Part shown: in pieces, positions 1 to 64,000 of the stretch | How the letters are laid out: each line of letters starts with the position of its first letter | Numbering within the stretch: the stretch's first letter is position 1 | Source: Methanoregulaceae archaeon | GTDB lineage: Archaea > Halobacteriota > Methanomicrobia > Methanomicrobiales > Methanospirillaceae | DNA length: 64,000 bases | Assembly (NCBI GenBank): GCA_015660965.1 | Contig: JACTVG010000004.1 | Span: 62,001 to 126,000 of the forward strand | Direction: 5' to 3' | The notes under the pieces: generated by a model | What the model saw: only the letters and a program-made list of their open reading frames with translations | What the model was told of the DNA's origin: nothing | The model's database searches: none | Program-made: the position numbers and the translations under genes

Positions 1-314
1 TCATAGGACTTCCGGGGCATCCGGCATCGGCGTTTATTGTTCTTTTCGTAATAGTTCGTCATCTGATTGACGGTATGACTGGTGATGCATCACCTCAACA
101 GGAAAAGGTTCGAGCTCGTATAAATCAAAACGTACCCTCACAAAAAGGTAGGGAAGATTATGTTCGAGTCTTTGTTGAGGGAGAAAAAGCAACCCCGCTC
201 TTCGGGAAGTCTGGATTATTGAATACGCTCGTGCGGAGCAATGGAGTTATCCAGATTCCAGCGGAAAGCGAGGGACTTGAGGTCGGAGATCTGGTTGAGG
301 TGTGGTTGTGGTAA
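1..314 (+). CDS. moeA: Molybdopterin molybdenumtransferase MoeA, C-terminal part (cut by window start)
   Basis: The reading frame is open from base 3 to the TAA at 312-314, so the gene begins upstream of the window. The first visible residues, IGLPGHPASAF, match the G-x-P-G-x-P-x-S-A motif of the MoeA catalytic domain. The remainder (about 80 residues) is the small C-terminal beta domain (MoeA_C), ending in EVWLW. MoeA inserts molybdenum or tungsten into adenylylated molybdopterin, giving the cofactor used by formylmethanofuran and formate dehydrogenases in methanogens. A second moeA-type gene follows and overlaps its end, so the two are almost certainly co-transcribed. Identity is firm from motif and context; the N-terminal part cannot be judged. 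Confidence 0.88.
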   Translation, partial: IGLPGHPASAFIVLFVIVRHLIDGMTGDASPQQEKVRARINQNVPSQKGREDYVRVFVEGEKATPLFGKSGLLNTLVRSNGVIQIPAESEGLEVGDLVEVWLW

Positions 315-2164
315 AAAGGTATCTTAAGGTCAAAAGCCTTGCGGATGTCATGACGTTATTAAAGACTTCGTTTACCTGCATTCCATCCGTTGAATATGTC
401 AAACTTGAGGACTCGGTTGGACGAATTACAGCCACTCCAATAATTGCACGTTACTCAGTGCCTGAGATTCATCTTGCAGCAATGGACGGAATATCTGTTA
501 AAACTGAGAGTACATCATGTGCAAGTGAACAGAATCCTATCACGTTAAAGGATGCAATACGGATAAACACGGGGAACGTTGTGCCCAGAGATTATGATGC
601 AGTTATCATGATTGAAGACGTGTGGGCTGAGGGGGATTCATTTACAATTCGTAAAGCAGCAGCTCCATGGCAACATATTCGTCCTGCTGGTGAGGATATC
701 GGAGAATTAGAGATGGTATTACCATCACGGCACAAAATTCGCCCGCATGAGCTTGGTGCACTTGCTGCATATGGAATAACTGAAGTAGAAGTGCTCACTA
801 TAAATGTTGGATTAATTCCGACTGGGAGTGAGCTTGTCAACCAAGGTTCTCGACCAAAACCTGGACAAGTTGTAGAGAGTAACACAGTAATGGCGACAGC
901 AATACTTACTTCTGTCGGTGCCAAATGTACGCGATACCCAATGGTAAGAGATGATCCTTCTCTTATTCGCAAAGCTATTTCCAAAGCAATCATTGAGAAC
1001 GAGATTGTTATTGTCTCTGCTGGTTCGTCTGCAGGAACAAAGGACTTTACCGCAGATGCTATTTTGAATCTCGGCGAGGTTCTAGTTCACGGAATTGCCA
1101 TTAAACCTGGCAAACCAGCAATTATCGGGAGAATAACGGGAAAACCGGTAATTGGCATGCCAGGATATCCGCTTTCTGCTCTTACAGTTCTTCGAGAAAT
1201 TATATCCCCACTACTTGAGCTATACGGTCTTACATTTCCCAATCCAGAGACTGTCAATGCCCGACTAACTTCGACAATCCATAAAGATATTGGCACCGAT
1301 GAATTTGTTCTCTGTGCGACAGGTAAAGTCGGTGATCACTGGGTCATTTCACCATTGTCAAGAGGGGCTGGAGTGCAGATGAGTGCAGTGAGAGCAAATG
1401 CATATCTCAAAGTTCCTAATCAACTTGAAGGATTCGAAACAGGAGAGAATGTTGAATCAACACTTATGGTGTCACGTGATGAAGCGGAACAAGCGCTACT
1501 TATAACTGGAAGTCATGATCCGGTACTTGACCACCTTGCCAATATGCTGCGGAGAACTGGTATTGATCTTCACTCAACACATGCGGGTAGTATGGGAGGT
1601 ATACTTGCCTTAAAAAAAGACGAATGTCATGCGGCACCGATGCATTTACTCGCGAAGGATGGGAGCTACAACACCCAATATTTAAAAAAATATCTACCCG
1701 GAGAAAACCTAATCCTAGTCTGTGTTGCAGGTAGGCAACAAGGAATTGTTTCCCGAAATGGCATTAGTTTCAAGGAAATCCGAAATTATACATTCGTGAA
1801 CCGACAAAAAGGCTCTGGAACTCGGATGCTTCTTGACTTCGAACTAAAAAAAGCCGGTATGAATCCTTCAATTATCTGTGGATATGACCGAGAAGTTACA
1901 ACTCATCTCGCTGTGGCGCTAGCGGTGAAATCTGGTGAAGCAGATGCCGGGATATGTGTTTATTCAGCAGCAAAATCACTCGGTCTCCAATTCGTTCCAA
2001 TATCTCAAGAGCGATATGAGCTTGTGATTCGCAAAGCCCATATGGATGACCCTCGTGTGAAAGCACTCATCGATACAGTAGCATCTCAAGAATTTAAGGA
2101 AATACTGTCGAGTCTGGGGGGCTATGATACTACGGAGACAGGCGTGCAGCACGAACTGCCATAA
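308..2164 (+). CDS. moeA: MoeA fused to a PBP-like (molybdate-binding-protein-like) domain
   Basis: About 618 residues, much longer than single-domain MoeA (about 400). Residues 1-385 are MoeA: MDGIS near residue 60, GSSAGTKDF near 240 and IGMPGYPLSALT near 280. From about residue 395 the protein changes to a periplasmic-binding-protein-like fold with no signal peptide (HAGSMGGILALK, VNRQKGSGTRMLLD, SGEADAGICVY), the PBP_like domain often joined to archaeal MoeA. That domain probably senses or binds an oxyanion or cofactor intermediate inside the cell (inference). GTG at 308 is preferred over GTG at 302 because TGAGG at 296-300 is then 7 nt upstream. The gene overlaps the upstream moeA, and its 3' end overlaps the convergent LOG-like gene by 35 bp. 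Confidence 0.88.
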   Translation: MVKRYLKVKSLADVMTLLKTSFTCIPSVEYVKLEDSVGRITATPIIARYSVPEIHLAAMDGISVKTESTSCASEQNPITLKDAIRINTGNVVPRDYDAVIMIEDVWAEGDSFTIRKAAAPWQHIRPAGEDIGELEMVLPSRHKIRPHELGALAAYGITEVEVLTINVGLIPTGSELVNQGSRPKPGQVVESNTVMATAILTSVGAKCTRYPMVRDDPSLIRKAISKAIIENEIVIVSAGSSAGTKDFTADAILNLGEVLVHGIAIKPGKPAIIGRITGKPVIGMPGYPLSALTVLREIISPLLELYGLTFPNPETVNARLTSTIHKDIGTDEFVLCATGKVGDHWVISPLSRGAGVQMSAVRANAYLKVPNQLEGFETGENVESTLMVSRDEAEQALLITGSHDPVLDHLANMLRRTGIDLHSTHAGSMGGILALKKDECHAAPMHLLAKDGSYNTQYLKKYLPGENLILVCVAGRQQGIVSRNGISFKEIRNYTFVNRQKGSGTRMLLDFELKKAGMNPSIICGYDREVTTHLAVALAVKSGEADAGICVYSAAKSLGLQFVPISQERYELVIRKAHMDDPRVKALIDTVASQEFKEILSSLGGYDTTETGVQHELP

Positions 2165-2579
2165 GTACTGTTTCCTCTGGCGTGTTGCATTTGAATACAC
2201 CATCAATATCCCACGTTTTGTAACCAAAGACTGGTTTTTTTAATTTTAATGCGATTGCAATTTCTGAAAGTGTTCCATACTTCCCGCCAATAGCAATGAC
2301 CACATCTGCTGATTGTACTAGGACCACATTACGAGAGTAACCCATCCCGCTCCTGATTCGTACATCTAGATACGGATTTCCGTCCCCCAGATCTGGAAGA
2401 ATACCGATTGTCCTTCCATCTTGTTCCTTTGCACCTTTACATGCAGCTTCCATTACGCCACCCAATCCACCGCATATAATTGTTTCATGGTTTGCTGCTA
2501 TGAGATACCCAATGTCCTGAGCAGCTTTGTATTCTTCTGGCGTGCAATCTGCGGCGCCGATTACTGCTATCTGAACCAT
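2130..2579 (-). CDS. TIGR00725/LOG-like nucleotide-binding protein (MoCo carrier-protein-like)
   Basis: 149 residues with a Rossmann-like core: MVQIAVIGAADCT at the start, ICGGLGGVMEAACKGAK near residue 35 and IAIGGKYGTLSEIA near 95. The GGxGGxME and GGxxGTxxE pair defines the lysine-decarboxylase-like/LOG superfamily, and the short length fits the TIGR00725 branch, some members of which bind molybdenum cofactor. It follows cofA on the same strand with a 1-bp gap, so it is probably the second gene of that transcript. Its 3' end overlaps the convergent moeA fusion gene. Substrate is unknown; the moeA neighbourhood makes a cofactor-carrier role attractive but unproven. Confidence 0.75.
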   Translation of the reverse strand: MVQIAVIGAADCTPEEYKAAQDIGYLIAANHETIICGGLGGVMEAACKGAKEQDGRTIGILPDLGDGNPYLDVRIRSGMGYSRNVVLVQSADVVIAIGGKYGTLSEIAIALKLKKPVFGYKTWDIDGVFKCNTPEETVLMAVRAARLSP

Positions 2580-2580
2580 A

Positions 2581-4014
2581 TTATTCTGTCCCCCCGTGTT
2601 GGTTTATGACCATTAAGCGGGGCTCGGTCATTTCCTCAATCGAGTATCGAGGACCTTCACGTCCTAGACCTGATCCTTTGAGACCCCCATATGACATCTG
2701 ATCGACACGGAAAGTGGGAATATCATTTACAATCACTCCTCCCACTTCCATATTAGTAAAAGCCCTGAGTACTCGATTTATGTTCTGTGTGAAAATACCA
2801 ACCTGAAGACCATAGTCGCCATGATTTGTCAACCGAATCGCTTGGTCAAAATCGTCATACGGGATCACAGTAATAATAGGAGCAAAAATTTCCTCGCTAT
2901 TGACCCTCATGTCTGGTGTTGTGTTGGCAAGTATTGTGGGTGCAAACACCGATTCCTTGAGTGTTCCACCCGTTAGGATCTTTGCACCTTGCTGTATTGC
3001 CTCTTGCACTTTCTGATATGCTTCATGGGCCTTTTCAACATCGATCATCGGCCCAACATCGGTTGCCGGATTACGGGGATCACCAACCTTCAGCCCCTTA
3101 ACCGCCGAAAGGATTTTTTCAAGTGTTCGATCATAAATCGGGCGGTGTAAGAAGACTCGTTGTACCGAGATACATACTTGACCTGCATTAATAAAACCTC
3201 CAGTAGCGATTCGATTTGCAGCAAGATCCAGGTTTGCATCTTCATGAACGATTACCGCTGCATTCCCCCCGAGCTCCAAACCCACCTTTTTTCGTCCGGC
3301 AATTTCCTTCAAATGCCAGCCAACCGAACAACTGCCTGTAAACGACAGAAACGCAATTCTAGGGTCTCGTACAAGTTGCTCTGCACGGGTACCCGGGCAA
3401 GGTACAACACTGATTGCCTCCAAAGGCAATCCTGCAGAAATTGTCATCTCACCAAGAAGGAGGCTGGATATAGGTGTAGCAGATGCGGGTTTTAGAATAA
3501 TTGAGTTCCCCGCTGCTATCGCAGGTGCAAGTTTGTGACATGCAAGATTGAGTGGGAAATTGAATGGAACGATGCCGAGAACTGGACCAATTGGGAAGCG
3601 TTGTAAAAATCCGGTTCGACCCTTTGTATCGTCGGTCCAGTCAAGAGGAATGATCTCTCCATAAATCCGTTTTGCTTCCTCCGCAGATGTCCTCACGGTT
3701 GATTCTGCCCGGGTGACCTCGGCAATTGCAAATTTGCGAGTCTTCCCGCCTTCCATCACCATTACATCAACGAGTTCATCTGTCCGCTTTTGGATCTCAT
3801 CGGCAAGAGTGAAGAGAATATGTGACCGAGCTCCCGCGGATAGTCGTTTTGTTTTTTCAAAACCTAGTACTGATATTGAAGCAGCATCTTCGAGATCACT
3901 ATGACTTGCCTGGCAAATTTTAGCATAAACTTCACCGTTATAAGGGAAGCGAACATTTACAACTTCATTTGTGGTCTTCTTCATTCCTCCAACTATTATG
4001 GGATATGGCTCCAT
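2581..4014 (-). CDS. cofA: Aldehyde dehydrogenase, probable lactaldehyde dehydrogenase CofA
   Basis: 477 residues, a full-length NAD(P)-dependent aldehyde dehydrogenase. Catalytic and cofactor positions are all present: Asn152 in PFNFPLN, Lys175 in ILKPASATP, FTGS at about 225-228, Glu247 in LELGGN and the nucleophile Cys281 in GQVCISVQR. In methanogens this branch (MJ1411 type) oxidises lactaldehyde to lactate for coenzyme F420 side-chain synthesis, which is why CofA is proposed; other short-aldehyde substrates remain possible. ATG at 4014 follows a weak AGGAATGATC; an in-frame ATG at 3984 is an alternative. The gene is divergent from ileS. Confidence 0.78.
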   Translation of the reverse strand: MEPYPIIVGGMKKTTNEVVNVRFPYNGEVYAKICQASHSDLEDAASISVLGFEKTKRLSAGARSHILFTLADEIQKRTDELVDVMVMEGGKTRKFAIAEVTRAESTVRTSAEEAKRIYGEIIPLDWTDDTKGRTGFLQRFPIGPVLGIVPFNFPLNLACHKLAPAIAAGNSIILKPASATPISSLLLGEMTISAGLPLEAISVVPCPGTRAEQLVRDPRIAFLSFTGSCSVGWHLKEIAGRKKVGLELGGNAAVIVHEDANLDLAANRIATGGFINAGQVCISVQRVFLHRPIYDRTLEKILSAVKGLKVGDPRNPATDVGPMIDVEKAHEAYQKVQEAIQQGAKILTGGTLKESVFAPTILANTTPDMRVNSEEIFAPIITVIPYDDFDQAIRLTNHGDYGLQVGIFTQNINRVLRAFTNMEVGGVIVNDIPTFRVDQMSYGGLKGSGLGREGPRYSIEEMTEPRLMVINQHGGTE

Positions 4015-4211
4015 TATCGATCATTCCTGCTCTTTTTATGGATTATTTGCGGTTCCAAGTAAAAAGCACATCATGATGCATCAAGATTTTCTGGTTGTAT
4101 CCAGAGGAGTGAATATAGATTTGACCGATTTGATCACGATAATTACTTTGTCCCCAAGCACTAACATTTTTCAATACTCTTGGGTATCCCGCCAAGATCT
4201 TGAGGGGTCAC

Positions 4212-7200
4212 GTGAAGGAAGTCTCTGCAAATTTTGACGCGAAATCAATTGAAAGCGAGGTGCGGGAATACTGGCACACACACGAAACTTACACACACGT
4301 TAAACAGTTGCGAAGTAAAGGAAAACCGTTTTTCTTTGTCGATGGCCCACCTTACACAACTGGACATATCCACTTAGGTACCGCTTGGAATAAAATCCTC
4401 AAAGACAGTATTTTACGATACCACCGGATGAATGGGCGGGATGTAATTGACCGTGCAGGTTATGACATGCACGGTTTACCTATCGAAGTGAAAGTTGAAC
4501 AAATGCTCGGTTTTGTGTCAAAAAAGGATATTGAATCGTTCGGTATCCAACCTTTTATCGAAAAATGTCGTGAGTTCGCAGTAAAGAATAAATTGCTGAT
4601 GGATAAACAATTCGAAAACCTTGGTGTCTGGCTTGACTTTGCCAACGCTTACCAAACAGTTAAACCAGGATATATCGAAGCAGCATGGTGGACCCTGGCT
4701 CGTGCTGATGAAAAAGGGATGCTTGAACGGGGTCATAGAGTTGTGAACTGGTGCCCGCGGTGTGAGACTGCAATAGCAGATGCTGAAGTGGAGTACTGGG
4801 ATGAGACAGACCCTTCAATTTTTGTAAAATTTCCACTCAAAGGAAAAGAGCACGAGTTCCTAGTTATTTGGACTACTACACCTTGGACACTACCTGCAAA
4901 CGTCGCGGTTGCCGTTGCAAAGGATTTCATTTATGCACAGGTGAAAGCGGTCAAGGACGGTAAAGAAGAGATTCTCTGGATTGCGGACGATCTCGTAGAA
5001 AGTGTCTTACGAAAAGGAAGATACAAGGATTATACGGTTCTTGATAAGCAGCTTGGTGCAACACTTGCCGGGAGGGAATATGATTCTCCTCTTGCAGAAT
5101 ATGTTCCACGTCAGAAGGACTTAAGTCACCGTTTGGTGCTGGCCGATTTTGTTACAATGGAAAATACCGGCTTGGTTCATATCGCTCCAGGACATGGATG
5201 GGACGATTTTGTACTTGGGGAAAAAGAGGGGCTTGATGTTTTCTGCCCGGTAGATGGTGCAGGACGTTTCACTGATGAGGCCGGTGCGTTCGCTGGTAAA
5301 TTTGTTAAAGAGGCAGATGCTGACGTGCTTGCAAGTCTCGGTGATAAACTTCTCGCAAAATCATCAGTTGTTCACAGATATGGCCACTGCTGGCGATGTA
5401 AAACTCCAATCATTTTCCGTGCAACATCACAATGGTTTATCAAAGCGGCTGAGATGCGTGATAAAATGCTTGATGAAGTCGCTACGGTTACTTGGTATCC
5501 GGAATGGGCTGGAAGCGCAAGGTTCTATGATTGGATAAAAGAGGCTCGCGATTGGTGCATCTCTAGACAACGGTACTGGGGGATTCCAATCCCGGTTTGG
5601 GTCTGTCAATCGTGTGATAAGTATCGCGTAATTGGTACAATACACGAACTCGAACAAGCAAGTGGGCACCCATTAAAAGATCCTCATCGTCCCTATGTTG
5701 ACACAATAACAATCTCATGCACCTGTGGCGGAACGATGAAGAGGGTTGAAGATATTTTTGATGTTTGGTTTGATTCTGCAGTCGCGTCTTGGGCAACGCT
5801 CGGTTATCCAGAGAAGACAACGGAGTTCAATAAATTCTGGCCACCAGAATTCATTACGGAAGGACAAGATCAGACCCGAGGCTGGTTTTATTCGCAGCTA
5901 GGCGCAAGTACGGTTGCATTCGAAAAGGCCCCATACAAGAGTGTTTTAATGCATGGATTTGCTCTTGATGCAGAAGGGAAGAAGATGTCAAAGAGCCTGG
6001 GCAACGTCGTTACACCAGAAGAAGTCATCGCCAAAGTTGGTGTTGATGTACTCCGGCTTTATGTACTCTCTTCATCTGCACCGTGGGATGATCTCAAATT
6101 TAACTGGGAGGGAATTTCAACTATTAACCGTGCTATAAACATTCTCTGGAATGTGTACCGATTCCCTCTGCCATATATGAAACTTGACAATTTTGAACCT
6201 GTATCTCACAATGGCATTTGGGATGGAACGTACGTAGCAGACCACATTGGGGAGATGCCAGATGAAGACCGTTGGATAATCTCGCATGTGAATTCAACCG
6301 CGACGCTTGTCGATACAGCGATGAAGGAATGCCAACTTCACCGGGCGGTTCGATCACTTATGACATTTATCCTTGAAGATCTCTCCCGTTGGTATGTTCA
6401 GCTCGTCCGCCCCCGTATGTGGCTAGAAGGTGAATCCGAGCAGAAGCGATTCGCTTATGAGACAATTTATTACGTTATGCGACGGCTAAATTGCATGCTT
6501 TCTCCATTTGCCCCCCATCTTACAGAGCATATCTACAGCAATCTCCGATGTAAACATGATCCAGAAAGTGTTCACATGCTAGATTGGTATTCCGGTGATG
6601 TTCGTTTTGTGGATCCAGTTCTGGAGACGGTAATGGAGACCATCCGATCATTCAATGATGCCGTAGCAAATGCACGACAGGCGGGTAAGCGAAAGCTTCG
6701 TTGGCCTGTTAGTGAGGTGATCGTAGTCACTGGAAAAAACGATGTCGTAACTGCAATCAACCGATTGAACACAATCTGTATGGATCGAGCTAATGCCCGA
6801 AAGGTGACAGTTATCACGGGATCATGGGATCGAATCCAATGGCATGCATCCCCAGTGATGAAGGTACTCGGCCCTGCTTTTGGTAAGAATTCACCGATAG
6901 TTAAAACTCTCATAGAATCTGCTGATGGATCGGCGCTTAAAAAAGAGATTGAAGCGGGCAAAATAGTGAAATTATCCGATGGCGTCAATAATTACGAGAT
7001 TAATGATTTACATCTCACATTTTCAGAAAAAATGCCGGAAAACGTCTTTTCGGCTCCAATGCAGGATGCTACGGTTTACGTCGATGTCAAACTCACCAAT
7101 GAGCTAGAAACAGAGGGGTGGACCCGAGAGATAATCCGTCGAATTCAAGAGATGCGTCGACAACTCGATCTTGCGGTGGAGGATTTCATTAGTGTTGAAA

Positions 7201-7424
7201 TATCTGTAAAAGACAATCGAGTTTATTCTCTACTCAATAAAGAAAAAATCGGATTGAAAATTGTAAGTGATTTTATTGCGAAAGAGGTTCGAGCAAAGGC
7301 ATCCCACGGGCAAGGGATTGGGTTATCTTTTGTCAAACCCGGTGATAAGATAAGAAAGCATCAGAACATAAAAGATTGGGATGTTGAAGGTGTAGGGATG
7401 ATAATCGGTATCTCACGCACTTAA
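4212..7424 (+). CDS. ileS: Isoleucyl-tRNA synthetase
   Basis: About 1070 residues, the normal size for archaeal/eukaryotic-type class Ia IleRS. The HIGH-type signature is HIHLGTAWNK near residue 55 and the KMSKS loop is GKKMSKSLGN near 593. The editing domain lies between, with TTPWTLPANVAVAV near 225. The C-terminal half has the anticodon-binding helical bundle. GTG at 4212 is chosen over TTG at 4200 because GAGGGG at 4202-4207 sits 4 nt upstream and the family begins close to this point. A TTTTTCAATAC box near 4167-4177 could be the promoter. The 3' end overlaps the convergent thg1 by 12 bp. Confidence 0.97.
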   Translation: MKEVSANFDAKSIESEVREYWHTHETYTHVKQLRSKGKPFFFVDGPPYTTGHIHLGTAWNKILKDSILRYHRMNGRDVIDRAGYDMHGLPIEVKVEQMLGFVSKKDIESFGIQPFIEKCREFAVKNKLLMDKQFENLGVWLDFANAYQTVKPGYIEAAWWTLARADEKGMLERGHRVVNWCPRCETAIADAEVEYWDETDPSIFVKFPLKGKEHEFLVIWTTTPWTLPANVAVAVAKDFIYAQVKAVKDGKEEILWIADDLVESVLRKGRYKDYTVLDKQLGATLAGREYDSPLAEYVPRQKDLSHRLVLADFVTMENTGLVHIAPGHGWDDFVLGEKEGLDVFCPVDGAGRFTDEAGAFAGKFVKEADADVLASLGDKLLAKSSVVHRYGHCWRCKTPIIFRATSQWFIKAAEMRDKMLDEVATVTWYPEWAGSARFYDWIKEARDWCISRQRYWGIPIPVWVCQSCDKYRVIGTIHELEQASGHPLKDPHRPYVDTITISCTCGGTMKRVEDIFDVWFDSAVASWATLGYPEKTTEFNKFWPPEFITEGQDQTRGWFYSQLGASTVAFEKAPYKSVLMHGFALDAEGKKMSKSLGNVVTPEEVIAKVGVDVLRLYVLSSSAPWDDLKFNWEGISTINRAINILWNVYRFPLPYMKLDNFEPVSHNGIWDGTYVADHIGEMPDEDRWIISHVNSTATLVDTAMKECQLHRAVRSLMTFILEDLSRWYVQLVRPRMWLEGESEQKRFAYETIYYVMRRLNCMLSPFAPHLTEHIYSNLRCKHDPESVHMLDWYSGDVRFVDPVLETVMETIRSFNDAVANARQAGKRKLRWPVSEVIVVTGKNDVVTAINRLNTICMDRANARKVTVITGSWDRIQWHASPVMKVLGPAFGKNSPIVKTLIESADGSALKKEIEAGKIVKLSDGVNNYEINDLHLTFSEKMPENVFSAPMQDATVYVDVKLTNELETEGWTREIIRRIQEMRRQLDLAVEDFISVEISVKDNRVYSLLNKEKIGLKIVSDFIAKEVRAKASHGQGIGLSFVKPGDKIRKHQNIKDWDVEGVGMIIGISRT

Positions 7425-8144
7425 TATCAATTTTTTTAGGAATACGCGCCCTTCTTGCGAATTAAACAGAGGTAAGTCGTTGTCGACAGTAACGCTGGTT
7501 CGTACGGCCTTCACTTTTTGGTGGGTTAAAGGATTATATCCTTCCTTTTCTGTAGTTTTTTTATAAATGAGAACCCCTCGTCGCTGCCAAGTGAGGGTTT
7601 TTGCAAGATTGACACCACGTGCGTGCATAAGCTCATGCATGTCCGATGACGACATACCCTTCAACTTTGCGGCCGCTTGACGAGGTTTCATACCACCGAC
7701 GATAAGCGCTTGTTGACAATAAGCATTCAAATGGTTACGCCACGCTTCTTCCTGCCGGTTGATCAAATACTCTATGGCATATTCTGGTGTTGCAGGGATA
7801 ACACGGCTGTCAAAGGAAATAGGTTCGGCACATTCTAACGCAATGGTAAGTGCACTCGCTGCAAATGAGGCAGCAACAGAATCGATCTTCTCGACACGTC
7901 CAGAGAAGGGGAGCTTTGTAACATATAAATTGATCTCGTCGGAAAACGTGAAGGCAAATTCAGGGGAGAGACCACTATCAGCGACCAGAGAACGGCAAAC
8001 GGCTGACATCGCCTTGGAGAAACCCACATCAAAAGGTTTCTTGAGACCAAGGATATGGGCAAGCCGGTGAAATGCTCTTCCATCCAGACGAATAATAATA
8101 GGGGGGACGGAAGTTATTGAGGCAAATAGTTCACGGTTCTCCAT
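7413..8144 (-). CDS. thg1: tRNA-His guanylyltransferase Thg1
   Basis: 243 residues. The polymerase-palm metal site is visible: the first Asp in IIIRLDGRAFHRL (residues 17-29) and the second in FAFTFSDEINLY (about 64-75). The later part (EEAWRNHLNAYCQQAL, GMSSSDMHELMHARG) is also typical of Thg1. Thg1 enzymes add a nucleotide to the 5' end of tRNA in the 3'-5' direction, classically G-1 of tRNA-His. That activity looks directly needed here, because the tRNA-His gene at 22505-22577 does not encode G-1. The stop overlaps the end of ileS by 12 bp. The PRC-barrel gene lies 54 bp upstream on the same strand and could share its transcript. Confidence 0.93.
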   Translation of the reverse strand: MENRELFASITSVPPIIIRLDGRAFHRLAHILGLKKPFDVGFSKAMSAVCRSLVADSGLSPEFAFTFSDEINLYVTKLPFSGRVEKIDSVAASFAASALTIALECAEPISFDSRVIPATPEYAIEYLINRQEEAWRNHLNAYCQQALIVGGMKPRQAAAKLKGMSSSDMHELMHARGVNLAKTLTWQRRGVLIYKKTTEKEGYNPLTHQKVKAVRTSVTVDNDLPLFNSQEGRVFLKKLILSA

Positions 8145-8198
8145 ACGGCAACCAATGCAAGCAAAAAAAGAGGTTTTGTATCGTTTCAGCCGGAAGAT

Positions 8199-8462
8199 TT
8201 ACTCAATCGTCGAGGACTGGGTGAATGCCCCAGGTAGGTGGCGGATAAGAACGATATCATCAATGGCGCTGATAATGCGGTATGGGATTTTCAAGCCTTT
8301 GAAGTTTTTCAAATCAACCAGTTGATCGTTAACTTTTCCTACAACAATCGAATCAATTTTCTTCTGATCAACATCTAAAAGGACATCCTCGACTTCTCCT
8401 ACAAACATTCCCTTCTCAGTGTAGATCAAAAGCCCGAACAATTCTGTTATCTGGGTTTGCAT
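8199..8462 (-). CDS. PRC-barrel domain protein
   Basis: 87 residues from ATG 8462 (an upstream in-frame TTG at 8471 would add three residues). The single small beta-barrel pattern is clear: LFGLLIYTEKGMFVGEVEDV, then DSIVVGK, then IPYRIISAIDDIVLI. Archaeal stand-alone PRC-barrel proteins are widespread in methanogens; a role in RNA processing or in protein assemblies has been proposed but not settled. It is divergent from the M50 protease gene, and both starts flank a symmetrical A+T-rich box at 8475-8490. Confidence 0.85.
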   Translation of the reverse strand: MQTQITELFGLLIYTEKGMFVGEVEDVLLDVDQKKIDSIVVGKVNDQLVDLKNFKGLKIPYRIISAIDDIVLIRHLPGAFTQSSTIE

Positions 8463-8474
8463 CGCTATCAATTG

Positions 8475-8490
8475 AAAGTATATACTATAA
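8475..8490. promoter_or_regulatory. Symmetrical TATA-like element between PRC-barrel and M50 protease genes
   Basis: The sequence around AGTATATACTATAA is nearly its own reverse complement. Its centre lies about 34 bases from ATG 8516 of the plus-strand protease, which suits a leaderless or near-leaderless transcript. For the minus-strand PRC gene (ATG 8462) the spacing is tight, so only the plus-strand role is proposed with any weight. Confidence 0.4.
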
Positions 8491-8515
8491 TGGTTAAAAA
8501 GATAATCCTTTAATT

Positions 8516-9649
8516 ATGAACGGGTCGTTTCGGATCGGGCGAATTTTTGGAATTCCCATCCTAATTCACTTCACTTTTCTTTTGATCATCCCGCTTTTTG
8601 CTTGGATAATTGGAAGTCAGATCGAAACGACTGCAGATCTCATTCGAGAGATCTATTCCGTTCCAATTGACGTTTCGCTGATTACTACGGGTTATATCCC
8701 ATATATTCTAGGTATCGTAATCTCACTTGGGCTTTTTGCTGGTGTTTTAGTCCATGAACTAGCTCACTCGGTTGTTGCCCGACAAAGTGGGATTAAGATC
8801 AATAGCATCACTCTTCTCATATTTGGTGGCGTTGCATCAATGGAAGAAGGACTCCCAGATCCAGTCGTGGAGCTACCGATGGCCCTTATTGGTCCAATAA
8901 CGAGTCTTTTCGTCGGTCTTGTGTGCAGTGGATTCGTTTATCTAATTGATTCGATGGTTAGCGATGCTCCGCTTGCAGGTGTACTCATTTTTATTTTTGG
9001 TTATCTCGGTATTCTCAACGTTATCCTCTTTATATTCAATCTCCTTCCCGCATTCCCTATGGACGGAGGAAGAGTGCTGAGAGCCGGGTTGGCGAAAAGG
9101 ATGCCGTTACATCGTGCCACCCGGATTGCTGCTGATATAGGCAAAGGATTTGCCGTTGTATTTGCTATCATAGGAATTGTCTTTTTCAACCCCTTGCTTC
9201 TGCTGATCGCTTTTTTTATCTATATCGGAGCAAGTCAAGAAACCGTTGCAGTCAAATACAGTGTACTCTTACAAGATGTGCGAGTGGGTAGTGTCATGAG
9301 TAGCCCGGTGATTACAGTTGCACCCACCCTTCCGGTTACAAAAGTTATTGAGACAATGTTTGCGACAAAACATCTTGGATTTCCGGTCGTGGATCGCGAT
9401 GTCCTTGTTGGAATTGTTACTGTTGCTGATGTTCAGAAAATGTCACCAATTGATCGTGATGCAATGCAAGTCAGGGATGTCATGACAAGAAATATAATCG
9501 CGGTTTCACCCGATACCCCAGTTACCGATGTGCTCAGACTTATGTCAGCAAAAGATATCGGAAGAATACCAGTGGTCGATAAGGATCGTATTGTTGGAAT
9601 TGTTACAAGATCAGATATTTTAAAGGTCGTCGAATTAAAAGAAATTTGA
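8516..9649 (+). CDS. M50 site-2-protease-family membrane metalloprotease with paired CBS domains
   Basis: 377 residues. The first about 240 form a multi-pass membrane core with the zinc motif HELAHS (HExxH, near residue 80) and the second conserved segment NLLPAFPMDGGRVLRAG near 175. The C-terminal about 125 residues are two CBS repeats, MSSPVITVAP and MTRNIIAVSPDTP, each followed by an I-V-G-I-V-T strand. Rhomboid-independent intramembrane cleavage of regulatory membrane proteins is the family role; the CBS pair suggests control by adenine nucleotides (inference). Start ATG 8516 lies just downstream of a TATA-like box with no clear ribosome site, consistent with leaderless translation. Confidence 0.92.
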   Translation: MNGSFRIGRIFGIPILIHFTFLLIIPLFAWIIGSQIETTADLIREIYSVPIDVSLITTGYIPYILGIVISLGLFAGVLVHELAHSVVARQSGIKINSITLLIFGGVASMEEGLPDPVVELPMALIGPITSLFVGLVCSGFVYLIDSMVSDAPLAGVLIFIFGYLGILNVILFIFNLLPAFPMDGGRVLRAGLAKRMPLHRATRIAADIGKGFAVVFAIIGIVFFNPLLLLIAFFIYIGASQETVAVKYSVLLQDVRVGSVMSSPVITVAPTLPVTKVIETMFATKHLGFPVVDRDVLVGIVTVADVQKMSPIDRDAMQVRDVMTRNIIAVSPDTPVTDVLRLMSAKDIGRIPVVDKDRIVGIVTRSDILKVVELKEI

Positions 9650-9655
9650 AAAATT

Positions 9656-11299
9656 TTACAAACTGATTAAGTGTTCAAGGGGAGTTCTGCCAGCAACCAA
9701 ACGGAAATCATCCAATGTTTTAAATGGGCGTTTTGTAATAATCCGTGCAACCTGTTTTTTTCCGATACCTGGTATCCATTTTAGTGCCGCTATGGGCAAT
9801 GTGTTAATTTTTATAGGGAATGGTAAAGCAGTGACCGATCGCATGCCCCAATCAACGATCGTAACATCGAGCACCATTCGCTGTGACAGGCGAAGAGGGA
9901 TTCCTATAAGAATCGGATAAGATCCCATCTGCCGCCCAAAGGATAGATCCCCCTCAATCTCTACGATAACATCTCTGAGAACAGTTCCTAATGGATAAAC
10001 ACGCTTTAGCATAGGAAGGTCAACATGCTGCCGAACATGCTCTTTGAACTGTCGGAACGACCGTTCGTGTTTTCCTAACGTGTTGTTGATATAAGCAGGT
10101 GTACCCTCAAACGGCATCAGCTGCCGAATGTTTATCCGACGAACAAGAAGGCCGGCATTGACGACACTCATGAGGAAACGATCATTCAAAGTATAGGTTT
10201 TTTCTGTCTCTCCAGCAAGTCCGCATACAAAATTAAGACCCGGTAAAAGTTCCGGGATCCCCCCTCTCCGCTTTACACCCTCATCATTCACAATTTGTAT
10301 AGCCCGAAAAACCTCGTTGGGTTGTGCTTTTAAATTGTTGGCAGCAATTACTGTTGGATCTGCAGTCTCCATGCCAAACGCAGCAACATCACCTGCTGTG
10401 TGGTATCGAATGATTGCTCTAAGTGCCTCTCGAGCCGCTTCTTCATGCCGGGAAATTGTCGCTGGATTGGTATTATCAATGTGTAAGGTCTTCAGATCCG
10501 GAGCAACCTTGCGAATGGAGAGAAAAAGCCGATCTATGAGTTCAGGATTTGGTGTCGGATATTCGCCACCCGCTGCACCATATATTAGGATATCCGGTTG
10601 ACGACCTACACGAAAGTGTCGTGCACCATGCGCATACAATGCAGCAACTTCATTCGAAATACCCATTATACTACGATACATTGGTTGGCCGTAGAACGGT
10701 TCTGTACAGAATGAGCACCCCCCATAAGCTCCATGAGCACATCCCCGAGCAGTCTCAATCTCACACATTATGAATGGGAAATTTGGATGTTGTTCAATTA
10801 TTCCACTTCCCGAAACACTCCAAGCATCAGAACGATTGTAATCCAGTATCCCGCGGGGTTCACGGCCATTAAGATACGCATCTAGTGCTTCAGCAACAGC
10901 ACCTTCGAGCATAGCATCAAATCCGTTGATATCTTGCCGCACTGCCCGCCTCCCTCCCTCCGGAGAATATCCTAACCCGATTGGCCCCCCAATAAGCTTT
11001 TTGGGATGTTGGATCGCCATACCGATCTGTTGAATTTCGGTCAAGGTCGCTGGCGTTCCACCGAGATACTTTCCAGGTACCGTCACCCCAGCAATCATAA
11101 TAATAAGATGTGCAGAATTAAGCTCGTTCAGAAGTTTAGGATTCGTGCGAAGTTGGTCAATAGTAAGATACTTTACTGAATATCCATGTTCTGAAAGAAC
11201 TCCGGCAACAGATCGGATATAAGGGGAAATATATGGTGGGACACCAAGACAAGCAGGCTCATCAACATAACCATCGAATATGAACGCTTTAACATTCAT
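9656..11299 (-). CDS. Radical SAM protein with C-terminal helix-hairpin-helix (COG1031 type)
   Basis: About 547 residues. The iron-sulfur motif is CAHGAYGGCSFC (about residues 187-198), a C-x7-C-x2-C spacing rather than the usual C-x3-C-x2-C. The N-terminal about 150 residues resemble a B12-binding-like Rossmann module. The end carries an HhH DNA/RNA-binding motif, WIPGIGKKQVARIITKRP. This matches the archaeal COG1031 group, whose reaction is unknown. ATG 11299 is chosen; it overlaps the end of mptE by 11 bp, so the two are translationally coupled. Third gene of the DHH/mptE/radical SAM operon. Confidence 0.85.
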   Translation of the reverse strand: MNVKAFIFDGYVDEPACLGVPPYISPYIRSVAGVLSEHGYSVKYLTIDQLRTNPKLLNELNSAHLIIMIAGVTVPGKYLGGTPATLTEIQQIGMAIQHPKKLIGGPIGLGYSPEGGRRAVRQDINGFDAMLEGAVAEALDAYLNGREPRGILDYNRSDAWSVSGSGIIEQHPNFPFIMCEIETARGCAHGAYGGCSFCTEPFYGQPMYRSIMGISNEVAALYAHGARHFRVGRQPDILIYGAAGGEYPTPNPELIDRLFLSIRKVAPDLKTLHIDNTNPATISRHEEAAREALRAIIRYHTAGDVAAFGMETADPTVIAANNLKAQPNEVFRAIQIVNDEGVKRRGGIPELLPGLNFVCGLAGETEKTYTLNDRFLMSVVNAGLLVRRINIRQLMPFEGTPAYINNTLGKHERSFRQFKEHVRQHVDLPMLKRVYPLGTVLRDVIVEIEGDLSFGRQMGSYPILIGIPLRLSQRMVLDVTIVDWGMRSVTALPFPIKINTLPIAALKWIPGIGKKQVARIITKRPFKTLDDFRLVAGRTPLEHLISL

Positions 11300-11909
11300 A
11301 CCCAATCAATTCGAGCAGTTTTTTTGCCCAGAATAGTTTACCGCGTTTCAAGGGCTCGACATTCAGATCATTTAAATCAAACCCAATGATTGTGATACTA
11401 GAGGCTCCTAGTTCATCTGCAGCAAAGACAGCACGATCACCATCAGTAAAACCACCAAAATTGTAGACATGAGGAAGAGGTTCTGCTTGCGTAGTGGCAA
11501 CGATCGGTCCGGGAAATTTTGGAACCCAATAAAGAAGTAATGGTATATTATCACCATGCGCATGAACGACAATTATCGTCCCGATTTGGTTCATTTCGAT
11601 GAACCTATCAGTTGCACCATCAAGATCAGTGAATATTACATCTGGGCGCACATTGTTGTCTAATAGTACTTCTGCCGCTGCATCCGCTGCAAAAATTGAA
11701 CCGCGAATTTTTTTAAGTTCATTCTTTAAGCAGGGTGCGTTCCCACATACAGTTATGTTCTTTACGTTGCAGAGCGAGGTAAGCATCGGAAGGTCATCAC
11801 GATTTAAAAGCGTTGAAAGTAGTTTGGCTGCTTTCTCATCTTGCTTCTTGTCAAAGCCAAAATAATCAAGAATTTCGCGGTAGTATGGTTCCCAATCCGC
11901 AAATTGCAT
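11289..11909 (-). CDS. mptE: 6-hydroxymethyl-7,8-dihydropterin pyrophosphokinase, archaeal type (MptE, DUF115)
   Basis: 206 residues of the DUF115 fold: VCGNAPCLKNEL near 50, IFAADAAAEVLL near 70, PDVIFTDLDGA near 90 and ASSITIIGFDLND near 175. MptE makes 6-hydroxymethyl-7,8-dihydropterin diphosphate, a precursor of the tetrahydromethanopterin C1 carrier of methanogenesis. The acidic residues in the FTDLDG segment are the expected metal/ATP-binding group. The gene begins 1 bp after the DHH gene and ends inside the radical SAM start. The radical SAM neighbour may therefore touch pterin metabolism, but that is inference. Confidence 0.87.
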   Translation of the reverse strand: MQFADWEPYYREILDYFGFDKKQDEKAAKLLSTLLNRDDLPMLTSLCNVKNITVCGNAPCLKNELKKIRGSIFAADAAAEVLLDNNVRPDVIFTDLDGATDRFIEMNQIGTIIVVHAHGDNIPLLLYWVPKFPGPIVATTQAEPLPHVYNFGGFTDGDRAVFAADELGASSITIIGFDLNDLNVEPLKRGKLFWAKKLLELIGYEC

Positions 11910-11910
11910 C

Positions 11911-13368
11911 CTACTTTCCCTCGTTCTCGAGCCCTACAAGGGTCTTGAACTTCTGGAGGATGGGAGCAATAGCGATATTTAAAAGATCGGCTTTCTGCTC
12001 CACTCGGCCGAAATAGTGAAGCGGGAGGGTCGCGGCTGCCATATTGGGGTGTCCTCCAGCATCCCCGATATCTCCGAACGCTTCCGCAAGTGCATTGCCG
12101 ATATGAAGCCGTATGTCACGATTCCGTGCCGATACTACTATCGCATTGTCAGTAATGCCGTACACTAGGACTGTGTTTACACCTTCAAGTGTAATGAGCA
12201 GATCCGCTGCCTGTGGGAGAGCATCGCGATTCATTAAATATCCCACATTTGAAAAGAGGTACCCGCTAATCACCTGACGATTCTGTATGGCTTTGCCTAG
12301 AACATCGATTGTCTCTTGTGAAAGTGACGGCGACATTATTTTATCAAGAAGATCCGCATCGGTCAGTGGTAGTAAAAATCCTGCATAATTCAAATCCTGC
12401 GGGGTTGTATTGCGTTTGAAATCTTTGGTATCGGCTCGGATACCGTAAAGTAATGCGGTCGCTACTCGTTTATCGACGGGGATATCAAGTTCCTGTAAAT
12501 ATTGGGTCAGAATACTAGCGGTAGCACCAACACCGGGGCGAATGTCAACAAAGGTTCCCGGTGACGCTATATGCTTCCCATCTTTATGATGATCGATAAT
12601 AATATTGATCTTAGTTGCCTGTGGAAGATCATTATTAGCTCCCGGTGCCGGACTATCCACAAGAGCAAGATAGTTACATTTTGTGAGTACCTCTGCAGTT
12701 AGATGTTCCATTTTGATATCGAGAAGGTTAACAAACGTCCTGTTTTCCTGATGCCCGATATTACCTTCGTAAAACATGCGAATAATCAGGTTTTGGGGGT
12801 TTGCGTGTCTTGCAATTGCGGCAAGGGCCATTGCACTTGCAATTGCATCAGGATCTGGATTTTTGTGAGTTACGATACCCAACGTCCCCTCCCATCCTGC
12901 CAGCAAAGTAAACAAGCGTTGCGAAACCCGACTCATGTGTTGCTTTTTAATTTGGTGGATCGCAGCCTTAGCGACGACTTCCTGTGGGTAGAGAACTAAC
13001 TCAGCACCAGCATTTGTTAATTTTGATGCACTGACAGGATCGATCGCACGTGCAATCAAATGGGCCGACGGGTATCGTTTTTTAATTGCAATAACAGCCG
13101 CGAGATTCGCTTCTGCATCGTTTGTCATTACAAATGCGATCTCAGGTTCGGGTAATCCCACAAGCATATCGGGGGCCTTTACGTCCCGTAAATAAGCATC
13201 ATATTTCTGGTCACGGAGAGTCCGGACACGTTGCTCGTCACGGTCGATTGCCACAACATGCTCGTTTTCCTTTACTAATTCGAGAATAATGTTATAGCCG
13301 GTTGTACCGCAGCCGAAGATGATATACCGAATCTGACCCTGCGGCACAAATTGCGCTACGTCAGGCAT
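11911..13368 (-). CDS. DHH-family phosphoesterase with N-terminal TrkA-N (RCK) domain
   Basis: 485 residues. Residues 1-130 are a Rossmann NAD/nucleotide-binding domain (YIIFGCGTTGYNII, then VVAIDRDEQRV). Residues about 165-330 are the DHH phosphoesterase core with NPDPDAIASAMA, LVDSPAP, IIIDHHKDG and RADTKDF. DHHA1-type sequence follows, with GGHPNMAAATLP near the end. DHH proteins of this size hydrolyse small phosphodiesters such as cyclic dinucleotides or oligonucleotides; the RCK-like front end suggests ligand-gated activity. First gene of the operon with mptE and the radical SAM protein. The exact substrate is not decidable from sequence. Confidence 0.88.
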   Translation of the reverse strand: MPDVAQFVPQGQIRYIIFGCGTTGYNIILELVKENEHVVAIDRDEQRVRTLRDQKYDAYLRDVKAPDMLVGLPEPEIAFVMTNDAEANLAAVIAIKKRYPSAHLIARAIDPVSASKLTNAGAELVLYPQEVVAKAAIHQIKKQHMSRVSQRLFTLLAGWEGTLGIVTHKNPDPDAIASAMALAAIARHANPQNLIIRMFYEGNIGHQENRTFVNLLDIKMEHLTAEVLTKCNYLALVDSPAPGANNDLPQATKINIIIDHHKDGKHIASPGTFVDIRPGVGATASILTQYLQELDIPVDKRVATALLYGIRADTKDFKRNTTPQDLNYAGFLLPLTDADLLDKIMSPSLSQETIDVLGKAIQNRQVISGYLFSNVGYLMNRDALPQAADLLITLEGVNTVLVYGITDNAIVVSARNRDIRLHIGNALAEAFGDIGDAGGHPNMAAATLPLHYFGRVEQKADLLNIAIAPILQKFKTLVGLENEGK

Positions 13369-13468
13369 GTAAGAAGAATTTCAGCTTCCATTGTATTAAG
13401 GAATTGCAGAAGAAGGTTCTGCTAGAAACCTTTATTCAGGATTGTCAACCACATAATTAGGTCTAAGT

Positions 13469-13541
13469 GGGTCTGTAGCTTAGTTGGCATAGCGGCGGAC
13501 TCTTAATCCGCAGGTCAAGGGTTCAAATCCCTTCAGGCCCG
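13469..13541 (+). tRNA. tRNA-Lys (CTT)
   Basis: A 73-nt cloverleaf: acceptor GGGTCTG pairs with CAGGCCC, the anticodon loop is CTCTTAA (anticodon CTT) closed by GCGGA/TCCGC, the T loop is TTCAAAT between AAGGG and CCCTT, and the discriminator is G. No CCA is encoded. A run of T follows immediately, suitable as an archaeal terminator, and an A+T-rich box (CCTTTATTC) lies about 35 bases upstream. Confidence 0.97.
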
Positions 13542-13589
13542 TTTTTCTTTTATGTGATATTTTATAAAATTATCTGAAAATTTGAATGA

Positions 13590-14189
13590 TTAGATTACAA
13601 TATCCTCTTTTGGAAACCGTATCTTCAACAAGGGTTTGTCTGCGGCATAACCAACAGGGCATAACATTGTCGGAACCACATTTGACGGAAGTTTAAGAAT
13701 CCGTGAATATTCTTTTGGGTCAAAACCCCCCATCGGGCAGGAATCAAAACCAAGTGATTTTGCGCCATTCACTGCATTTCCCAACGCAAGATAGACCTGA
13801 GCCTGTGACCATACAAGTTTCTGGTCAGGTGTCATTTTTCGGGTCATTTCACTTGCCATTTCAATTACCATTTTTTTTATTTCCACGGGAATGCTATGTT
13901 TTTTCATTAAAGCATCAAGTCTTCGGATTAAACCCTCATAATCTGAATCTGCACAAAAAACAAGCAAATGAGAACATGTCGTAATCTGTTCTTGGTTCCA
14001 TGTGGCTGGTTTAAGTTGCTCTTTCAGTCTCTGGTCCGTAACTATTTTGATCTTCCATGGTTGGAGGTTCAACGCTGAAGGAGCAAACCTCACAAGCTCA
14101 AGAAGCTCATTAATTTTTGATTCAGGAAGTTTTTTACCGTCAAACTTTTTTGTTGCATAACGCGACATCACAATATCTTTGAATTCCAT
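13590..14189 (-). CDS. Nitroreductase-family FMN oxidoreductase
   Basis: About 199 residues. The N-terminal RYATKKFDGKKLPESK and RFAPSALNLQPWKI segments are the FMN-binding signature of the nitroreductase family, and the C-terminal FDSCPMGGFDP segment closes the flavin site. Such enzymes reduce quinones, nitro compounds or flavins with NAD(P)H; the substrate here is unknown. ATG 14189 fits the family start and has a GGGTGTTGAT-like ribosome site. A TATA-type stretch (ATATATCTATAAATA on the minus strand, 14236-14252) lies upstream. A GTG at 14216 would extend it by nine residues. Confidence 0.88.
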   Translation of the reverse strand: MEFKDIVMSRYATKKFDGKKLPESKINELLELVRFAPSALNLQPWKIKIVTDQRLKEQLKPATWNQEQITTCSHLLVFCADSDYEGLIRRLDALMKKHSIPVEIKKMVIEMASEMTRKMTPDQKLVWSQAQVYLALGNAVNGAKSLGFDSCPMGGFDPKEYSRILKLPSNVVPTMLCPVGYAADKPLLKIRFPKEDIVI

Positions 14190-14319
14190 AATATCAACAC
14201 CCCAATCTTTAGTCACCTAATTTCTAGGTACAGTATTTATAGATATATTTTGAGACACAAATTGATTTTAACAGAGAACGCTAAATCCAAAAATACAAAC
14301 AGGTATAACAAAAAATTAT

Positions 14320-15210
14320 TTATTTTCCGATTTTCACCAACATCTCTTCGAGCGATGGGTACCGTGACTCAATTTTTTCAATTCTTCCGCCAGCTTCAGT
14401 AATAAGCCCTGTTGACTCGTTAAGTGTCTTCATATTCTCTGCATGACAAATGTAAAACCCTTCTTCTTGCTGGTATGTTTTTGAATGCCCAAGTAGCTTG
14501 CTCGGATCTTGAATCGAGAAAAATATCGTGTAAGTAAGCGAACCAAACTGACTACGAAGCTGGTGCATACTTCCAAATGCAACCATCTGCCCACGACGCA
14601 GGATCATGACCTTGTCGCAAATCGCCTCTATTTGATAGAGGTTATGAGCCGACAGAATGATTGTCTTGCCATCACGCTTTAGCGTGCGAAGATAATCAGC
14701 GATAAAACGTGAGGTCATAGGATCAAGTCCACTCGTCGCTTCATCATATACCAATAGTTTCGGATTGTGGATTAGAGACCGTGCAATTGCTGCTTTGCGT
14801 TTCATTCCCTTCGAAAACTCGCCAATTTTTTTGCCATTAGATTCCAGTGATAAAACAGCAAGAAGTTGACGGCTACGCTCATTGATAGTTTGTGAGGAGA
14901 GCCCGTAAATTTCGCCAAAGAACGCAAGGTAATTCTCTACCGTCATCGTTTCGTAAAGTCGAGATTCTTCAGGAAGGTACCCGAGCATTCCTTTTAAGGT
15001 AAGTGGATCTTTGATTACATCAATATCGTTAACCTGTAGAGATCCAGATGTGGGTGCTATCAACCCAGACATGATTTTTAACAGTGTTGTCTTACCCGCA
15101 CCATTATGCCCGATAATCCCGAAAATTTCTCCTTCATCAAACTCGAAACTAATACCGTCAAGCGCAGTGAATCCGTCAAATTTCTTGACAATGTTTTTGG
15201 CGGTTATCAT
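14320..15210 (-). CDS. ABC transporter ATP-binding protein (ABC-2 exporter type)
   Basis: 296 residues. Walker A is GHNGAGKTTLL near residue 35, the Q-loop region follows, the signature is EFSKGMKRK near 133 (a KGM variant of LSGGQ) and Walker B is LLVYDEATSGLDP near 155, with a switch His in LSAHNL. The last about 80 residues are the variable tail seen in CcmA/NatA-like ATPases. It is divergently placed 290 bp from the two permease genes at 15501-18382 and is their obvious partner. The cargo cannot be told. Confidence 0.93.
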   Translation of the reverse strand: MITAKNIVKKFDGFTALDGISFEFDEGEIFGIIGHNGAGKTTLLKIMSGLIAPTSGSLQVNDIDVIKDPLTLKGMLGYLPEESRLYETMTVENYLAFFGEIYGLSSQTINERSRQLLAVLSLESNGKKIGEFSKGMKRKAAIARSLIHNPKLLVYDEATSGLDPMTSRFIADYLRTLKRDGKTIILSAHNLYQIEAICDKVMILRRGQMVAFGSMHQLRSQFGSLTYTIFFSIQDPSKLLGHSKTYQQEEGFYICHAENMKTLNESTGLITEAGGRIEKIESRYPSLEEMLVKIGK

Positions 15211-15500
15211 GGGATTTCACACGTTCGAGCAATGTTGCGCTGTGATGGTCAAATAATTTCGTATTATACACCATACTTCAACTTGATTTATTGCCGAATA
15301 GTTTGTTTGTTTTAAATTAGAAAAAAAATTTCATTAAAATTCTCGAATTCTAATTATTAGTTTTGCACGTATGTGGTGTTATCATGGGTGGATATTTGAG
15401 CGCTCTGATTGACTATTGTATGGTCCATTCGTGATTTGGGATTGGTTATTGGTATAAAACCGATCTTCTAACATCCAGATGACTATATGCGAGAATTTGT

Positions 15501-17306
15501 ATGCCTGCACTCGCAGATATTGCCACCATTGCGCGATGGGAAGTTAAACGCACTCTGACGCAAATGAGTAAAGACACGCTTCCCCTTGCGATCGTCCTTT
15601 TTGTACTTCTTGTACTCGTCACTGGATTTGCAGCCCAAAGCGGGATGCATCTACAGGATGGGATGTACGTAGTTGGTGTGGACAATCCATCCATCGCCCA
15701 ATTATTGTCAAGCGATAGCCGATTTACTGTTTACCAGCTTGATAGTGTGGCCCTATTTTCAAACCGTCAATTTTTTGATGTTATCATCGTTCACGAACAG
15801 GTATATGGAAGTACTACCGAACGCGGAAAGTCGGCTCTTAAAACGATCGAACGTGATTACACAAAATACACAAACCATGTCTACAATCAGCAGGACGATC
15901 TCTATTCTGCTTATCCTCTTTGGATCGACATCCAAAATGTAAAAAGTGAACTAAATTTTCTTGCTACCCAGAGTGGCAAGTACATCTCCGCAACACCTAG
16001 TAATATTGCTCCCGTTCCAGAAAGTGAGGTACATGGCATTCCGACCCCATCACCAACCTTAGGATTCAGTCAGGAAGAACTTCGCACAGAACTGACAAAA
16101 TCTGAAACTGGAAACTCACAAATCTCTCGCTATACCGAAATGCTTTCTTCTGATTCTTCTCGAGGAAGGTTCAAAACCCCATCCCAACTCTCTCCTCCAC
16201 TACCCTTTGACTCAATTATTTTGATATTTGTCTTCATTTTTCCACTCTACTTTACGTCACAGTTTTTCATGATGAGTATAATGAACGAACGTATTGAGCA
16301 TAAAGGTGAGGTACTTCTCTCCACACCCGTTAGAACCGGTTCAATTATAATCGGAAAATCTCTTCCGTATCTAATTGGAATGCTTGCCATTTCCGTTGGA
16401 CTTACAGCATATTTGAAAGCCTCCCCACTTATCATTCTTCCACTCATTCCTGTGATTTTCTTCTTTTTAGCCAATGCCTTGATTATTGGGATGGTTTCAA
16501 GGAGTTTTAAAGAACTTTCCTTTATCTCAATCTTTTTCTCAACAGTTGCAACATCTTATCTCTTTTTCCCGAGTATTTTCGCCAACGTGCACGTAATCAG
16601 TTTAATCTCCCCACTCACGCTCATTATTTTGACATTACAAGGTACGACTTATACCATCACTGACTACCTATTCTCTACATCATTATTCTGGCTAACCTCT
16701 ACTGTGCTTTTTTATGTTGCAGTAAAAAACTTCAAGGAAGAACGTCTCTTTTCTGAAAAACGGTTGTTACCTCGAATCAGAGAATTTATCGCAGAGAGCG
16801 CGAGCAAAATCCACCCATTTGTTTCTCTCTTTTTACTCAATGGATTTGCTATCCCATTTGTTTTCATGGTACAGCTGATGTGCCTCGTGCTTTTCTTCAA
16901 CTTACCTATGCCATACTCGCTTGTCTTGCTCATTATTTTCGCGGCGGGAATTGAAGAACTTACAAAATCAGTTGGGATTTACACCTTTTATTCGCAAGAT
17001 GTCAACTTTCTATCATGGAAAAACCTAATAATTGGTTGTTTTGTAACAGCCGTTGGTTTTCTTGTTGGTGAGAAACTTTTACTCCTCATCACAATTGCTC
17101 AGATTACAGAGTCTGTTTTTGGTAGCATCCTTTTCTTATCTCTCGGTACCCTTTGGTTACCTCTGCTACTACACTTTGCAGGTGTTTTTGTTGTCTGTTG
17201 TGCACTAAAATTTGGCGGAAGAAAATGGTTTGTTCCAGGTCTAATCGCAGCGACAGCGATTCACTGTTTATATAACTTCTACTTTATACTCGGGTGGATC
17301 ACATGA
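15501..17306 (+). CDS. ABC-2 permease fused to a C-terminal PrsW-like membrane protease domain
   Basis: 601 residues. Residues about 1-415 look like an ABC-2/NatB-type permease: one N-terminal membrane segment, a long extracytoplasmic loop (about 50-240) and then six membrane spans, with NERIEHKGEVLLSTPVRTG as the usual cytoplasmic motif. The final about 170 residues differ: EELTK near 488, GFLVGEKLL near 525, LHFAGVF near 560 and HCLYN near 592. That order of E-E-x-x-K, F-x-x-x-E, H and H-x-x-x-N is the catalytic pattern of PrsW (M82) and related intramembrane proteases. Known: those families cleave membrane proteins. Inferred: the fused domain acts on the transporter or its cargo. It overlaps the next permease by 4 bp (ATGA). 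Confidence 0.8.
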   Translation: MPALADIATIARWEVKRTLTQMSKDTLPLAIVLFVLLVLVTGFAAQSGMHLQDGMYVVGVDNPSIAQLLSSDSRFTVYQLDSVALFSNRQFFDVIIVHEQVYGSTTERGKSALKTIERDYTKYTNHVYNQQDDLYSAYPLWIDIQNVKSELNFLATQSGKYISATPSNIAPVPESEVHGIPTPSPTLGFSQEELRTELTKSETGNSQISRYTEMLSSDSSRGRFKTPSQLSPPLPFDSIILIFVFIFPLYFTSQFFMMSIMNERIEHKGEVLLSTPVRTGSIIIGKSLPYLIGMLAISVGLTAYLKASPLIILPLIPVIFFFLANALIIGMVSRSFKELSFISIFFSTVATSYLFFPSIFANVHVISLISPLTLIILTLQGTTYTITDYLFSTSLFWLTSTVLFYVAVKNFKEERLFSEKRLLPRIREFIAESASKIHPFVSLFLLNGFAIPFVFMVQLMCLVLFFNLPMPYSLVLLIIFAAGIEELTKSVGIYTFYSQDVNFLSWKNLIIGCFVTAVGFLVGEKLLLLITIAQITESVFGSILFLSLGTLWLPLLLHFAGVFVVCCALKFGGRKWFVPGLIAATAIHCLYNFYFILGWIT

Positions 17307-18382
17307 AAGCACGACACCTTTCTATTATCATACGAAAGGAATTCCGCGGGTTACTCAACGAACGGACTATACTGCTTGCAGTACTGCTTCAGCTTTTTAT
17401 TGCGATGTTCTCATCGTTTCTCATGGTCGGACTTACATCGATGTACGATCCTTCATCACTTTCCAAATATTCAAGATTCAAATACAACATAGCCTATACA
17501 GGCAACGATTCTGCATTGCACGATTACCTGGATAAAAGCCCAGATTTTATTGTCTATGATATGGATCTATCAACTGCTGTAACCACTCTTAAGGAGAGAA
17601 AGATCGCGGCTGTTATTTATGTCCCGGACACTGCTCCGGATGCAATCGATCCAGTCAAGGTCACTCTTTATACAATTCAGAATGACTTGCAAAGTGCTAT
17701 TGTCAATGTTAAGCTCAAAGATATTTTTCTTAAATACGAGAAAGATCTGCGCAATATTAGAGGGACTCGCCTCACTGAACAACCTATCCCACTTAAACTC
17801 CCTCAAGCACCTAGCGGGGGTGACTTCTACGAATTTGTATATGGTCTATTAATCCCATTACTTGTTTTCATGCCGGCGATAATCTCATCCGCACTTGTTA
17901 TTGACCTGATAACTGAAGAGTACCAGCACGAAACTCTCGAAACCCTAATCTCAACACCCGTAACATTTGCCGAGATGGTATGGAGTAAAGTAATTGCTTG
18001 CGAACTGCTTGTACCAATTCAAGCAGGGGCATGGCTCCTTTTATTATTACTGAATGGTATCACAATTGAAAATGTTCCACTCATCATCATCCAAGTTACC
18101 CTCACCTCCTTTATTCCAATCTTACTCGGTGCGCTAACTGCTCTACATTATAGAGAGCGAACCGCTGCGCAGTTTATTTTCTCTACAGCATTAGTTGTCG
18201 TAATTCTCTTTGTCATCGCACTACCTGCAAATCCTCTTAACCTTTTAACTAAGCTAGCTGTCGGTACCGCAGGAACTGAACAGTGGTTTGTTCTTGCCAG
18301 TGTAATCGTAATAAGTATTTTTCTATCTATTGCAACCCAGTGGTATGCTAATCGTGTTGGACGGGATCATCTCTCTATTTAA
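17303..18382 (+). CDS. ABC-2 type permease
   Basis: About 359 residues from ATG 17303, which overlaps the stop of the preceding permease (ATGA). It has one N-terminal membrane span, an extracytoplasmic domain of roughly 120 residues, then five or six spans. The motif EEYQHETLETLISTPVTFAEMVWSK is the conserved cytoplasmic segment of NatB/YhaP-like exporters. It forms a heteromeric membrane pair with the fusion permease, powered by the ATPase at 14320-15210. A GTG at 17294 would add three residues. Confidence 0.88.
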   Translation: MKARHLSIIIRKEFRGLLNERTILLAVLLQLFIAMFSSFLMVGLTSMYDPSSLSKYSRFKYNIAYTGNDSALHDYLDKSPDFIVYDMDLSTAVTTLKERKIAAVIYVPDTAPDAIDPVKVTLYTIQNDLQSAIVNVKLKDIFLKYEKDLRNIRGTRLTEQPIPLKLPQAPSGGDFYEFVYGLLIPLLVFMPAIISSALVIDLITEEYQHETLETLISTPVTFAEMVWSKVIACELLVPIQAGAWLLLLLLNGITIENVPLIIIQVTLTSFIPILLGALTALHYRERTAAQFIFSTALVVVILFVIALPANPLNLLTKLAVGTAGTEQWFVLASVIVISIFLSIATQWYANRVGRDHLSI

Positions 18383-18393
18383 AAATGAAAAAA

Positions 18394-18876
18394 TTATCCA
18401 CCATTATAGAACCCCCCAACAATCAAATGCTCATCAATTACTTTGTAGGTGGTTCCATTGGTAGTAACATAGACTTCGCACCAGTCACTCCCTCGTGTAC
18501 CCGTGACAACTATTTCATCACCTTGGTTAGGTTTTTTCCCCCCGTTCAAATATTGTTCTTCCACTGTGCCATCTGAACGAGTAACCCGCATCATGATCTT
18601 TTGGACAAACAAGAGGCCTCGACCCCCATTATAATGGAGAGTAATATCTGAATTGGTTCGATCTTTTGACAACTGGAGATCTACATCTAATCCAGAAGGA
18701 AGTGTTCTGAGGGGAACTGGAGTTGCCGTAATGCTCGGAAGTGTTGTTGTCGTTGACGGTAATTCTGTTGTAGGGACCGATGTAATGGGGGGACTTTTTG
18801 GTGCGTTTGTACACCCACTACAAGTCAATAGGAGTAATAGAATCAAAATAGAGATGAAAGTGAATAGACGTTTCAT
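18394..18876 (-). CDS. Predicted lipoprotein with Thr/Pro-rich linker, function unknown
   Basis: 160 residues. Residues 1-20 are a signal peptide with a lipobox-like LTCSGC, so the protein is probably lipid-anchored outside the cell. Residues 25-55 are a Thr/Pro/Ser linker that could be glycosylated. The rest is a small beta-rich domain (HYNGGRGLLFVQKIMMRVTRSDG) seen in secreted proteins of methanogens without an assigned role. It ends 11 bp from the convergent permease and faces away from the RDD gene. Confidence 0.7.
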   Translation of the reverse strand: MKRLFTFISILILLLLLTCSGCTNAPKSPPITSVPTTELPSTTTTLPSITATPVPLRTLPSGLDVDLQLSKDRTNSDITLHYNGGRGLLFVQKIMMRVTRSDGTVEEQYLNGGKKPNQGDEIVVTGTRGSDWCEVYVTTNGTTYKVIDEHLIVGGFYNGG

Positions 18877-18907
18877 ATACGAAGATCGTTTACAGTGCTA
18901 TAACTCA

Positions 18908-18996
18908 TTTGTGCTCGGATCGCGCTTTGTGCGGTTTTTTTCTTAATCGGAGACCATTTGATATGGACAGAGCACAAAGAACCCGAAAAAATCGCA
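18908..18996. repeat. Two interleaved inverted repeats in a divergent intergenic region
   Basis: TTTGTGCTC at 18908-18916 is the exact reverse complement of GAGCACAAA at 18970-18978. A second pair, TGCGGTTTTTTTC (about 18930) and GAAAAAATCGCA (18985-18996), differs at one base. The arms alternate (a, b, a', b') rather than nest, so as RNA they could form only one stem or a pseudoknot; as DNA they form one long imperfect dyad between the lipoprotein and RDD genes. Confidence 0.5.
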
Positions 18997-19066
18997 CAGA
19001 ATCAAGACCGGAACAGTTAAATTAAAAAGGATATCGGGATTAATGTTACATATTAGGAGAGAGGGA

Positions 19067-19684
19067 ATGTTCTGTCCGAAATGTGGAAAGGAGACTGACG
19101 CTTCCGGAAAATATTGTCAATGGTGCGGAGCGGATATTGAAGCAGTCGCACCGAAAGCTGTGATGAATATAGAGACAGAAGATGAGGATGCTGAAACTCC
19201 TTTAACTGGTGATTATGCTGGTCTCGGTAGACGACTTTTTGCGTTTATCATAGATGCAATATTACTGTTGATCTTGATCGCCATTACTGCTAGTTTCTTC
19301 AATCTCGTTCAAGGTGTGAAATATTTCTATTATTATACAGTCCAACATGCACCAATTGCTTCTTTGACCGATGTTGGTACTCCAGAAGCAGCATTCATTC
19401 CGATTATTGCTTCACTAGGTGTTCTCTTTATTGTCGTCCCATGGCTTTATTTTGCAGGATTTGAGTGCTCACGAGGCATGGCAACTCCGGGAAAAACGCT
19501 CTTGCGTATTGTAGTAACAGATAAAGAAGGAAACAGAATAAGCTTCGCCCGTGCAACGCTACGTCACTTCGCAAAATTCATTTCCACTCTTATCATTTTT
19601 ATTGGTTTTATTATGATAGGATTTACCAAGAAGCGACAGGGACTTCACGATAAAATCGCAGGATGCATCGTTCTACTCCCTTAA
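19067..19684 (+). CDS. Zinc-ribbon RDD-family membrane protein
   Basis: About 205 residues. It begins MFCPKCGKE and WCGAD, a four-Cys zinc ribbon, then an acidic linker and an RDD domain with three membrane spans: GLGRRLFAFIIDAILL, the central hydrophobic span, and ARATLRHFAKFI followed by RQGLHDKIAGCIV. ATG 19067 is preferred to the upstream ATG because AGGAGAGAGG lies immediately before it and the zinc ribbon starts there. RDD proteins have been linked to sodium/proton transport in some bacteria; the role here is open. Confidence 0.88.
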   Translation: MFCPKCGKETDASGKYCQWCGADIEAVAPKAVMNIETEDEDAETPLTGDYAGLGRRLFAFIIDAILLLILIAITASFFNLVQGVKYFYYYTVQHAPIASLTDVGTPEAAFIPIIASLGVLFIVVPWLYFAGFECSRGMATPGKTLLRIVVTDKEGNRISFARATLRHFAKFISTLIIFIGFIMIGFTKKRQGLHDKIAGCIVLLP

Positions 19685-19731
19685 ATTCTTTTTAACACTA
19701 TATTTCAATCAAATTTCAAAAAAGAGCAATA

Positions 19732-19986
19732 TTATTTGTACTTCACTTTCATCATAACCAGAACAAGGATTAGCCCAAATGTTATTATATTGGCGAGGAT
19801 GATAGGCATGGAATTAATCGAAATACCATATACCGCCCATAGTAACATACCAAGACCGAAAAGTGTCAACATCGCAAATGAAAAGTCGTGAGTCGAGCGG
19901 AGTTTCCATGTTTTGATTACTTGTGGAAGAAAAGAGATGGTTGTTAGCGTGCCGGCAAAATATCCGATCATAATTGTAATATCCAT
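19732..19986 (-). CDS. SemiSWEET/PQ-loop membrane protein
   Basis: 84 residues with three membrane helices, one PQ-loop repeat: ISFLPQVIKTWK near residue 20 contains the PQ motif, followed by FSFAMLTLFGLGMLLW and a third span. This is the size of bacterial SemiSWEET, which works as a homodimer for facilitated movement of sugars. It is convergent with the RDD gene. Substrate unknown. Confidence 0.88.
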   Translation of the reverse strand: MDITIMIGYFAGTLTTISFLPQVIKTWKLRSTHDFSFAMLTLFGLGMLLWAVYGISINSMPIILANIITFGLILVLVMMKVKYK

Positions 19987-20271
19987 GTGAAATCTCTTAT
20001 TTTGTTGTCTGCCTGACGATTAAAATTACGCGTTAGATTTGCATGATAGCGAAGTCTTGAAGGGATTGGTTCTGTCACGTCTAATCAAATTTCCTGCAAT
20101 AATGAGGAATGTATATAAATAAAAAGGAGACCGTGGCGGGAAGTCCGAGTGCGTTTCTTTTCTTGTTTATTTAAATGAAATCTGTGGCGTTTCCATTCGA
20201 AAATATTTAGAATTTAATTGTTTGTATCTTTCACCCGATATTATTAAACAGGAAGGCAACATAACCGGTGA
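19987..20271. other. Intergenic stretch before the channel fusion gene
   Basis: No convincing gene was seen here. A TATA-like ATGTATATAAATAAAAAGG at about 20108-20126 points rightward and could start a leader of roughly 130 nt for the channel gene at 20272. The minus-strand frame through 20167-20475 is not supported (see rejected items). Confidence 0.4.
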
Positions 20272-21570
20272 TTGCTCCTCGCATGGGAGGAATGTCTCAT
20301 ACTTCACAAACTTAGCTCCACTACGATTAAAAACAAAGATCTCTTCACGCTCATCTCGCTGATTGCGATTATAATTGTTTTCCCATACTTTGAGACTACC
20401 AGCATAGGTGATATCCTTCTTGTTTGTCTTTTTTCTGCACTTTTGATTTCGGCACTTTATGAGGTAAGTGATCACCCGCGGCAGATCGCAATTGGTATAC
20501 TTCTCGCAATCCCGACATTGCTTGCAGCTTGGACGAATGTGTTCCGAAACGTGCGTAGCATTTGGATTGTAGAACTCATTACAATAATCGTATTTCTAAT
20601 TTATATCCTCCTCGCTATTCTCAAACGGATACTCACCGCCCACGATGTTACGATGAGGGAGCTCTATCGCGCTGTTAATGTCTATATTATGATTGGGATA
20701 GCATTCGGTCTGATTTACACCCTCATTGAGTTTCTTACACCGGGATCCTTCCATTTTACATATGGAAAACAGACTATCTCCTCGCTCTTGTATTTCAGTT
20801 TCACGGCTCTCTCCACTGTCGGATTTGGGGATATTACCGCTGTTGCACCTATCGCGAGATCGATTGTAGTCATCGAGATGATAATCGGTATCATGTATAT
20901 GGCGGTTCTAATCGGTTTGCTTGTCAATGCGCACTATATCTCAAGATATACAACACGAAAAGAGAGAGAAACAGCTGGGATACCAGATACTCACAAACTA
21001 AGTTCCAACAAATTACCATTACTTTCTTCCGGTGGTCCACTATCGCTTATTGCAATTGCAGTTACGCTCAATCTCGCTACGTCAATCCTAATGGTTGAAT
21101 CTCATATCCCTATTTTCATGGATACGTGGGGGACTTCGTTAATAGTGATTATCGGCGGTTTCTGGATTGGAGCGTGTGCAGGTATTATCTATAACTTAAT
21201 CATGGCATTCACCATTTGGAACCCTTTCTCATTAATTTGGGCAACAAGCAGCATTTTAGTTGCTGGCTCAACATGGTTTTTTTGGAGACGGGGATGGATC
21301 AATCTAAAAAAACCGTTTAAGCTCGGCGCGGCAGGGATAATAACCGGACTTTTAAACACCCTTCTGACAATGACAATCATTGTACTTGTTCCAACATCTA
21401 CCTATGAGGGGACATTAGTTGTCGAAACGTTCTTTTCCAGTGTCGCAGGAAATCCAGCAATTGGAATACTTATCGGGAACATAGTGACGGAAATCACTGA
21501 CAAAACGTTATCTCTCGCTCTGGCTGCGGTAGTAGCTCTCTTTTTACAGGACTATATCAAAACCAGCTGA
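20272..21570 (+). CDS. Potassium-channel-like protein fused to an ECF-S-like membrane domain
   Basis: 432 residues. The first about 230 are a voltage-gated-like channel core: several spans, then a pore helix and the selectivity filter STVGFGD near residue 184, followed by the last pore-lining helix and a charged TTRKERE stretch. From about residue 255 there are five or six further spans containing GGFWIGACAGIIYNL, the pattern of ECF-transporter substrate-binding (S) proteins or related sensory membrane domains. No RCK domain is attached. The start is uncertain: TTG 20272 directly follows an in-frame TGA, and no ATG or GTG lies between it and the first span. The two-domain layout is unusual. 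Confidence 0.72.
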   Translation: MLLAWEECLILHKLSSTTIKNKDLFTLISLIAIIIVFPYFETTSIGDILLVCLFSALLISALYEVSDHPRQIAIGILLAIPTLLAAWTNVFRNVRSIWIVELITIIVFLIYILLAILKRILTAHDVTMRELYRAVNVYIMIGIAFGLIYTLIEFLTPGSFHFTYGKQTISSLLYFSFTALSTVGFGDITAVAPIARSIVVIEMIIGIMYMAVLIGLLVNAHYISRYTTRKERETAGIPDTHKLSSNKLPLLSSGGPLSLIAIAVTLNLATSILMVESHIPIFMDTWGTSLIVIIGGFWIGACAGIIYNLIMAFTIWNPFSLIWATSSILVAGSTWFFWRRGWINLKKPFKLGAAGIITGLLNTLLTMTIIVLVPTSTYEGTLVVETFFSSVAGNPAIGILIGNIVTEITDKTLSLALAAVVALFLQDYIKTS

Positions 21571-21628
21571 TATCTTGAAAATTTTTTAAAGTCACCGAAA
21601 TAGAGACTGATAGGTTTGATATAACCTT

Positions 21629-22276
21629 CTATTCGACATTTGAGAGAGAACCCTTAAATTTGATAAGCTCTTCACAAAATTCTCCCAAGTATTTATCCAT
21701 TGATAGACTTCCTTCTTGAAATACGCAGTCTTCTTCTTCAATTATTTTATTGATCATATCACGAGTGGGAAGAATGATATCGATCGGAACCCCAGATTCA
21801 TTCGATCCTTGAATAAGAGCCCGACGAAAGATACCTAAACAATACGCTATGCGAAATTTGTATATATTACGCGTCTTATCAAGATAACCTGCCACTCGTT
21901 CGGTTTCAATACGAAGAAAATCTTCCTTAATCTTCTCGTCTTTACATTTTCCCAACATATAATTGTAGTGAGCATACGGATACATTTCTTCAAGCTCGGC
22001 AGGGACAATGCCACAGGTTCCGAAAATAATAATATGATATTGCGATGCGTCAAAGATTTGCGAGATTATCATCCTTATGAGCTGATGGCTAGGGCTTGTA
22101 CTATAGGGTTTCCGGACTGAACAGGGCATGAAAATAGCAATATCACGAGGAATCACTTCATATTCTTCGATGATATACCGATATGATTTTTCAAACTCTT
22201 CAAGATAAAACGGGGGATCCGTCAAGAGGGGGGTCTGACCCATCTTTGTTCTTGTCCGTTCTTCCTGTTCACCCAT
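21629..22276 (-). CDS. Stand-alone ArcS-like (DUF5591) domain protein
   Basis: 215 residues. The diagnostic segment is MPCSVRKPYSTSPSHQLI near residue 50, the P-C-S-x-x-K-P-Y-S-x-S-x-S-H motif of the archaeosine synthase core, followed by IIFGTCGIVPAELEEMYP. ArcS attaches lysine to preQ0 in archaeal tRNA (archaeosine formation). Here the domain is not joined to TGT-like or PUA domains, so either it is a split ArcS whose other part lies elsewhere or a paralogue. Start ATG 22276; an in-frame ATG at 22243 is possible. Confidence 0.72.
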   Translation of the reverse strand: MGEQEERTRTKMGQTPLLTDPPFYLEEFEKSYRYIIEEYEVIPRDIAIFMPCSVRKPYSTSPSHQLIRMIISQIFDASQYHIIIFGTCGIVPAELEEMYPYAHYNYMLGKCKDEKIKEDFLRIETERVAGYLDKTRNIYKFRIAYCLGIFRRALIQGSNESGVPIDIILPTRDMINKIIEEEDCVFQEGSLSMDKYLGEFCEELIKFKGSLSNVE

Positions 22277-22504
22277 GATTATTCCATATCAGATCGTTCA
22301 AGCAATAAAAAGAATTAACCGATTAGATCAGAAGTGAAAAAAGTATAGCCCGGTTTTAATTAACCAACTATCTTTCTTTATACTGATAAACCGAGACTAA
22401 TGATAATACATTGTCACCGATTGTTCACTTATAAGAGTGAGAACGAGTGGAATACGAGCAATTTAGGCCCAAAAAGAGAATTAGACTACAACCAATAGTA
22501 ATTA

Positions 22505-22577
22505 GGCCAGGGCCGAGATTTGAACCCGGGTCGAGGGATCCACAGTCCCCTAGGATAACCAACTACCCCACCCTGGC
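22505..22577 (-). tRNA. tRNA-His (GTG) lacking an encoded G-1
   Basis: Read on the minus strand: acceptor GCCAGGG (22577-22571) pairs with CCCTGGC (22512-22506), the discriminator is C (22505), the anticodon arm is GGGGA-CTGTGGA-TCCCT with anticodon GTG, and the T loop is TTCAAAT. The base before the acceptor (22578) reads T, so the G-1 identity nucleotide of tRNA-His is not in the gene. A CCTTAAATAG TATA box lies at 22608-22617, giving a leader of a few nucleotides. CCA is not encoded. Confidence 0.97.
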
Positions 22578-22778
22578 AGATTTCCCTTTTACATTGGAAG
22601 TGTTTTCTATTTAAGGTATCCTTGTGTGATGACACGAGAGAATATTAACTGAATTATGACAAGTGATCTCAAAATAAATATACCGACGCCATTTTCGGTG
22701 ACTATTAATATCCGTATGCGTCCAGTATTAATCAGGTTGGCATGGACACTTTGTCCTTAGGTTCATAAAATTTCAGGA

Positions 22779-22798
22779 CCGCACCATTTTCTGTGCGG
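22779..22798 (+). other. Small hairpin in the infB leader
   Basis: CCGCAC at 22779-22784 pairs exactly with GTGCGG at 22793-22798 around an 8-base loop (CATTTTCT), ending about 50 bases before the infB start. It has no following T-run, so it is not a clear terminator. Confidence 0.35.
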
Positions 22799-22849
22799 CA
22801 ACGTGGGTTCTGCCGGCGATGTGTGTCCTGTAATGGACTGGTGATAACA

Positions 22850-24628
22850 ATGGCGCAGAATCCAAAAATTCGTACACCCATCGTTTGTGTGATGGGTCAT
22901 GTCGATCATGGTAAAACATCGCTTTTAGACCGAATCCGTGGCTCATCAGTTGTCTCATCTGAAGAAGGGGCTATTACACAACATATCGGTGCAACGGTTG
23001 TTCCAATAGAAGCCATTCGAGCAATGAGTGGAACAATAGAAAAGGCCCCGATTAAAATTCCTGGTCTTCTGTTTATCGATACCCCGGGACATCACGCCTT
23101 TACTACACTACGCGCAAGAGGTGGAGCTTTAGCTGATATGGCAATTCTCGTCGTTGACATAACGCAAGGTTTTCAACCTCAAACAATTGAAGCACTTCAG
23201 ATTCTGCGTAACTGCCGTACACCTTTTGTGATTGCAGCAACTAAAATTGATAGAATTCATGGGTGGCGAGTAAATGCAAACGAAACATTCGTTTCATCAT
23301 TTACAAAGCAGAACGAACGAGTAAAAGGCGATGTTGAAAACAAAACCTACGAAATTGTGGGAAAACTCGGTGAATTGGGATTCTCAGCTGACCGGTTTGA
23401 CCGGATCTCAGATTTCCAGCGTAACCTTGCTGTCGTTCCAGTGAGTGCACATACAGGAGAGGGAATTGCCGATTTATTATTAGTCATGATTGGTTTAGCT
23501 CAGAGGTATATGGGAGAGGAACTTGCTCTTTCAGTTGAGGGTCCTGGCGCAGGCACTGTTCTTGAAGTTAAAGAAGAGAGAGGTCTTGGTCTAACATTGG
23601 ATGTAATTTTGTACGATGGAACACTATCCATCGGTGACGAAATCGCAATCGCAGCAAAGGATGATGTGATAGTAACCAAAGTCCGATCGCTTTTGAAACC
23701 CCGTCCAATGAAGGAAATTTTAATCGAAGACCGATTCGAACGGGTGAAATCTGTTGCTGCAGCGGCAGGGATCAAGGTTACAGCACCAAAACTTGAGGGA
23801 GTAATTGCAGGTTCACCTCTTTTTGTAATCCGTGGTGACCGAAGCGAAGTGGAGGCACGAATTAGAAAGGAGATGAGTGAGATTCACGTCAATCTCGCAG
23901 AAGAAGGACTTATAATCAAAGCGGACACCATTGGAGCTCTCGAAGCGCTTTGTAAGGAGCTTGAAACAAAAGAGATTGGCGTTATGCGTGCGGAGGTGGG
24001 ACCTGTAAGCCGGCATGATTTAATTGACACAGAGACAATTAAAAATCCACTCTATCGGGCTTTACTCTGTTTTAATACACAAATTCTCCCTGATGCCGCA
24101 GAAATGATAAAAAACCCACTTTACACACAAATCAAAGTTTTTGAGGGTAAGGTGATCTATCAACTCATCAACCAATACGTTGATTGGCGAGATGAACAGA
24201 AGCGGCTTGCTGAGCAAAAACGATTCGAGCATGTCGTTATGCCTGCAAAGATTCGCTTGCTACCAGATTGCATCTTCCGTCAGAGTAACCCCGCTGTAGT
24301 TGGTGTGAGAGTTCTCGGTGGAAAGCTTCGTAGTGATGTTGACCTCATTAAAATTGATGGCAAAAAAGTCGGTCATCTTAAAACGATGCAGCTTAGAGGA
24401 GAAAACCTCCGCGAAGCAGAAGCAGGACTGGAGGTAGCGATTTCAATTGAGGGAGCAACGGTCGGCCGGCAAATAAGTGTGGGTGATGATCTCTATGTTG
24501 ATATTCCAGAGCGACATGTTAAGGTACTCGAGCACGAAATGATTAAGTCCCTGAATTTACCATCGCAAGAAGTTTTGTCCGAGTTCACGACAATGAAACG
24601 TAAGGTAGACCCATTTTGGGGGAAGTAA
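22850..24628 (+). CDS. infB: Translation initiation factor IF-2, archaeal aIF5B
   Basis: 592 residues. GTP-binding motifs are intact: G1 GHVDHGKTS near residue 18, G3 DTPGHHAF near 78 and G4 ATKIDR near 132. Domains II, III and IV follow, ending near MKRKVDPFWGK as in other aIF5B proteins. It joins ribosomal subunits during initiation. ATG 22850 is chosen over GTG/ATG sites further up because GGTGAT lies at 22840-22845 and the family begins with RTPIVCVMGHVDHGKT. No intein interrupts it. rps6e follows 137 bp downstream. Confidence 0.97.
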   Translation: MAQNPKIRTPIVCVMGHVDHGKTSLLDRIRGSSVVSSEEGAITQHIGATVVPIEAIRAMSGTIEKAPIKIPGLLFIDTPGHHAFTTLRARGGALADMAILVVDITQGFQPQTIEALQILRNCRTPFVIAATKIDRIHGWRVNANETFVSSFTKQNERVKGDVENKTYEIVGKLGELGFSADRFDRISDFQRNLAVVPVSAHTGEGIADLLLVMIGLAQRYMGEELALSVEGPGAGTVLEVKEERGLGLTLDVILYDGTLSIGDEIAIAAKDDVIVTKVRSLLKPRPMKEILIEDRFERVKSVAAAAGIKVTAPKLEGVIAGSPLFVIRGDRSEVEARIRKEMSEIHVNLAEEGLIIKADTIGALEALCKELETKEIGVMRAEVGPVSRHDLIDTETIKNPLYRALLCFNTQILPDAAEMIKNPLYTQIKVFEGKVIYQLINQYVDWRDEQKRLAEQKRFEHVVMPAKIRLLPDCIFRQSNPAVVGVRVLGGKLRSDVDLIKIDGKKVGHLKTMQLRGENLREAEAGLEVAISIEGATVGRQISVGDDLYVDIPERHVKVLEHEMIKSLNLPSQEVLSEFTTMKRKVDPFWGK

Positions 24629-24765
24629 AAAAATCACTGTCGACGCGAGGCTTTAATAGTGTATCCTGCATATAAAATGGGTACTTCTCATGAGTAAGCG
24701 GCAGAGCCGATAACCAGAGATAGATAAACCAAATTTGGATAAAAGAGTCATATAGGAGTTTTCAA

Positions 24766-25242
24766 ATGGTGGAATTGAAGGTCGTTGTTTCAGACCCCAA
24801 AACAGGACGCGCTTATAATGTTGACGCAACTGGTGGCATAGCAAGTACCCTTGTTGGAAAACGTATTGGAGATGAGGTAGACCTCAGTCCACTAGGACTT
24901 GCAGGTTACAAGGTACAAATTACTGGTGGGTCAGATCGCACAGGCATACCGGCAAACAAGAGTCTACCAGGTGCAGGAAGAAAGAATCTCCTCATGGCTG
25001 GCAATACAACAGGGTACCATCCAAAAATGGAGGGACAGCGTAAACGCAAGATGAACCGTGCAAAAGAAATTACTCCAGACTTCGTTCAAGTAAACGCAAA
25101 GGTCACCGCATATGGTGAAAAAACCCTTGAAGAGATGTTCCCAGCAAAACCTGTTGATGAAAAAAAGGCAGGTAAAGAGAAAATTGCTGAAAAACCTGCT
25201 GAAAAAGCTCCTGAAAAGAAAACTGCAGAAAAGAAAGATTAA
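24766..25242 (+). CDS. rps6e: Ribosomal protein eS6
   Basis: 158 residues. The core (residues 1-125) is eS6: LKVVVSDPKTGRAYNVD, then KRIGDEVDL and GYKVQITGGSDRTGIP, then RKRKMNRAKEITPD. The last 30 residues are a Lys/Glu/Pro/Ala-rich tail (EKPAEKAPEKK) longer than in many archaea and probably disordered. TAGGAG precedes ATG 24766, and a GCATATAAAATGG box at about 24668-24680 is the likely promoter, giving the gene its own transcript after infB. Confidence 0.97.
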   Translation: MVELKVVVSDPKTGRAYNVDATGGIASTLVGKRIGDEVDLSPLGLAGYKVQITGGSDRTGIPANKSLPGAGRKNLLMAGNTTGYHPKMEGQRKRKMNRAKEITPDFVQVNAKVTAYGEKTLEEMFPAKPVDEKKAGKEKIAEKPAEKAPEKKTAEKKD

Positions 25243-25253
25243 TACAAATACAA

Positions 25254-25718
25254 TTAACGATTCTTTTTTACACTTGTTTTTAATTCCTCTAGTTTATCTT
25301 CGAACGGTACTTTGTACCGTTTTGCAATAATGGCAATCGCAGCTTCAGGAAGTAAATTACCGTCAAAATTATCTTTAATAAGCTTGTTCATTTCTGCAAC
25401 CACTTCTGTATCTTTTTTACTCGTTGCTTTTGCAATTCTCTCAATTAGCTCCTGTGATGGATTCTTTTTTTCAAAAATTGCTGACGTCGGTTTGAATCCA
25501 ATTGGAATGACGAATCCCGATATATCAAAATTTGGTCGAAACATACCATTATCTTGAATGAGAAGCCCCTCTTCTTCTGCGTTTTTTAATAGCAAGTTAA
25601 CTTCATCGGTACTCATCCACTTACGATCAAGTGCATAGTAGTAGACAAGCTCGTTTTTTCTCATTTCTGGTTTTCTTGAGTGCCTGAACGGTGCTGCAAT
25701 TGTGATTTGAAACGTCAC
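25254..25718 (-). CDS. DUF2240 family protein
   Basis: 154 residues matching the archaeal DUF2240 pattern: N-terminal IAAPFRHSRKPEMRKNELVYYYALDRKWM, then LLLKNAEEEGLL, which reads as a winged-helix-like module, then a helical C-terminal half with DGNLLPEAAIAIIAKRY. Function is unknown; conserved only in archaea. It lies 2 bp after the next gene upstream (25721-26137) and so is in the same transcript. Confidence 0.82.
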   Translation of the reverse strand: MTFQITIAAPFRHSRKPEMRKNELVYYYALDRKWMSTDEVNLLLKNAEEEGLLIQDNGMFRPNFDISGFVIPIGFKPTSAIFEKKNPSQELIERIAKATSKKDTEVVAEMNKLIKDNFDGNLLPEAAIAIIAKRYKVPFEDKLEELKTSVKKNR

Positions 25719-25720
25719 AG

Positions 25721-26137
25721 TTATTTACCTAGTAGAATGTTTTTAATATCTAATGCATCAAGCCCACCGGGCTTAGTCTCCTTTGCAATGTCGATATCCG
25801 TTCGCGAGACACGGTCGGTAAGTCGGATTAAAAAGATATCATTTGCAATCGGTACCTTACCACTACCTCTCAAAGCGAGGGCAAGAACCGAAATTCGCAT
25901 GTCAAGCGCTTCAGTTATCGTACCAGGTCGTAATACATCGGGTGTGATGTCACCAAAAGTTGCTCTGTCGATTGCCACTTCGACTTTGGTCTTAACCTTG
26001 ACTAATTCTTTTCCAGATGTCTTAGTCGTTTCAGAACCATCCAATGATGCGATATGTTTGATAGTATCTAAAAACGACAGACCCATCGCAAATGATAATT
26101 CTATCTTCTGCGGGAACAGGTAATAGATCCTTCGCAT
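25721..26137 (-). CDS. Conserved archaeal-looking protein, unknown function
   Basis: 138 residues, no domain recognised. It is an ordinary soluble alpha/beta composition with the segments FGDITPDVLRPGTITEALDM and LTDRVSRTDIDIAKETKPGG. Starts ATG 26137, with an alternative ATG at about 26086 (MGLSFLD). Paired with the DUF2240 gene (2-bp gap) and following eS8 on the same strand, so a link to RNA or ribosome handling is possible by context only. Confidence 0.6.
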   Translation of the reverse strand: MRRIYYLFPQKIELSFAMGLSFLDTIKHIASLDGSETTKTSGKELVKVKTKVEVAIDRATFGDITPDVLRPGTITEALDMRISVLALALRGSGKVPIANDIFLIRLTDRVSRTDIDIAKETKPGGLDALDIKNILLGK

Positions 26138-26198
26138 AGATATTGTGTGGGAAATACAACAGAAAAAAGATACTGGTTGAATTTGTTATTTTTAGGAT

Positions 26199-26576
26199 TT
26201 ATTCTAGCAATATTGCGTTAATAACACCATCTTGACCTGGACGGCTAACAATGCGTGCACGTCCAATATCAGTTCTGATTATTGCACCCTTGGTGAGGAG
26301 GTTCCGTCTGACATAGTTTGGATCAGCCCCATTTTCTTCTACTTTCTCGATCTTTGCCTTTTTAGTCTGACCGTTTGATGGTGTTGTCACGTTTGCATAT
26401 ATTGCACGTAAGGCACGAACTTTCTCATTCCCCCCTGTAGTACGCACAATTTTTCTCTTATCTTCACCGATATGGGTGTCCGCTGGGGCGAGCCCAATCT
26501 CACTCCTTCGCTTTCCTTTTGCAGGACGAATTCGCCCCCCGGTCACTTTCCGAATTGATTCTCCTTGCCAAAGCAT
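26199..26576 (-). CDS. rps8e: Ribosomal protein eS8
   Basis: 125 residues, the full archaeal eS8 length. It starts MLWQGESIRKVTGGRIRP and contains RRSEIGLAPADT, VRALRAIYANVTTP, NYVRRNLLTKGAIIRT and GRARIVSRPGQDGVINAIL, all diagnostic. Component of the small ribosomal subunit. It precedes the unknown/DUF2240 pair with a 61-bp gap on the same strand. Confidence 0.97.
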   Translation of the reverse strand: MLWQGESIRKVTGGRIRPAKGKRRSEIGLAPADTHIGEDKRKIVRTTGGNEKVRALRAIYANVTTPSNGQTKKAKIEKVEENGADPNYVRRNLLTKGAIIRTDIGRARIVSRPGQDGVINAILLE

Positions 26577-26667
26577 GAATAAACCCCATTTTTCTTTATA
26601 AGTCTTCTGGACTCTTCCCGAAGAACGTGCTGTATATATTCCCTTTTCAGTTATTTAACAACTGCGC

Positions 26668-27315
26668 TCACCGGATAATTTCATCGAGAAGAGCTACAAC
26701 ACCTTCTCCGGTCTTTAAATTTGTTCTGAATACCGACATTTTTGGATTATATCGGTATATATCTGACTCCATCCGGTCAAGGTTAGCACCAACCGCTTGA
26801 GCAAGGTCAATTTTATTTATTACCCCAATTGAACCGTCTCGAAACATCATAGGGTGCTTGTTCACAACGTCATCCCCCTCCGTTGAACTGACAATTACGA
26901 TGCGTTTCTCAGCACCTAATTTGAAATCAGTTGGACAAACCATGTTTCCTACATTTTCGATAAATAATATATCAATATCATCGAGAGGGAGATGATCAAT
27001 TGCGTGCTCGACTAGGTGGGCATCAAGATGACATTCCTTTCCCGTATTAGCGTTATATACTGGAATTCCTAGAGTTTTAATCCGTTTAAAGTCATCATCC
27101 CCATAAACATCACCCGCAATCGCTCCCGTTCTTTTCCCTTTTTTCACAAGAAGAGGAACAAGCTTTTCAATGAGTGCTGTCTTTCCAGAACCAATAGCTC
27201 CTAGGAGGTCGAATGCCCGAACTCCATGCGCCTTTAAGTGCTTAGCATTTTGTTCTGCAAGCGTATTGTTGACGTCATAGATATCTTTCTCAATCTTGAC
27301 GTCGATATGATGCAT
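26668..27315 (-). CDS. hypB: Hydrogenase nickel-incorporation GTPase HypB
   Basis: About 215 residues from ATG 27315 (MHHIDVKIEKDIYDVNN). The P-loop is LLGAIGSGKTALIEKL, switch-region motifs are GDVYGDDDF and ENVGNMVCP, and the base-recognition motif is NKIDLA; all are HypB features. It delivers nickel to [NiFe] hydrogenases during maturation. The N-terminus has only a short His pair rather than a His-rich nickel-storage tail. hypA is not adjacent; srp19 is divergent. The open frame continues 45 codons upstream, but those residues do not resemble the family. Confidence 0.92.
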   Translation of the reverse strand: MHHIDVKIEKDIYDVNNTLAEQNAKHLKAHGVRAFDLLGAIGSGKTALIEKLVPLLVKKGKRTGAIAGDVYGDDDFKRIKTLGIPVYNANTGKECHLDAHLVEHAIDHLPLDDIDILFIENVGNMVCPTDFKLGAEKRIVIVSSTEGDDVVNKHPMMFRDGSIGVINKIDLAQAVGANLDRMESDIYRYNPKMSVFRTNLKTGEGVVALLDEIIR

Positions 27316-27369
27316 GCACTTAGATGGGAGCGTGCAGTGTTTATACCTTAACACACTAACCCTCCTGCA

Positions 27370-27642
27370 ATGGCAGATGAGTGCATACTTTATCCTTGTT
27401 ACTTCAATGCCGCGCTGAAACGTAGCGAAGGGCGGAGGATTCCCCACCAAAGTGGGGCAAAGGCACCGTCAATTTCGGATCTTGAACGTGCACTAAAGCG
27501 ATTGGGACTCAAATTCCGAGCCGAAGATCAACACCATCCTGCACATTGGGAGCGACATGAGGGTAGGGTGGTTGTTGAGTGGAAAAAAGGGAAAGAGGCA
27601 CTTATAAAAAAAGTTGGACAACAATTGGGAGGAAAGAAATGA
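27370..27642 (+). CDS. srp19: Signal recognition particle 19 kDa subunit
   Basis: 90 residues, the archaeal SRP19 length. The opening ECILYPCYFNAALKRSEGRR and the segment LERALKRLGL with the basic C-terminus are characteristic. SRP19 binds the tips of 7S RNA helices 6 and 8 so that SRP54 can dock. Its stop overlaps the start of the PHP gene (ATGA), giving translational coupling. Confidence 0.95.
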   Translation: MADECILYPCYFNAALKRSEGRRIPHQSGAKAPSISDLERALKRLGLKFRAEDQHHPAHWERHEGRVVVEWKKGKEALIKKVGQQLGGKK

Positions 27643-28292
27643 AAAATATGTACGATCTGCATACGCACACAATCCATTCAGATGGGGAGATGCTCCCAAT
27701 CGAGTTAATACGAAGAATGGCGGTTCTTGGATATTCAATAGTTGCGATTACAGATCATGTAGACACTTCCAATACAAAAACAGTGCTCGCATCTCTAGTT
27801 CATATTAAGGAATCAGCTCAGATTTTTGGTGTAAATCTTCTATGCGGTGTTGAGATTACACACGTACCCCCAACCCAAATTGCTGATCTTGCTAAGCAGG
27901 CAAAAAAATTCGGAGCAGATATTGTTATTGTTCATGGTGAAACACCTGTCGAACCGGTAGCACCTGGTACAAACCATGCAGCATGTAGCTGCCCAGATGT
28001 AGATGTACTCGCACACCCAGGATTCATCTCTCTTGAAGATGCTTTGCTTGCTGCAAAAAACAATATCGCACTTGAAATCACATCGCGTGGGGGTCACAAT
28101 CGAACGAATGGGTATGTGGTACAAATAGCCCGAAGAGCAGGTTGCCGCATAGTCGTAGATTCTGATGCGCATGCTCCTCACGATATCTTAGATGAACACG
28201 AGAGAGTTTTAATCGCAAAAGGTGCAGGACTTACCGATGCAGAGTGCGATAACGTACTATCTTTAAATATCGAAAAATTCCTTTCCACATGA
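27639..28292 (+). CDS. PHP-domain phosphatase (histidinol-phosphatase-like)
   Basis: About 217 residues from ATG 27639, which has GGAGGAAAG just before it. All PHP metal ligands are visible: DLHTHTIHSDGE at the start, ITDHVD near 37, GVEITH near 70, IVHGE near 93, LAHPG near 124 and VDSDAHAP near 175. Complete ligands argue for a working metal-dependent phosphatase rather than the related RNase P subunit Rpp30, which lacks most of them. Histidinol phosphate is the usual annotated substrate, but this archaeal subgroup is untested as far as I know. Confidence 0.87.
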   Translation: MKNMYDLHTHTIHSDGEMLPIELIRRMAVLGYSIVAITDHVDTSNTKTVLASLVHIKESAQIFGVNLLCGVEITHVPPTQIADLAKQAKKFGADIVIVHGETPVEPVAPGTNHAACSCPDVDVLAHPGFISLEDALLAAKNNIALEITSRGGHNRTNGYVVQIARRAGCRIVVDSDAHAPHDILDEHERVLIAKGAGLTDAECDNVLSLNIEKFLST

Positions 28293-28395
28293 TAATATTA
28301 TTTATACTTTCACGAAACTTTTAAATACTGAACGCACGTTGATATATAGATTGCTAATTTATATTGGCAAATCTGTATTTCCTAGAGGTTGTTGT

Positions 28396-28668
28396 GTGAA
28401 CGTAGTTGGTCGAGCGATGAGCACCCCCGGCAGACGAATGCTTATTATACAGTGCGATGCCGCCCAACTACCCGGATTATACAGCGAAGTCACTGATCAT
28501 AAAATGAGACCAGTTGGTAAAATTGTTGATATCTTTGGAAATATTAAAGCGCCCTATGCTACCGTTATCTGCCGAGAACGATGCGATATCAAACCAAATG
28601 AGAAACTATACGCAAAGTCAACAACCGAGACGAAAGGGTACTATCCTGTGCACAGGAAACGAATGTAA
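28396..28668 (+). CDS. gar1: H/ACA RNP protein Gar1
   Basis: About 90 residues from GTG 28396. The beta-barrel core is PVGKIVDIFGNIKAPYATV followed by GEKLYAKS-type sequence (NEKLYAKST), as in Gar1. It functions in pseudouridylation RNPs with Cbf5, Nop10 and L7Ae. AGAGG at 28384-28388 is 7 nt before the GTG, and CTTTTAAATAC at about 28318-28328 is a plausible TATA box. The same start upstream of tfb is common in methanogens, and the two genes here are 13 bp apart. Confidence 0.92.
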   Translation: MNVVGRAMSTPGRRMLIIQCDAAQLPGLYSEVTDHKMRPVGKIVDIFGNIKAPYATVICRERCDIKPNEKLYAKSTTETKGYYPVHRKRM

Positions 28669-28681
28669 TTGGTGAATGTAG

Positions 28682-29692
28682 ATGCAGGAAACTGAAGTTG
28701 AAAAACTAAAATCACTACAGACTGAGAGAGAAGCTCTCAAGACCCGCACAAAAGTAAAAGAGCATGAGAAAAAGGCGGAGAATCATACCGAGACTGTCTG
28801 TCCCGAGTGCGGCGGTCGACAACTCGTACATGATTACGAACGTGCAGAGCTAGTTTGTCAAAGCTGCGGACTTGTGATTGATGATGACTTTATTGATCGC
28901 GGTCCTGAATGGAGAGCATTCGATCACGATCAGCGTATGAAACGCTCACGGGTTGGTGCTCCTATGACATTCACGATTCACGATAAGGGTCTGTCAACTA
29001 TGATTGACTGGAGGAACCGGGACTCTTATGGAAGGGCGATCTCATCAAAGAACAGAGCTCAACTCTACAGGTTACGTAAATGGCAGCGCCGTATCCGTGT
29101 CAGTAACGCGACTGAGAGAAATCTGGCGTTTGCACTTTCAGAGCTTGACCGTATGGCATCGGCACTGGGTCTTCCGAGAAATGTCCGCGAAACAGCTGCT
29201 GTGGTGTATCGTGATGCGGTAGATAAGAACTTGATTCGTGGGCGAAGTATTGAGGGCGTTGCTGCAGCAGCTCTCTATGCTGCCTGCAGACAATGCAGCG
29301 TTCCAAGAACACTTGACGAAATCGCGGAAGTGTCACGTGTCTCAAGAAAAGAAATCGGCCGTACTTACCGATTTATCTCACGCGAACTCGGATTGAAACT
29401 TCTTCCAACTTCGCCAATCGATTATGTGCCACGCTTCTGCTCGGGACTGACACTAAAAGGTGAAGTTCAGAGTCGAGCAGTTGAGATTCTCCGACAAGCA
29501 GGAGAACGCGAACTCACTAGTGGAAGGGGTCCGACAGGCGTAGCAGCAGCGGCAATATATATTTCTTCTATTCTTGGTGGTGAACGGCGTACTCAACGTG
29601 AAGTCGCCGAAGTCGCTGGTGTGACCGAGGTCACTATTAGGAACAGATATAAGGAATTGGCAGAAAAATTAGATATCGAGATTATTCTCTGA
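28682..29692 (+). CDS. tfb: Transcription initiation factor TFB
   Basis: 336 residues. An N-terminal zinc ribbon (CPECGG ... CQSCGLVI, residues about 40-62) is followed by the B-finger/linker (RGPEWRAFD) and two cyclin-like repeats, the first with [21 protein letters not shown] and the second with [39 protein letters not shown]. It recruits RNA polymerase to TBP-bound promoters. GGTGA at 28671-28675 is the ribosome site. No intein. Confidence 0.98.
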
Positions 29693-29717
29693 TATCAAAA
29701 TACGTTTTTTAATAGTT

Positions 29718-29789
29718 GGGCTCGTAGATCAGGGGTAGATCGTTACGTTCGCAACGTAAAGGCCGCGGGTTCAAATCCCGCCGGGTCCA
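29718..29789 (+). tRNA. tRNA-Ala (CGC)
   Basis: 72-nt cloverleaf: acceptor GGGCTCG/CGGGTCC containing G3-U70, the alanine identity pair; anticodon loop TTCGCAA (anticodon CGC) within TTACG/CGTAA; T loop TTCAAAT; discriminator A. CCA is not encoded. Nearly the same sequence as the tRNA-Ala at 30425, with paired stem changes. Confidence 0.97.
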
Positions 29790-29875
29790 TTAGGTTCGAA
29801 AAATATTGCCAGAATCGGTTAGATGTAATACATCTTTTTAATAAAAATTAAAATGAATGAAAAAAATTCAAATGG

Positions 29876-30256
29876 TTATTTTTTCTGAATCATCGTCTGT
29901 ACTTCGTTCTCTAGCGTTTCTTTGAGACGCTGTACAGCTTCATCAAGGTTATTTGTAGTAGTAACTGTAAACTGGTTGTCACTTTTAGGGTCATGATAAG
30001 TAACAATGTAATCGATCTGTCCATCTTTCGCCTTTTTTGGTTCTACGATGAGTTTTGCCACAGAAAAACACTCCCGTCTTCGTGAGAACAAAGATATGAT
30101 GTCATTACCTTTGAATATTTTTACACTTCTTCCTGTCTTTTTCACGACGACATTGAACAAAACCAATTTATGGCCTGAAAAATCAAAAATGATGATATTA
30201 TTTATTAATTTGATATCTTCGCAATAATCGGAACAGGTGTCATGGCCTTTAACCAA
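29876..30256 (-). CDS. Hypothetical protein between two tRNA-Ala genes
   Basis: 126 residues at most, start uncertain (TTG 30256, no ribosome site). No domain recognised. It is beta-rich in the middle (HKLVLFNVVVKKTGRSVKIFKGND) and helical at the end (LDEAVQRLKETLENEVQTMIQ). A YIVTYHDPKSDNQFTVTTT stretch resembles a small PH-like or SHOCT-type barrel, but that is weak. Codon use looks ordinary for the window. Confidence 0.5.
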   Translation of the reverse strand: MVKGHDTCSDYCEDIKLINNIIIFDFSGHKLVLFNVVVKKTGRSVKIFKGNDIISLFSRRRECFSVAKLIVEPKKAKDGQIDYIVTYHDPKSDNQFTVTTTNNLDEAVQRLKETLENEVQTMIQKK

Positions 30257-30424
30257 ATATTCAAAACTAAAAAAGAATACGGATATTACAATTAATCGAA
30301 TTAACCTCCAAGTTTAAAAACACAACCTTCAATTTTCCTTAGCCTGTTGTGAATATCTGTTTCCGTCAGCGATCAGTAACAACTATATGGCATCCGCAGA
30401 AAAATAGTATGCCACAACGTGAAG

Positions 30425-30496
30425 GGGCTCGTAGATCAGGGGTAGATCGTCACGTTTGCAACGTGAAGGCCACGGGTTCGAATCCCGTCGAGTCCA
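30425..30496 (+). tRNA. tRNA-Ala (TGC)
   Basis: 72-nt cloverleaf: acceptor GGGCTCG/CGAGTCC with the G3-U70 pair, anticodon loop TTTGCAA (anticodon TGC) within CACG/CGTG, T loop TTCGAAT, discriminator A. It differs from the CGC gene 700 bp away mainly at paired positions, consistent with duplication and drift. The stop of a minus-strand ORF lies 5 bp beyond its end. Confidence 0.97.
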
Positions 30497-30501
30497 TCGT
30501 T

Positions 30502-30933
30502 TTAATCAATCCATTCCAACACGTCAGAAGCCTTTTCAACAATTGCTGGTTTCTTTTTTATCTGTTTTTTGTGGGTCGTGATTTTTGTTTCTTTATCGAA
30601 TTGCCCGTAATCCATATATTCCTCAGCAAGGAAATCATCGCCATTATCTAAAATCTCTTGCACCAAAGAATCTTTATCTTGTTGAGTTGTTGAGCTTGAG
30701 TCTACTTTTTGCTGGTGAATGAGATCATAATTCTTGATTTTTTCTTTAGAAGATCCTGATTCATCAACTGAAAGAGGTGGCGGTGCGACCGGAAGGGTGA
30801 TTGGAGGTGATGCGGGTTTCAAAGGAGTTTGAACAGAAATGTCCGTCCGTTGGAGTAAAAAATCTACGAAGTCTTCGAGCTCCTGACGTTGTTCAAGAGA
30901 TAATCGTTCGATTTTATTCTCTAGTGACTCCAT
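30502..30933 (-). CDS. Hypothetical protein with a short DUF2281-like N-terminal helix pair
   Basis: 143 residues. Residues 1-28 (LENKIERLSLEQRQELEDFVDFLLQR) read like the helix pair of DUF2281/VapB-type small proteins. The rest is low-complexity Pro/Ser/Lys sequence with an acidic EILDNGDDFLAEEYMDYGQF patch and a terminal SDVLEWID, so it is likely disordered. No function can be given. It precedes thiL on the same strand with a 68-bp gap after the thiL operon's stop, but is read toward the tRNA. Confidence 0.6.
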   Translation of the reverse strand: MESLENKIERLSLEQRQELEDFVDFLLQRTDISVQTPLKPASPPITLPVAPPPLSVDESGSSKEKIKNYDLIHQQKVDSSSTTQQDKDSLVQEILDNGDDFLAEEYMDYGQFDKETKITTHKKQIKKKPAIVEKASDVLEWID

Positions 30934-31011
30934 CGTTGTTTAACATCCGGTTTTGTTGATCAATATCTCATTTTGGAATTTATTAAGGGAAGCCGATTAG
31001 CTTATTTAAAA

Positions 31012-31875
31012 TTACTTCCATTGGTGTTGGTAGCCTCGTTTTTCGAGGATTTCACCGTCAATAAGTACTTGATGGTTAGTAATTACTTTACCAATAACCG
31101 TGTATTGAATACCCATAATTGGATGTTTCTCTTTAGCACAGGTGAATATCAGTTCATAATCTCCGCCACCAAAGAGTGCAAGCTCCTTTGCTTGTAATTC
31201 TGGGATTCCAGTAGGACGTGGTATTTTTGAGGATTCGATAGCAAAACCGCATTCATTTGCCTCTAAAAGATCATAAAGGGAGAGAGCTATACCATCGCTT
31301 ACATCCATCATTGCCGAAACACCGGCTCTCCCCAAAATTTGACCTTCTTCAACCCGGGGTTGAGGCTCAAAGAGAGCTAGTTTATGCTGGCTGTAACCTT
31401 CAAGAAATGCCTGTGCCTGACCACAGGTACCAGTAACACAGATTAAATCATCGGGTTTGGCACCTTTCCGTCGAACAAGATACTTTTTCTCAACAATACC
31501 AAGACCTGTACTTACTACAGTAAGCTCGCAGTGTCGATCAATATCACCCCCTATTATTGTTGCCCCATTTTTTTTGCAGCAATTTTGTGCTCCTTGCATA
31601 ACACCCGCGAGCTGCTGCCAATGATCAAGGCCGACAGCGAGTAACAGATATTGGGGTTTCGCACCCATACCTGCAATATCGGAAAGTGTAACGGCTGCAC
31701 TCATCCATCCAATCTGCCAGTCTGTCATACCTCCCAAAAAGTCCGTGGAAGCGTGAAGCATATCTGTAGTTAGAACCATTACCTGGTCTCCAAAAGGTAT
31801 AATAGCACAATCATCTAGACAATGGTCCCGCCCCACAATATCCATCACTGTCTTTAATAGAGTTCGATCATCCAC
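31012..31875 (-). CDS. thiL: Thiamine-monophosphate kinase ThiL
   Basis: About 287 residues from GTG 31875 (VDDRTLLKTVMD). Family motifs: LDDCAIIPFGD near 17, TTDMLHASTDF near 33, AVTLSDIAGMGAKP near 57, GGDIDR near 103 and MMDVSDGIA near 190. It phosphorylates TMP to TPP. The GTG lies within the stop region of the DUF460 gene (8-bp overlap), so translation is coupled; the longer upstream frame is just that gene's shadow. C-terminal part of the rio2/DUF460/thiL operon. Confidence 0.94.
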   Translation of the reverse strand: MDDRTLLKTVMDIVGRDHCLDDCAIIPFGDQVMVLTTDMLHASTDFLGGMTDWQIGWMSAAVTLSDIAGMGAKPQYLLLAVGLDHWQQLAGVMQGAQNCCKKNGATIIGGDIDRHCELTVVSTGLGIVEKKYLVRRKGAKPDDLICVTGTCGQAQAFLEGYSQHKLALFEPQPRVEEGQILGRAGVSAMMDVSDGIALSLYDLLEANECGFAIESSKIPRPTGIPELQAKELALFGGGDYELIFTCAKEKHPIMGIQYTVIGKVITNHQVLIDGEILEKRGYQHQWK

Positions 31876-33832
31876 CTTTACGTATCTCCTTACCTCGTTC
31901 GCTCTTATACTCCTTGAAGATGTGCTCCACCAATGCCGATTTCTTTTCGCGCTCGTACCGATCCTGTTCATCTTGCCATAGGGAAAGAGCTGTTTCAAGA
32001 GCAGCTTTCTGTACAAATCCGATCTTTCCTTTCACTTTTGTATTGATTTTTTTATTTGAGATTATAGGAACACCTAGTTCACGAAAAGCAGGAATCATCT
32101 GTGGATCACTTTTAGAGAGTGCAGTTGAAGAAACAACCACTGCCTTAACACCTTTATCAGCAAGGTCTTTGACAACACTTCTCCCCCAACCATCTATACG
32201 TGTCACATATATGACATCCCCTTCATCTATACCGTCTTCATCGGACAATCGGTATATCCCATCTCGAGTTATTGAATCCATTACCTTTAGGGGAACCGCT
32301 TCACCCTCCATTGTTATTTCTTCTACCTCTCTTATCCGTGTGAGCCGCTTTGAAAGATTTTTAGTATACCGCTCTTCCTTTCGCAAACGCTTTTTAAGGC
32401 TCTGAATAATCGCATCGCTTTTTGCGATTTCGGCATCCTTTGCAAGTTGGGTATCGCGAGCAATATGCATTCGGTGAAGTCGAGACTGAAGTCGATTGAT
32501 CTCGTAATCCCGTTTTTTAATTTCTTCTTGAAGATCTGCAACATAAATGCGAAGTCGTTTTACAATACCGTCGAGAATCCGTACACGCTCATCGTGTTTT
32601 ATATCAATCTCAATAGGTGGTTCTGCTGTTTCGGGACTTTCAACTTTAACCTTTAGATCACCGAGTACTTGTTCGAGTGCCTGCCCTCGGATTACTCCCG
32701 CTCTCACTTCATCAAGATCGTGCCCTGGTGGTACTCGCTTAATAAGGTTTTGAAATTTATGACGATATTGTCGATATGCCTCAAGAGCAGCTGAAAGGGC
32801 ATCTCTCTCATGATCATTTACATAAGAGAATGGAACCGTAAGCTGTACTTTGTAATCCACACTCATATCTTGTTTCGGGGAATAAGCGATTGCGGAGAAA
32901 GCACGGCGAATCTTCTCAACTGAGAACGGCATTTCATGCACATCAGAGGCGATGATAAGTGGTTTACCGATCATATAAAGCGACTCGATTACTTTCGACA
33001 TACTCATCTGCCTCGAGCTCGCGAGGTGAAGCAGATTGCCATCAAGGTCGAGCGCAGCAATTGCTGTTGTAGTGCCTGGATCAATACCTACAATTAGATA
33101 TTTCGGTCGCCCTGATAGTGGACGGAACTGGATGCGATCGAGACGTTTTCCGCTAATTCGAACCTGCACATCAGCACCACGGTACGTAGATACTGGGATT
33201 TGGTCTCTAACGGCAAAGATTCTGAACCCAACACGACTGCAGCCCCCAAAAGCTCGTGTCTCTTTTTTTTCATATCGCAAACCTGAAGCTACAAGTGCTT
33301 GTTCGATCTCACGACCTTTTTGTTGAACTGCCCCATGAATCTTACGAACATATCGATTTTGACTCCAACCGCCTTTCCCAAGTGACCGATGTCGACTTAC
33401 AACAACTTCGGTTTCGTTCTCGAACGCTATTACCTCTGCACCAGCACCGAGTGCAGCAACCTGTGCCGTCGTTCTGGCTTCAGCAAAGGGATCAAATCGG
33501 TCAAAACTGATATTATATCGTGCGGCAACTTTACCAAGTGTCTCCTTTCTTTCTCCTCCAGTCACTTGTACAAGACGCGTTTGTGGTGGAAGATGTTGCA
33601 AGAAAAAGAAGAGTTCGTGCTGATCAGCAGCGATTTCCTGCAGACTATCTACCGCTAGAATATCCGGTTGCTCTGATGCGAGTAGTCGAAAGAGACGGAA
33701 CATCGAGACTTCGGTCTCAGTCTCAATAACTTGTCCATTAAAACGAACAAGGGCGTACATCGGACGCCGTGACCTTGAACGCACAGACCCCTTGATGATA
33801 TCGATCCCGAAAACCTTTAACCGATCACGCAT
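31868..33832 (-). CDS. DUF460 protein with RNase H-like domain and coiled coil
   Basis: 654 residues, archaea-specific DUF460. The N-terminal about 370 residues contain two RNase H/RuvC-like segments, FGIDIIKGSVRSRSRRP at the start and IVGIDPGTTTAIAALDLDG near 245, with acidic residues in the positions expected for a nuclease. Residues about 420-500 are a coiled coil (DLQEEIKKRDYEINRLQSRL and KKRLRKEERYTKNLSKRL). The end is a small alpha/beta domain. Substrate unknown, possibly a nucleic-acid processing role. Start overlaps the end of rio2 by 16 bp. Confidence 0.88.
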   Translation of the reverse strand: MRDRLKVFGIDIIKGSVRSRSRRPMYALVRFNGQVIETETEVSMFRLFRLLASEQPDILAVDSLQEIAADQHELFFFLQHLPPQTRLVQVTGGERKETLGKVAARYNISFDRFDPFAEARTTAQVAALGAGAEVIAFENETEVVVSRHRSLGKGGWSQNRYVRKIHGAVQQKGREIEQALVASGLRYEKKETRAFGGCSRVGFRIFAVRDQIPVSTYRGADVQVRISGKRLDRIQFRPLSGRPKYLIVGIDPGTTTAIAALDLDGNLLHLASSRQMSMSKVIESLYMIGKPLIIASDVHEMPFSVEKIRRAFSAIAYSPKQDMSVDYKVQLTVPFSYVNDHERDALSAALEAYRQYRHKFQNLIKRVPPGHDLDEVRAGVIRGQALEQVLGDLKVKVESPETAEPPIEIDIKHDERVRILDGIVKRLRIYVADLQEEIKKRDYEINRLQSRLHRMHIARDTQLAKDAEIAKSDAIIQSLKKRLRKEERYTKNLSKRLTRIREVEEITMEGEAVPLKVMDSITRDGIYRLSDEDGIDEGDVIYVTRIDGWGRSVVKDLADKGVKAVVVSSTALSKSDPQMIPAFRELGVPIISNKKINTKVKGKIGFVQKAALETALSLWQDEQDRYEREKKSALVEHIFKEYKSERGKEIRKGG

Positions 33833-34674
33833 TTCAGTGCATCCTCAAATCTATATGCAAAGTTGTATTTTCTTTTGAAAAAGGCGATTATGTTTTCGAG
33901 ATCTTTAACAACAAATTGTTGAGCATTTGGATGGTCAACTTCCACCCATTGGGGCCAATCAATTATTACGCAACGTCCCTCCTCTATCATAACATTGAAT
34001 TCCGAAAGGTCGGCATGAATAATTCCCAATTGATAAGACAAGCGGACGTTGTCAAGGATATCATCAAGTACCTCCTTTGGATGCTCGACCCTACACCGGT
34101 TTAGGTTAAGTCCGTTAACTAATGACATAACAAGGGCATGTCGGTTATGGTCAATTGGTAACGGTACACTCACTTTGGCTTGCAGAAGGGTCAGGGCAGC
34201 ATTCTCCCGTTCAGCAGAGCGCCGGGATGCAAAAATCCAGGGATAGTGCCCATCGTCTGGCATGTACTCACGATTCATTCGGGCAGAGGCAAACGATCGT
34301 CCTCCCACGCGGTGAAACTTGATAGCTACTGGACAGAGTCCGAGTGCCTCATGCACAACGGATTCCTTACCTTCACCAATGGGTGAGCCAAGAGCAGAAA
34401 TTGTTCCCTTTTTTGTGAGTGCTTGAAGTGCAAGAGCGTCATAACCTCCAAAAACGAGTGCGTATCCATCGTATGGAACGGTATTGAACCTTACCATCCC
34501 CCATTCCATGAGGCGGCTCAATCTATAACTTGTCTCTGATTCAGAGAGCCCGCCAGTATTTTTAATTTGGTCAAGAGGCACCCATGAATACCGTTTCATT
34601 AAACGCTCAATGACTTTCAATACACGTAGTTCGTATCGGTGTAGTGAGCGTACATGCTCGGCTGAAACAGCCAT
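33817..34674 (-). CDS. rio2: Rio2-family atypical serine/threonine kinase
   Basis: About 285 residues from ATG 34674. An N-terminal winged helix (YELRVLKVIERLMKRYSWVPLDQI) precedes the kinase domain. The ATP loop is GSPIGEGKESVVHEA, the Lys is in VAIKFHR, the catalytic loop is IIHADLSEFNVMI and the metal loop is IIDWPQWV. Rio2 matures the 40S/30S pre-subunit. TTTTATAGTC (minus strand, about 34700-34709) is about 30 bases upstream of this ATG, so the transcript is probably leaderless; the extra 26 codons upstream lie over that promoter. Confidence 0.94.
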   Translation of the reverse strand: MAVSAEHVRSLHRYELRVLKVIERLMKRYSWVPLDQIKNTGGLSESETSYRLSRLMEWGMVRFNTVPYDGYALVFGGYDALALQALTKKGTISALGSPIGEGKESVVHEALGLCPVAIKFHRVGGRSFASARMNREYMPDDGHYPWIFASRRSAERENAALTLLQAKVSVPLPIDHNRHALVMSLVNGLNLNRCRVEHPKEVLDDILDNVRLSYQLGIIHADLSEFNVMIEEGRCVIIDWPQWVEVDHPNAQQFVVKDLENIIAFFKRKYNFAYRFEDALKCVIG

Positions 34675-34783
34675 ATGTGAACAGTGGTTATGTGGCGGAC
34701 TATAAAATGCTCTTTGAAGGAGAGAGTCTTCAGAGAACATAACTTTAAACATCTTGGATCATCCAGTCTTTATCGGAAAAACA

Positions 34784-35683
34784 ATGCGGTGCGATAAGTG
34801 TAAGCGAGACGCGATCATTTTCCAGAAGTATTCAGGTTTGCATCTCTGTAATCAGCACTTTATCCAAGATTTAGAGGGCAAGGCAAAACGGGCCATACGC
34901 ACCCATCAATGGATGAAACGCGGCGACCATATCGCAGTAGCCATTTCTGGGCATGAGAGCAGTGCTGCACTTCTCTTTTTTTTTAAAAAACTGACAGAAA
35001 AGCGTCGTGATATTACAATTTTAGCCATTACGATTGATGAGGGGATTGTAGGATACAGCAACCCCACCAAGGCCATCCAAATAGCCTCTTCATTGGGTAT
35101 AACTTGCATTACAGCAGATTTCAACAAAGCTTACGGTACTACAATGGATGAGATTGTTCGGATGAAAGGAAATGCCGATGCTTGTTCATATTGTAAAATA
35201 CTTCGCCAATCATTACTCCACGGAACTGCACAAAAGCATGGCATTACTAGGATTGCTCTGGGAGTTAATTTGGATGATGAAGCTCAGTTAGTGCTTACGA
35301 GCATACTGAATGGATATCCTGAAACCATAGCATATTCTAATCGAGTAGTTAACTGTGTGGTGCCATTTATTCACCCATTTATGTACATCCCAGAACACGA
35401 AGTCGTTTTATATGCATGGTTGAATATAAAACACAACTTTGAATCGAGTCTTTTCCCTTATATCACTAATACAAAAGAAAAATATGTTAAAAAAGTTCTC
35501 AATGAATCCAATTTCCGGCATCCTTCCACTTCATATTCATTAGTAAATTTCGGTGAAAACCTCGCTAGAATTTGCAAAGATATGAAGGACCAGATTCACA
35601 CTTGTAAAAAGTGTGGTGAGCCGTGCGGTGAAACGTGCTTATACTGCCAAATTTTAGAGGAGGTGAGTGGTAATGTCACATAA
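34784..35683 (+). CDS. TtuA/Ncs6-like tRNA thiolation protein with degenerate P-loop
   Basis: 299 residues from ATG 34784. Family layout is retained: N-terminal zinc finger (MRCDKCKRDA ... LCNQH), the PP-loop domain, GNADACSYCKILRQ with the conserved Cys pair, GVNLDDEAQLVLTSIL, PFMYIPEHEVVLYA and a C-terminal zinc finger (CKKCGEPCGETCLYC). Where active enzymes read SGGKDS the protein reads SGHESS, so the ATP-binding P-loop has lost its Lys and Asp. It may be an inactive paralogue or use another chemistry. It overlaps the RCK channel start, with GAGGAGGTGA at 35655-35664 serving the next gene. A TTTAAACAT box at 34743-34751 suits the promoter. Confidence 0.83.
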   Translation: MRCDKCKRDAIIFQKYSGLHLCNQHFIQDLEGKAKRAIRTHQWMKRGDHIAVAISGHESSAALLFFFKKLTEKRRDITILAITIDEGIVGYSNPTKAIQIASSLGITCITADFNKAYGTTMDEIVRMKGNADACSYCKILRQSLLHGTAQKHGITRIALGVNLDDEAQLVLTSILNGYPETIAYSNRVVNCVVPFIHPFMYIPEHEVVLYAWLNIKHNFESSLFPYITNTKEKYVKKVLNESNFRHPSTSYSLVNFGENLARICKDMKDQIHTCKKCGEPCGETCLYCQILEEVSGNVT

Positions 35684-37379
35684 ACGAGGTGCCATTTGGA
35701 GATTACTACGTAATTCACCTGGTATGCAGATTGCTCTTTATTTCTTCGCCTTTGCGATGCTTATCGGTCTTTATACCTATATTTTTCACGATTTTTATCC
35801 ATTACTTGAGAATAAACCGATTTCGTGGTCGGCAGCACTTTTTTTCGTAGTCTCCTCAATGACAACGGTTGGATATTCCGATCTACCTGCATTTACAAAC
35901 GATCTCACTATCTTCCTGACGATTCAGATCATGATTTCTGGAGTGATTATGATCTTCATTGTCGTTCCACTCCTTCTCGCACCATTCCTTACTACATTAC
36001 TTGCACCTACACCCCCACGCCGGACACCACATCCACTGAGAGGACATATTGTCATTTTCGGTTATGATGAACTTTCTCGTTCTTTGATTGAGACGTTGAT
36101 GATATCAGATGTCGATATCGTGATCGTTGAGAAAGACAAAGCAACTGCGCTTGATCTTGCGGCACGATTAAGAAAACGTGCATATGTTATCTGGGGTGAA
36201 TATACCGATCCGGATACTTTCTTGCAAGCTCATATTAAGTCGGCAACTTTTATCGTCATCGATCAAAACGAGCATATTACAGCAAATATCATTCTTGGTA
36301 TCCGTGAGTTGACAAAAGGCCGGATTCTTGCTGTTGTTGACAAACTGTCATTCGATAGGTATCTAAGATATGCAGGTGCAGAATATGTCCTTTCTCCAAA
36401 GTATACAACTGGAAGAATCCTCGCCCGCCACACATTACTTACCCCAAACGGTGATGCCCCCGTTGACATTCCCGGACTAGACCGCCTTACCATCAACCTC
36501 GGTGAGCATTACAAACATGAACTCCGGTTAATCAATATACCTATTGTCTCTGGGTGCCGAGCTACAGGAAAAACCCTCAAAGATCTCAATCTTTTTGAGC
36601 GCTATGGTATCTTTGTTCCTTTCTTATGGAAAAGTGGCACATTCAACCCAGAACCAAAGGAGTTTGATCTTGTAGACAATACTACCTCGCTTTATCTTTT
36701 TGGAAGATCGGATGCAATTTCCGCAACGATCCGAAATGAATTCGAAACTGACAGAACTAAGGAAGACTTTGCAATTATCGTTGGTTTTGGTGACGTTGGT
36801 ATGGCGGCATACCAAGAATTACAATCAGCAGGGATCTCTTGTACTGTTGTTGATGCAAAACAGCATGGTATCAATGAAGTTGTCGGAAATGCCGAAGATG
36901 AGGATGTATTGAAAAAAGCAAAGATAAGCGATGCACAGTTGTGTATAGTTGCTCTTAACAACGATGATGTAAACATTTTCACTACACTCATGGCACGAAA
37001 CTTGAACCCTAATATCAGAATAATGGCAAGGGCGAATGAGCCGTCTTCGGTAGACAAACTTTATCGTGCCGGTGCTGATTATGTGGCACTATTGCCCACA
37101 ATTGGTGGGCAGATAATAGGTCGTATCCTCCTTTCTGATAATGTTTCCATCCTACTTGATCTTCCGAATGATGAAAAGGTTGTAATGAAACATGTTATAT
37201 CTCAATCTAAGTTTACAGTGGGTTTACTTAGACGTAAAAGTGGCGCGAGAATAATCGGAGTTGAATCCGGTGGCCAATCAATAGTTTTGCCTAATAATAA
37301 TTATATTCTTAAAGAGGGAGATGCTGTGATTGCCTATGGAGAAACAGATCAGTTAAAACGGCTGATTCATCGACTTTAA
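35673..37379 (+). CDS. Two-span potassium channel with tandem RCK (TrkA-N) domains
   Basis: 568 residues. Two membrane spans flank a pore helix and the filter MTTVGYSDL near residue 70; the usual second Gly of TVGYGD is Ser. Two RCK units follow: IVIFGYDELSRSLIET near 127 and IIVGFGDVGMAAYQEL near 368, each a Rossmann fold with TrkA-C tails between and after (RRKSGARIIGV). Such channels open or close on binding nucleotides or divalent ions. ATG 35673 has a strong GAGGAGGTGA 8 nt upstream and overlaps the TtuA-like stop. Confidence 0.9.
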   Translation: MSHKRGAIWRLLRNSPGMQIALYFFAFAMLIGLYTYIFHDFYPLLENKPISWSAALFFVVSSMTTVGYSDLPAFTNDLTIFLTIQIMISGVIMIFIVVPLLLAPFLTTLLAPTPPRRTPHPLRGHIVIFGYDELSRSLIETLMISDVDIVIVEKDKATALDLAARLRKRAYVIWGEYTDPDTFLQAHIKSATFIVIDQNEHITANIILGIRELTKGRILAVVDKLSFDRYLRYAGAEYVLSPKYTTGRILARHTLLTPNGDAPVDIPGLDRLTINLGEHYKHELRLINIPIVSGCRATGKTLKDLNLFERYGIFVPFLWKSGTFNPEPKEFDLVDNTTSLYLFGRSDAISATIRNEFETDRTKEDFAIIVGFGDVGMAAYQELQSAGISCTVVDAKQHGINEVVGNAEDEDVLKKAKISDAQLCIVALNNDDVNIFTTLMARNLNPNIRIMARANEPSSVDKLYRAGADYVALLPTIGGQIIGRILLSDNVSILLDLPNDEKVVMKHVISQSKFTVGLLRRKSGARIIGVESGGQSIVLPNNNYILKEGDAVIAYGETDQLKRLIHRL

Positions 37380-37390
37380 GAGGTGGAAGA

Positions 37391-38167
37391 GTGGCAGAAG
37401 AACTATCGTGTAGAATGGGGATGATCGAGCAGATAATCCGGTATACATATTGGTCGAGTAGATGCCAAGGGATTGTTGTTGGGATGAGTGGAGGTGTTGA
37501 TTCGTCGGTTGCAGCATCATTCTGCTGCCGTGCTTTAGGCCCAGAACGAGTCCTTGGTTTATCTCTTCCTTCACTTGTCAATAATCCGCAAGACGTACAG
37601 GATGCTGCACTCCTTTGTGCAAAACTGGGTATGGAGCACCGTACAATCAATATTGAGCCTATACTTCAATCTTTTAGAAAACTACCTGAATTTACTGAGA
37701 CGCCTTATTTGCTTGGTAACATGATGGCACGCATTCGGATGGTAATTTTATACTATCATGCGAATCGCGAGAATCGTCTTGTTTGCGGAACATCAAACCG
37801 GAGCGAATACATGCTTGGTTACTGCACCAAATTCGGCGATAATGCCGCTGATATACAACCTATAGTTCATTTATATAAGACTGAAATTTATGAAGTGGCA
37901 GAGGAGCTTGGCATCCCTGAATCAATCCTCAGAAAAGCTCCATCAGCAGGTTTGTGGGATGGACAAAGCGATGAGGGGGAGATTGGACTTTCCTATTCCG
38001 AGATTGATGCATCCTTAAAAAAACTTGAGGAAAATAACTGGAACCCCTCAAACTCATCTGAGAAGAGAATACTTGATTTAGTACATAAAAGTGGGCACAA
38101 ACGCCTCCGGGCGCCTAATCTTTTAACAGAACTGAAAGAACCGGGTCAAACTGTTCGGGAAAATTAA
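37391..38167 (+). CDS. nadE: NH3-dependent NAD+ synthetase
   Basis: 258 residues from GTG 37391, 11 bp after the channel stop with AGAGGTGG before it. The PP-loop is GMSGGVDSSVAASF near 33, and LVCGTSNRSEYMLGYCTKFGD near 135 with LWDGQSDEGEIG near 193 are the NAD-synthetase signatures. It is the ammonia-using short form with no glutaminase domain. Its last 53 bp overlap the convergent pgi, so the two transcripts oppose each other. Confidence 0.95.
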   Translation: MAEELSCRMGMIEQIIRYTYWSSRCQGIVVGMSGGVDSSVAASFCCRALGPERVLGLSLPSLVNNPQDVQDAALLCAKLGMEHRTINIEPILQSFRKLPEFTETPYLLGNMMARIRMVILYYHANRENRLVCGTSNRSEYMLGYCTKFGDNAADIQPIVHLYKTEIYEVAEELGIPESILRKAPSAGLWDGQSDEGEIGLSYSEIDASLKKLEENNWNPSNSSEKRILDLVHKSGHKRLRAPNLLTELKEPGQTVREN

Positions 38168-38825
38168 GAAACGCAAGCGCATCCTCATTACCTATCAAGT
38201 CGTAAATGGGTCCTTTACAGAATCGGTGGGTACCGTGTCCACATGTTGCCGCCAGATGTCTTAGTGGAGGTACTTTTGGATAATTCGGGTTTTTTTTGAA
38301 TTCCCCATTTTTCATCTCGTAATATGCTGCACCGTGAAATATCTCATATTGTCTATATTCGCTCTCAAATGCGGTCGAAACGATATTAGCCATAACTAGG
38401 GTCAAATCACGAGATGGATTAATCGACACATGCCCGTATTCTGGCGGGATAATAACAACATCACCAGTTTCGGCAGAGACCAGTGCAACATCATCAAGAG
38501 TATGATGTTGGAGAATATAGTGGACTGATCCCTCTAACACTTCATAGATTTCTGGATACCCAATACCTTTTGAATTTTTTGGGTGATAGTGCCCCTTTGT
38601 CTTTACAAACTCGCCGCAAAGATTTAAGGGGGGAATTACAGTAAGGTCATATCGTAAGTGTTGCTCACGCAACCATCTCCAGTCTTTATCGGAACGTGAC
38701 AAGTCCCGATACATGAAATAAAGAGGTCCCTCGCATGCACACGTTGGTTCAGCAAGAACGGAACGCATCTCGTCCATGGTCCGTACTGATGGTTGAGGAA
38801 GCTCCCCTTCCCATCCGAACATCAT
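38115..38825 (-). CDS. pgi: Cupin-type glucose-6-phosphate isomerase (archaeal cPGI)
   Basis: 236 residues. The cupin motif is TKGHYHPKNSKGIGYPEIYEVLEG near 75-100, followed by IIPPEYGHVSINPS near 128, giving the metal ligands H, H, E and H. This is the archaeal cupin PGI interconverting glucose- and fructose-6-phosphate. Start overlaps the COG1361 gene's stop by 4 bp (ATGA), making a two-gene operon. The 3' end lies inside nadE on the other strand. Confidence 0.94.
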   Translation of the reverse strand: MMFGWEGELPQPSVRTMDEMRSVLAEPTCACEGPLYFMYRDLSRSDKDWRWLREQHLRYDLTVIPPLNLCGEFVKTKGHYHPKNSKGIGYPEIYEVLEGSVHYILQHHTLDDVALVSAETGDVVIIPPEYGHVSINPSRDLTLVMANIVSTAFESEYRQYEIFHGAAYYEMKNGEFKKNPNYPKVPPLRHLAATCGHGTHRFCKGPIYDLIGNEDALAFLNFPEQFDPVLSVLLKD

Positions 38826-40111
38826 TTTTTCTTTCGCATTAGAAGCAGATAATACCCTGCTGCAATGACTACAGCTAAAACAAAGACTAGAGTAATTGGA
38901 TATGTTAAAAGATTGATACTATTCGATTTTGGTAAGACCTGCACATTGACGTTGATGGTATTTGAGAGCTGGCTATTATCAAGGGCGTCACGGTAACGAA
39001 CCTCGCTATCGAGTGAGTACTCTTTTGGAGTTGCTGCGTCATCGACACTCATATCGTACTTTGCAGTGGCTATATCTCCTGGTTTAAGATCTCCAAGATA
39101 TGCCGAATCGTCACTACTTGTAAAAGGATCGACAGCGGTGATCCGTGCTTGTGCATTGTAGATTGTCGTTCCACCATTATTCTGGTATTGAACCGAGATG
39201 GCATTCCTTGAGCCGGCTATCAGTAGCGGGGGTGATGATGTTATGACAAAGTTTGTCTTGCCACCAATGGGAACACCGATTGTATAAGGCGACGTAGTGA
39301 CAATCGTCCCTTCCTTGTTCTCATAGGTAACTGAAACATCGATAGGATAGATATGATTTTCAGTGTTGCTTAAGATAGAGACTTTATATCGGCATTCAAT
39401 TACACCGTTGGTGGGATAGTCCCCAACAAATACACTGCTATCTGTTGGAATAATGGGGCTCTGGCCACTGCGGCTAATCATTACAATCGCATTCTTTCCG
39501 TCTTCTGGACCGATGTTTTTGATTTTTAAGTGAAGATATCCCTCAGTTCCCACGTTCAAGGTTTCTGGTGTGGCTTCGAGAACCTCAATTTTAACTTCTG
39601 GTTTTATCTTGAGAGTAATGGGGAAAGTTTGGTTCATCTTATTGTATGTGAACTGGATAAATTCGCTATTCTCCTGCTTCATGACTTTGAGATATTTGTA
39701 CTGAATAAAAAGCGGTAGTTGATATTCTCCAGCTACCGCGTCATTGGAAATCTTGGCGGCAAAATTCACTGTAACTGAACCCCCGCTCCCTTTGACATCG
39801 CCAACCATCTGCGGGTCAGATTTTATTGTGATAGGAGCAGATCCTGAAGAAAGCCCTATTGTCACAAGTTTTGCGGTGTTAGGAGGATCTTCTTGGTCAA
39901 TGGTTCCCCAATATAATTGTTCAACTGGATTGAGTCCGCTGTTCTGCACAATAATATTAATAGTAGTGTCCTGACCTGGTGTGAACTCATTGACACCGGT
40001 AATTGCTACTGAAAAGTCAGGACTTCCTCCCATGTAGTTTGTTGCAGCGAAAACGGGTACACTACAACATGCGATTATAAGGATGAGAAAAATTAATCTG
40101 CGAACGTGCAT
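38822..40111 (-). CDS. Secreted, C-terminally anchored COG1361/CARDB-repeat protein
   Basis: About 429 residues. Signal peptide at 1-22 (FLILIIACCSVPVFAA). Then several Ig-like CARDB/NEW3 domains, each with the N-x-G or NTG-type turn (IIVQNSGLNPVEQL, LKIKNIGPEDGKN, VQYQNNGGTTIYN), and a C-terminal membrane span (LLTYPITLVFVLAVVIAAGYYLLL) with RKKK stop-transfer. It is the S-layer-related class of methanogen envelope proteins. ATG 40111 is preferred over 40123. Coupled to pgi downstream. Confidence 0.87.
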   Translation of the reverse strand: MHVRRLIFLILIIACCSVPVFAATNYMGGSPDFSVAITGVNEFTPGQDTTINIIVQNSGLNPVEQLYWGTIDQEDPPNTAKLVTIGLSSGSAPITIKSDPQMVGDVKGSGGSVTVNFAAKISNDAVAGEYQLPLFIQYKYLKVMKQENSEFIQFTYNKMNQTFPITLKIKPEVKIEVLEATPETLNVGTEGYLHLKIKNIGPEDGKNAIVMISRSGQSPIIPTDSSVFVGDYPTNGVIECRYKVSILSNTENHIYPIDVSVTYENKEGTIVTTSPYTIGVPIGGKTNFVITSSPPLLIAGSRNAISVQYQNNGGTTIYNAQARITAVDPFTSSDDSAYLGDLKPGDIATAKYDMSVDDAATPKEYSLDSEVRYRDALDNSQLSNTINVNVQVLPKSNSINLLTYPITLVFVLAVVIAAGYYLLLMRKKK

Positions 40112-40174
40112 GAACAATCTCATTTTGTTGTTGGTATAACTACATTTTATTGCAAGATATAAAGAAATGGTTCG

Positions 40175-40616
40175 ATGGTATCAGATGAGGATGCCCCCAC
40201 AATTATTGTTACTTGGTTGAAGTCTCTTGGTCTGACTAAATATGAAGCATTGGTTTATATAGCTCTCTTTAGGGTAACAGGGGCAACTCCAACTGAAACA
40301 CACGAGATATCTGGAGTTCCGCGCGCATCTGTTTATCCGGTTCTTGATCAATTAGAGGAGAAATAACTCGTTTCAATCTCTCAGTCGTCGCCAAAACGTT
40401 TCGCTGCATTGCCACCTGAAGAAGGAATCGATAACCTACTTAATCGAATTGAGGAGGATGCTGACCGATCACAGAATGCCCCTTTCTACATTATATCGAC
40501 AAAGGTTGGGTGATGAAGACGCTGTTGCGCTATACTCTGAATCAGACGAGTTCGTACGATTCTTCACTCGATACTATACCCTTGTTATCGATTGGGCGAA
40601 AAAACCAGATGTATAA
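40175..40616 (+). pseudogene. Decayed TrmB-family transcriptional regulator
   Basis: The opening 63 codons (SLGLTKYEALVYIALFRVTGATPTE ... VLDQLEEK) are the TrmB winged helix. A TAA at 40364-40366 sits where the family has Gly (EEKGLV). Translation in the same frame then continues LVSISQSSPKRFAALPPEEGIDNLL to about 40480. After that the frame shifts, and a second open stretch (STLYRQRLGDEDAVALYSESDEF) runs to TAA 40614-40616. A nonsense change plus a frameshift and an early end, with the ligand-binding part missing, mean a non-functional gene. TrmB proteins control sugar or redox genes; its former target is unknown. Confidence 0.88.
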
Positions 40617-40626
40617 AAAATTCTTA

Positions 40627-41373
40627 TTAATAGTCCCGAATATCTTCCATTTCTGATACGTCAATAAGGCCCTTCATCGCATAAATCTGCACCCATCGGC
40701 CCCCTTCTTTGATTGCAACAAGGGGGTTCGTACCGCCAATGCAAGCGATAGCGATAAATTGAGGACTGACCGGGACACCGAGGAGCGGAACATTAGGCAT
40801 CCCAACTTCAAGAATACCTATGAAATTGCTCTCAGTAAGTTCATCAAGCAACGTTCCAACAAGAGGTTCGGCTTCCATATGAAATTCGCGTATGTTTGCG
40901 AGAATATTTCCGCTACCCGTTCGCATTACATTCGTCACCGATGTGAGCCGTTGGGAATTAAGAACCTGCAGAGGATCGATTGTAGTATACTCATACAGAA
41001 TCATGTGGATAAACCGTATTGGCGTCCGATTCTCTATCTGTACCACGCCACCTCCGATTGGGTTAATCGGGATACCATGTCGTATTAAAAGCCCATCAAA
41101 GGTTACACTACACACAGTACATATGGCAGTTTGGTTCTTCGGGACAACGAGATTCCCATTTCGTTCACCAGACTTGATGAATTTCACAAGCCCACTTGCT
41201 GCAAGACCTGCTTTGCAAGCATCTTTTATCGTCGCGATTGCAAATTCCAAGTCATCATTACGGATTAATGATAGATTATAGACAACGTTGCCCTCATTAG
41301 TTACAGGGTTGTAAGTCACCTGCATGGCATAATCATCAATGGTGTGAGCTACAAATTTTAGTGGATGATTCAT
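40627..41373 (-). CDS. NrpR-type (DUF128) regulatory-domain protein without HTH
   Basis: 248 residues from ATG 41373, where the first recognisable domain residue lies. The whole protein is one NrpR domain: GIPINPIGGGVVQIENRTP near 118, GSGNILANIREFHMEAEP near 172, and a terminal VAIKEGGRWVQIYAMKGLIDV. In NrpR, a nitrogen repressor, a winged helix is followed by one or two such 2-oxoglutarate-binding domains. Here no DNA-binding part exists, so it may be a partner subunit of a separate HTH protein. It is divergent from the unknown gene at 41435. Confidence 0.85.
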   Translation of the reverse strand: MNHPLKFVAHTIDDYAMQVTYNPVTNEGNVVYNLSLIRNDDLEFAIATIKDACKAGLAASGLVKFIKSGERNGNLVVPKNQTAICTVCSVTFDGLLIRHGIPINPIGGGVVQIENRTPIRFIHMILYEYTTIDPLQVLNSQRLTSVTNVMRTGSGNILANIREFHMEAEPLVGTLLDELTESNFIGILEVGMPNVPLLGVPVSPQFIAIACIGGTNPLVAIKEGGRWVQIYAMKGLIDVSEMEDIRDY

Positions 41374-41434
41374 TGCATTATTTCTCCGACATGGCAATAG
41401 AAAAATTGTTCTATAAGACCATGGCAATTTATGT

Positions 41435-42403
41435 ATGATGGAACACAATATGCGGGAAAAGGCCAAGAATGCGATGAGACTCATTCTTGAAAAAGCACAT
41501 TTTGAGGTTGATGAGGTTGATGATCCGTTGGATCTTTCAGCGGTTCGTGAGGGCGTATGCCTTCTGGTTCTCTGTTCAAATGACAAAGAGGTAATCAACC
41601 AGTTTGATCAGACGAATTACAGTCTGATGGTTAACGATCATGAGATGACCTGCAAAAAACTCCTATTTACGCTCGATAAAGAAATCATAACAGAGAACTG
41701 CATTCAATGGGGTGTGGACGAGTTCGTCCGATACGCTGGTGAAGCGGTACTTGCAGATATCGTCGATCGCGAACTAGCGCTTGATCTATCTGCAACGAAA
41801 ACAAAAAAAGTTGCTGCATCTGGAACTGCAAGTACTGGACCATCCACGATACCGCAGGAAAAGTCCGGTATTACCCTCCCCCATTTCCCTATCAAATTCT
41901 CGGAACAGGCTGCAATGCGGACTGCTGGTATCCAAGGAACAGCAAAGCTTCGATTCATGCCATATTACCTTTTCCATTATAAGAGTACTGGCGAACAGGT
42001 TTACAAAGATAGACGTATCCCATTCGATGCAGACGGCTGGGGTGCTATTAATGCAATTAATGGTATAAAGCTCGAAATGGATGGAAAACAGGTTGTTGAG
42101 GATGAAATTCCCGCCGGTGCAGAAGTAGCTGACCCGCATATCGCAAAAGAAGAAGCATCGGAACGAATTGTAAACGAATTGATTGAACGACTCACGCAAA
42201 AAGTTCGTATTAAGCAAGAAAAAGGCGATGCAATCTTTTACGAAGAAAAAATCCTCAAACCTGATAAGAAGAATATCACGGTCGAATCAAAGCAAGTGTA
42301 CATACCCGTTTGGCAAATTCGGGGAAAGAAGATTATCGAAGTGAATGCATTTACAGGAGAACTTCTTTCAGAACCGATGGACGAGGGTGTAGAGGTCTTC
42401 TGA
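41435..42403 (+). CDS. Conserved archaeal-looking protein, unknown function
   Basis: 322 residues at most (starts ATG 41435, 41438 and 41450 are possible). The N-terminal about 110 residues alternate strands and helices (CLLVLCSNDKEVINQF) and could be a nuclease-like or Rossmann-like core; a Thr/Ser/Pro linker follows (residues 125-145). The C-terminal half has FMPYYLFHYKSTGEQVYKDRR and QVYIPVWQIRGKKIIEVNAFTGE, which looks like two copies of a small beta sheet. I do not recognise a family. Separated by 33 bp from the oxidoreductase gene on the same strand. Confidence 0.6.
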   Translation: MMEHNMREKAKNAMRLILEKAHFEVDEVDDPLDLSAVREGVCLLVLCSNDKEVINQFDQTNYSLMVNDHEMTCKKLLFTLDKEIITENCIQWGVDEFVRYAGEAVLADIVDRELALDLSATKTKKVAASGTASTGPSTIPQEKSGITLPHFPIKFSEQAAMRTAGIQGTAKLRFMPYYLFHYKSTGEQVYKDRRIPFDADGWGAINAINGIKLEMDGKQVVEDEIPAGAEVADPHIAKEEASERIVNELIERLTQKVRIKQEKGDAIFYEEKILKPDKKNITVESKQVYIPVWQIRGKKIIEVNAFTGELLSEPMDEGVEVF

Positions 42404-42436
42404 AACAGTAAATAATAAAATTTTCTTAATTTTTTT

Positions 42437-43780
42437 ATGATTGTTATTGTCGGTGGGGGCCCTGCGGGGCGGATTGCTTCAATCCGACTTGCAAATGCCG
42501 GAAAGCAAGTAACACTCGTTGAATCAGGTGGAATTGACGGAATCGGTGGACAATGTCTTCATAATGGCTGCATGCCTGTCTGTGCACTTAATGACGTTGC
42601 TCGTTTCATCCGTCAAGCTAGATCGTTTAACAATTATGGTATTACAGATTCATCACCTGCATTAGATTTTACTGCTTTGCTGAGAGAAATGCGGAAAATC
42701 CAACAAAAGATCGCTAGTATCTTGGATCAAGAAACTAGATCAGCTGGTGTTGAGATTGTGTATGGTAAGCACGGACGGCTTGAAGGTCGACAGGTATTTA
42801 TCAATGATAATCGAGTCGAAAGCGAAGCAGTTATTGCAGCTACAGGATCTCGTCCTAACATCCCAAAGATTGAGGGGATAACCCTTCACAATGTATACAA
42901 TCCCCACACACTTCAAACAATACCACATCTTCCCCACCGAATTTCAATAATTGGAGGTGGTGTGATGGCGGCAGAGTTCGCTTATATATTCGCTTCTTTT
43001 GGATCTGATGTGACCCTAATTAGTAGGAGCATATTTCTAAAGAATGTCGATCGACACATTCGCTCTCTTGCAATAAAGGAACTTGCTGATGTTAAGATTA
43101 TTGAAAATGCGCCGGTACTTTCTTTGGATGGATGTTCTCAGGTTGAAGGTGTTCGGATTGGTGGTAACAAAGGGGAATATACCATACCTACTAACGGTGT
43201 CTTTATCGCTGCTGGTCTCATCCCAAGATCCGAGGCGCTCGAAGGTTTGAAGAAAGGACCAATCGGCGAAATAATTGTTGATAACCATATGCGTACTAGC
43301 GTACCAAGTGTATATGCTGCTGGTGACGTTACTGGTCCGCCTTATCTCACACCAGTTGCACGTCATCAGGGAACTATAGCAGCAGACAATATTTTAGGAA
43401 TTGCCCGAACTATCGATTACAGATTTATTCCTCAGTCAATCAATCTTGATGACGAGCTTGCATTTTGTACAATACCAACTGAAAAGGTTGCATCGATGGC
43501 GATACCTGGACCTGCTGGCCCTGGAACCTTCTGGCACGTACCATCTGGAACAACGGGTCTTGCTAAAGTAATGGTAGAACCTGATGAAGGTATAATACGT
43601 GGAATTTGTGCTGTTGGACCGGGGGGAGGTATAATTGCAAGTTACCTTGCTTTTCTCATGCAAAATGGCTTTACAACTCATGATTTCGAGGACTTTATTG
43701 AAGTACACCCATCTACCGATGGCGTATATGGGCTTTTGAAATATACATCAGAGCTCTTAAAAAGGCGAGGTCCATCGTAA
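42437..43780 (+). CDS. Lpd-like FAD pyridine-nucleotide-disulfide oxidoreductase
   Basis: 447 residues. FAD motif IVIVGGGPAGRIASIRLA at the start, redox-active disulfide GGQCLHNGCMPVCAL near 38 (C-x4-C), NAD motif SIIGGGVMAAEFAYIF near 173, YAAGDVTGPPYLTPVA near 293 and the dimer-interface EVHPSTDGVYG near 430. It matches class I enzymes such as dihydrolipoamide dehydrogenase and mercuric reductase. The electron partner is unknown; no lipoyl or 2-oxoacid dehydrogenase genes are near. A third Cys follows the pair (MPVCAL), replacing the usual PSK. Confidence 0.88.
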   Translation: MIVIVGGGPAGRIASIRLANAGKQVTLVESGGIDGIGGQCLHNGCMPVCALNDVARFIRQARSFNNYGITDSSPALDFTALLREMRKIQQKIASILDQETRSAGVEIVYGKHGRLEGRQVFINDNRVESEAVIAATGSRPNIPKIEGITLHNVYNPHTLQTIPHLPHRISIIGGGVMAAEFAYIFASFGSDVTLISRSIFLKNVDRHIRSLAIKELADVKIIENAPVLSLDGCSQVEGVRIGGNKGEYTIPTNGVFIAAGLIPRSEALEGLKKGPIGEIIVDNHMRTSVPSVYAAGDVTGPPYLTPVARHQGTIAADNILGIARTIDYRFIPQSINLDDELAFCTIPTEKVASMAIPGPAGPGTFWHVPSGTTGLAKVMVEPDEGIIRGICAVGPGGGIIASYLAFLMQNGFTTHDFEDFIEVHPSTDGVYGLLKYTSELLKRRGPS

Positions 43781-43891
43781 TCGTTTACTTTTTGACATGA
43801 TGATGACAAAGATCGCTTACAGAAACATGCTGATGGTATTATTATTGTTGAAATAGAAGAATAACGATACGAAAAATCACAGTGATAACTC

Positions 43892-43911
43892 ACCCATGCC
43901 TCGATTGCATG
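43892..43911 (+). other. Hairpin near the lysS start
   Basis: CCATGC ... GCATGG form a six-base-pair stem around CTCGATT, ending a few bases before the GGAGC ribosome site of lysS at 43911-43915. It could partly sequester the leader, but no conserved riboswitch is recognised. Confidence 0.3.
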
Positions 43912-43921
43912 GAGCTTTACC

Positions 43922-45451
43922 ATGACCGGCCCCCAAGAACAATTCGCGTTTGACCCGACCCGACTTGATAAAGTTCGGGCTTTAAACGAACAAGGTATCT
44001 TGGTCTACCCCTACAATTTCGATCGTAAAAATACGATTCTAGAGATCAAAACTCGGTTCGTTGATGCTACACATGAAAAAAGTACAGAACGAGTGACAAC
44101 TGCCGGCCGTTTGTATATTATCCGAAATCATGGCAAAACACTTTTTGCAGATTTGGGAGACGAAAGTGGTAAAATACAAATTTACATTCGCAAAAATGAT
44201 ATTGGTGATGATCGGTACGGGTTCTTTATCCAATATATAGAACGTGGGGATTTTATTGGCGTATCAGGTCATGTCTTTCGTACTAAATTAGGTGAGATTA
44301 CAATTTGGGTTGATGAGTTCACTCTTTTATGCAAAGCAGTCTGTCCATTACCCGAAAAATTCCACGGATTAAAGGATATCGAGAAAAGGTATCGACAACG
44401 ATACCTTGATTTGATTGTTAACGAAGATAGTCGACAAACATTCAGAGTTCGAAGCCGTATACTTGCTTTGATTCGCCGCTATTTAGACGAACGAGGATTT
44501 TTAGAGTTTGAAACCCCAGTTCTTCAACCCGTTTATGGCGGTGCAAACGCCCGCCCCTTTACATCGTATCACAACTTTCTGGAACAGAAACTCTTCTTAA
44601 GGATTGCTCCGGAACTCTATCTCAAGAGACTTGTTGTTGGTGGATTTGAAAAAGTATTTGAGGTTGCCAGGAATTTCCGTAACGAAGACATTGATACGAA
44701 TCACAATCCCGAATTCTCAATGGTGGAAATTTATTGGGCGTATAGAGATTTTCGAGACATGATGACACTTACTGAGGATTTTGTTTCAAATCTAGTAGAA
44801 ACCATTCGGGGTTCAAATGAGATAATATTCCAAGAAACCCCCCTCAGTTTCAAAAAACCATGGAAAAATCTGTCAATGTCAGATTCCGTTAAGGAATATG
44901 CAGGTATTGATGTCTTCGCACATTCCATTAATGAACTCCGGGTCCTCGCCAAGCAAAATTCGATAGAAGAATGCGAAAAACCGAAAAGTCAGCGCGAATT
45001 TCTCGTTCTTTTCTTTGAGGAGCTAGTTGAGAAGAAACTGGTTCAACCCACTTTTATCTATGACTTTCCAATAGAGAATTCCCCGCTTGCCAAGAAACAC
45101 CGTCAAAAAGAAGGATTTACAGAGAGATTTGAGCTCTTTATTTACGGTATGGAAATTGCAAATGGATTCTCAGAACTCAATGACCCACTCGACCAAAAAG
45201 CACGATTCGAGCAACAGGATGAGAAGAGAAAAATGGGCGATCTTGAAGCCCAAATGATCGACTATGATTTTATCAATGCTTTGGGTTATGGAATGCCTCC
45301 GACAGGTGGGGTTGGTATAGGGATCGACCGTCTTGTAATGCTCTTAACGAATAACAATTCGATTAAGGAGGTCATTCTCTTCCCACAAATGAAGAATATT
45401 CAGGCAGATTCAATTTTAGAGAATAAAACAGGGAGAACACTAAATCCTTGA
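43922..45451 (+). CDS. lysS: Lysyl-tRNA synthetase, class II
   Basis: 509 residues. An OB-fold anticodon-binding domain (TVTTAGRLYIIRNHGKTLFADLGD type) precedes the class II catalytic domain: motif 1 RSRILALIRRYLDERGFLEFETP, motif 2 FEVARNFRNEDIDTNHNPEFS, and motif 3 GVGIGIDRLVML near the end. Most euryarchaeota use the unrelated class I LysRS, so a class II gene in a methanogen window is worth noting; class I may still exist elsewhere. ATG 43922 is preceded by GGAGC. Confidence 0.96.
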   Translation: MTGPQEQFAFDPTRLDKVRALNEQGILVYPYNFDRKNTILEIKTRFVDATHEKSTERVTTAGRLYIIRNHGKTLFADLGDESGKIQIYIRKNDIGDDRYGFFIQYIERGDFIGVSGHVFRTKLGEITIWVDEFTLLCKAVCPLPEKFHGLKDIEKRYRQRYLDLIVNEDSRQTFRVRSRILALIRRYLDERGFLEFETPVLQPVYGGANARPFTSYHNFLEQKLFLRIAPELYLKRLVVGGFEKVFEVARNFRNEDIDTNHNPEFSMVEIYWAYRDFRDMMTLTEDFVSNLVETIRGSNEIIFQETPLSFKKPWKNLSMSDSVKEYAGIDVFAHSINELRVLAKQNSIEECEKPKSQREFLVLFFEELVEKKLVQPTFIYDFPIENSPLAKKHRQKEGFTERFELFIYGMEIANGFSELNDPLDQKARFEQQDEKRKMGDLEAQMIDYDFINALGYGMPPTGGVGIGIDRLVMLLTNNNSIKEVILFPQMKNIQADSILENKTGRTLNP

Positions 45452-45524
45452 TGTTACTAATAAAGATCGATCACATTAAGCCCACCTTATTACCTTTTCT
45501 GTGACAGATATTTGACGTAAAGAT

Positions 45525-45788
45525 ATGGATACTGACGAATCAAAACCGAAAGATGATATTAGAGAGTTGATTATCGGACAATTACAGATGATTGAAGCTG
45601 TTCATGGGGTCCATTTCGTAAATAGAGACTCAATTATTGGCAAAATTGCGCAGGTTGCTAATGACCGCATGCAGGTCTCCATAATCACTGCTGCTCTTAA
45701 TGGATGGGTAGCAATCAATAATCTTCATAATGAGATTGACATTCATGACGAAGTATTGACAATGTTGCTTACAAGAACGAGAAGATAA
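45525..45788 (+). CDS. Small hypothetical protein
   Basis: 87 residues from ATG 45525, mostly helical with an acidic N-terminus and an Arg-rich end (LLTRTRR). No family recognised. It ends one base before the convergent rlmH stop. Confidence 0.55.
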   Translation: MDTDESKPKDDIRELIIGQLQMIEAVHGVHFVNRDSIIGKIAQVANDRMQVSIITAALNGWVAINNLHNEIDIHDEVLTMLLTRTRR

Positions 45789-46268
45789 TCATTTGTGATA
45801 TGGTTCGCCACGTAAGATTCGAAACGAACGGTAAATCTGTTCAAGGAGGATTAGACGTACCATCTGGTGCGTGAATGTCATCGGTGAGAGAGATAATCGT
45901 TCATTACATTGTCCAAGAACATCATTTGAAAGCCCTAAGTCCCCACCAATGATAAATGAGATGCGGTTAGTCCCACCGATTTCCTGTTTATTTAAAAGAG
46001 CAGCTAGTTCTTCAGTCGATTTTTTTTTCCCATTTATATCAAGCGCAATTGTATAACTTAATGATGGAATCGCTTTTATAATGCGAGAGCCCTCTTTTTT
46101 TAGGATTTGTGCTTGTTGAGTTTGAGTTAGATGTGGGGGTTGTCGTTCATTGACAATTTCAGTAATTTGGATTTTTACATACGGACGCAAACGTTTTTCG
46201 TATTCTGCAATACCATCAGCAAGATAGGATTCTTTTACCCTTCCAACAGCAATAATATGGATCTGCAT
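45789..46268 (-). CDS. rlmH: RlmH-type SPOUT rRNA methyltransferase
   Basis: About 159 residues from ATG 46268 (MQIHIIAVGRVKE), the family start. SPOUT knot motifs are ISFIIGGDLGLS near 100 and the terminal EQIYRSFRILRGEPYHK, the strict RlmH end. In bacteria RlmH methylates N3 of pseudouridine 1915 in 23S rRNA; in archaea its occurrence is patchy. It follows pgk on the same strand with a 56-bp gap. An ATG at 46283 is an alternative start. Confidence 0.95.
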   Translation of the reverse strand: MQIHIIAVGRVKESYLADGIAEYEKRLRPYVKIQITEIVNERQPPHLTQTQQAQILKKEGSRIIKAIPSLSYTIALDINGKKKSTEELAALLNKQEIGGTNRISFIIGGDLGLSNDVLGQCNERLSLSPMTFTHQMVRLILLEQIYRSFRILRGEPYHK

Positions 46269-46324
46269 ATCAAAATTGCTCATAATAGTATGATGGTAAC
46301 GATGCAAAAGACTGATGGGTCAAA

Positions 46325-47548
46325 TTATCCGAAGATCTTTTTTGATTGTTCAAGTGCATTAATTGCTGGCAGTTTCTTACCAGTCAGAAACTCAATACAG
46401 GCTCCACCACCAGTCGAAATATGAGTGAAATCTTGCTCGATACCTAGCTTCTCAATCACTGCCGCAGTGTGTCCACCGCCAACTACCGAGAATTTCACTT
46501 GTGAAGCAGCTCTTAATAATTCGTAAGTGCCGGTCGCAAAATCTGTATCTTCGAAAACACCAGCAGGGCCATTGAAGACGACAGTTCCAGCTCTTTTAAT
46601 GTCCTGTTTCATAGCGGCGATTGCATCCATACCGATGTCGAGAACCGGGACATCTTGTGGAATCTTTTGCACAGAATATTCTACTCGTTTGTTTTCTTGC
46701 CTTACCGCTACAAATTCTGGCATGATTACTTGATCACGATATCGTTCGAGAATTGCCTTTGCCTTTTCGATTTCTTGTTCATATTTTAATTGAGTAATCA
46801 ATTGGGTGGAGGGATTTCCGATATTATAACCATTAGCAACCAAAAAGACATTGGCGACAACACCGATTACTATTACCTGATCGGCAATTCCGTTTGCGAG
46901 CATGTTCTCGGCAACTGCAATCGAATCATCAACCTTTGTTCCGCCTAACACCATGCAAACTGGACGCGGGGCACCAGAAAAAACTTTTGAGAGGGTTGTA
47001 ACTTCTTTTTCCATCAGTACCCCCGCTGCCGATTTTAAAAGGAGAGGTAGGCCAATAATTGTGGGTTGAGAGCGGTGAGCGGTCCCGAAAGCATCATTTA
47101 CAAAAACATTTGCCATCGCTGCTAGCTTTTTCACGATATGAGTCTTTTTTGCATCCTCCGGATTGAGCGTCAGATTCTCTTCAGCGTTGAACCGGACGTT
47201 TTCAAGCATCACCACGTCGCCATTCTTCATTGTAGCAACCGCATCGCGGGCATGTTTACCGAAAATGCTGTCTACATAAGTTACTTGTATACCGAGAAGT
47301 TGTTCTAGCTTCTCAGCATGCGCCTGTAATGTAGTGAAATCTTTTTTACCTGGTCGGCTTTGATGGGTAATGATGACCGTACGACTATCAGAAAGCGCCC
47401 TCATTGTGGGAATATGTTCGCGGAATCGTTTATCATCAAGGATTAAGTGCGAGGCGGGATCAATTGGAGAGTTGAGATCGAGTCGGAGCAATACAATCTT
47501 GCCTTCGCACCCCAAATCTTTGATTGTTCCTATCGCCACGTCTTCCAC
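46325..47548 (-). CDS. pgk: Phosphoglycerate kinase
   Basis: 407 residues. Substrate and hinge motifs are present: LLRLDLNSPID near 20, ITHQSRPGKKDF near 62, LENVRFNAEENL near 112, MVLGGTKVDDS near 200, and the nucleotide-binding FNGPAGVFED and VVGGGHTAAVIEKLG near the end. Start GTG 47548 is 5 bp after the stop of ATP synthase subunit D, so pgk is very likely read through as the last or next-to-last gene of the ATPase operon. In methanogens it works mainly in gluconeogenesis. Confidence 0.97.
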   Translation of the reverse strand: MEDVAIGTIKDLGCEGKIVLLRLDLNSPIDPASHLILDDKRFREHIPTMRALSDSRTVIITHQSRPGKKDFTTLQAHAEKLEQLLGIQVTYVDSIFGKHARDAVATMKNGDVVMLENVRFNAEENLTLNPEDAKKTHIVKKLAAMANVFVNDAFGTAHRSQPTIIGLPLLLKSAAGVLMEKEVTTLSKVFSGAPRPVCMVLGGTKVDDSIAVAENMLANGIADQVIVIGVVANVFLVANGYNIGNPSTQLITQLKYEQEIEKAKAILERYRDQVIMPEFVAVRQENKRVEYSVQKIPQDVPVLDIGMDAIAAMKQDIKRAGTVVFNGPAGVFEDTDFATGTYELLRAASQVKFSVVGGGHTAAVIEKLGIEQDFTHISTGGGACIEFLTGKKLPAINALEQSKKIFG

Positions 47549-47553
47549 TTCGT

Positions 47554-48183
47554 TTATGCTAAAGCATGTGCTTTAATCTTTTTAAGACGGAATAGCTCCT
47601 CACGTTCCATTTCATCAAGACGCATCTTGATAAAATTTTGCGTTTCGGTTAGCTCCGGAATCACCTTGAACTCCAATGCGTTTACACGCCGTTTGGTACT
47701 TTCAATCTCATCAAGGAGACGCTTCATAGTCGTTTCAATTTCAGCACTTTCGATGATCGCTTCAACAAGCTCTTCGAATACAGTTGCAGTCTCATCAATC
47801 ACTGTCGATGTGCCAAGCATGCCATATCCTCGATCGACAAGACTTTTTCTAACCTTGGTGGATCCAATTTCCGGGACGATCACGCCCATAATGTTTTTGC
47901 TTTTAAGTGTGATTTCCGGTACTTCTTTGACAGACATTGCAGCAGATTTCACACCAATTGCCCCTTCCAAAGTGTTGGCGAGCGCCATCATCTCAACCGC
48001 CTTCGAATATTTATTCAAGAGATCCCCACGGGTGTCTTTTGCGATGGAAAGTACCTTAAAAAATTCAATAATCAATCCATCACGCTTCATCTTCAGAATT
48101 TTGTAACCTCTTTCAGAAAGCTTGATCTTTCTTTTTAGGTTAATCAATTCTGAACGCGTTGGCTTGACATCACGCAGTGCCAT
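47554..48183 (-). CDS. atpD: A-type ATP synthase subunit D
   Basis: 209 residues: LRDVKPTRSELINLKRKIKLSERGYKILKMKRD at the start is the V/A-ATPase central-stalk D signature, followed by the long antiparallel coiled coil up to EMEREELFRLKKIK. It forms the rotor axle inside A3B3. Six bp downstream of subunit B. Confidence 0.97.
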   Translation of the reverse strand: MALRDVKPTRSELINLKRKIKLSERGYKILKMKRDGLIIEFFKVLSIAKDTRGDLLNKYSKAVEMMALANTLEGAIGVKSAAMSVKEVPEITLKSKNIMGVIVPEIGSTKVRKSLVDRGYGMLGTSTVIDETATVFEELVEAIIESAEIETTMKRLLDEIESTKRRVNALEFKVIPELTETQNFIKMRLDEMEREELFRLKKIKAHALA

Positions 48184-48189
48184 GGATCA

Positions 48190-49578
48190 TTACTCCTTCT
48201 TCACTACGTTCTTGAATTTTGGGTGGTATTTGTTGATTAGTTCGCGGTCTATACGTACAAGCTGCTCGACCGGTAACTTTGAGAGGAGTTCCCAGCCAAG
48301 ATCGAGAGTCTCCACAATAGAACGGTCCTCATTAATACCCTGCCGAACAAACCGAGTTTCGAACAAATCGGCAAACTCTAAAAACATTCTGTCACGTTCA
48401 GATAGAGCGTCTTTACCGACAATAGCAACAAGTCCACGCAAATCGTTACCTTCCGCGTAGGCGGCATAGAGCTGATCAGAAACCTTCTTGTGGTCTTCAC
48501 GAGTATGTCCCTTTCCAATACCAAGATTCATCAATCGGGAGAGGGAGGGTAACACATTGATTGGTGGATAGATGCCTTTGCGATGTAGATCACGCGAGAC
48601 CACAATCTGTCCTTCGGTAATGTATCCCGTGAGATCTGGAATTGGGTGAGTAATATCATCACCTGGCATTGTAAGAATTGGAAACTGGGTTATGGACCCT
48701 TTCTTACCCTTGATGATACCCGCTCGTTCATAGATGCTTGCAAGGTCCGTATACATATACCCAGGATACCCACGTCGACCAGGAACCTCTTCACGAGCAG
48801 CACCGATTTGACGAAGAGCCTCACAGTAATTTGTCATATCCGTGAGGATGACCAGTACATGCATACCGAGGTCAAATGCGAGATATTCAGCTGTCGTAAG
48901 TGCGAGCCTAGGTGTGATAATACGTTCGACTGCAGGGTCATCTGCAAGGTTAAGGAAAACAACTGCACGCTCGAGCGCACCTGTGCGTTCGAAGTCTTGC
49001 ATGAAATAGTTTGCCTCCTCCTTCGTGATTCCCATTGCAGCAAATACTACCGCAAACTCTTCTTTTGCCCCAAGTGCTTTCGATTGACGTGCGATCTGAA
49101 GTGCAATGGTGTTGTGAGGCAATCCGGCACCGGAGAAGATTGGGAGCTTCTGTCCTCTAACAAGTGTGTTTGTACCGTCAATTGTCGATATACCTGTCTG
49201 GATAAACTCATTTGGCGGTCCCCGTGCGTATGGATTGATAGCAGCTCCTGTGATGTCGAGTCGCTTTTCAGGAACAATGTCGGGGCCCCCATCAATTGGT
49301 TTACCACCTCCCGATAGAATTCGTCCGAGCATCTCCCTACCCACAGGCATTTTGATCGTTTCACCAGTAAATCGTACACCGCTGTCTCTACCAATACCAG
49401 CAGTCGTTTCGAAGACTTGTACGACAACAATCTCATCACTTGTATCGAGCACCTGTCCGCGCTTGATTGTTCCATCAAATAGAACAATATTAACGAGTTC
49501 TGCAAAGCCAATCGGTTCAGTCTTCTCTACAAAGAGCAACGGTCCTGCAATCTTGTTGATGGTCCTGTATTCCTTCAT
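48190..49578 (-). CDS. atpB: A-type ATP synthase subunit B
   Basis: 462 residues, non-catalytic nucleotide-binding subunit. [11 protein letters not shown] at the start, [16 protein letters not shown] in place of a canonical Walker [15 protein letters not shown] near 248 and [27 protein letters not shown] near 300. The missing P-loop is normal for this subunit. Overlaps the end of subunit A by 4 bp (ATGA). Confidence 0.98.
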
Positions 49579-51341
49579 GCTGCAGACCTCAGTGAATTAA
49601 ATTCTTCGTCCATATTTTTCTCGATCTTGGTTAAATCGGGTTTATAGTCCTTGATAAACTTGATCTGGGGTAGCTCGTTTTTAGACTTCACCGAATTGAT
49701 CTGATTAGGTGAAACTCCTGCAACTTGCGCTGAATATGCAAGATCGGAAAACATGCGGATCGCCTTCATCATGTCGTATTGCTTCGTCATGTCACAGAAC
49801 GTATCGACTGGATCGTAAGCATTTTGTTGCAAAAATACCTCGCGAATCATACGAGCGACTTCGATCGTCACCTGCTCAGCCTCGGGTAACGCATCAGAAC
49901 CCACTAACTGTATGATTTCCTGTAGTTCTGCTTCTTTCTGCAATACTTCCATTGCCCATGATCGCAATTTGTTCCACTCAGGTGAAACTTCCTTGTCGTA
50001 CCAATCATGGAGACTATCGAGATAGAGAGAATACGAGTTGAGCCAGTTAATTGAAGGGAAGTGCCGGCGTTGTGAAAGCTTTGCATCCAATGCCCAGAAA
50101 ACTTTGACGATACGCAACGTATTTTGTGTCACTGGTTCAGAGAAATCCCCACCTGGGGGGGATACAGCACCTATGACTGAAACCGACCCCTCCCCGCCAT
50201 TTAAGGTTTTTACAAGACCCGCTCGCTCGTAGAATTCCGATAATCTGGCAGCTAGGTATGCTGGGTATCCTTCCTCACCAGGCATCTCTTCAAGGCGTGA
50301 CGATATTTCACGCATTGCCTCAGCCCACCTCGAAGTTGAGTCTGCCATCAGCGAAACGTCATAACCCATATCTCTGAAATACTCTGCGATTGTGATTCCG
50401 GTATAAACGGATGCCTCTCGAGCGGCGACAGGCATATTGGACGTGTTTGCAATCAACACAGTACGTTCCATAAGCGGTTTTCCTGTCTTTGGATCCTCCA
50501 AACGCGGAAACTCCGTTAGTACCTCGGTCATCTCGTTACCGCGTTCACCACACCCAATATAGACCACAATCTCAGCATCACTCCATTTCGCCAGCTGTTG
50601 TTGCGTGACAGTCTTTCCACTTCCAAATGGCCCAGGAATCGCAGCGGTCCCTCCCTTAGCTATAGGAAAGAGTCCATCTAGGATACGTTGACCTGTAATC
50701 AATGGGATTCGCGGATTCACCTTCTCCTTTACAGGACGGGGGACCCGCACAGGCCAGCGCTGCAACATCTGGTATTCTCTATTGTCATCAAGGACACAGA
50801 TGGTTTCTTCAACCGTAAAATCGCCACTTTTAATTGTCTTTACAACGCCGGGCTTCGCATCAGGTGGGAGCATAATTTTGTGAACGATATTAGTTTCCTG
50901 CACCTCACCTATGATCATTCCACCTTTTACATTATCACCGGTCTTAACCAGCGGTTTGAATCTCCATTTCTTTTCATGTGAGAGCCCTGGGGCAGATACA
51001 CCACGCTGAATGAAATCCCCCATTTTATCAACAAGAATTGGAAGGGGTCTCTGAATACCATCATAAATACTAGTTAGGAGCCCAGGGCCGAGCTCTACAG
51101 CAAGTGAAAGCCCAGTGTTGATAACAGGTTCGCCAGGTTTGATGCCCGAAGTGTCCTCATAAACCTGGATAATGACGTTCTCTCCAGCGATCTTAATGAC
51201 TTCTCCCATTAGTTCTTCTTTACCGACCTTCACCACATCGTACATATGGGCGTCAAGGTTAACTGCCGTCACAACGGGTCCGGCAATTCTTTTGAGAATT
51301 CCATGTTTTGATTCCTTCGATTTTTTGTCTTTCACTTCCAC
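49575..51341 (-). CDS. atpA: A-type ATP synthase catalytic subunit A
   Basis: 588 residues from GTG 51341. Walker A is [17 protein letters not shown] near 237, the Glu switch GERGNEM follows, Walker B-type [19 protein letters not shown] is near 340, and the A-type bulge region near 115-190 is present. Catalytic subunit hydrolysing or making ATP. The GTG lies inside the stop of subunit F (10-bp overlap). No intein is present, although this gene carries one in some archaea. Confidence 0.98.
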
Positions 51342-51634
51342 AAATCAACACCCACCGATCTCTTTATTCTTTCCCTCATCGACAAACCACTCTCTTCGGC
51401 CCCAATGGCAATGACAGTTGGCTTGACCGAATTTTCGAGAGTAGCTTGGAGCCTACGAGGAATTCTCTCTATATCACTGCTGTTGAGCACGAGAATACCC
51501 ACTGAGTTGTCCTGAAGCACATTAGTGATATGCTTCGTGAGAATTGCATCGGTATCAGCGGCATAAATCTTGCGGATACCCGCTAACCGGAACCCAAGAA
51601 TGAACTCACTATTTCCAATAACTGCAATCTCCAT
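51332..51634 (-). CDS. atpF: A-type ATP synthase subunit F
   Basis: 100 residues, [20 protein letters not shown] with the CheY-like alpha/beta fold and a charged end. It binds the central stalk. The stop of subunit C is one base upstream of its start. Confidence 0.96.
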
Positions 51635-52696
51635 TCACATCACCAAGTACTTCGTTATTTTATCTGGCGAAAGCTTGGATTCTTTCCCGCGGGCCAGGGC
51701 ACGTAGGTTGAATACCTCGTACTTTTTCTTCTCCAAATAAACAAGAATAGGATGAATTGAGAACGGATGAAGCTTTGACATCCATTCCATTTGATCAAGC
51801 TGGACACTTGTGAGTCTTACCTCAATGTCCCGCACTTTCTTCTCACTTTTAAGCTCATCAAGGAATACAAGGAGGTTTTTCTGATGAACAATCATTTTTA
51901 ATGCGTTGATGAATTCTACCAAGTCCTTTATTGCATTGAGGCGGACAAAATCGTCAACGGTCAATGAACCACCTGTAATAAACATTTCGTGGGGATCCTC
52001 TTCAAAAGAGTCAGCACGAAGTCTGAACAGTGTTTTGATATTCTTAATATCAATATCAAATTTGATAAATGATAGAAAGAGCTTCCCCCCTTTAATACCG
52101 CTCTCAGCCTCGTCAATTATATCCGCATAGAATTGTCGATACAGCTCATTCTCTATCTTTGAAAACGATCCTGTCTCTTTTGCTTCCTCAATTTTTTCCA
52201 AAAGGACTGGATACATACGATGGCCTTTGAGGGCATCAATAATCTGGTCGATTGTGTCTTCTGCCACTAGCCGGTCCAGTGTGACACGGTCAAGAGTACC
52301 TGCAGGGATTAGAATCTCCTTGATTTTCCCCGCCTTTTCTCCCTGCATTTTTCCACGCAGGATATTGAGTACGTTCTGGATATCCCAGCGACGTAAGTAC
52401 GAACTCGTGAACTGCTTGAGGGTTCCTGGTGTGATCTCGAGAATTTTCTGATACTCCTTTGCGAGATTCCATGAAAGTGCGACCTCTATAAGGTCAATTC
52501 CCTTGAAATTCGAACCAAGCTCGTCTATCTCCTTTTTGTATGCAGTTTCTTCAATCACCCGCGTAATTTCCGGAAGGCTCATATTTAACATTCGGAAATA
52601 CTCGTCTCGTTGAATGAGCTTCGACTTTCTCACACGCATTCGAGTACAGAGATAGATATAGGGTGCCGGACCGCTCGCCATTACAAACATACGCAT
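51635..52696 (-). CDS. atpC: A-type ATP synthase subunit C
   Basis: 353 residues, the V/A-type C/d subunit: YLCTRMRVRKSKLIQRDEYFRML near the start and NIKTLFRLRADSF in the middle are characteristic. It links the central stalk to the c-ring. Gap to subunit F is zero and to subunit E is 6 bp. Confidence 0.96.
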   Translation of the reverse strand: MRMFVMASGPAPYIYLCTRMRVRKSKLIQRDEYFRMLNMSLPEITRVIEETAYKKEIDELGSNFKGIDLIEVALSWNLAKEYQKILEITPGTLKQFTSSYLRRWDIQNVLNILRGKMQGEKAGKIKEILIPAGTLDRVTLDRLVAEDTIDQIIDALKGHRMYPVLLEKIEEAKETGSFSKIENELYRQFYADIIDEAESGIKGGKLFLSFIKFDIDIKNIKTLFRLRADSFEEDPHEMFITGGSLTVDDFVRLNAIKDLVEFINALKMIVHQKNLLVFLDELKSEKKVRDIEVRLTSVQLDQMEWMSKLHPFSIHPILVYLEKKKYEVFNLRALARGKESKLSPDKITKYLVM

Positions 52697-52702
52697 TCCT
52701 CT

Positions 52703-53299
52703 TTATGCAAACAGTATATCTGATGCATCCTTCAGCCCGGATTCCCACACCCTGTCAAGGAATGTGCGATAACTGTAGTCTATCTGCATACTTCCCCCCG
52801 TATCTTCAATAATGATGCCTCCCTCAATATCGATAGGGGTACCAAGCGAAAACCCGGTAAAATCACGATGCTCCAAAAGCACGGCCTTTGCAAGGGGCAC
52901 AGACTTTGCATTGCAATGGATGATACCTTCGTGGATCTCCTTTTTCGCATCTGTGAGAAGTTTTTTGATGGTTTCTTTATGGAAGCTTTCAGGGAGATTG
53001 GAAATTTCAGCAAGTGCAGTCTGGTATACTTGATTGAGCATCTCCTTTTTGGTGTTCAATAATTCACGTTTGACTAGTAGGTTTGCAGCAGAAACCTCAA
53101 TACTCATGAAATGAGCATTTTGCTTTGCTACATCCTCTTCTACGGAAAGCTTGATTTCTGCAACACGCTTATTTGCTTCGGCAAGAATATGATCCACATC
53201 TTTCTTTGATTCAGCCCGAATTTTTTCTACTTCCGATTTGCCTTTGCTCCTTATCTCTTCAACAACCGTTTCCAGTCCCATTGTCGGCTCCGTGTTCAA
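52703..53299 (-). CDS. atpE: A-type ATP synthase subunit E
   Basis: 198 residues: a long N-terminal helix (KSEVEKIRAESKKDVDHILAEANKRV), which pairs with subunit H as peripheral stalk, and a globular C-terminal domain with GGIIIEDTGGSMQIDYSY and LFA end. Start overlaps subunit K by 4 bp. Confidence 0.96.
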   Translation of the reverse strand: MNTEPTMGLETVVEEIRSKGKSEVEKIRAESKKDVDHILAEANKRVAEIKLSVEEDVAKQNAHFMSIEVSAANLLVKRELLNTKKEMLNQVYQTALAEISNLPESFHKETIKKLLTDAKKEIHEGIIHCNAKSVPLAKAVLLEHRDFTGFSLGTPIDIEGGIIIEDTGGSMQIDYSYRTFLDRVWESGLKDASDILFA

Positions 53300-53568
53300 G
53301 AGAATATGAGCAGAAGTGCCACAACAAGCCCGAAAATAACAATAGTTTCTGGAATGACCGTAAGCAATAGAACAAGACCGAAAACGTCCTTATTCTCTGC
53401 AGTTGCGCCAACTGCTGCAGAACCTATTGCCATTTCGGCCCAAGCCGCAGCAAAAGCAGTCGTACTAATTGCGATGGCTGCCGCGAGTGCTTTCATTCCT
53501 ATTTGCGTTGCCTTAATGGCTTCAACCGACATTCCAACAGCTGTTACATTTGATACAAGATCTGCCAT
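53296..53568 (-). CDS. atpK: A-type ATP synthase subunit K (c-ring)
   Basis: 90 residues, one hairpin (two membrane helices), so the ring is built of simple c subunits rather than duplicated ones. Helix 1 holds FAAAWAEMAIGSAAVGA, helix 2 LLTVIPETIVIFGLVVALL, whose Glu is the ion-binding carboxylate with a neighbouring Thr. The acidic residue in helix 1 and the E-T pair resemble sodium-binding arrangements, but sodium versus proton use cannot be decided here. About 26 residues precede helix 1, longer than usual. Confidence 0.95.
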   Translation of the reverse strand: MADLVSNVTAVGMSVEAIKATQIGMKALAAAIAISTTAFAAAWAEMAIGSAAVGATAENKDVFGLVLLLTVIPETIVIFGLVVALLLIFS

Positions 53569-53571
53569 AAT

Positions 53572-55536
53572 TTAATCCTCCGTAAATGTCCTTTTAAACC
53601 CAAATGGACTATACTTTTTACCTCCACCTTTGTAGAACTTGGTGAAGAATTCAACATAGTGCAACCTGATAGAATGCAAACTTCCTCCAATAATACCTAG
53701 AAGGGTATTCAGCACATGACCAGCAAGGAAGACAATAACCCCAATAACAATGAATATCACACCAACAAGTGTGATTTGTTTAAACTGAGGCTCAATGAGC
53801 ATTCCGATTGAAATATAATTCACCACCATTGCGATGGCCACTGAAGAAAGACCAACCGCTACCAGACGTGAGTACGATAGTGAATGGCTGAAAATGGTGG
53901 GTAGCTCAACAATTTCGAGTGGTGATTCACTGAATATGAATATAACTCCTGCAATAAGCGCTACAATACCTATCAATGCAGAAACATTCAACCCCATCAC
54001 AATTGGTGGTAGACCAGTGAGATCGGGCATGAACGGCATTGAAATCATTGACCAGATAAGAGCGAGGATCCCCCATATTACAAAAATCCATCCAGCATTT
54101 GCAAGGACTGTTTTTATTCGGTGCGATCCGCGATCCTGACGGACATGGTTTATAATCGCTAGAGTTCTGCCAAGTGTGATGTGGATGATTCCGATCCAGA
54201 TAGCCATCATCATTAAACCTGGAATGTTGGGACCATGTCCCCCTTCACCCCCAATATTAAGATGCCGGGACGGTAGAACATAAAGCCACGGGAGTGGGAA
54301 CCCTAAAAATTCACTGTAAAGGATACCAAAAAAGATACTTGAAATGCTCGCATTTCTGAGAACAATGAGAAGCTGCTGACCTTCCTCTCCTTTAACAAAT
54401 TTTCGTAAAACAAGACACATCCCCAGCAATAGAAGACCATACCCCACATCTCCAAGAATAATACCGAAAAAGATAGGAAATACAATGGAAATTAAAATTG
54501 TTGGATCAAGTTCGGTATACTTTGGACGCGAGTAGGTATCCATGAGCAGCTGAGAGGGTTGCGCGAACGATGGGTTGTTGTACTCCACTGGTACTGGATC
54601 ATTCTTGCCGATTTCAAGCTCCGTCACAAAAATTTTCCCTTGCGTGACGCTATTGAGTGCATCCTTTATAGAAGTGACCGTGTCCGTCGGTACCCATCCT
54701 TCAGCAACGAATACCTGATCGATCGTTGCAAACCGCAGGGGAACTTCCGTCCGTTCGACGTCCATTTTAAGAATCTCCTCACACGCAACTAAGAATTCTG
54801 TGTGAGTGAGCTTGATATCCGCGAGTTTTTGATTGATTCCCTCAATCTCCATCTTTGCATGTGCAATCTGATCGTTATAGATATCGATCCGTGTCTTGGG
54901 TGTCCCCGTTTCTGCAGGAATCGGCACTGCGTGGAAATTCGCCTCCTGTAGAACATGTTCTATATCAATGCGACGCTCATTTGGAAATATAGCAACAATA
55001 AAGCGCTTAGTCTTTCCTGACGATATGAATACATCAACAGGTTCCGGGATCTTCACATCTTTTGAAATATATCCAGCAACAACTGTGAATCCCTTATACC
55101 CGCGAAACATTTCCAGTTCAATCGGGATCTCCATAAACGGTATAATCTCTGCAATTTTCTGCTCGCATTCTTTGAGCGTTACCTCAAGCTTGGATCGTTT
55201 ATTGGTGAGATCCTCCAACTCTCGTTCGATTGTAGGAAGTTCGTGTTCGATGGTCGATTTTAGATCGGCGTAATGACGTTTTTCTTTTATTTCTATATCT
55301 CCAGGGTGTATGAGAAAAAAATTCTCGATTGATCGAACTTTTACAAGTTCGGAAGATACCTCGCTTGCACCAGTTAGAGGCATACCAATAGAAAAACCAT
55401 CATAACCTTCACGGCCATCAACAACGAAATCTTCGATATGGAATAAGTGGGATCGATACAATTCCTTAATAACAATAGTAAGTTGATCCTTGGATGCAAC
55501 GATGAGCAGCCGGCTCATTTGACTAGGAGTGAACAC
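53572..55536 (-). CDS. atpI: A-type ATP synthase subunit I (a)
   Basis: 654 residues. Cytoplasmic N-terminal about 340 residues with coiled coils, then the membrane half with seven or eight spans: PIFFGIILGDVGYGLLLLG near 375, and SYSRLVAVGLSSVAIAMVVN near 555, which contains the essential Arg, and LNTLLGIIGGSLHSIRLHYVEFFTKFY near 615. This is the stator channel subunit. It overlaps the start of subunit K region by a 3-bp gap and subunit H by 14 bp. Confidence 0.97.
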   Translation of the reverse strand: MFTPSQMSRLLIVASKDQLTIVIKELYRSHLFHIEDFVVDGREGYDGFSIGMPLTGASEVSSELVKVRSIENFFLIHPGDIEIKEKRHYADLKSTIEHELPTIERELEDLTNKRSKLEVTLKECEQKIAEIIPFMEIPIELEMFRGYKGFTVVAGYISKDVKIPEPVDVFISSGKTKRFIVAIFPNERRIDIEHVLQEANFHAVPIPAETGTPKTRIDIYNDQIAHAKMEIEGINQKLADIKLTHTEFLVACEEILKMDVERTEVPLRFATIDQVFVAEGWVPTDTVTSIKDALNSVTQGKIFVTELEIGKNDPVPVEYNNPSFAQPSQLLMDTYSRPKYTELDPTILISIVFPIFFGIILGDVGYGLLLLGMCLVLRKFVKGEEGQQLLIVLRNASISSIFFGILYSEFLGFPLPWLYVLPSRHLNIGGEGGHGPNIPGLMMMAIWIGIIHITLGRTLAIINHVRQDRGSHRIKTVLANAGWIFVIWGILALIWSMISMPFMPDLTGLPPIVMGLNVSALIGIVALIAGVIFIFSESPLEIVELPTIFSHSLSYSRLVAVGLSSVAIAMVVNYISIGMLIEPQFKQITLVGVIFIVIGVIVFLAGHVLNTLLGIIGGSLHSIRLHYVEFFTKFYKGGGKKYSPFGFKRTFTED

Positions 55537-55852
55537 GCAGCTGCTCCTTGAACCTCATTACCAACAACTGCACTGCCTTTGAGAGATGAGGTGCTCCTTT
55601 CTGCTTTAATGCTGCTGTCTGATGAGTTCCTTCTTTTATAATTTCAGCCTGCTTTTGTGCTGCCTGGCGCCGTGCTTCTTCCAGTTTCAGCTTTTTGTAT
55701 TCTTCTGCGTTGCTCTGTGCTTTTGTGGCAAGATTGTCAGCCTCAAGTTCAGCTTGCGAGCGCTTGTGCTTTCGCTCCTCTTGAGCTGCATGAATCATGG
55801 ATTGGTACTCTTCTTCAGTCTTTTTGATGTCTCGTAAGACCTCCGTTTTCAT
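55523..55852 (-). CDS. atpH: A-type ATP synthase subunit H
   Basis: 109 residues, almost entirely a charged coiled coil (EEYQSMIHAAQEERKHKRSQAELEADN), the peripheral-stalk partner of subunit E. First gene of the operon, with AAGGAGGG 4 nt before ATG. Confidence 0.92.
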   Translation of the reverse strand: MKTEVLRDIKKTEEEYQSMIHAAQEERKHKRSQAELEADNLATKAQSNAEEYKKLKLEEARRQAAQKQAEIIKEGTHQTAALKQKGAPHLSKAVQLLVMRFKEQLRVHS

Positions 55853-55856
55853 TCAA

Positions 55857-55904
55857 CCCTCCTTTCACGGCATTACAATATTTGGTCAAAAAAACCATAT
55901 ATGT
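55857..55904 (-). promoter_or_regulatory. Promoter and ribosome site of the A-ATPase operon
   Basis: On the minus strand ACATATATGG (55904-55895) is a good TATA box, placing the start of transcription near 55872. AAAGGAGGG (55865-55857) is a strong ribosome site 4 nt before ATG 55852, fitting a highly translated operon. Confidence 0.75.
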
Positions 55905-55956
55905 ATTGTTATTTACTTCGCAGTAAAACCAACAATCACAATAAAAAACGAAAAAT

Positions 55957-56442
55957 TCAAGGTTTATTTTTAAAAAATTCTATATTTGAACGAGATCGAA
56001 AATGCGTTAAAATAGCATAACTTGGAAGATTTTGGATCTGAACGCCATGATCTATACCCTTTAATGTGATTCCCGATAGTGTCTCTGACGCACAGATCAA
56101 ATGCTGTTCTGGATGAGTTCCTCGGCGGATGCTACAATTGGTCTCAACGATCTGACCAGCCGATACAACATATCGAAGACGACGAGATGCCGGGTGGTCT
56201 GTTGGCAACACAATAAGGGGTGTATGAAAGCGTCGTACAAGTTCGATAAGCATTACCCCAGCTTCGATTTCTCCTCCCTCTGGAGCAGAAACAACAATTA
56301 AATCAATTGGTTCGATCGCTTGACAATATTCTTCCAATGAAGTTTCAATACAGAGAGCAAAGCGTTCGTTTGCCTTTGCGACAATTAAAAAAGAAGGTCC
56401 ATTTTGGATGAGTAAGAACTCATCTTGTAGAGAGACAATCAT
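55957..56442 (-). CDS. Conserved hypothetical protein coupled to a zinc-ribbon protein
   Basis: 161 residues, alpha/beta. Segments: LLIQNGPSFLIVAKANERFALC, then PIDLIVVSAPEGGEIEAGVMLIELV and HTPLIVLPTDHPASRRLRYVVSAGQ. The middle looks like a Rossmann-like sheet with a small-molecule or phosphate pocket, but no named family was recognised. Its ATG overlaps the stop of the upstream 51-aa zinc-ribbon gene (ATGA), so the pair is one functional unit. It lies 104 bp upstream of the ATPase operon and may be read from its own promoter. Confidence 0.7.
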   Translation of the reverse strand: MIVSLQDEFLLIQNGPSFLIVAKANERFALCIETSLEEYCQAIEPIDLIVVSAPEGGEIEAGVMLIELVRRFHTPLIVLPTDHPASRRLRYVVSAGQIVETNCSIRRGTHPEQHLICASETLSGITLKGIDHGVQIQNLPSYAILTHFRSRSNIEFFKNKP

Positions 56443-56594
56443 GCCTCAACAACATCTTCTGACTGACAACCAGGACAAATAGGTTTTCTACCTACACCCG
56501 TGAACTTTTCGCCACATTCTTTGCAGCGATAATCCTTACCTTTTACACGATCTGGCGGGATATCGACATCTATGGGTCCACCGACTGTGCACAC
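56439..56594 (-). CDS. 51-residue zinc-ribbon protein
   Basis: From GTG 56594 the frame reads VCTVGGPIDVDIPPDRVKG, then YRCKECGEKF and KPICPGCQSED, a C-x2-C ... C-x2-C ribbon. GAGGTGAT, an exact match to the archaeal anti-ribosome-site, lies 5 nt upstream. It is below usual ORF size limits but has a ribosome site, a zinc motif and a 4-bp overlap with the next gene, so it is real. Function unknown. A CTTAAATAG box near 56629-56637 could be its promoter. Confidence 0.85.
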   Translation of the reverse strand: MCTVGGPIDVDIPPDRVKGKDYRCKECGEKFTGVGRKPICPGCQSEDVVEA

Positions 56595-56641
56595 CTTCCA
56601 TCACCTCACCACAACATCTCCACAAATCTATTTAAGAGTAT

Positions 56642-56714
56642 CTCAACTGGGTTCTGGTGCGTCTTAGTGACTTCTGACAAATGCACCAATGGTGGTGCGT
56701 CACGTGACTTTGTG
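56642..56714 (-). repeat. Dispersed repeat, copy A (left island boundary)
   Basis: Bases 56649-56674 (26 nt, from GGGTTCTGGTGCG to TTAGTGACTTC) are identical to the reverse complement of 62480-62505. A further part (TGGTGCGTCACGTGACTT, about 56692-56710) resembles the reverse complement of 62440-62462. The pair is inverted. Copy A also keeps the CTCAACTGGGTTCTG core found in copy C, without the opposite hairpin arm. Confidence 0.85.
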
Positions 56715-56996
56715 AGAAGGGGATTGAAAACCTTTTCCGGTTTTTTACAAAACAGTAAGTTATTTATTATTCAATACTTGAAGGTATATCGAGAGATCTT
56801 GTCCTTTAGCACCGATCAGTTAATCGACGTCTACCGAAACACAAAATTCACTCAAGTTGCACTATTTCTTTTATTGATATTTTTAGTTGCTGTCATTTTA
56901 GAGGCTATAGTAAGTAAGGACTACGTTGCAACGCTTGTGTTAATTTTTATTTTTTTAGTTGTAGTAAATTTAATAAATCGTTTTGTTAGTTCCTAA
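56712..56996 (+). CDS. Small two-span membrane protein, unknown function
   Basis: Up to about 94 residues from GTG 56712; the frame could open earlier at 56667, but that would be inside repeat copy A. The N-terminal half is basic and soluble (LKTFSGFLQNSKLF), followed by two hydrophobic spans (VALFLLLIFLVAVILEAIV and VATLVLIFIFLVVVNLI). Seven bp before the next membrane-protein gene, probably co-transcribed. No family recognised. Confidence 0.6.
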   Translation: MRRGLKTFSGFLQNSKLFIIQYLKVYREILSFSTDQLIDVYRNTKFTQVALFLLLIFLVAVILEAIVSKDYVATLVLIFIFLVVVNLINRFVSS

Positions 56997-57002
56997 ATTC
57001 CT

Positions 57003-57674
57003 ATGGCAATTGATCTGCTTCATTTTATTTTGCTTGATTTTATTGATATTTTGATGTTTGGTTTTGTCTTAATTTTATACGTAGGTCTTTTAATTTTGAC
57101 TATTGATGTAGGAATGACAAAACTAGCGACATATCACACTCCCAAAACACAATACAATATTAATGGGGAACCGTTTGGTGTAAAATTTTGGAGAGTTTTG
57201 ATTGTCTATGCTTTTCTGTCACTTATTATTTTTATTGCAATAATCATTACCTTGAGGTTTAGTGGAATAACAAATGTCGCAGCTTCTCTTCTTGTCGCAC
57301 AAATGGGTACCGTAGTATTATTGATTTTGATGAGATTGCTGTTAAATCCAACATGGGATCATTCATTAATCAAATTAAAACCAGAAGAAAAACCAGAGGT
57401 TACAATAAAATTATTCAAAGAACGAATCTTTTCTTTATTTTTCTCTTATGTTTGTATCACTTGGATTGTTTTTATGTTATATTTGTTAGTCAGCATTGGA
57501 GGGAATGTTCAATTATCAGAGGCTATAAATTATTTTATTCCCCCCGACTTAGATTTAAACGCCATTATTATGCTAACTGTTTCATATGCAGCATCTCTAT
57601 TTGTTTTAGCACTTGTTACAGAATTATTTCTTTTACGAAGTTTACCGATTGTTCAAACGCCGTGGGGAAAATAA
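57003..57674 (+). CDS. Multi-pass membrane protein, unknown function
   Basis: 223 residues with about six hydrophobic segments: DILMFGFVLILYVGLLILTI, VLIVYAFLSLIIFIAIIITL, VVLLILMRLLL, then SLFFSYVCITWIVFMLYLLV and AIIMLTVSYAASLFVLAL. No motif suggests a function. A+T-rich like the rest of the island. The convergent transposase begins its stop 11 bp downstream, so an insertion just beyond this gene is likely. Confidence 0.65.
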   Translation: MAIDLLHFILLDFIDILMFGFVLILYVGLLILTIDVGMTKLATYHTPKTQYNINGEPFGVKFWRVLIVYAFLSLIIFIAIIITLRFSGITNVAASLLVAQMGTVVLLILMRLLLNPTWDHSLIKLKPEEKPEVTIKLFKERIFSLFFSYVCITWIVFMLYLLVSIGGNVQLSEAINYFIPPDLDLNAIIMLTVSYAASLFVLALVTELFLLRSLPIVQTPWGK

Positions 57675-57685
57675 AAATAAAAAAA

Positions 57686-58870
57686 TTATTTTGTTGATGC
57701 CAACTCGATCATCGTCATCCATCGGTTGCCAGTTAGGTCAAGCGGAATACCGGCCATCTGTGCCGGTGTAAGTCCACCAATCCCTTGATGTGGTCGGATG
57801 TAATTGTAATACGTTTGTAATCCTGTTGCAAACTCCTGAGCACCAACAGCACTATTAAGACTTCGCATTACTTTTGTCCTCTCGCGGAAAGTTGAGTTTA
57901 ACCGTTCAAGAACATTGTTATTCGGATGAATCTCAAAATTCTTGAGTCTCACATGTGGGTTGTGGATGCGTGCGCCGAAATCAAAGAACTCATCCTTGAT
58001 TGCATCATTGTAGGATTGTAACCCATCAGTAACGATTGCATCTGGTCTCTTGTTGGTAATCTGTTTAGCTTGTTTCAAGGCTTTCTTTGCATCATTAACA
58101 TCCCGTCCTTCAGTTACCTGACATGCAAGAAGATACCGTGTTTTGCTGTCCATGACGTTCCAGATCCACTGGTAATACCGCTTCTGATCCTCTTTCTTGA
58201 TGAATACGGTTGTTTCGTCACCATGCCAGATATTGCCAACATCAACTTTGTTCTTCTCAGCGTATTTACCGAGAAGCTTGAGATACTTCTTGATCCACCG
58301 GAGAACGGTTGTGTGAACGACGATAACCTTATGGAACTGTTTCAAGTGATCCACAATCTTCCGATCTGAAAGTCCCTTGAAGTAAAGGTCAAGTGTTAGC
58401 GTGATACTTTCAGGAGTGTGCTTCATCCGGTTAAATCCAAGCTCGTGGGTAAATCTATGGTTACAATCTTTGCATCCATAGATCTGAACTTCTCCACGCT
58501 GGTTCTTTCTTTTACCTCGGCTGATGATATTGACACTCTTGCAGTATGGACAGGAAATGATGGGGTTGACTTTCTCCAATTGCTTGTCGGTAGCGTTTCC
58601 CTCTATATCGTTTTTCAATGTCTGCGAAAATTGAACCGCATAGATGTGCTTGCAGATCACGTTTCGGGTTGTGTGATCGGGGCAAGTGCATATCCAATCG
58701 TATGGATGACGGCTGTCACGGTGATTCACGAATTTCCGTGATACTTGATAGTAAGCATCCTTTGACTGTGATCGAACATCCCATACGTTCTTATCGGTTT
58801 GGATAACTGTGTCCTGTTGTGAGAGAATTGCCAGTCCTCTAAGTTCCCTCGGATTGGTTAGTTGGTGCAT
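57686..58870 (-). mobile_element. SWIM-domain DDE transposase (insertion sequence gene)
   Basis: About 394 residues from ATG 58870. Order of domains: SWIM-type zinc finger (CTCPDH ... CKHIYAV) near 62-85, a zinc ribbon (CPYCKSVN ... GCKDCNHRF) near 110-140, helix-turn-helix (SDRKIVDHLKQFH) near 168, and a DDE core with GDETTVF near 215, VTDGLQSY near 285 and NVLERLNSTFRERTK near 320, the D-D-E of IS6-like enzymes. It ends RWMTMIELASTK. Terminal inverted repeats were not found by eye, so the element's edges are not set. The gene is intact. Confidence 0.9.
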
Positions 58871-58887
58871 TTTCAATCACTTCATTA

Positions 58888-58926
58888 ACGTATCTTATCT
58901 ACGTTATTATACGTTATACTACGTAA
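58888..58926. promoter_or_regulatory. Four phased ACGT motifs
   Basis: ACGTAT at 58888, ACGTTA at 58901, ACGTTA at 58911 and ACGTAA at 58921 lie 13, 10 and 10 bases apart, one per DNA turn, between the divergent transposase and the AbrB-type gene. They look like a cooperative protein binding site. Confidence 0.45.
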
Positions 58927-58991
58927 TAAATATATCTATTATCGTCGCTGTAATAAGTATTATATATGAACCAAACGTATTTTTAATACAG

Positions 58992-59144
58992 ATGAATATG
59001 AGTGAGATACATTCTGCTACTGTAAAAGTGATAAAGGACGGGAGAATCACAATTCCGCAAGAGATCAGAGAACTTGAAAAGATCAAAGAGGGAGACTATC
59101 TGAAAGTAACTATTGAAAAAATTGCAAGACAACATAAACAATAA
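58992..59144 (+). CDS. AbrB/SpoVT-type DNA-binding protein (50 residues)
   Basis: Starts ATG 58992 or 58998. The swapped-hairpin signature SATVKVIKDGRITIPQEIRELEKIKEGDYLKV is unmistakable for AbrB/MazE/SpoVT proteins. No toxin partner is adjacent in the same orientation, so it may be an autonomous regulator or an orphan antitoxin. A TATTATATATGA box about 30 bases upstream suggests a near-leaderless transcript. Confidence 0.88.
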   Translation: MNMSEIHSATVKVIKDGRITIPQEIRELEKIKEGDYLKVTIEKIARQHKQ

Positions 59145-59255
59145 ATTGGAGTTAATATTGCAAACAATTTTTTTAAATTATAATAAAATTTTAATAAAAA
59201 GATGCGCGTTCTCTATAATTTAATCCTTTTTGCATAAATTTTCCTCAAATTGGTA

Positions 59256-59280
59256 TTATGTACTAATTAGAGTACTTATA
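59256..59280. promoter_or_regulatory. Palindromic operator candidate upstream of the 57-aa/C39-like pair
   Basis: GTACT at 59260-59264 pairs with AGTAC at 59271-59275 around AATTAG, with further A+T matching outside. A TATA-type GATATATACAG sits at about 59306-59316 and an AGGTGA ribosome site at 59345-59350, so the palindrome lies upstream of the promoter rather than in the leader. Confidence 0.4.
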
Positions 59281-59356
59281 GGAAATTGCGTCAATTAGAG
59301 AAAGAGATATATACAGATCACAAATTCTTCTCTTGACAGAAGTAAGGTGACGTGCC

Positions 59357-59530
59357 GTGGCTATTGAGGATGAGGATCAAATTAAACTTATAATTCAATC
59401 AAAAAGAGACGAGATTGTTGGAAAATTAAATGATAGAATCAGTCAAGAAGTATTTAAAGAGATAGAAGTCATCCAAAATAAACACGATCTCTTAGCAAGA
59501 GATGAATTAGCAAGACCTTTTACAATTTAA
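59357..59530 (+). CDS. 57-residue acidic/helical protein preceding the C39-like peptidase gene
   Basis: GTG 59357 with AGGTGA 6 nt upstream. The predicted product is helical (IEDEDQIKLIIQSKRDEIVGKL, then EIEVIQNKHDLLARDEL) and ends ARPFTI. It is too short to be caught by simple ORF limits, but the ribosome site, start spacing and 6-bp distance to the next gene make it real. No family recognised; a small partner or inhibitor of the peptidase-like protein is possible (inference). Confidence 0.7.
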   Translation: MAIEDEDQIKLIIQSKRDEIVGKLNDRISQEVFKEIEVIQNKHDLLARDELARPFTI

Positions 59531-59536
59531 TTTTTT

Positions 59537-60964
59537 ATGCCGGCTGATCAGTTAGTCTACCCCTTTTCGGAGACGACAAGATTTCTTGGATCTTCAGCTA
59601 TAAGTGACTACATTTCAAGATATTTAACGATAATAGAAGCAAAAACAATAGTTGTAGAACGAGATTATATCGATAAAGATTATTTAATTGATTTTTCAAA
59701 ATTCTACTCTCGATCCTTCAATATCGATAAGAAACGCACAACTAGGGTTCATTTTTTTGATCATATTTTCTCGAATGAAGAGTTCCAAGATATCGTGATG
59801 ACGGGAGATCCTCAAAAAATTGAACAATTAAATGAACATTATCTTGGCTTTTCCGTAGTTAAACCAATTCAAGATCAAAATCAGAAAGATCTAATTGGGC
59901 GGACTTTATTAAAAACTTATAGAGATGAAGAAAACGATTTCAAGCGTAAATATCTAAGGTATAAACACGAAATTTCACTGTTCGGAATAAAATTGGTCAT
60001 TGATTCTTTACCTTATCAAACTCAAGATTCGGCTGTTGGAGGTTGTGCCACAATAGCTTGTTGGATTGTTCTACAACAATTATCCTATAAATTCGAGTTA
60101 GAAAGGGCCTCTTTATTTGAAATAACAGAAAAATCTGTTCATATACCTACCATTGGCCGTAATTTTCCTTCCCACGGTCTGACAATGGAACAAATAAAAT
60201 CTTTTTTTGACGCTATTAATCTCGAAACGGAATTTATTTTACCATCGATTATGGCCGAGAGTCAATTTTATGATCCTAAAGTAGATTGTTTCGTGGAAGA
60301 TGCAATAAAAGCATATCTCGAATTAGGTGTGCCAATACTTGTAGGAATTGCTTTACAAATTAAAGATGAGAACAGATCTTTTACGAGAAAAATTATTGAT
60401 ATTCTGCGATCCAAAAAAATAGACTTAAATTTCAAATATCATGCTGCTGTTGTCACTGGATATAAAAGTATCAATAAAAGAATTATTGAGTTGTATTTAC
60501 ATGATGATGGGATTGGGCCGTATTGTAAAACTCTACCCGTAAACGGTTTTTATAAATGGAACAACGAATGGATTTCTCGCTCAGGATATACTGCTATCCA
60601 TGTGCAAACTCTTCTCATTCCATTATATCCAAAGATTCGTTTGCCATTTAAAGAGATATATATTGTATTTTTAGGTCAGAAAAGAGGATTTGAAGCTTGG
60701 AATCGTGAATTGGGTATTGACCCCAGTCTATACAATGCTGAATTGTTTTTAATGGATATCAGACAGTACAAACAATTTTTACTAAAAGAAAACTTTGTGA
60801 ATAAATTAGAAATCATGTTAAAATCATTTCCACGTTTCTTATGGGTTATAAGACATAATTATGGGCAAAAACCGTTTTTTGATTTCCTTATTGATGCAAC
60901 CGATGTTTACGCAAATAAAGCATTTCAAGTTATTGTCTTTAACTACCCTGTTGTTCAATCGTAA
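59537..60964 (+). CDS. C39/papain-like cysteine peptidase candidate, large N-terminal region unknown
   Basis: 475 residues. The middle segment reads QTQDSAVGGCATIACWIVLQQL (about 158-180): a Gln and a Cys followed by Ala-Thr, as at the active centre of C39-type papain-like peptidases. About 140 residues later FKYHAAVVTGYK gives the expected His, and LYLHDDGIGPY gives the Asp/Asn position. Order and spacing fit a Q-C-H-D catalytic set. The first 150 and last 100 residues match nothing I recognise. Coupled to the 57-aa gene; A+T-rich composition points to horizontal origin. No signal peptide, so it acts in the cytoplasm. Confidence 0.62.
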   Translation: MPADQLVYPFSETTRFLGSSAISDYISRYLTIIEAKTIVVERDYIDKDYLIDFSKFYSRSFNIDKKRTTRVHFFDHIFSNEEFQDIVMTGDPQKIEQLNEHYLGFSVVKPIQDQNQKDLIGRTLLKTYRDEENDFKRKYLRYKHEISLFGIKLVIDSLPYQTQDSAVGGCATIACWIVLQQLSYKFELERASLFEITEKSVHIPTIGRNFPSHGLTMEQIKSFFDAINLETEFILPSIMAESQFYDPKVDCFVEDAIKAYLELGVPILVGIALQIKDENRSFTRKIIDILRSKKIDLNFKYHAAVVTGYKSINKRIIELYLHDDGIGPYCKTLPVNGFYKWNNEWISRSGYTAIHVQTLLIPLYPKIRLPFKEIYIVFLGQKRGFEAWNRELGIDPSLYNAELFLMDIRQYKQFLLKENFVNKLEIMLKSFPRFLWVIRHNYGQKPFFDFLIDATDVYANKAFQVIVFNYPVVQS

Positions 60965-61048
60965 TTTATTAAGGAAAAATTAGTTTCGAAAGTACTGTAT
61001 TAAGAATGTTAATAAAAAATATAGGATTAAAAGAACGATCCTTGAACT

Positions 61049-61747
61049 ATGGGTAAGCAAAGATCTGCCAATGAATTGAAAGAAGCACTGTTTACTCAGA
61101 TTGGTTTTTTAAATAGATCTGCGAGAGCGTACGATCATAATAACACTTCAGAAGCACTTCGAATGGCAACAACTCTGCGTCTTCTTTTTTATAACACAAA
61201 TAGAAGCATCTCACTTTTAAGGCAATTAAATAAAGAAAACATCAAATTTTTTGATACAGCTTTCCCGCCACCTTCAAATGAATTAACAGTAATTGCTTCA
61301 TTAGTAGTTATGACATTAATAAAAAAAACCCTTGAACCAATCTTAGAACCTGTTTCTCTGGAGAGACTAATTTCATTTTCTGATTGGTGGGAGAATAACA
61401 TTATTATCAGAGATTCAAATGGCATTACATATACAAGGAAAAAAATTGTTTTAACTTTGGCAAATACAGATGGGGGTGCCCATTTAGATCCTAAATTAGA
61501 TGATGATTATCTCCAATTAAAAAAGAACAAATCATTTGGATGGGATATTAAAAATCCAGACGGTACAATACAACAATTTGATACTCCAATGGCGTATGCT
61601 ACAGTGCGTCAAATAACTCATGAAGCGTTAAATACATTTCAAAAAGAATTTCCCGATTGCCCAATTTATATCCCAAAAGAAAGGACTGAATCTGAAATAT
61701 ATATGGCAGCAAATGCAACAATAGAAACCCAATCTGTCGATAAATAA
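61049..61747 (+). CDS. Unknown protein with TDGGAHLDPKLDDDY segment
   Basis: 232 residues from ATG 61049. The helical N-terminus (LNRSARAYDHNNTSEALRMATTLRLLFYNTNRS type) precedes a conserved-looking LANTDGGAHLDPKLDDDYLQL near residue 135, with GGAH and a run of Asp that could be metal or phosphate ligands. I have seen similar segments in unassigned bacterial proteins, but no function is known to me. 85 bp after the C39-like gene on the same strand. Confidence 0.65.
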   Translation: MGKQRSANELKEALFTQIGFLNRSARAYDHNNTSEALRMATTLRLLFYNTNRSISLLRQLNKENIKFFDTAFPPPSNELTVIASLVVMTLIKKTLEPILEPVSLERLISFSDWWENNIIIRDSNGITYTRKKIVLTLANTDGGAHLDPKLDDDYLQLKKNKSFGWDIKNPDGTIQQFDTPMAYATVRQITHEALNTFQKEFPDCPIYIPKERTESEIYMAANATIETQSVDK

Positions 61748-61845
61748 AAATTAAAAGTCACGCGATGCAATAGAACCTTATCAATTTCTTCTATTAAGAC
61801 CATGAATTATTTATAGAGAACAACCATTTTTACTTTGAGTAGGGT

Positions 61846-62388
61846 ATGACCGATGCAGAAAATTTAAGAGTCACTCTCCAAATTCATAACGATAGAAATA
61901 ATAACGCAAACACAATCATTCATGCTACGAATGGATTTACTTTAGCATTTTTTGTCGGAATTTTAACAATTTTTATTGATGTATATTCAAAGAACCCCCC
62001 AATTAACCCTTTAATATATTCCTTAATTGGTTTTACGTCCATTTTTGAATTATGCGCATGGCGTCTATATGCAAATTATGTTGACGAGGGCATCACAAGT
62101 GGTTATAAGAAAATTGTTTATTGCCAAGAGAATCTTCATTTTCCCAAAGATATAAGCTTAAAAGAATCTTTGTCGAACATCAAATATAAGTCGTTTGATC
62201 GCGGGCACACCCCCCTTGATGTGTTAGCGTTATTTTTTGCATGCGAAATTTTTTATTTTCTGATAGTAAACCCATCAAATTCAATATTCCAGGTGTCAAG
62301 TCTTGGTGTAATTATATTCTTTTATGGAGGGATCATTTGGTATAAACGTAAAAAATTTTCTATGATTAACTTCTTAATTAATCAATAG
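61846..62388 (+). CDS. Four-span membrane protein, unknown function
   Basis: 180 residues. Spans at TLAFFVGILTIFID, PLIYSLIGFTSIFELCAW, LDVLALFFACEIFYFLIV and SLGVIIFFYGGIIWY, with an amphipathic cytoplasmic linker and a basic end. A start ATG 61846 follows GAGTAGGG, and an ATTTATAG box is near 61808. No family recognised; the membrane topology would suit an effector or transporter subunit. Confidence 0.62.
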   Translation: MTDAENLRVTLQIHNDRNNNANTIIHATNGFTLAFFVGILTIFIDVYSKNPPINPLIYSLIGFTSIFELCAWRLYANYVDEGITSGYKKIVYCQENLHFPKDISLKESLSNIKYKSFDRGHTPLDVLALFFACEIFYFLIVNPSNSIFQVSSLGVIIFFYGGIIWYKRKKFSMINFLINQ

Positions 62389-62439
62389 TAATTAATTTCT
62401 TCTTGAATTGATGCCACTTTACAGCACATCTAGAAATTT

Positions 62440-62524
62440 AGAGAAGTCACGTCATGCACCACGCCACGATCAAAGCCACGAAGTCACTAAGACGCACCAG
62501 AACCCTCAACTGGGTTCTGATGCG
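62440..62524 (+). repeat. Dispersed repeat, copy B (right arm of the inverted pair), with hairpin
   Basis: CGCACCAGAACCC (62493-62505) and GGGTTCTGATGCG (62512-62524) form a 13-bp stem with one mismatch around TCAACT. Bases 62480-62505 match copy A in inverted orientation. The element lies upstream of the Ntn-hydrolase gene and contains no gene itself; the apparent ORF start at 62454 within it is not used. Confidence 0.85.
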
Positions 62525-62690
62525 TATGCGGTTGATTGATACAAAAAATAAAAATGATACATCGCGGTTGATCACACAAGATTCTAAAAATGATAGACAA
62601 ATAAATGATGGGACTTGGAATAAAAATCTGCAAAATGAGTGCAACGTTATAATAATCGATAACCCTAATCCTCAACCAAGGCGCGATCCT

Positions 62691-63509
62691 ATGACAATTT
62701 GTATTTCAGCAATTTGTAATAACGGAAACGTATGTGTAATTTCTGCTGATAGAGAGATTACTGTGCCAGCAGCAGCTTTAGAATATGAACATAAAGAGAG
62801 CAAAATCGATATACTTTCAAAAACTTGTGCTGTAATGAGTTCGGGAGATGCATTATACGCTGCCGAAATAATTGCAAAAACGAAATCTGTCATCTCTCAT
62901 GGAAAAGAAGTTTCGGTTATTTCAATCTCCGAAAAACTTAAAGATATATTTATAGAAACTCACCAAAACCGAGCTGAATCGGTTTTTTTAATCCCTCGCG
63001 GTCTTACATTCAAAGAATTCAAAGAAAAAGGAGCACAACAAATACCGCAACCAACATATCAGGAAATTCAAAATCTAATGTTTAATTTTGGTATAAATAT
63101 TGTTGATTTTTTAGTGGTTGGTGTTGATAATACAGGCGGTCATATTTTTCGGGTTCATTATAATGGTGTTGCTGGGGGTAATTGGTTAGAATGGTGCGAC
63201 AAAATTGGCCATCGTGAAATCGGAACGGGAGCACTTCACGCATCGATACATCTTTCGCTTGAAGGTCAATATAGTGGATCGAGTTTGGCAGAAACTGTTT
63301 TTAATGTTTATTCAGCGAAAAAGGTTGCTGAATTGGCTCCGGGTGTGGGTTCGAAAACAACAGATTTAGCTGTAATTACGTCACAAGGAATAAGATTTTT
63401 TGATAAACCAGCATTTGATGTTCTGGAAGATGTTCGGGGGGAAATCAAAAAAATTAAACCCGATTTATCAAAATTACAACCATTTCTTTCAGAACAGAAA
63501 ACGAAATAA
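62691..63509 (+). CDS. Stand-alone proteasome/HslV-like Ntn hydrolase
   Basis: 272 residues from ATG 62691. After removal of the start Met the protein would begin Thr1, then ICISAICNNGNVCVISADRE: the beta-subunit pattern in which Thr1 is the nucleophile and the Asp of ADR lies at about 19. KESKIDILSKTCAVMSSGDALYAAE supplies the Lys near 37 and the following SGD turn. Later IGTGALHASIHLSLEGQYSG and GVGSKTTDLAVITSQG fit the HslV-type second half. An archaeon already has a 20S proteasome, so this is an extra member. Upstream ORF codons run through repeat copy B and are not coding. Ribosome site weak. Confidence 0.72.
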   Translation: MTICISAICNNGNVCVISADREITVPAAALEYEHKESKIDILSKTCAVMSSGDALYAAEIIAKTKSVISHGKEVSVISISEKLKDIFIETHQNRAESVFLIPRGLTFKEFKEKGAQQIPQPTYQEIQNLMFNFGINIVDFLVVGVDNTGGHIFRVHYNGVAGGNWLEWCDKIGHREIGTGALHASIHLSLEGQYSGSSLAETVFNVYSAKKVAELAPGVGSKTTDLAVITSQGIRFFDKPAFDVLEDVRGEIKKIKPDLSKLQPFLSEQKTK

Positions 63510-63532
63510 AACTTCAAAAATTTATTTTAGAG

Positions 63533-63577
63533 TTATTTTCCTACTGCCAACCCGATCATTTTCATCCATCTCCCTCC
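63533..63577 (-). pseudogene. Fossil 3' end of a transposase gene
   Basis: On the minus strand the last 14 codons and stop read GGRWMKMIGLAVGK, against GNRWMTMIELASTK at the end of the intact transposase (57686-57730); 33 of 45 bases are identical. Nothing upstream of these codons resembles the intact gene, so this is a scar of a deleted relative. Confidence 0.85.
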
Positions 63578-63613
63578 ATGCACCATCCGATTGCACAATG
63601 CCCGATCTCCCTA

Positions 63614-63650
63614 CAACGCAACAGAACCCTCAACTGGGTTCTGGTGCACT
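63614..63650. repeat. Dispersed repeat, copy C (hairpin)
   Basis: CAGAACCC (63622-63629) pairs with GGGTTCTG (63636-63643) around TCAACT, the same core as copy B. It lies 20 bases beyond the flaJ stop, so it may also end that transcript. Confidence 0.8.
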
Positions 63651-63669
63651 AAATCTTTCACGGAAATGT

Positions 63670-64000
63670 TTAGATAATAAAGTTGAAGGTGAAAAGCGCA
63701 ATAAGTAAAAGAACACAGGAATGCTTAACACCGGCACCAATTGATCCTTCTCCCATCTGACCGGCAATCAATCCAGAAAAGATAGCTTGAACCAAACATG
63801 TGTGGTATAGCAAGCGACTGAAGGTTTTAATCGGCATATTTCCCAATCCCGCAAGTGGACCCGTAGTCGGTAACTTTCCTAATGAGACATTGGCAAGAAC
63901 TGGTAGAAACTGAGTTGTGAGCACGGCTACTACAAATAAAAAAACGAAGAATGAAAGGTATACAATTGCTGTATAAATGAACATCTCGGAGAGTCGCTCG
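63670..64000 (-). CDS. flaJ: Archaellum assembly membrane protein FlaJ/ArlJ, C-terminal part (cut by window end)
   Basis: Minus-strand frame open to the window edge (the first visible codons are ERLSEMF). The end has three membrane spans and the segment GLGNMPIKTFSRLLYHTCLVQAIFSGLIAGQMGEGSIGAGVKHS, whose GLIAGQMGEGS motif is typical of the archaellum/type IV pilus core protein. Its other part and the rest of the archaellum operon lie beyond base 64000. It marks the right border of the accessory island. Confidence 0.87.
   Translation of the reverse strand, partial: ERLSEMFIYTAIVYLSFFVFLFVVAVLTTQFLPVLANVSLGKLPTTGPLAGLGNMPIKTFSRLLYHTCLVQAIFSGLIAGQMGEGSIGAGVKHSCVLLLIALFTFNFII

What the first reader, a model, noticed from the sequence alone, without database searches (positions are those of the whole stretch)
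22505..22577. tRNA-His gene without G-1, matched by a Thg1 gene in the same window
The base before the acceptor stem is T, not G, although C73 is present. Most bacteria and many archaea encode G-1 (established). The Thg1 at 7413-8144 has both metal Asp residues, so this organism probably adds G-1 after transcription, as eukaryotes do. Archaeal Thg1 proteins are otherwise often linked to tRNA repair, so a clear dependence would be informative.
Basis: partly seen in the sequence, partly recalled or inferred. Interest (0 to 1): 0.62.

Follow-up and report, generated by a model that had tools for sequence, protein, structure and literature searches.

The report
Archaeal histidine-tRNA whose missing G is added later
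This methanogen's only histidine-tRNA gene lacks the extra 5' G that the histidine enzyme reads, and a survey of several hundred related archaea shows that lineages lacking that G in the gene nearly always keep the Thg1 enzyme that can add it, while those without Thg1 write the G into the gene, so Thg1 very probably does this essential job here.

Summary
The tRNA-His(GTG) gene is at 22577..22505 (-), with U-1, G1:C72, C73 and no encoded CCA. It is the only tRNA-His among 52 tRNA hits in a 99.9%-complete genome. Thg1 (7413-8144, -) is a Thg1-like protein (TLP), 46% identical to Methanosarcina acetivorans TLP, with both metal Asp (D21, D69).

In the same order (Methanomicrobiales), 75 of 83 sampled genomes lack an encoded G-1 and 82 of 83 have Thg1. 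The one without Thg1 (MAG A05DMB-I-03, 98% complete) encodes G-1. Its Thg1 is missing between conserved neighbours, and its HisRS motif is unchanged. Across the phylum, 160 genomes lack G-1 and have Thg1. Five lack both, all fragmentary. All 63 other Thg1-less genomes whose tRNA-His could be read encode G-1. The window organism's HisRS keeps the Gln/Arg pair that reads G-1:C73.

Best explanation: RNase P cuts at +1, and Thg1 then adds G-1 opposite C73. This is known or proposed for archaea, so it is a new member of a known kind; the value is the scale of the dependence and a natural loss test. Thg1 is also kept in some G-1 encoders, so another role is not excluded. No RNA evidence exists.

The parts
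22505..22577 (-). tRNA-His(GTG) gene, positions 1-73; G1:C72, C73, no intron, no CCA; single copy in the genome
   Evidence: ARAGORN; sequence; genome-wide tRNA scan
22578..22578 (-). position -1 of tRNA-His: T (U), not G
   Evidence: sequence; conserved as non-G in 56 of 58 relatives of the order
7413..8144 (-). Thg1 / Thg1-like protein (archaeal-type 3'-5' polymerase), 243 aa; metal ligands D21, D69
   Evidence: Pfam PF04446 E 1.4e-21; PDB 5axk E 5.6e-65; 46% identity and residue check
8199..8471 (-). PRC-barrel protein, directly upstream of Thg1 on the same strand; conserved neighbour, but kept in genomes without Thg1
   Evidence: Pfam PF05239; PRC-Thg1 pair in 38 of 38 loci; PRC relative present in all 31 genomes tested
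4200..7424 (+). isoleucyl-tRNA synthetase, convergent neighbour of Thg1; marks the Thg1 site in relatives
   Evidence: Pfam; same arrangement next to Thg1 in G038, G043, G053, G026

Best explanation
RNase P removes the leader of the tRNA-His precursor at the usual place, leaving G+1, because no G-1 is encoded. CCA is added to the 3' end (order relative to the next step not known). The archaeal-type Thg1 (TLP) encoded in the same window activates the 5' end and adds one G opposite C73. The resulting G-1:C73 pair is read by a standard HisRS. Thg1 is therefore needed for histidine charging in this organism and in most of its order. Shown here: the gene structure, single copy, intact Thg1 active-site residues, HisRS motif, and the comparative pattern. 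Inferred: the cut site, the addition and the dependence.
For: Only one tRNA-His, with U-1. Thg1/TLP with D21 and D69. Same order: 75 of 83 genomes without G-1, 82 of 83 with Thg1; the Thg1-less G048 encodes G-1. Phylum: 160 genomes without G-1 and with Thg1; 5 with neither, all 75-94% complete; 37 with both; 63 with G-1 and no Thg1. G048 keeps M50-CBS and PRC on one side and IleRS on the other, with no Thg1 in the 850 and 640 bases next to them, and is identified as MAG A05DMB-I-03. HisRS motif FRYERPQKGRYRQF in the window's genome and in G048, i.e. the Gln and Arg that read C73 and G-1 in E. coli HisRS (residues from PMC10100707). In vitro, archaeal TLPs add G-1 opposite C73, and the M. acetivorans enzyme stops after one G (PMC6471195).
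Against: 37 genomes have both encoded G-1 and Thg1 (Methanosarcina-like g79 and g90, f6 g29, some f10), so Thg1 is not kept for G-1 addition alone everywhere. TLPs prefer 5'-truncated tRNAs in vitro (PMC6471195). In Methanopyrus kandleri, RNA-seq found no G-1 reads although Thg1 is present (PMC3695527). The Fisher p-value (1.7e-28) ignores relatedness, and an independent-pairs test on a 21-row HisRS tree had too few pairs to decide. Within the order, the loss is a single case.
Confidence: 0.88

Rival explanations
1. Thg1 here serves tRNA 5'-end repair, and HisRS charges tRNA-His without G-1, as in some alphaproteobacteria, Acanthamoeba and Trypanosoma. The link with G-1 would then be shared ancestry only.
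For: [quoted passage not shown] Thg1 persists in 37 genomes that encode G-1.
Against: The window organism's HisRS keeps the Gln and Arg positions that read C73 and G-1, identical to the HisRS motif of the G-1-encoding relative G048. Of 68 Thg1-less genomes with a readable tRNA-His, 63 encode G-1 and the other five are incomplete assemblies.
Confidence: 0.07
2. RNase P cuts one base early, leaving U-1 opposite C73, and HisRS accepts any base at -1.
For: Aeropyrum HisRS also accepts A-1 and C-1 (PMC9976931). U-1 is strongly conserved in the order (53 of 58).
Against: U-1 is simply the commonest leader base in this genome (29 of 53 tRNAs), and relatives also have C-1 or A-1. U-1 does not pair with C73 in the way that lets G-1 shift RNase P. 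It does not explain why Thg1-less genomes encode G.
Confidence: 0.04
3. A second tRNA-His gene with G-1 exists in the unassembled part of the genome.
For: The genome is a MAG in 170 contigs.
Against: 99.88% complete; one tRNA-His among 52 hits. Relatives in the phylum survey gave at most one real tRNA-His gene per genome, except G186.
Confidence: 0.01

Closest known systems
Archaeal Thg1 / TLP of Methanosarcina acetivorans (PDB 5axk-5axn)
   Same: Same family, 46% identity over 240 residues with no gaps in the alignment; D21, D69, E70, R136, N137 conserved; C73 in the tRNA; same PRC-barrel neighbour in related loci.
   Different: Here G-1 is not encoded.
Eukaryotic Thg1 (yeast, human) and its tRNA-His
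   Same: No G-1 in the gene; G added after RNase P cutting; needed for HisRS recognition.
   Different: Eukaryotic tRNA-His has A73 and an untemplated addition guided by the anticodon; the window protein lacks the HINNLYN stretch seen in the eukaryotic enzyme (alignment) and would add a templated G opposite C73.
G-1-independent alphaproteobacterial tRNA-His/HisRS
   Same: No encoded G-1.
   Different: Those have no Thg1 and an altered HisRS (PMC4284800); here Thg1 is present, C73 is kept and the HisRS motif is standard.
Methanopyrus kandleri tRNA-His with Thg1
   Same: G-1 assumed to be added by a guanylyltransferase (PMC3695527).
   Different: A distant methanogen; not examined here, and its RNA-seq showed no G-1 reads.

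Membership tests
Thg1 superfamily, TLP (archaeal-type) clade | Thg1 catalytic domain | tested here: met
   PF04446 77.2 bits, cut-off 29.2
Thg1 superfamily, TLP (archaeal-type) clade | two metal-binding Asp (D21, D69 in M. acetivorans TLP) | tested here: met
   D21 and D69 at the same positions
Thg1 superfamily, TLP (archaeal-type) clade | closer to TLPs than to eukaryotic Thg1 | tested here: met
   5axk (TLP) E 5.6e-65 and 4kgk (Thg1-like protein) 2.7e-14, against 3otb (tRNA-His guanylyltransferase) 3.1e-10
Thg1 superfamily, TLP (archaeal-type) clade | templated 3'-5' addition in vitro | not testable with these tools
   needs purified enzyme
Thg1-dependent tRNA-His maturation | no G-1 in any tRNA-His gene | tested here: met
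   single gene with U-1
Thg1-dependent tRNA-His maturation | HisRS of the G-1-reading type | tested here: met
   PQKGRYRQF motif with the Q and R positions
Thg1-dependent tRNA-His maturation | loss of Thg1 only where G-1 is encoded | tested here: met
   63 of 68 Thg1-less genomes encode G-1; the five exceptions are 75-94% complete
Thg1-dependent tRNA-His maturation | mature tRNA-His carries an added G-1 | not testable with these tools
   needs RNA 5'-end data
G-1-independent HisRS system | no Thg1 and altered HisRS motif 2 | tested here: not met
   Thg1 present; motif unchanged
tRNA-His with encoded G-1 | G at -1 opposite C73 | tested here: not met
   T at 22578 read on the - strand

The most novel reading that the evidence does not exclude
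Essentially the whole order Methanomicrobiales, and many other lineages of its phylum, depend on an archaeal TLP for histidine-tRNA identity, so G-1 addition and not repair is the main selected role of archaeal TLPs. The enzyme is lost only after G-1 has been written back into the tRNA gene, with living intermediates (G-1 plus Thg1) and one finished case (A05DMB-I-03).
Probability: 0.7. Interest if true: 0.6.

Novelty: new member of a known kind. Interest (0 to 1): 0.5.

Why it matters
A 2019 review of the enzyme family (PMC6471195) says that most archaea encode G-1, that TLPs have not been tied to tRNA-His identity in living cells, and that such a role would often be redundant. The best-studied archaeal TLP comes from a genus that appears to encode G-1. 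Whole orders of methanogens that lack G-1 and keep Thg1 offer the right organisms for a direct test, and the coupled loss in A05DMB-I-03 suggests the order of events by which such a pathway can disappear.

Tried and rejected
A second tRNA-His gene in the genome: none. A dedicated PRC-Thg1 partnership, suggested in 2010 (PMC2904730): the gene pair is conserved in 38 of 38 loci, but PRC relatives remain in all 17 Thg1-less genomes tested, including G048, where PRC still sits next to its M50-CBS neighbour, so it is not a dedicated partner. G033 as a Thg1-less C-1 exception: its IleRS neighbour and HisRS are also missing from the assembly, so it is a gap. The family f9 genera that have Thg1: three searches failed to read an intact tRNA-His. 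A tree-corrected test was too small to decide; the haloarchaeal row there was probably mis-extracted (very long branch, no motif). Heinemann 2009 (PNAS), Abad 2010 (PNAS) and related papers are not held, so how much of this pattern they reported could not be checked.

Full report
Observation. The strand reads AATCT|GCCAGGGTGGGGTAGTTGGTTATCCTAGGGGACTGTGGATCCCTCGACCCGGGTTCAAATCTCGGCCCTGGCC|TAATT: U at -1, G1:C72, C73, no CCA. A covariance search of the window's genome (99.88% complete, 170 contigs) gives 52 tRNA hits. All were read with ARAGORN and this is the only tRNA-His. Of 53 distinct tRNA genes read there, 29 have T at -1, so the leader of tRNA-His looks like any other and a normal RNase P cut at +1 is expected (inference).

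The Thg1 gene. ORF 7413-8144 (-) is a Thg1 domain protein. Its best solved relative is the TLP of Methanosarcina acetivorans (5axk; E 5.6e-65), 46% identical with no gaps in the alignment, with D21, D69, E70, R83, K86, R136 and N137 conserved. It lies between a convergent IleRS gene and an upstream PRC-barrel gene. The PRC-Thg1 pair occurs in 38 of 38 loci sampled, as described for archaea in 2010 (PMC2904730). PRC relatives remain in all 17 Thg1-less genomes tested, so the PRC protein is not a dedicated Thg1 partner.

The order. tRNA-His was read in 58 genomes of the order, the window's own included: T-1 in 53, C-1 in 2, A-1 in 1, G-1 in 2. In the phylum sample, 83 genomes belong to the order; 75 lack G-1 and 8 encode it (seven of genus g29 plus G048). 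Thg1 is present in 82; the one without it is G048, which encodes G-1. The chance of that single coincidence is about 1 in 10 (8/83), so the within-order case rests on its details. The order is named from G048's public record.

G048. It is MAG 'Methanomicrobiales archaeon A05DMB-I-03': contig JARYLJ010000028.1 and G048:C2 agree at 100% over 3500 bases. Relatives carry M50-CBS | PRC | Thg1 | IleRS. In G048, M50-CBS and PRC are present, followed by about 850 bases of unrelated DNA to the contig end. IleRS is present with about 640 bases of unrelated DNA beyond it. Neither flank holds Thg1, and a profile search of the 98%-complete genome finds none. A copy hidden in an assembly gap cannot be excluded but would need an arrangement seen in no relative. 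Because the PRC-Thg1 pair is also found in distant families, Thg1 loss in G048 is the derived state (inference). GTDB groups G048 with family f3, but the HisRS tree places it at the base of the order with modest support, so whether G-1 was regained or retained there is open.

The phylum. Patterns for tRNA-His with and without G-1, plus a profile of Thg1, were run on 393 genomes. Part of the genomes missed by the patterns (short D-loops, introns, U1 in haloarchaea) were read with a covariance model. Totals: no G-1 with Thg1, 160; no G-1 without Thg1, 5; G-1 with Thg1, 37; G-1 without Thg1, 63, of which 48 are at least 90% complete. The five exceptions are 75, 77, 84, 86 and 94% complete. Fisher's test gives 1.7e-28 but ignores relatedness. 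An independent-pairs test on a small HisRS tree found 4 Thg1 changes and 6 changes at -1 and was underpowered; on supported branches there was a single pair, which went the same way in 0.9 of draws and never the other way. Thg1-less G-1 encoders come from many families (f9 in part, f12, f15, f18, f20, f25, f26, f28, f31 in part, f32, haloarchaeal families and G048).

HisRS. The window genome's HisRS carries FRYERPQKGRYRQF. The Gln and Arg that in E. coli contact C73 and G-1 (Q118, R123; PMC10100707) are kept. G048 has the same motif. So the synthetase has not been rebuilt at these positions to do without G-1, unlike the alphaproteobacterial case (PMC4284800).

Mechanism. RNase P leaves G+1; Thg1 activates the 5' end and adds one G paired to C73; HisRS reads G-1:C73. 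In vitro work on archaeal TLPs, including M. acetivorans and M. barkeri, supports single templated G addition (PMC6471195). The genome that fits M. acetivorans (G405) encodes G-1, which would explain why its enzyme looked redundant. Thg1 kept together with G-1 in 37 genomes means a second role, or recent regain of G-1, must also exist.

Comparison and novelty. The enzyme, the reaction and the idea that writing G-1 into the genome lets Thg1 be lost are published (PMC2904730). Part of the distribution may be in papers that could not be read here. What this work adds is the extent (most of an order, and many families of the phylum), the near-absence of exceptions, the single-gene check in this genome, the HisRS check and a dissected natural loss.

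Noticed in passing
window 8199-8471 (-); G048:C65:27277-27528 (L326): The PRC-barrel gene paired with Thg1 in 38 of 38 loci is retained in genomes that lack Thg1, including haloarchaea-like and Archaeoglobi-like families, so it has a role apart from Thg1.
   Followed up: partly
L278 (G179:C10:17040-17076): A tRNA-His-like gene in a Thg1-bearing f9 genome breaks off after the T-loop: -1 is A and the 3' acceptor strand is replaced by unrelated DNA. Interrupted, split or permuted gene, or an integration remnant. Congeners' tRNA-His could not be found either.
   Followed up: partly
L227, L229, L233, L235, L267: tRNA-His genes with introns after position 37 in several lineages (families f28, f19, f16, f24).
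   Followed up: no
G000:C13 (L001, L002, L030): A 4.7 kb contig of the window's assembly carries tRNA genes with encoded CCA (Arg, Lys, Met), unlike the other tRNA genes of the genome; probably contamination (3.6% estimated).
   Followed up: no
G405:C1:951549-951908: The Thg1 open frame is only 144 aa in the largest Methanosarcina-like genome, fitting the known in-frame UAG (pyrrolysine) of M. acetivorans; that genome also encodes G-1.
   Followed up: partly
family f6 genus g29 (G056, G241, G246, G293, G341, G361, G366 vs G199): Within one genus, seven genomes encode G-1 and one (G199) has A-1, all with Thg1: the -1 base changes while Thg1 is present.
   Followed up: partly
window 57686-58876 (-): ORF that looks like a DDE-type transposase with an N-terminal zinc-binding-like part, probably an insertion sequence; judged by eye only.
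   Followed up: no
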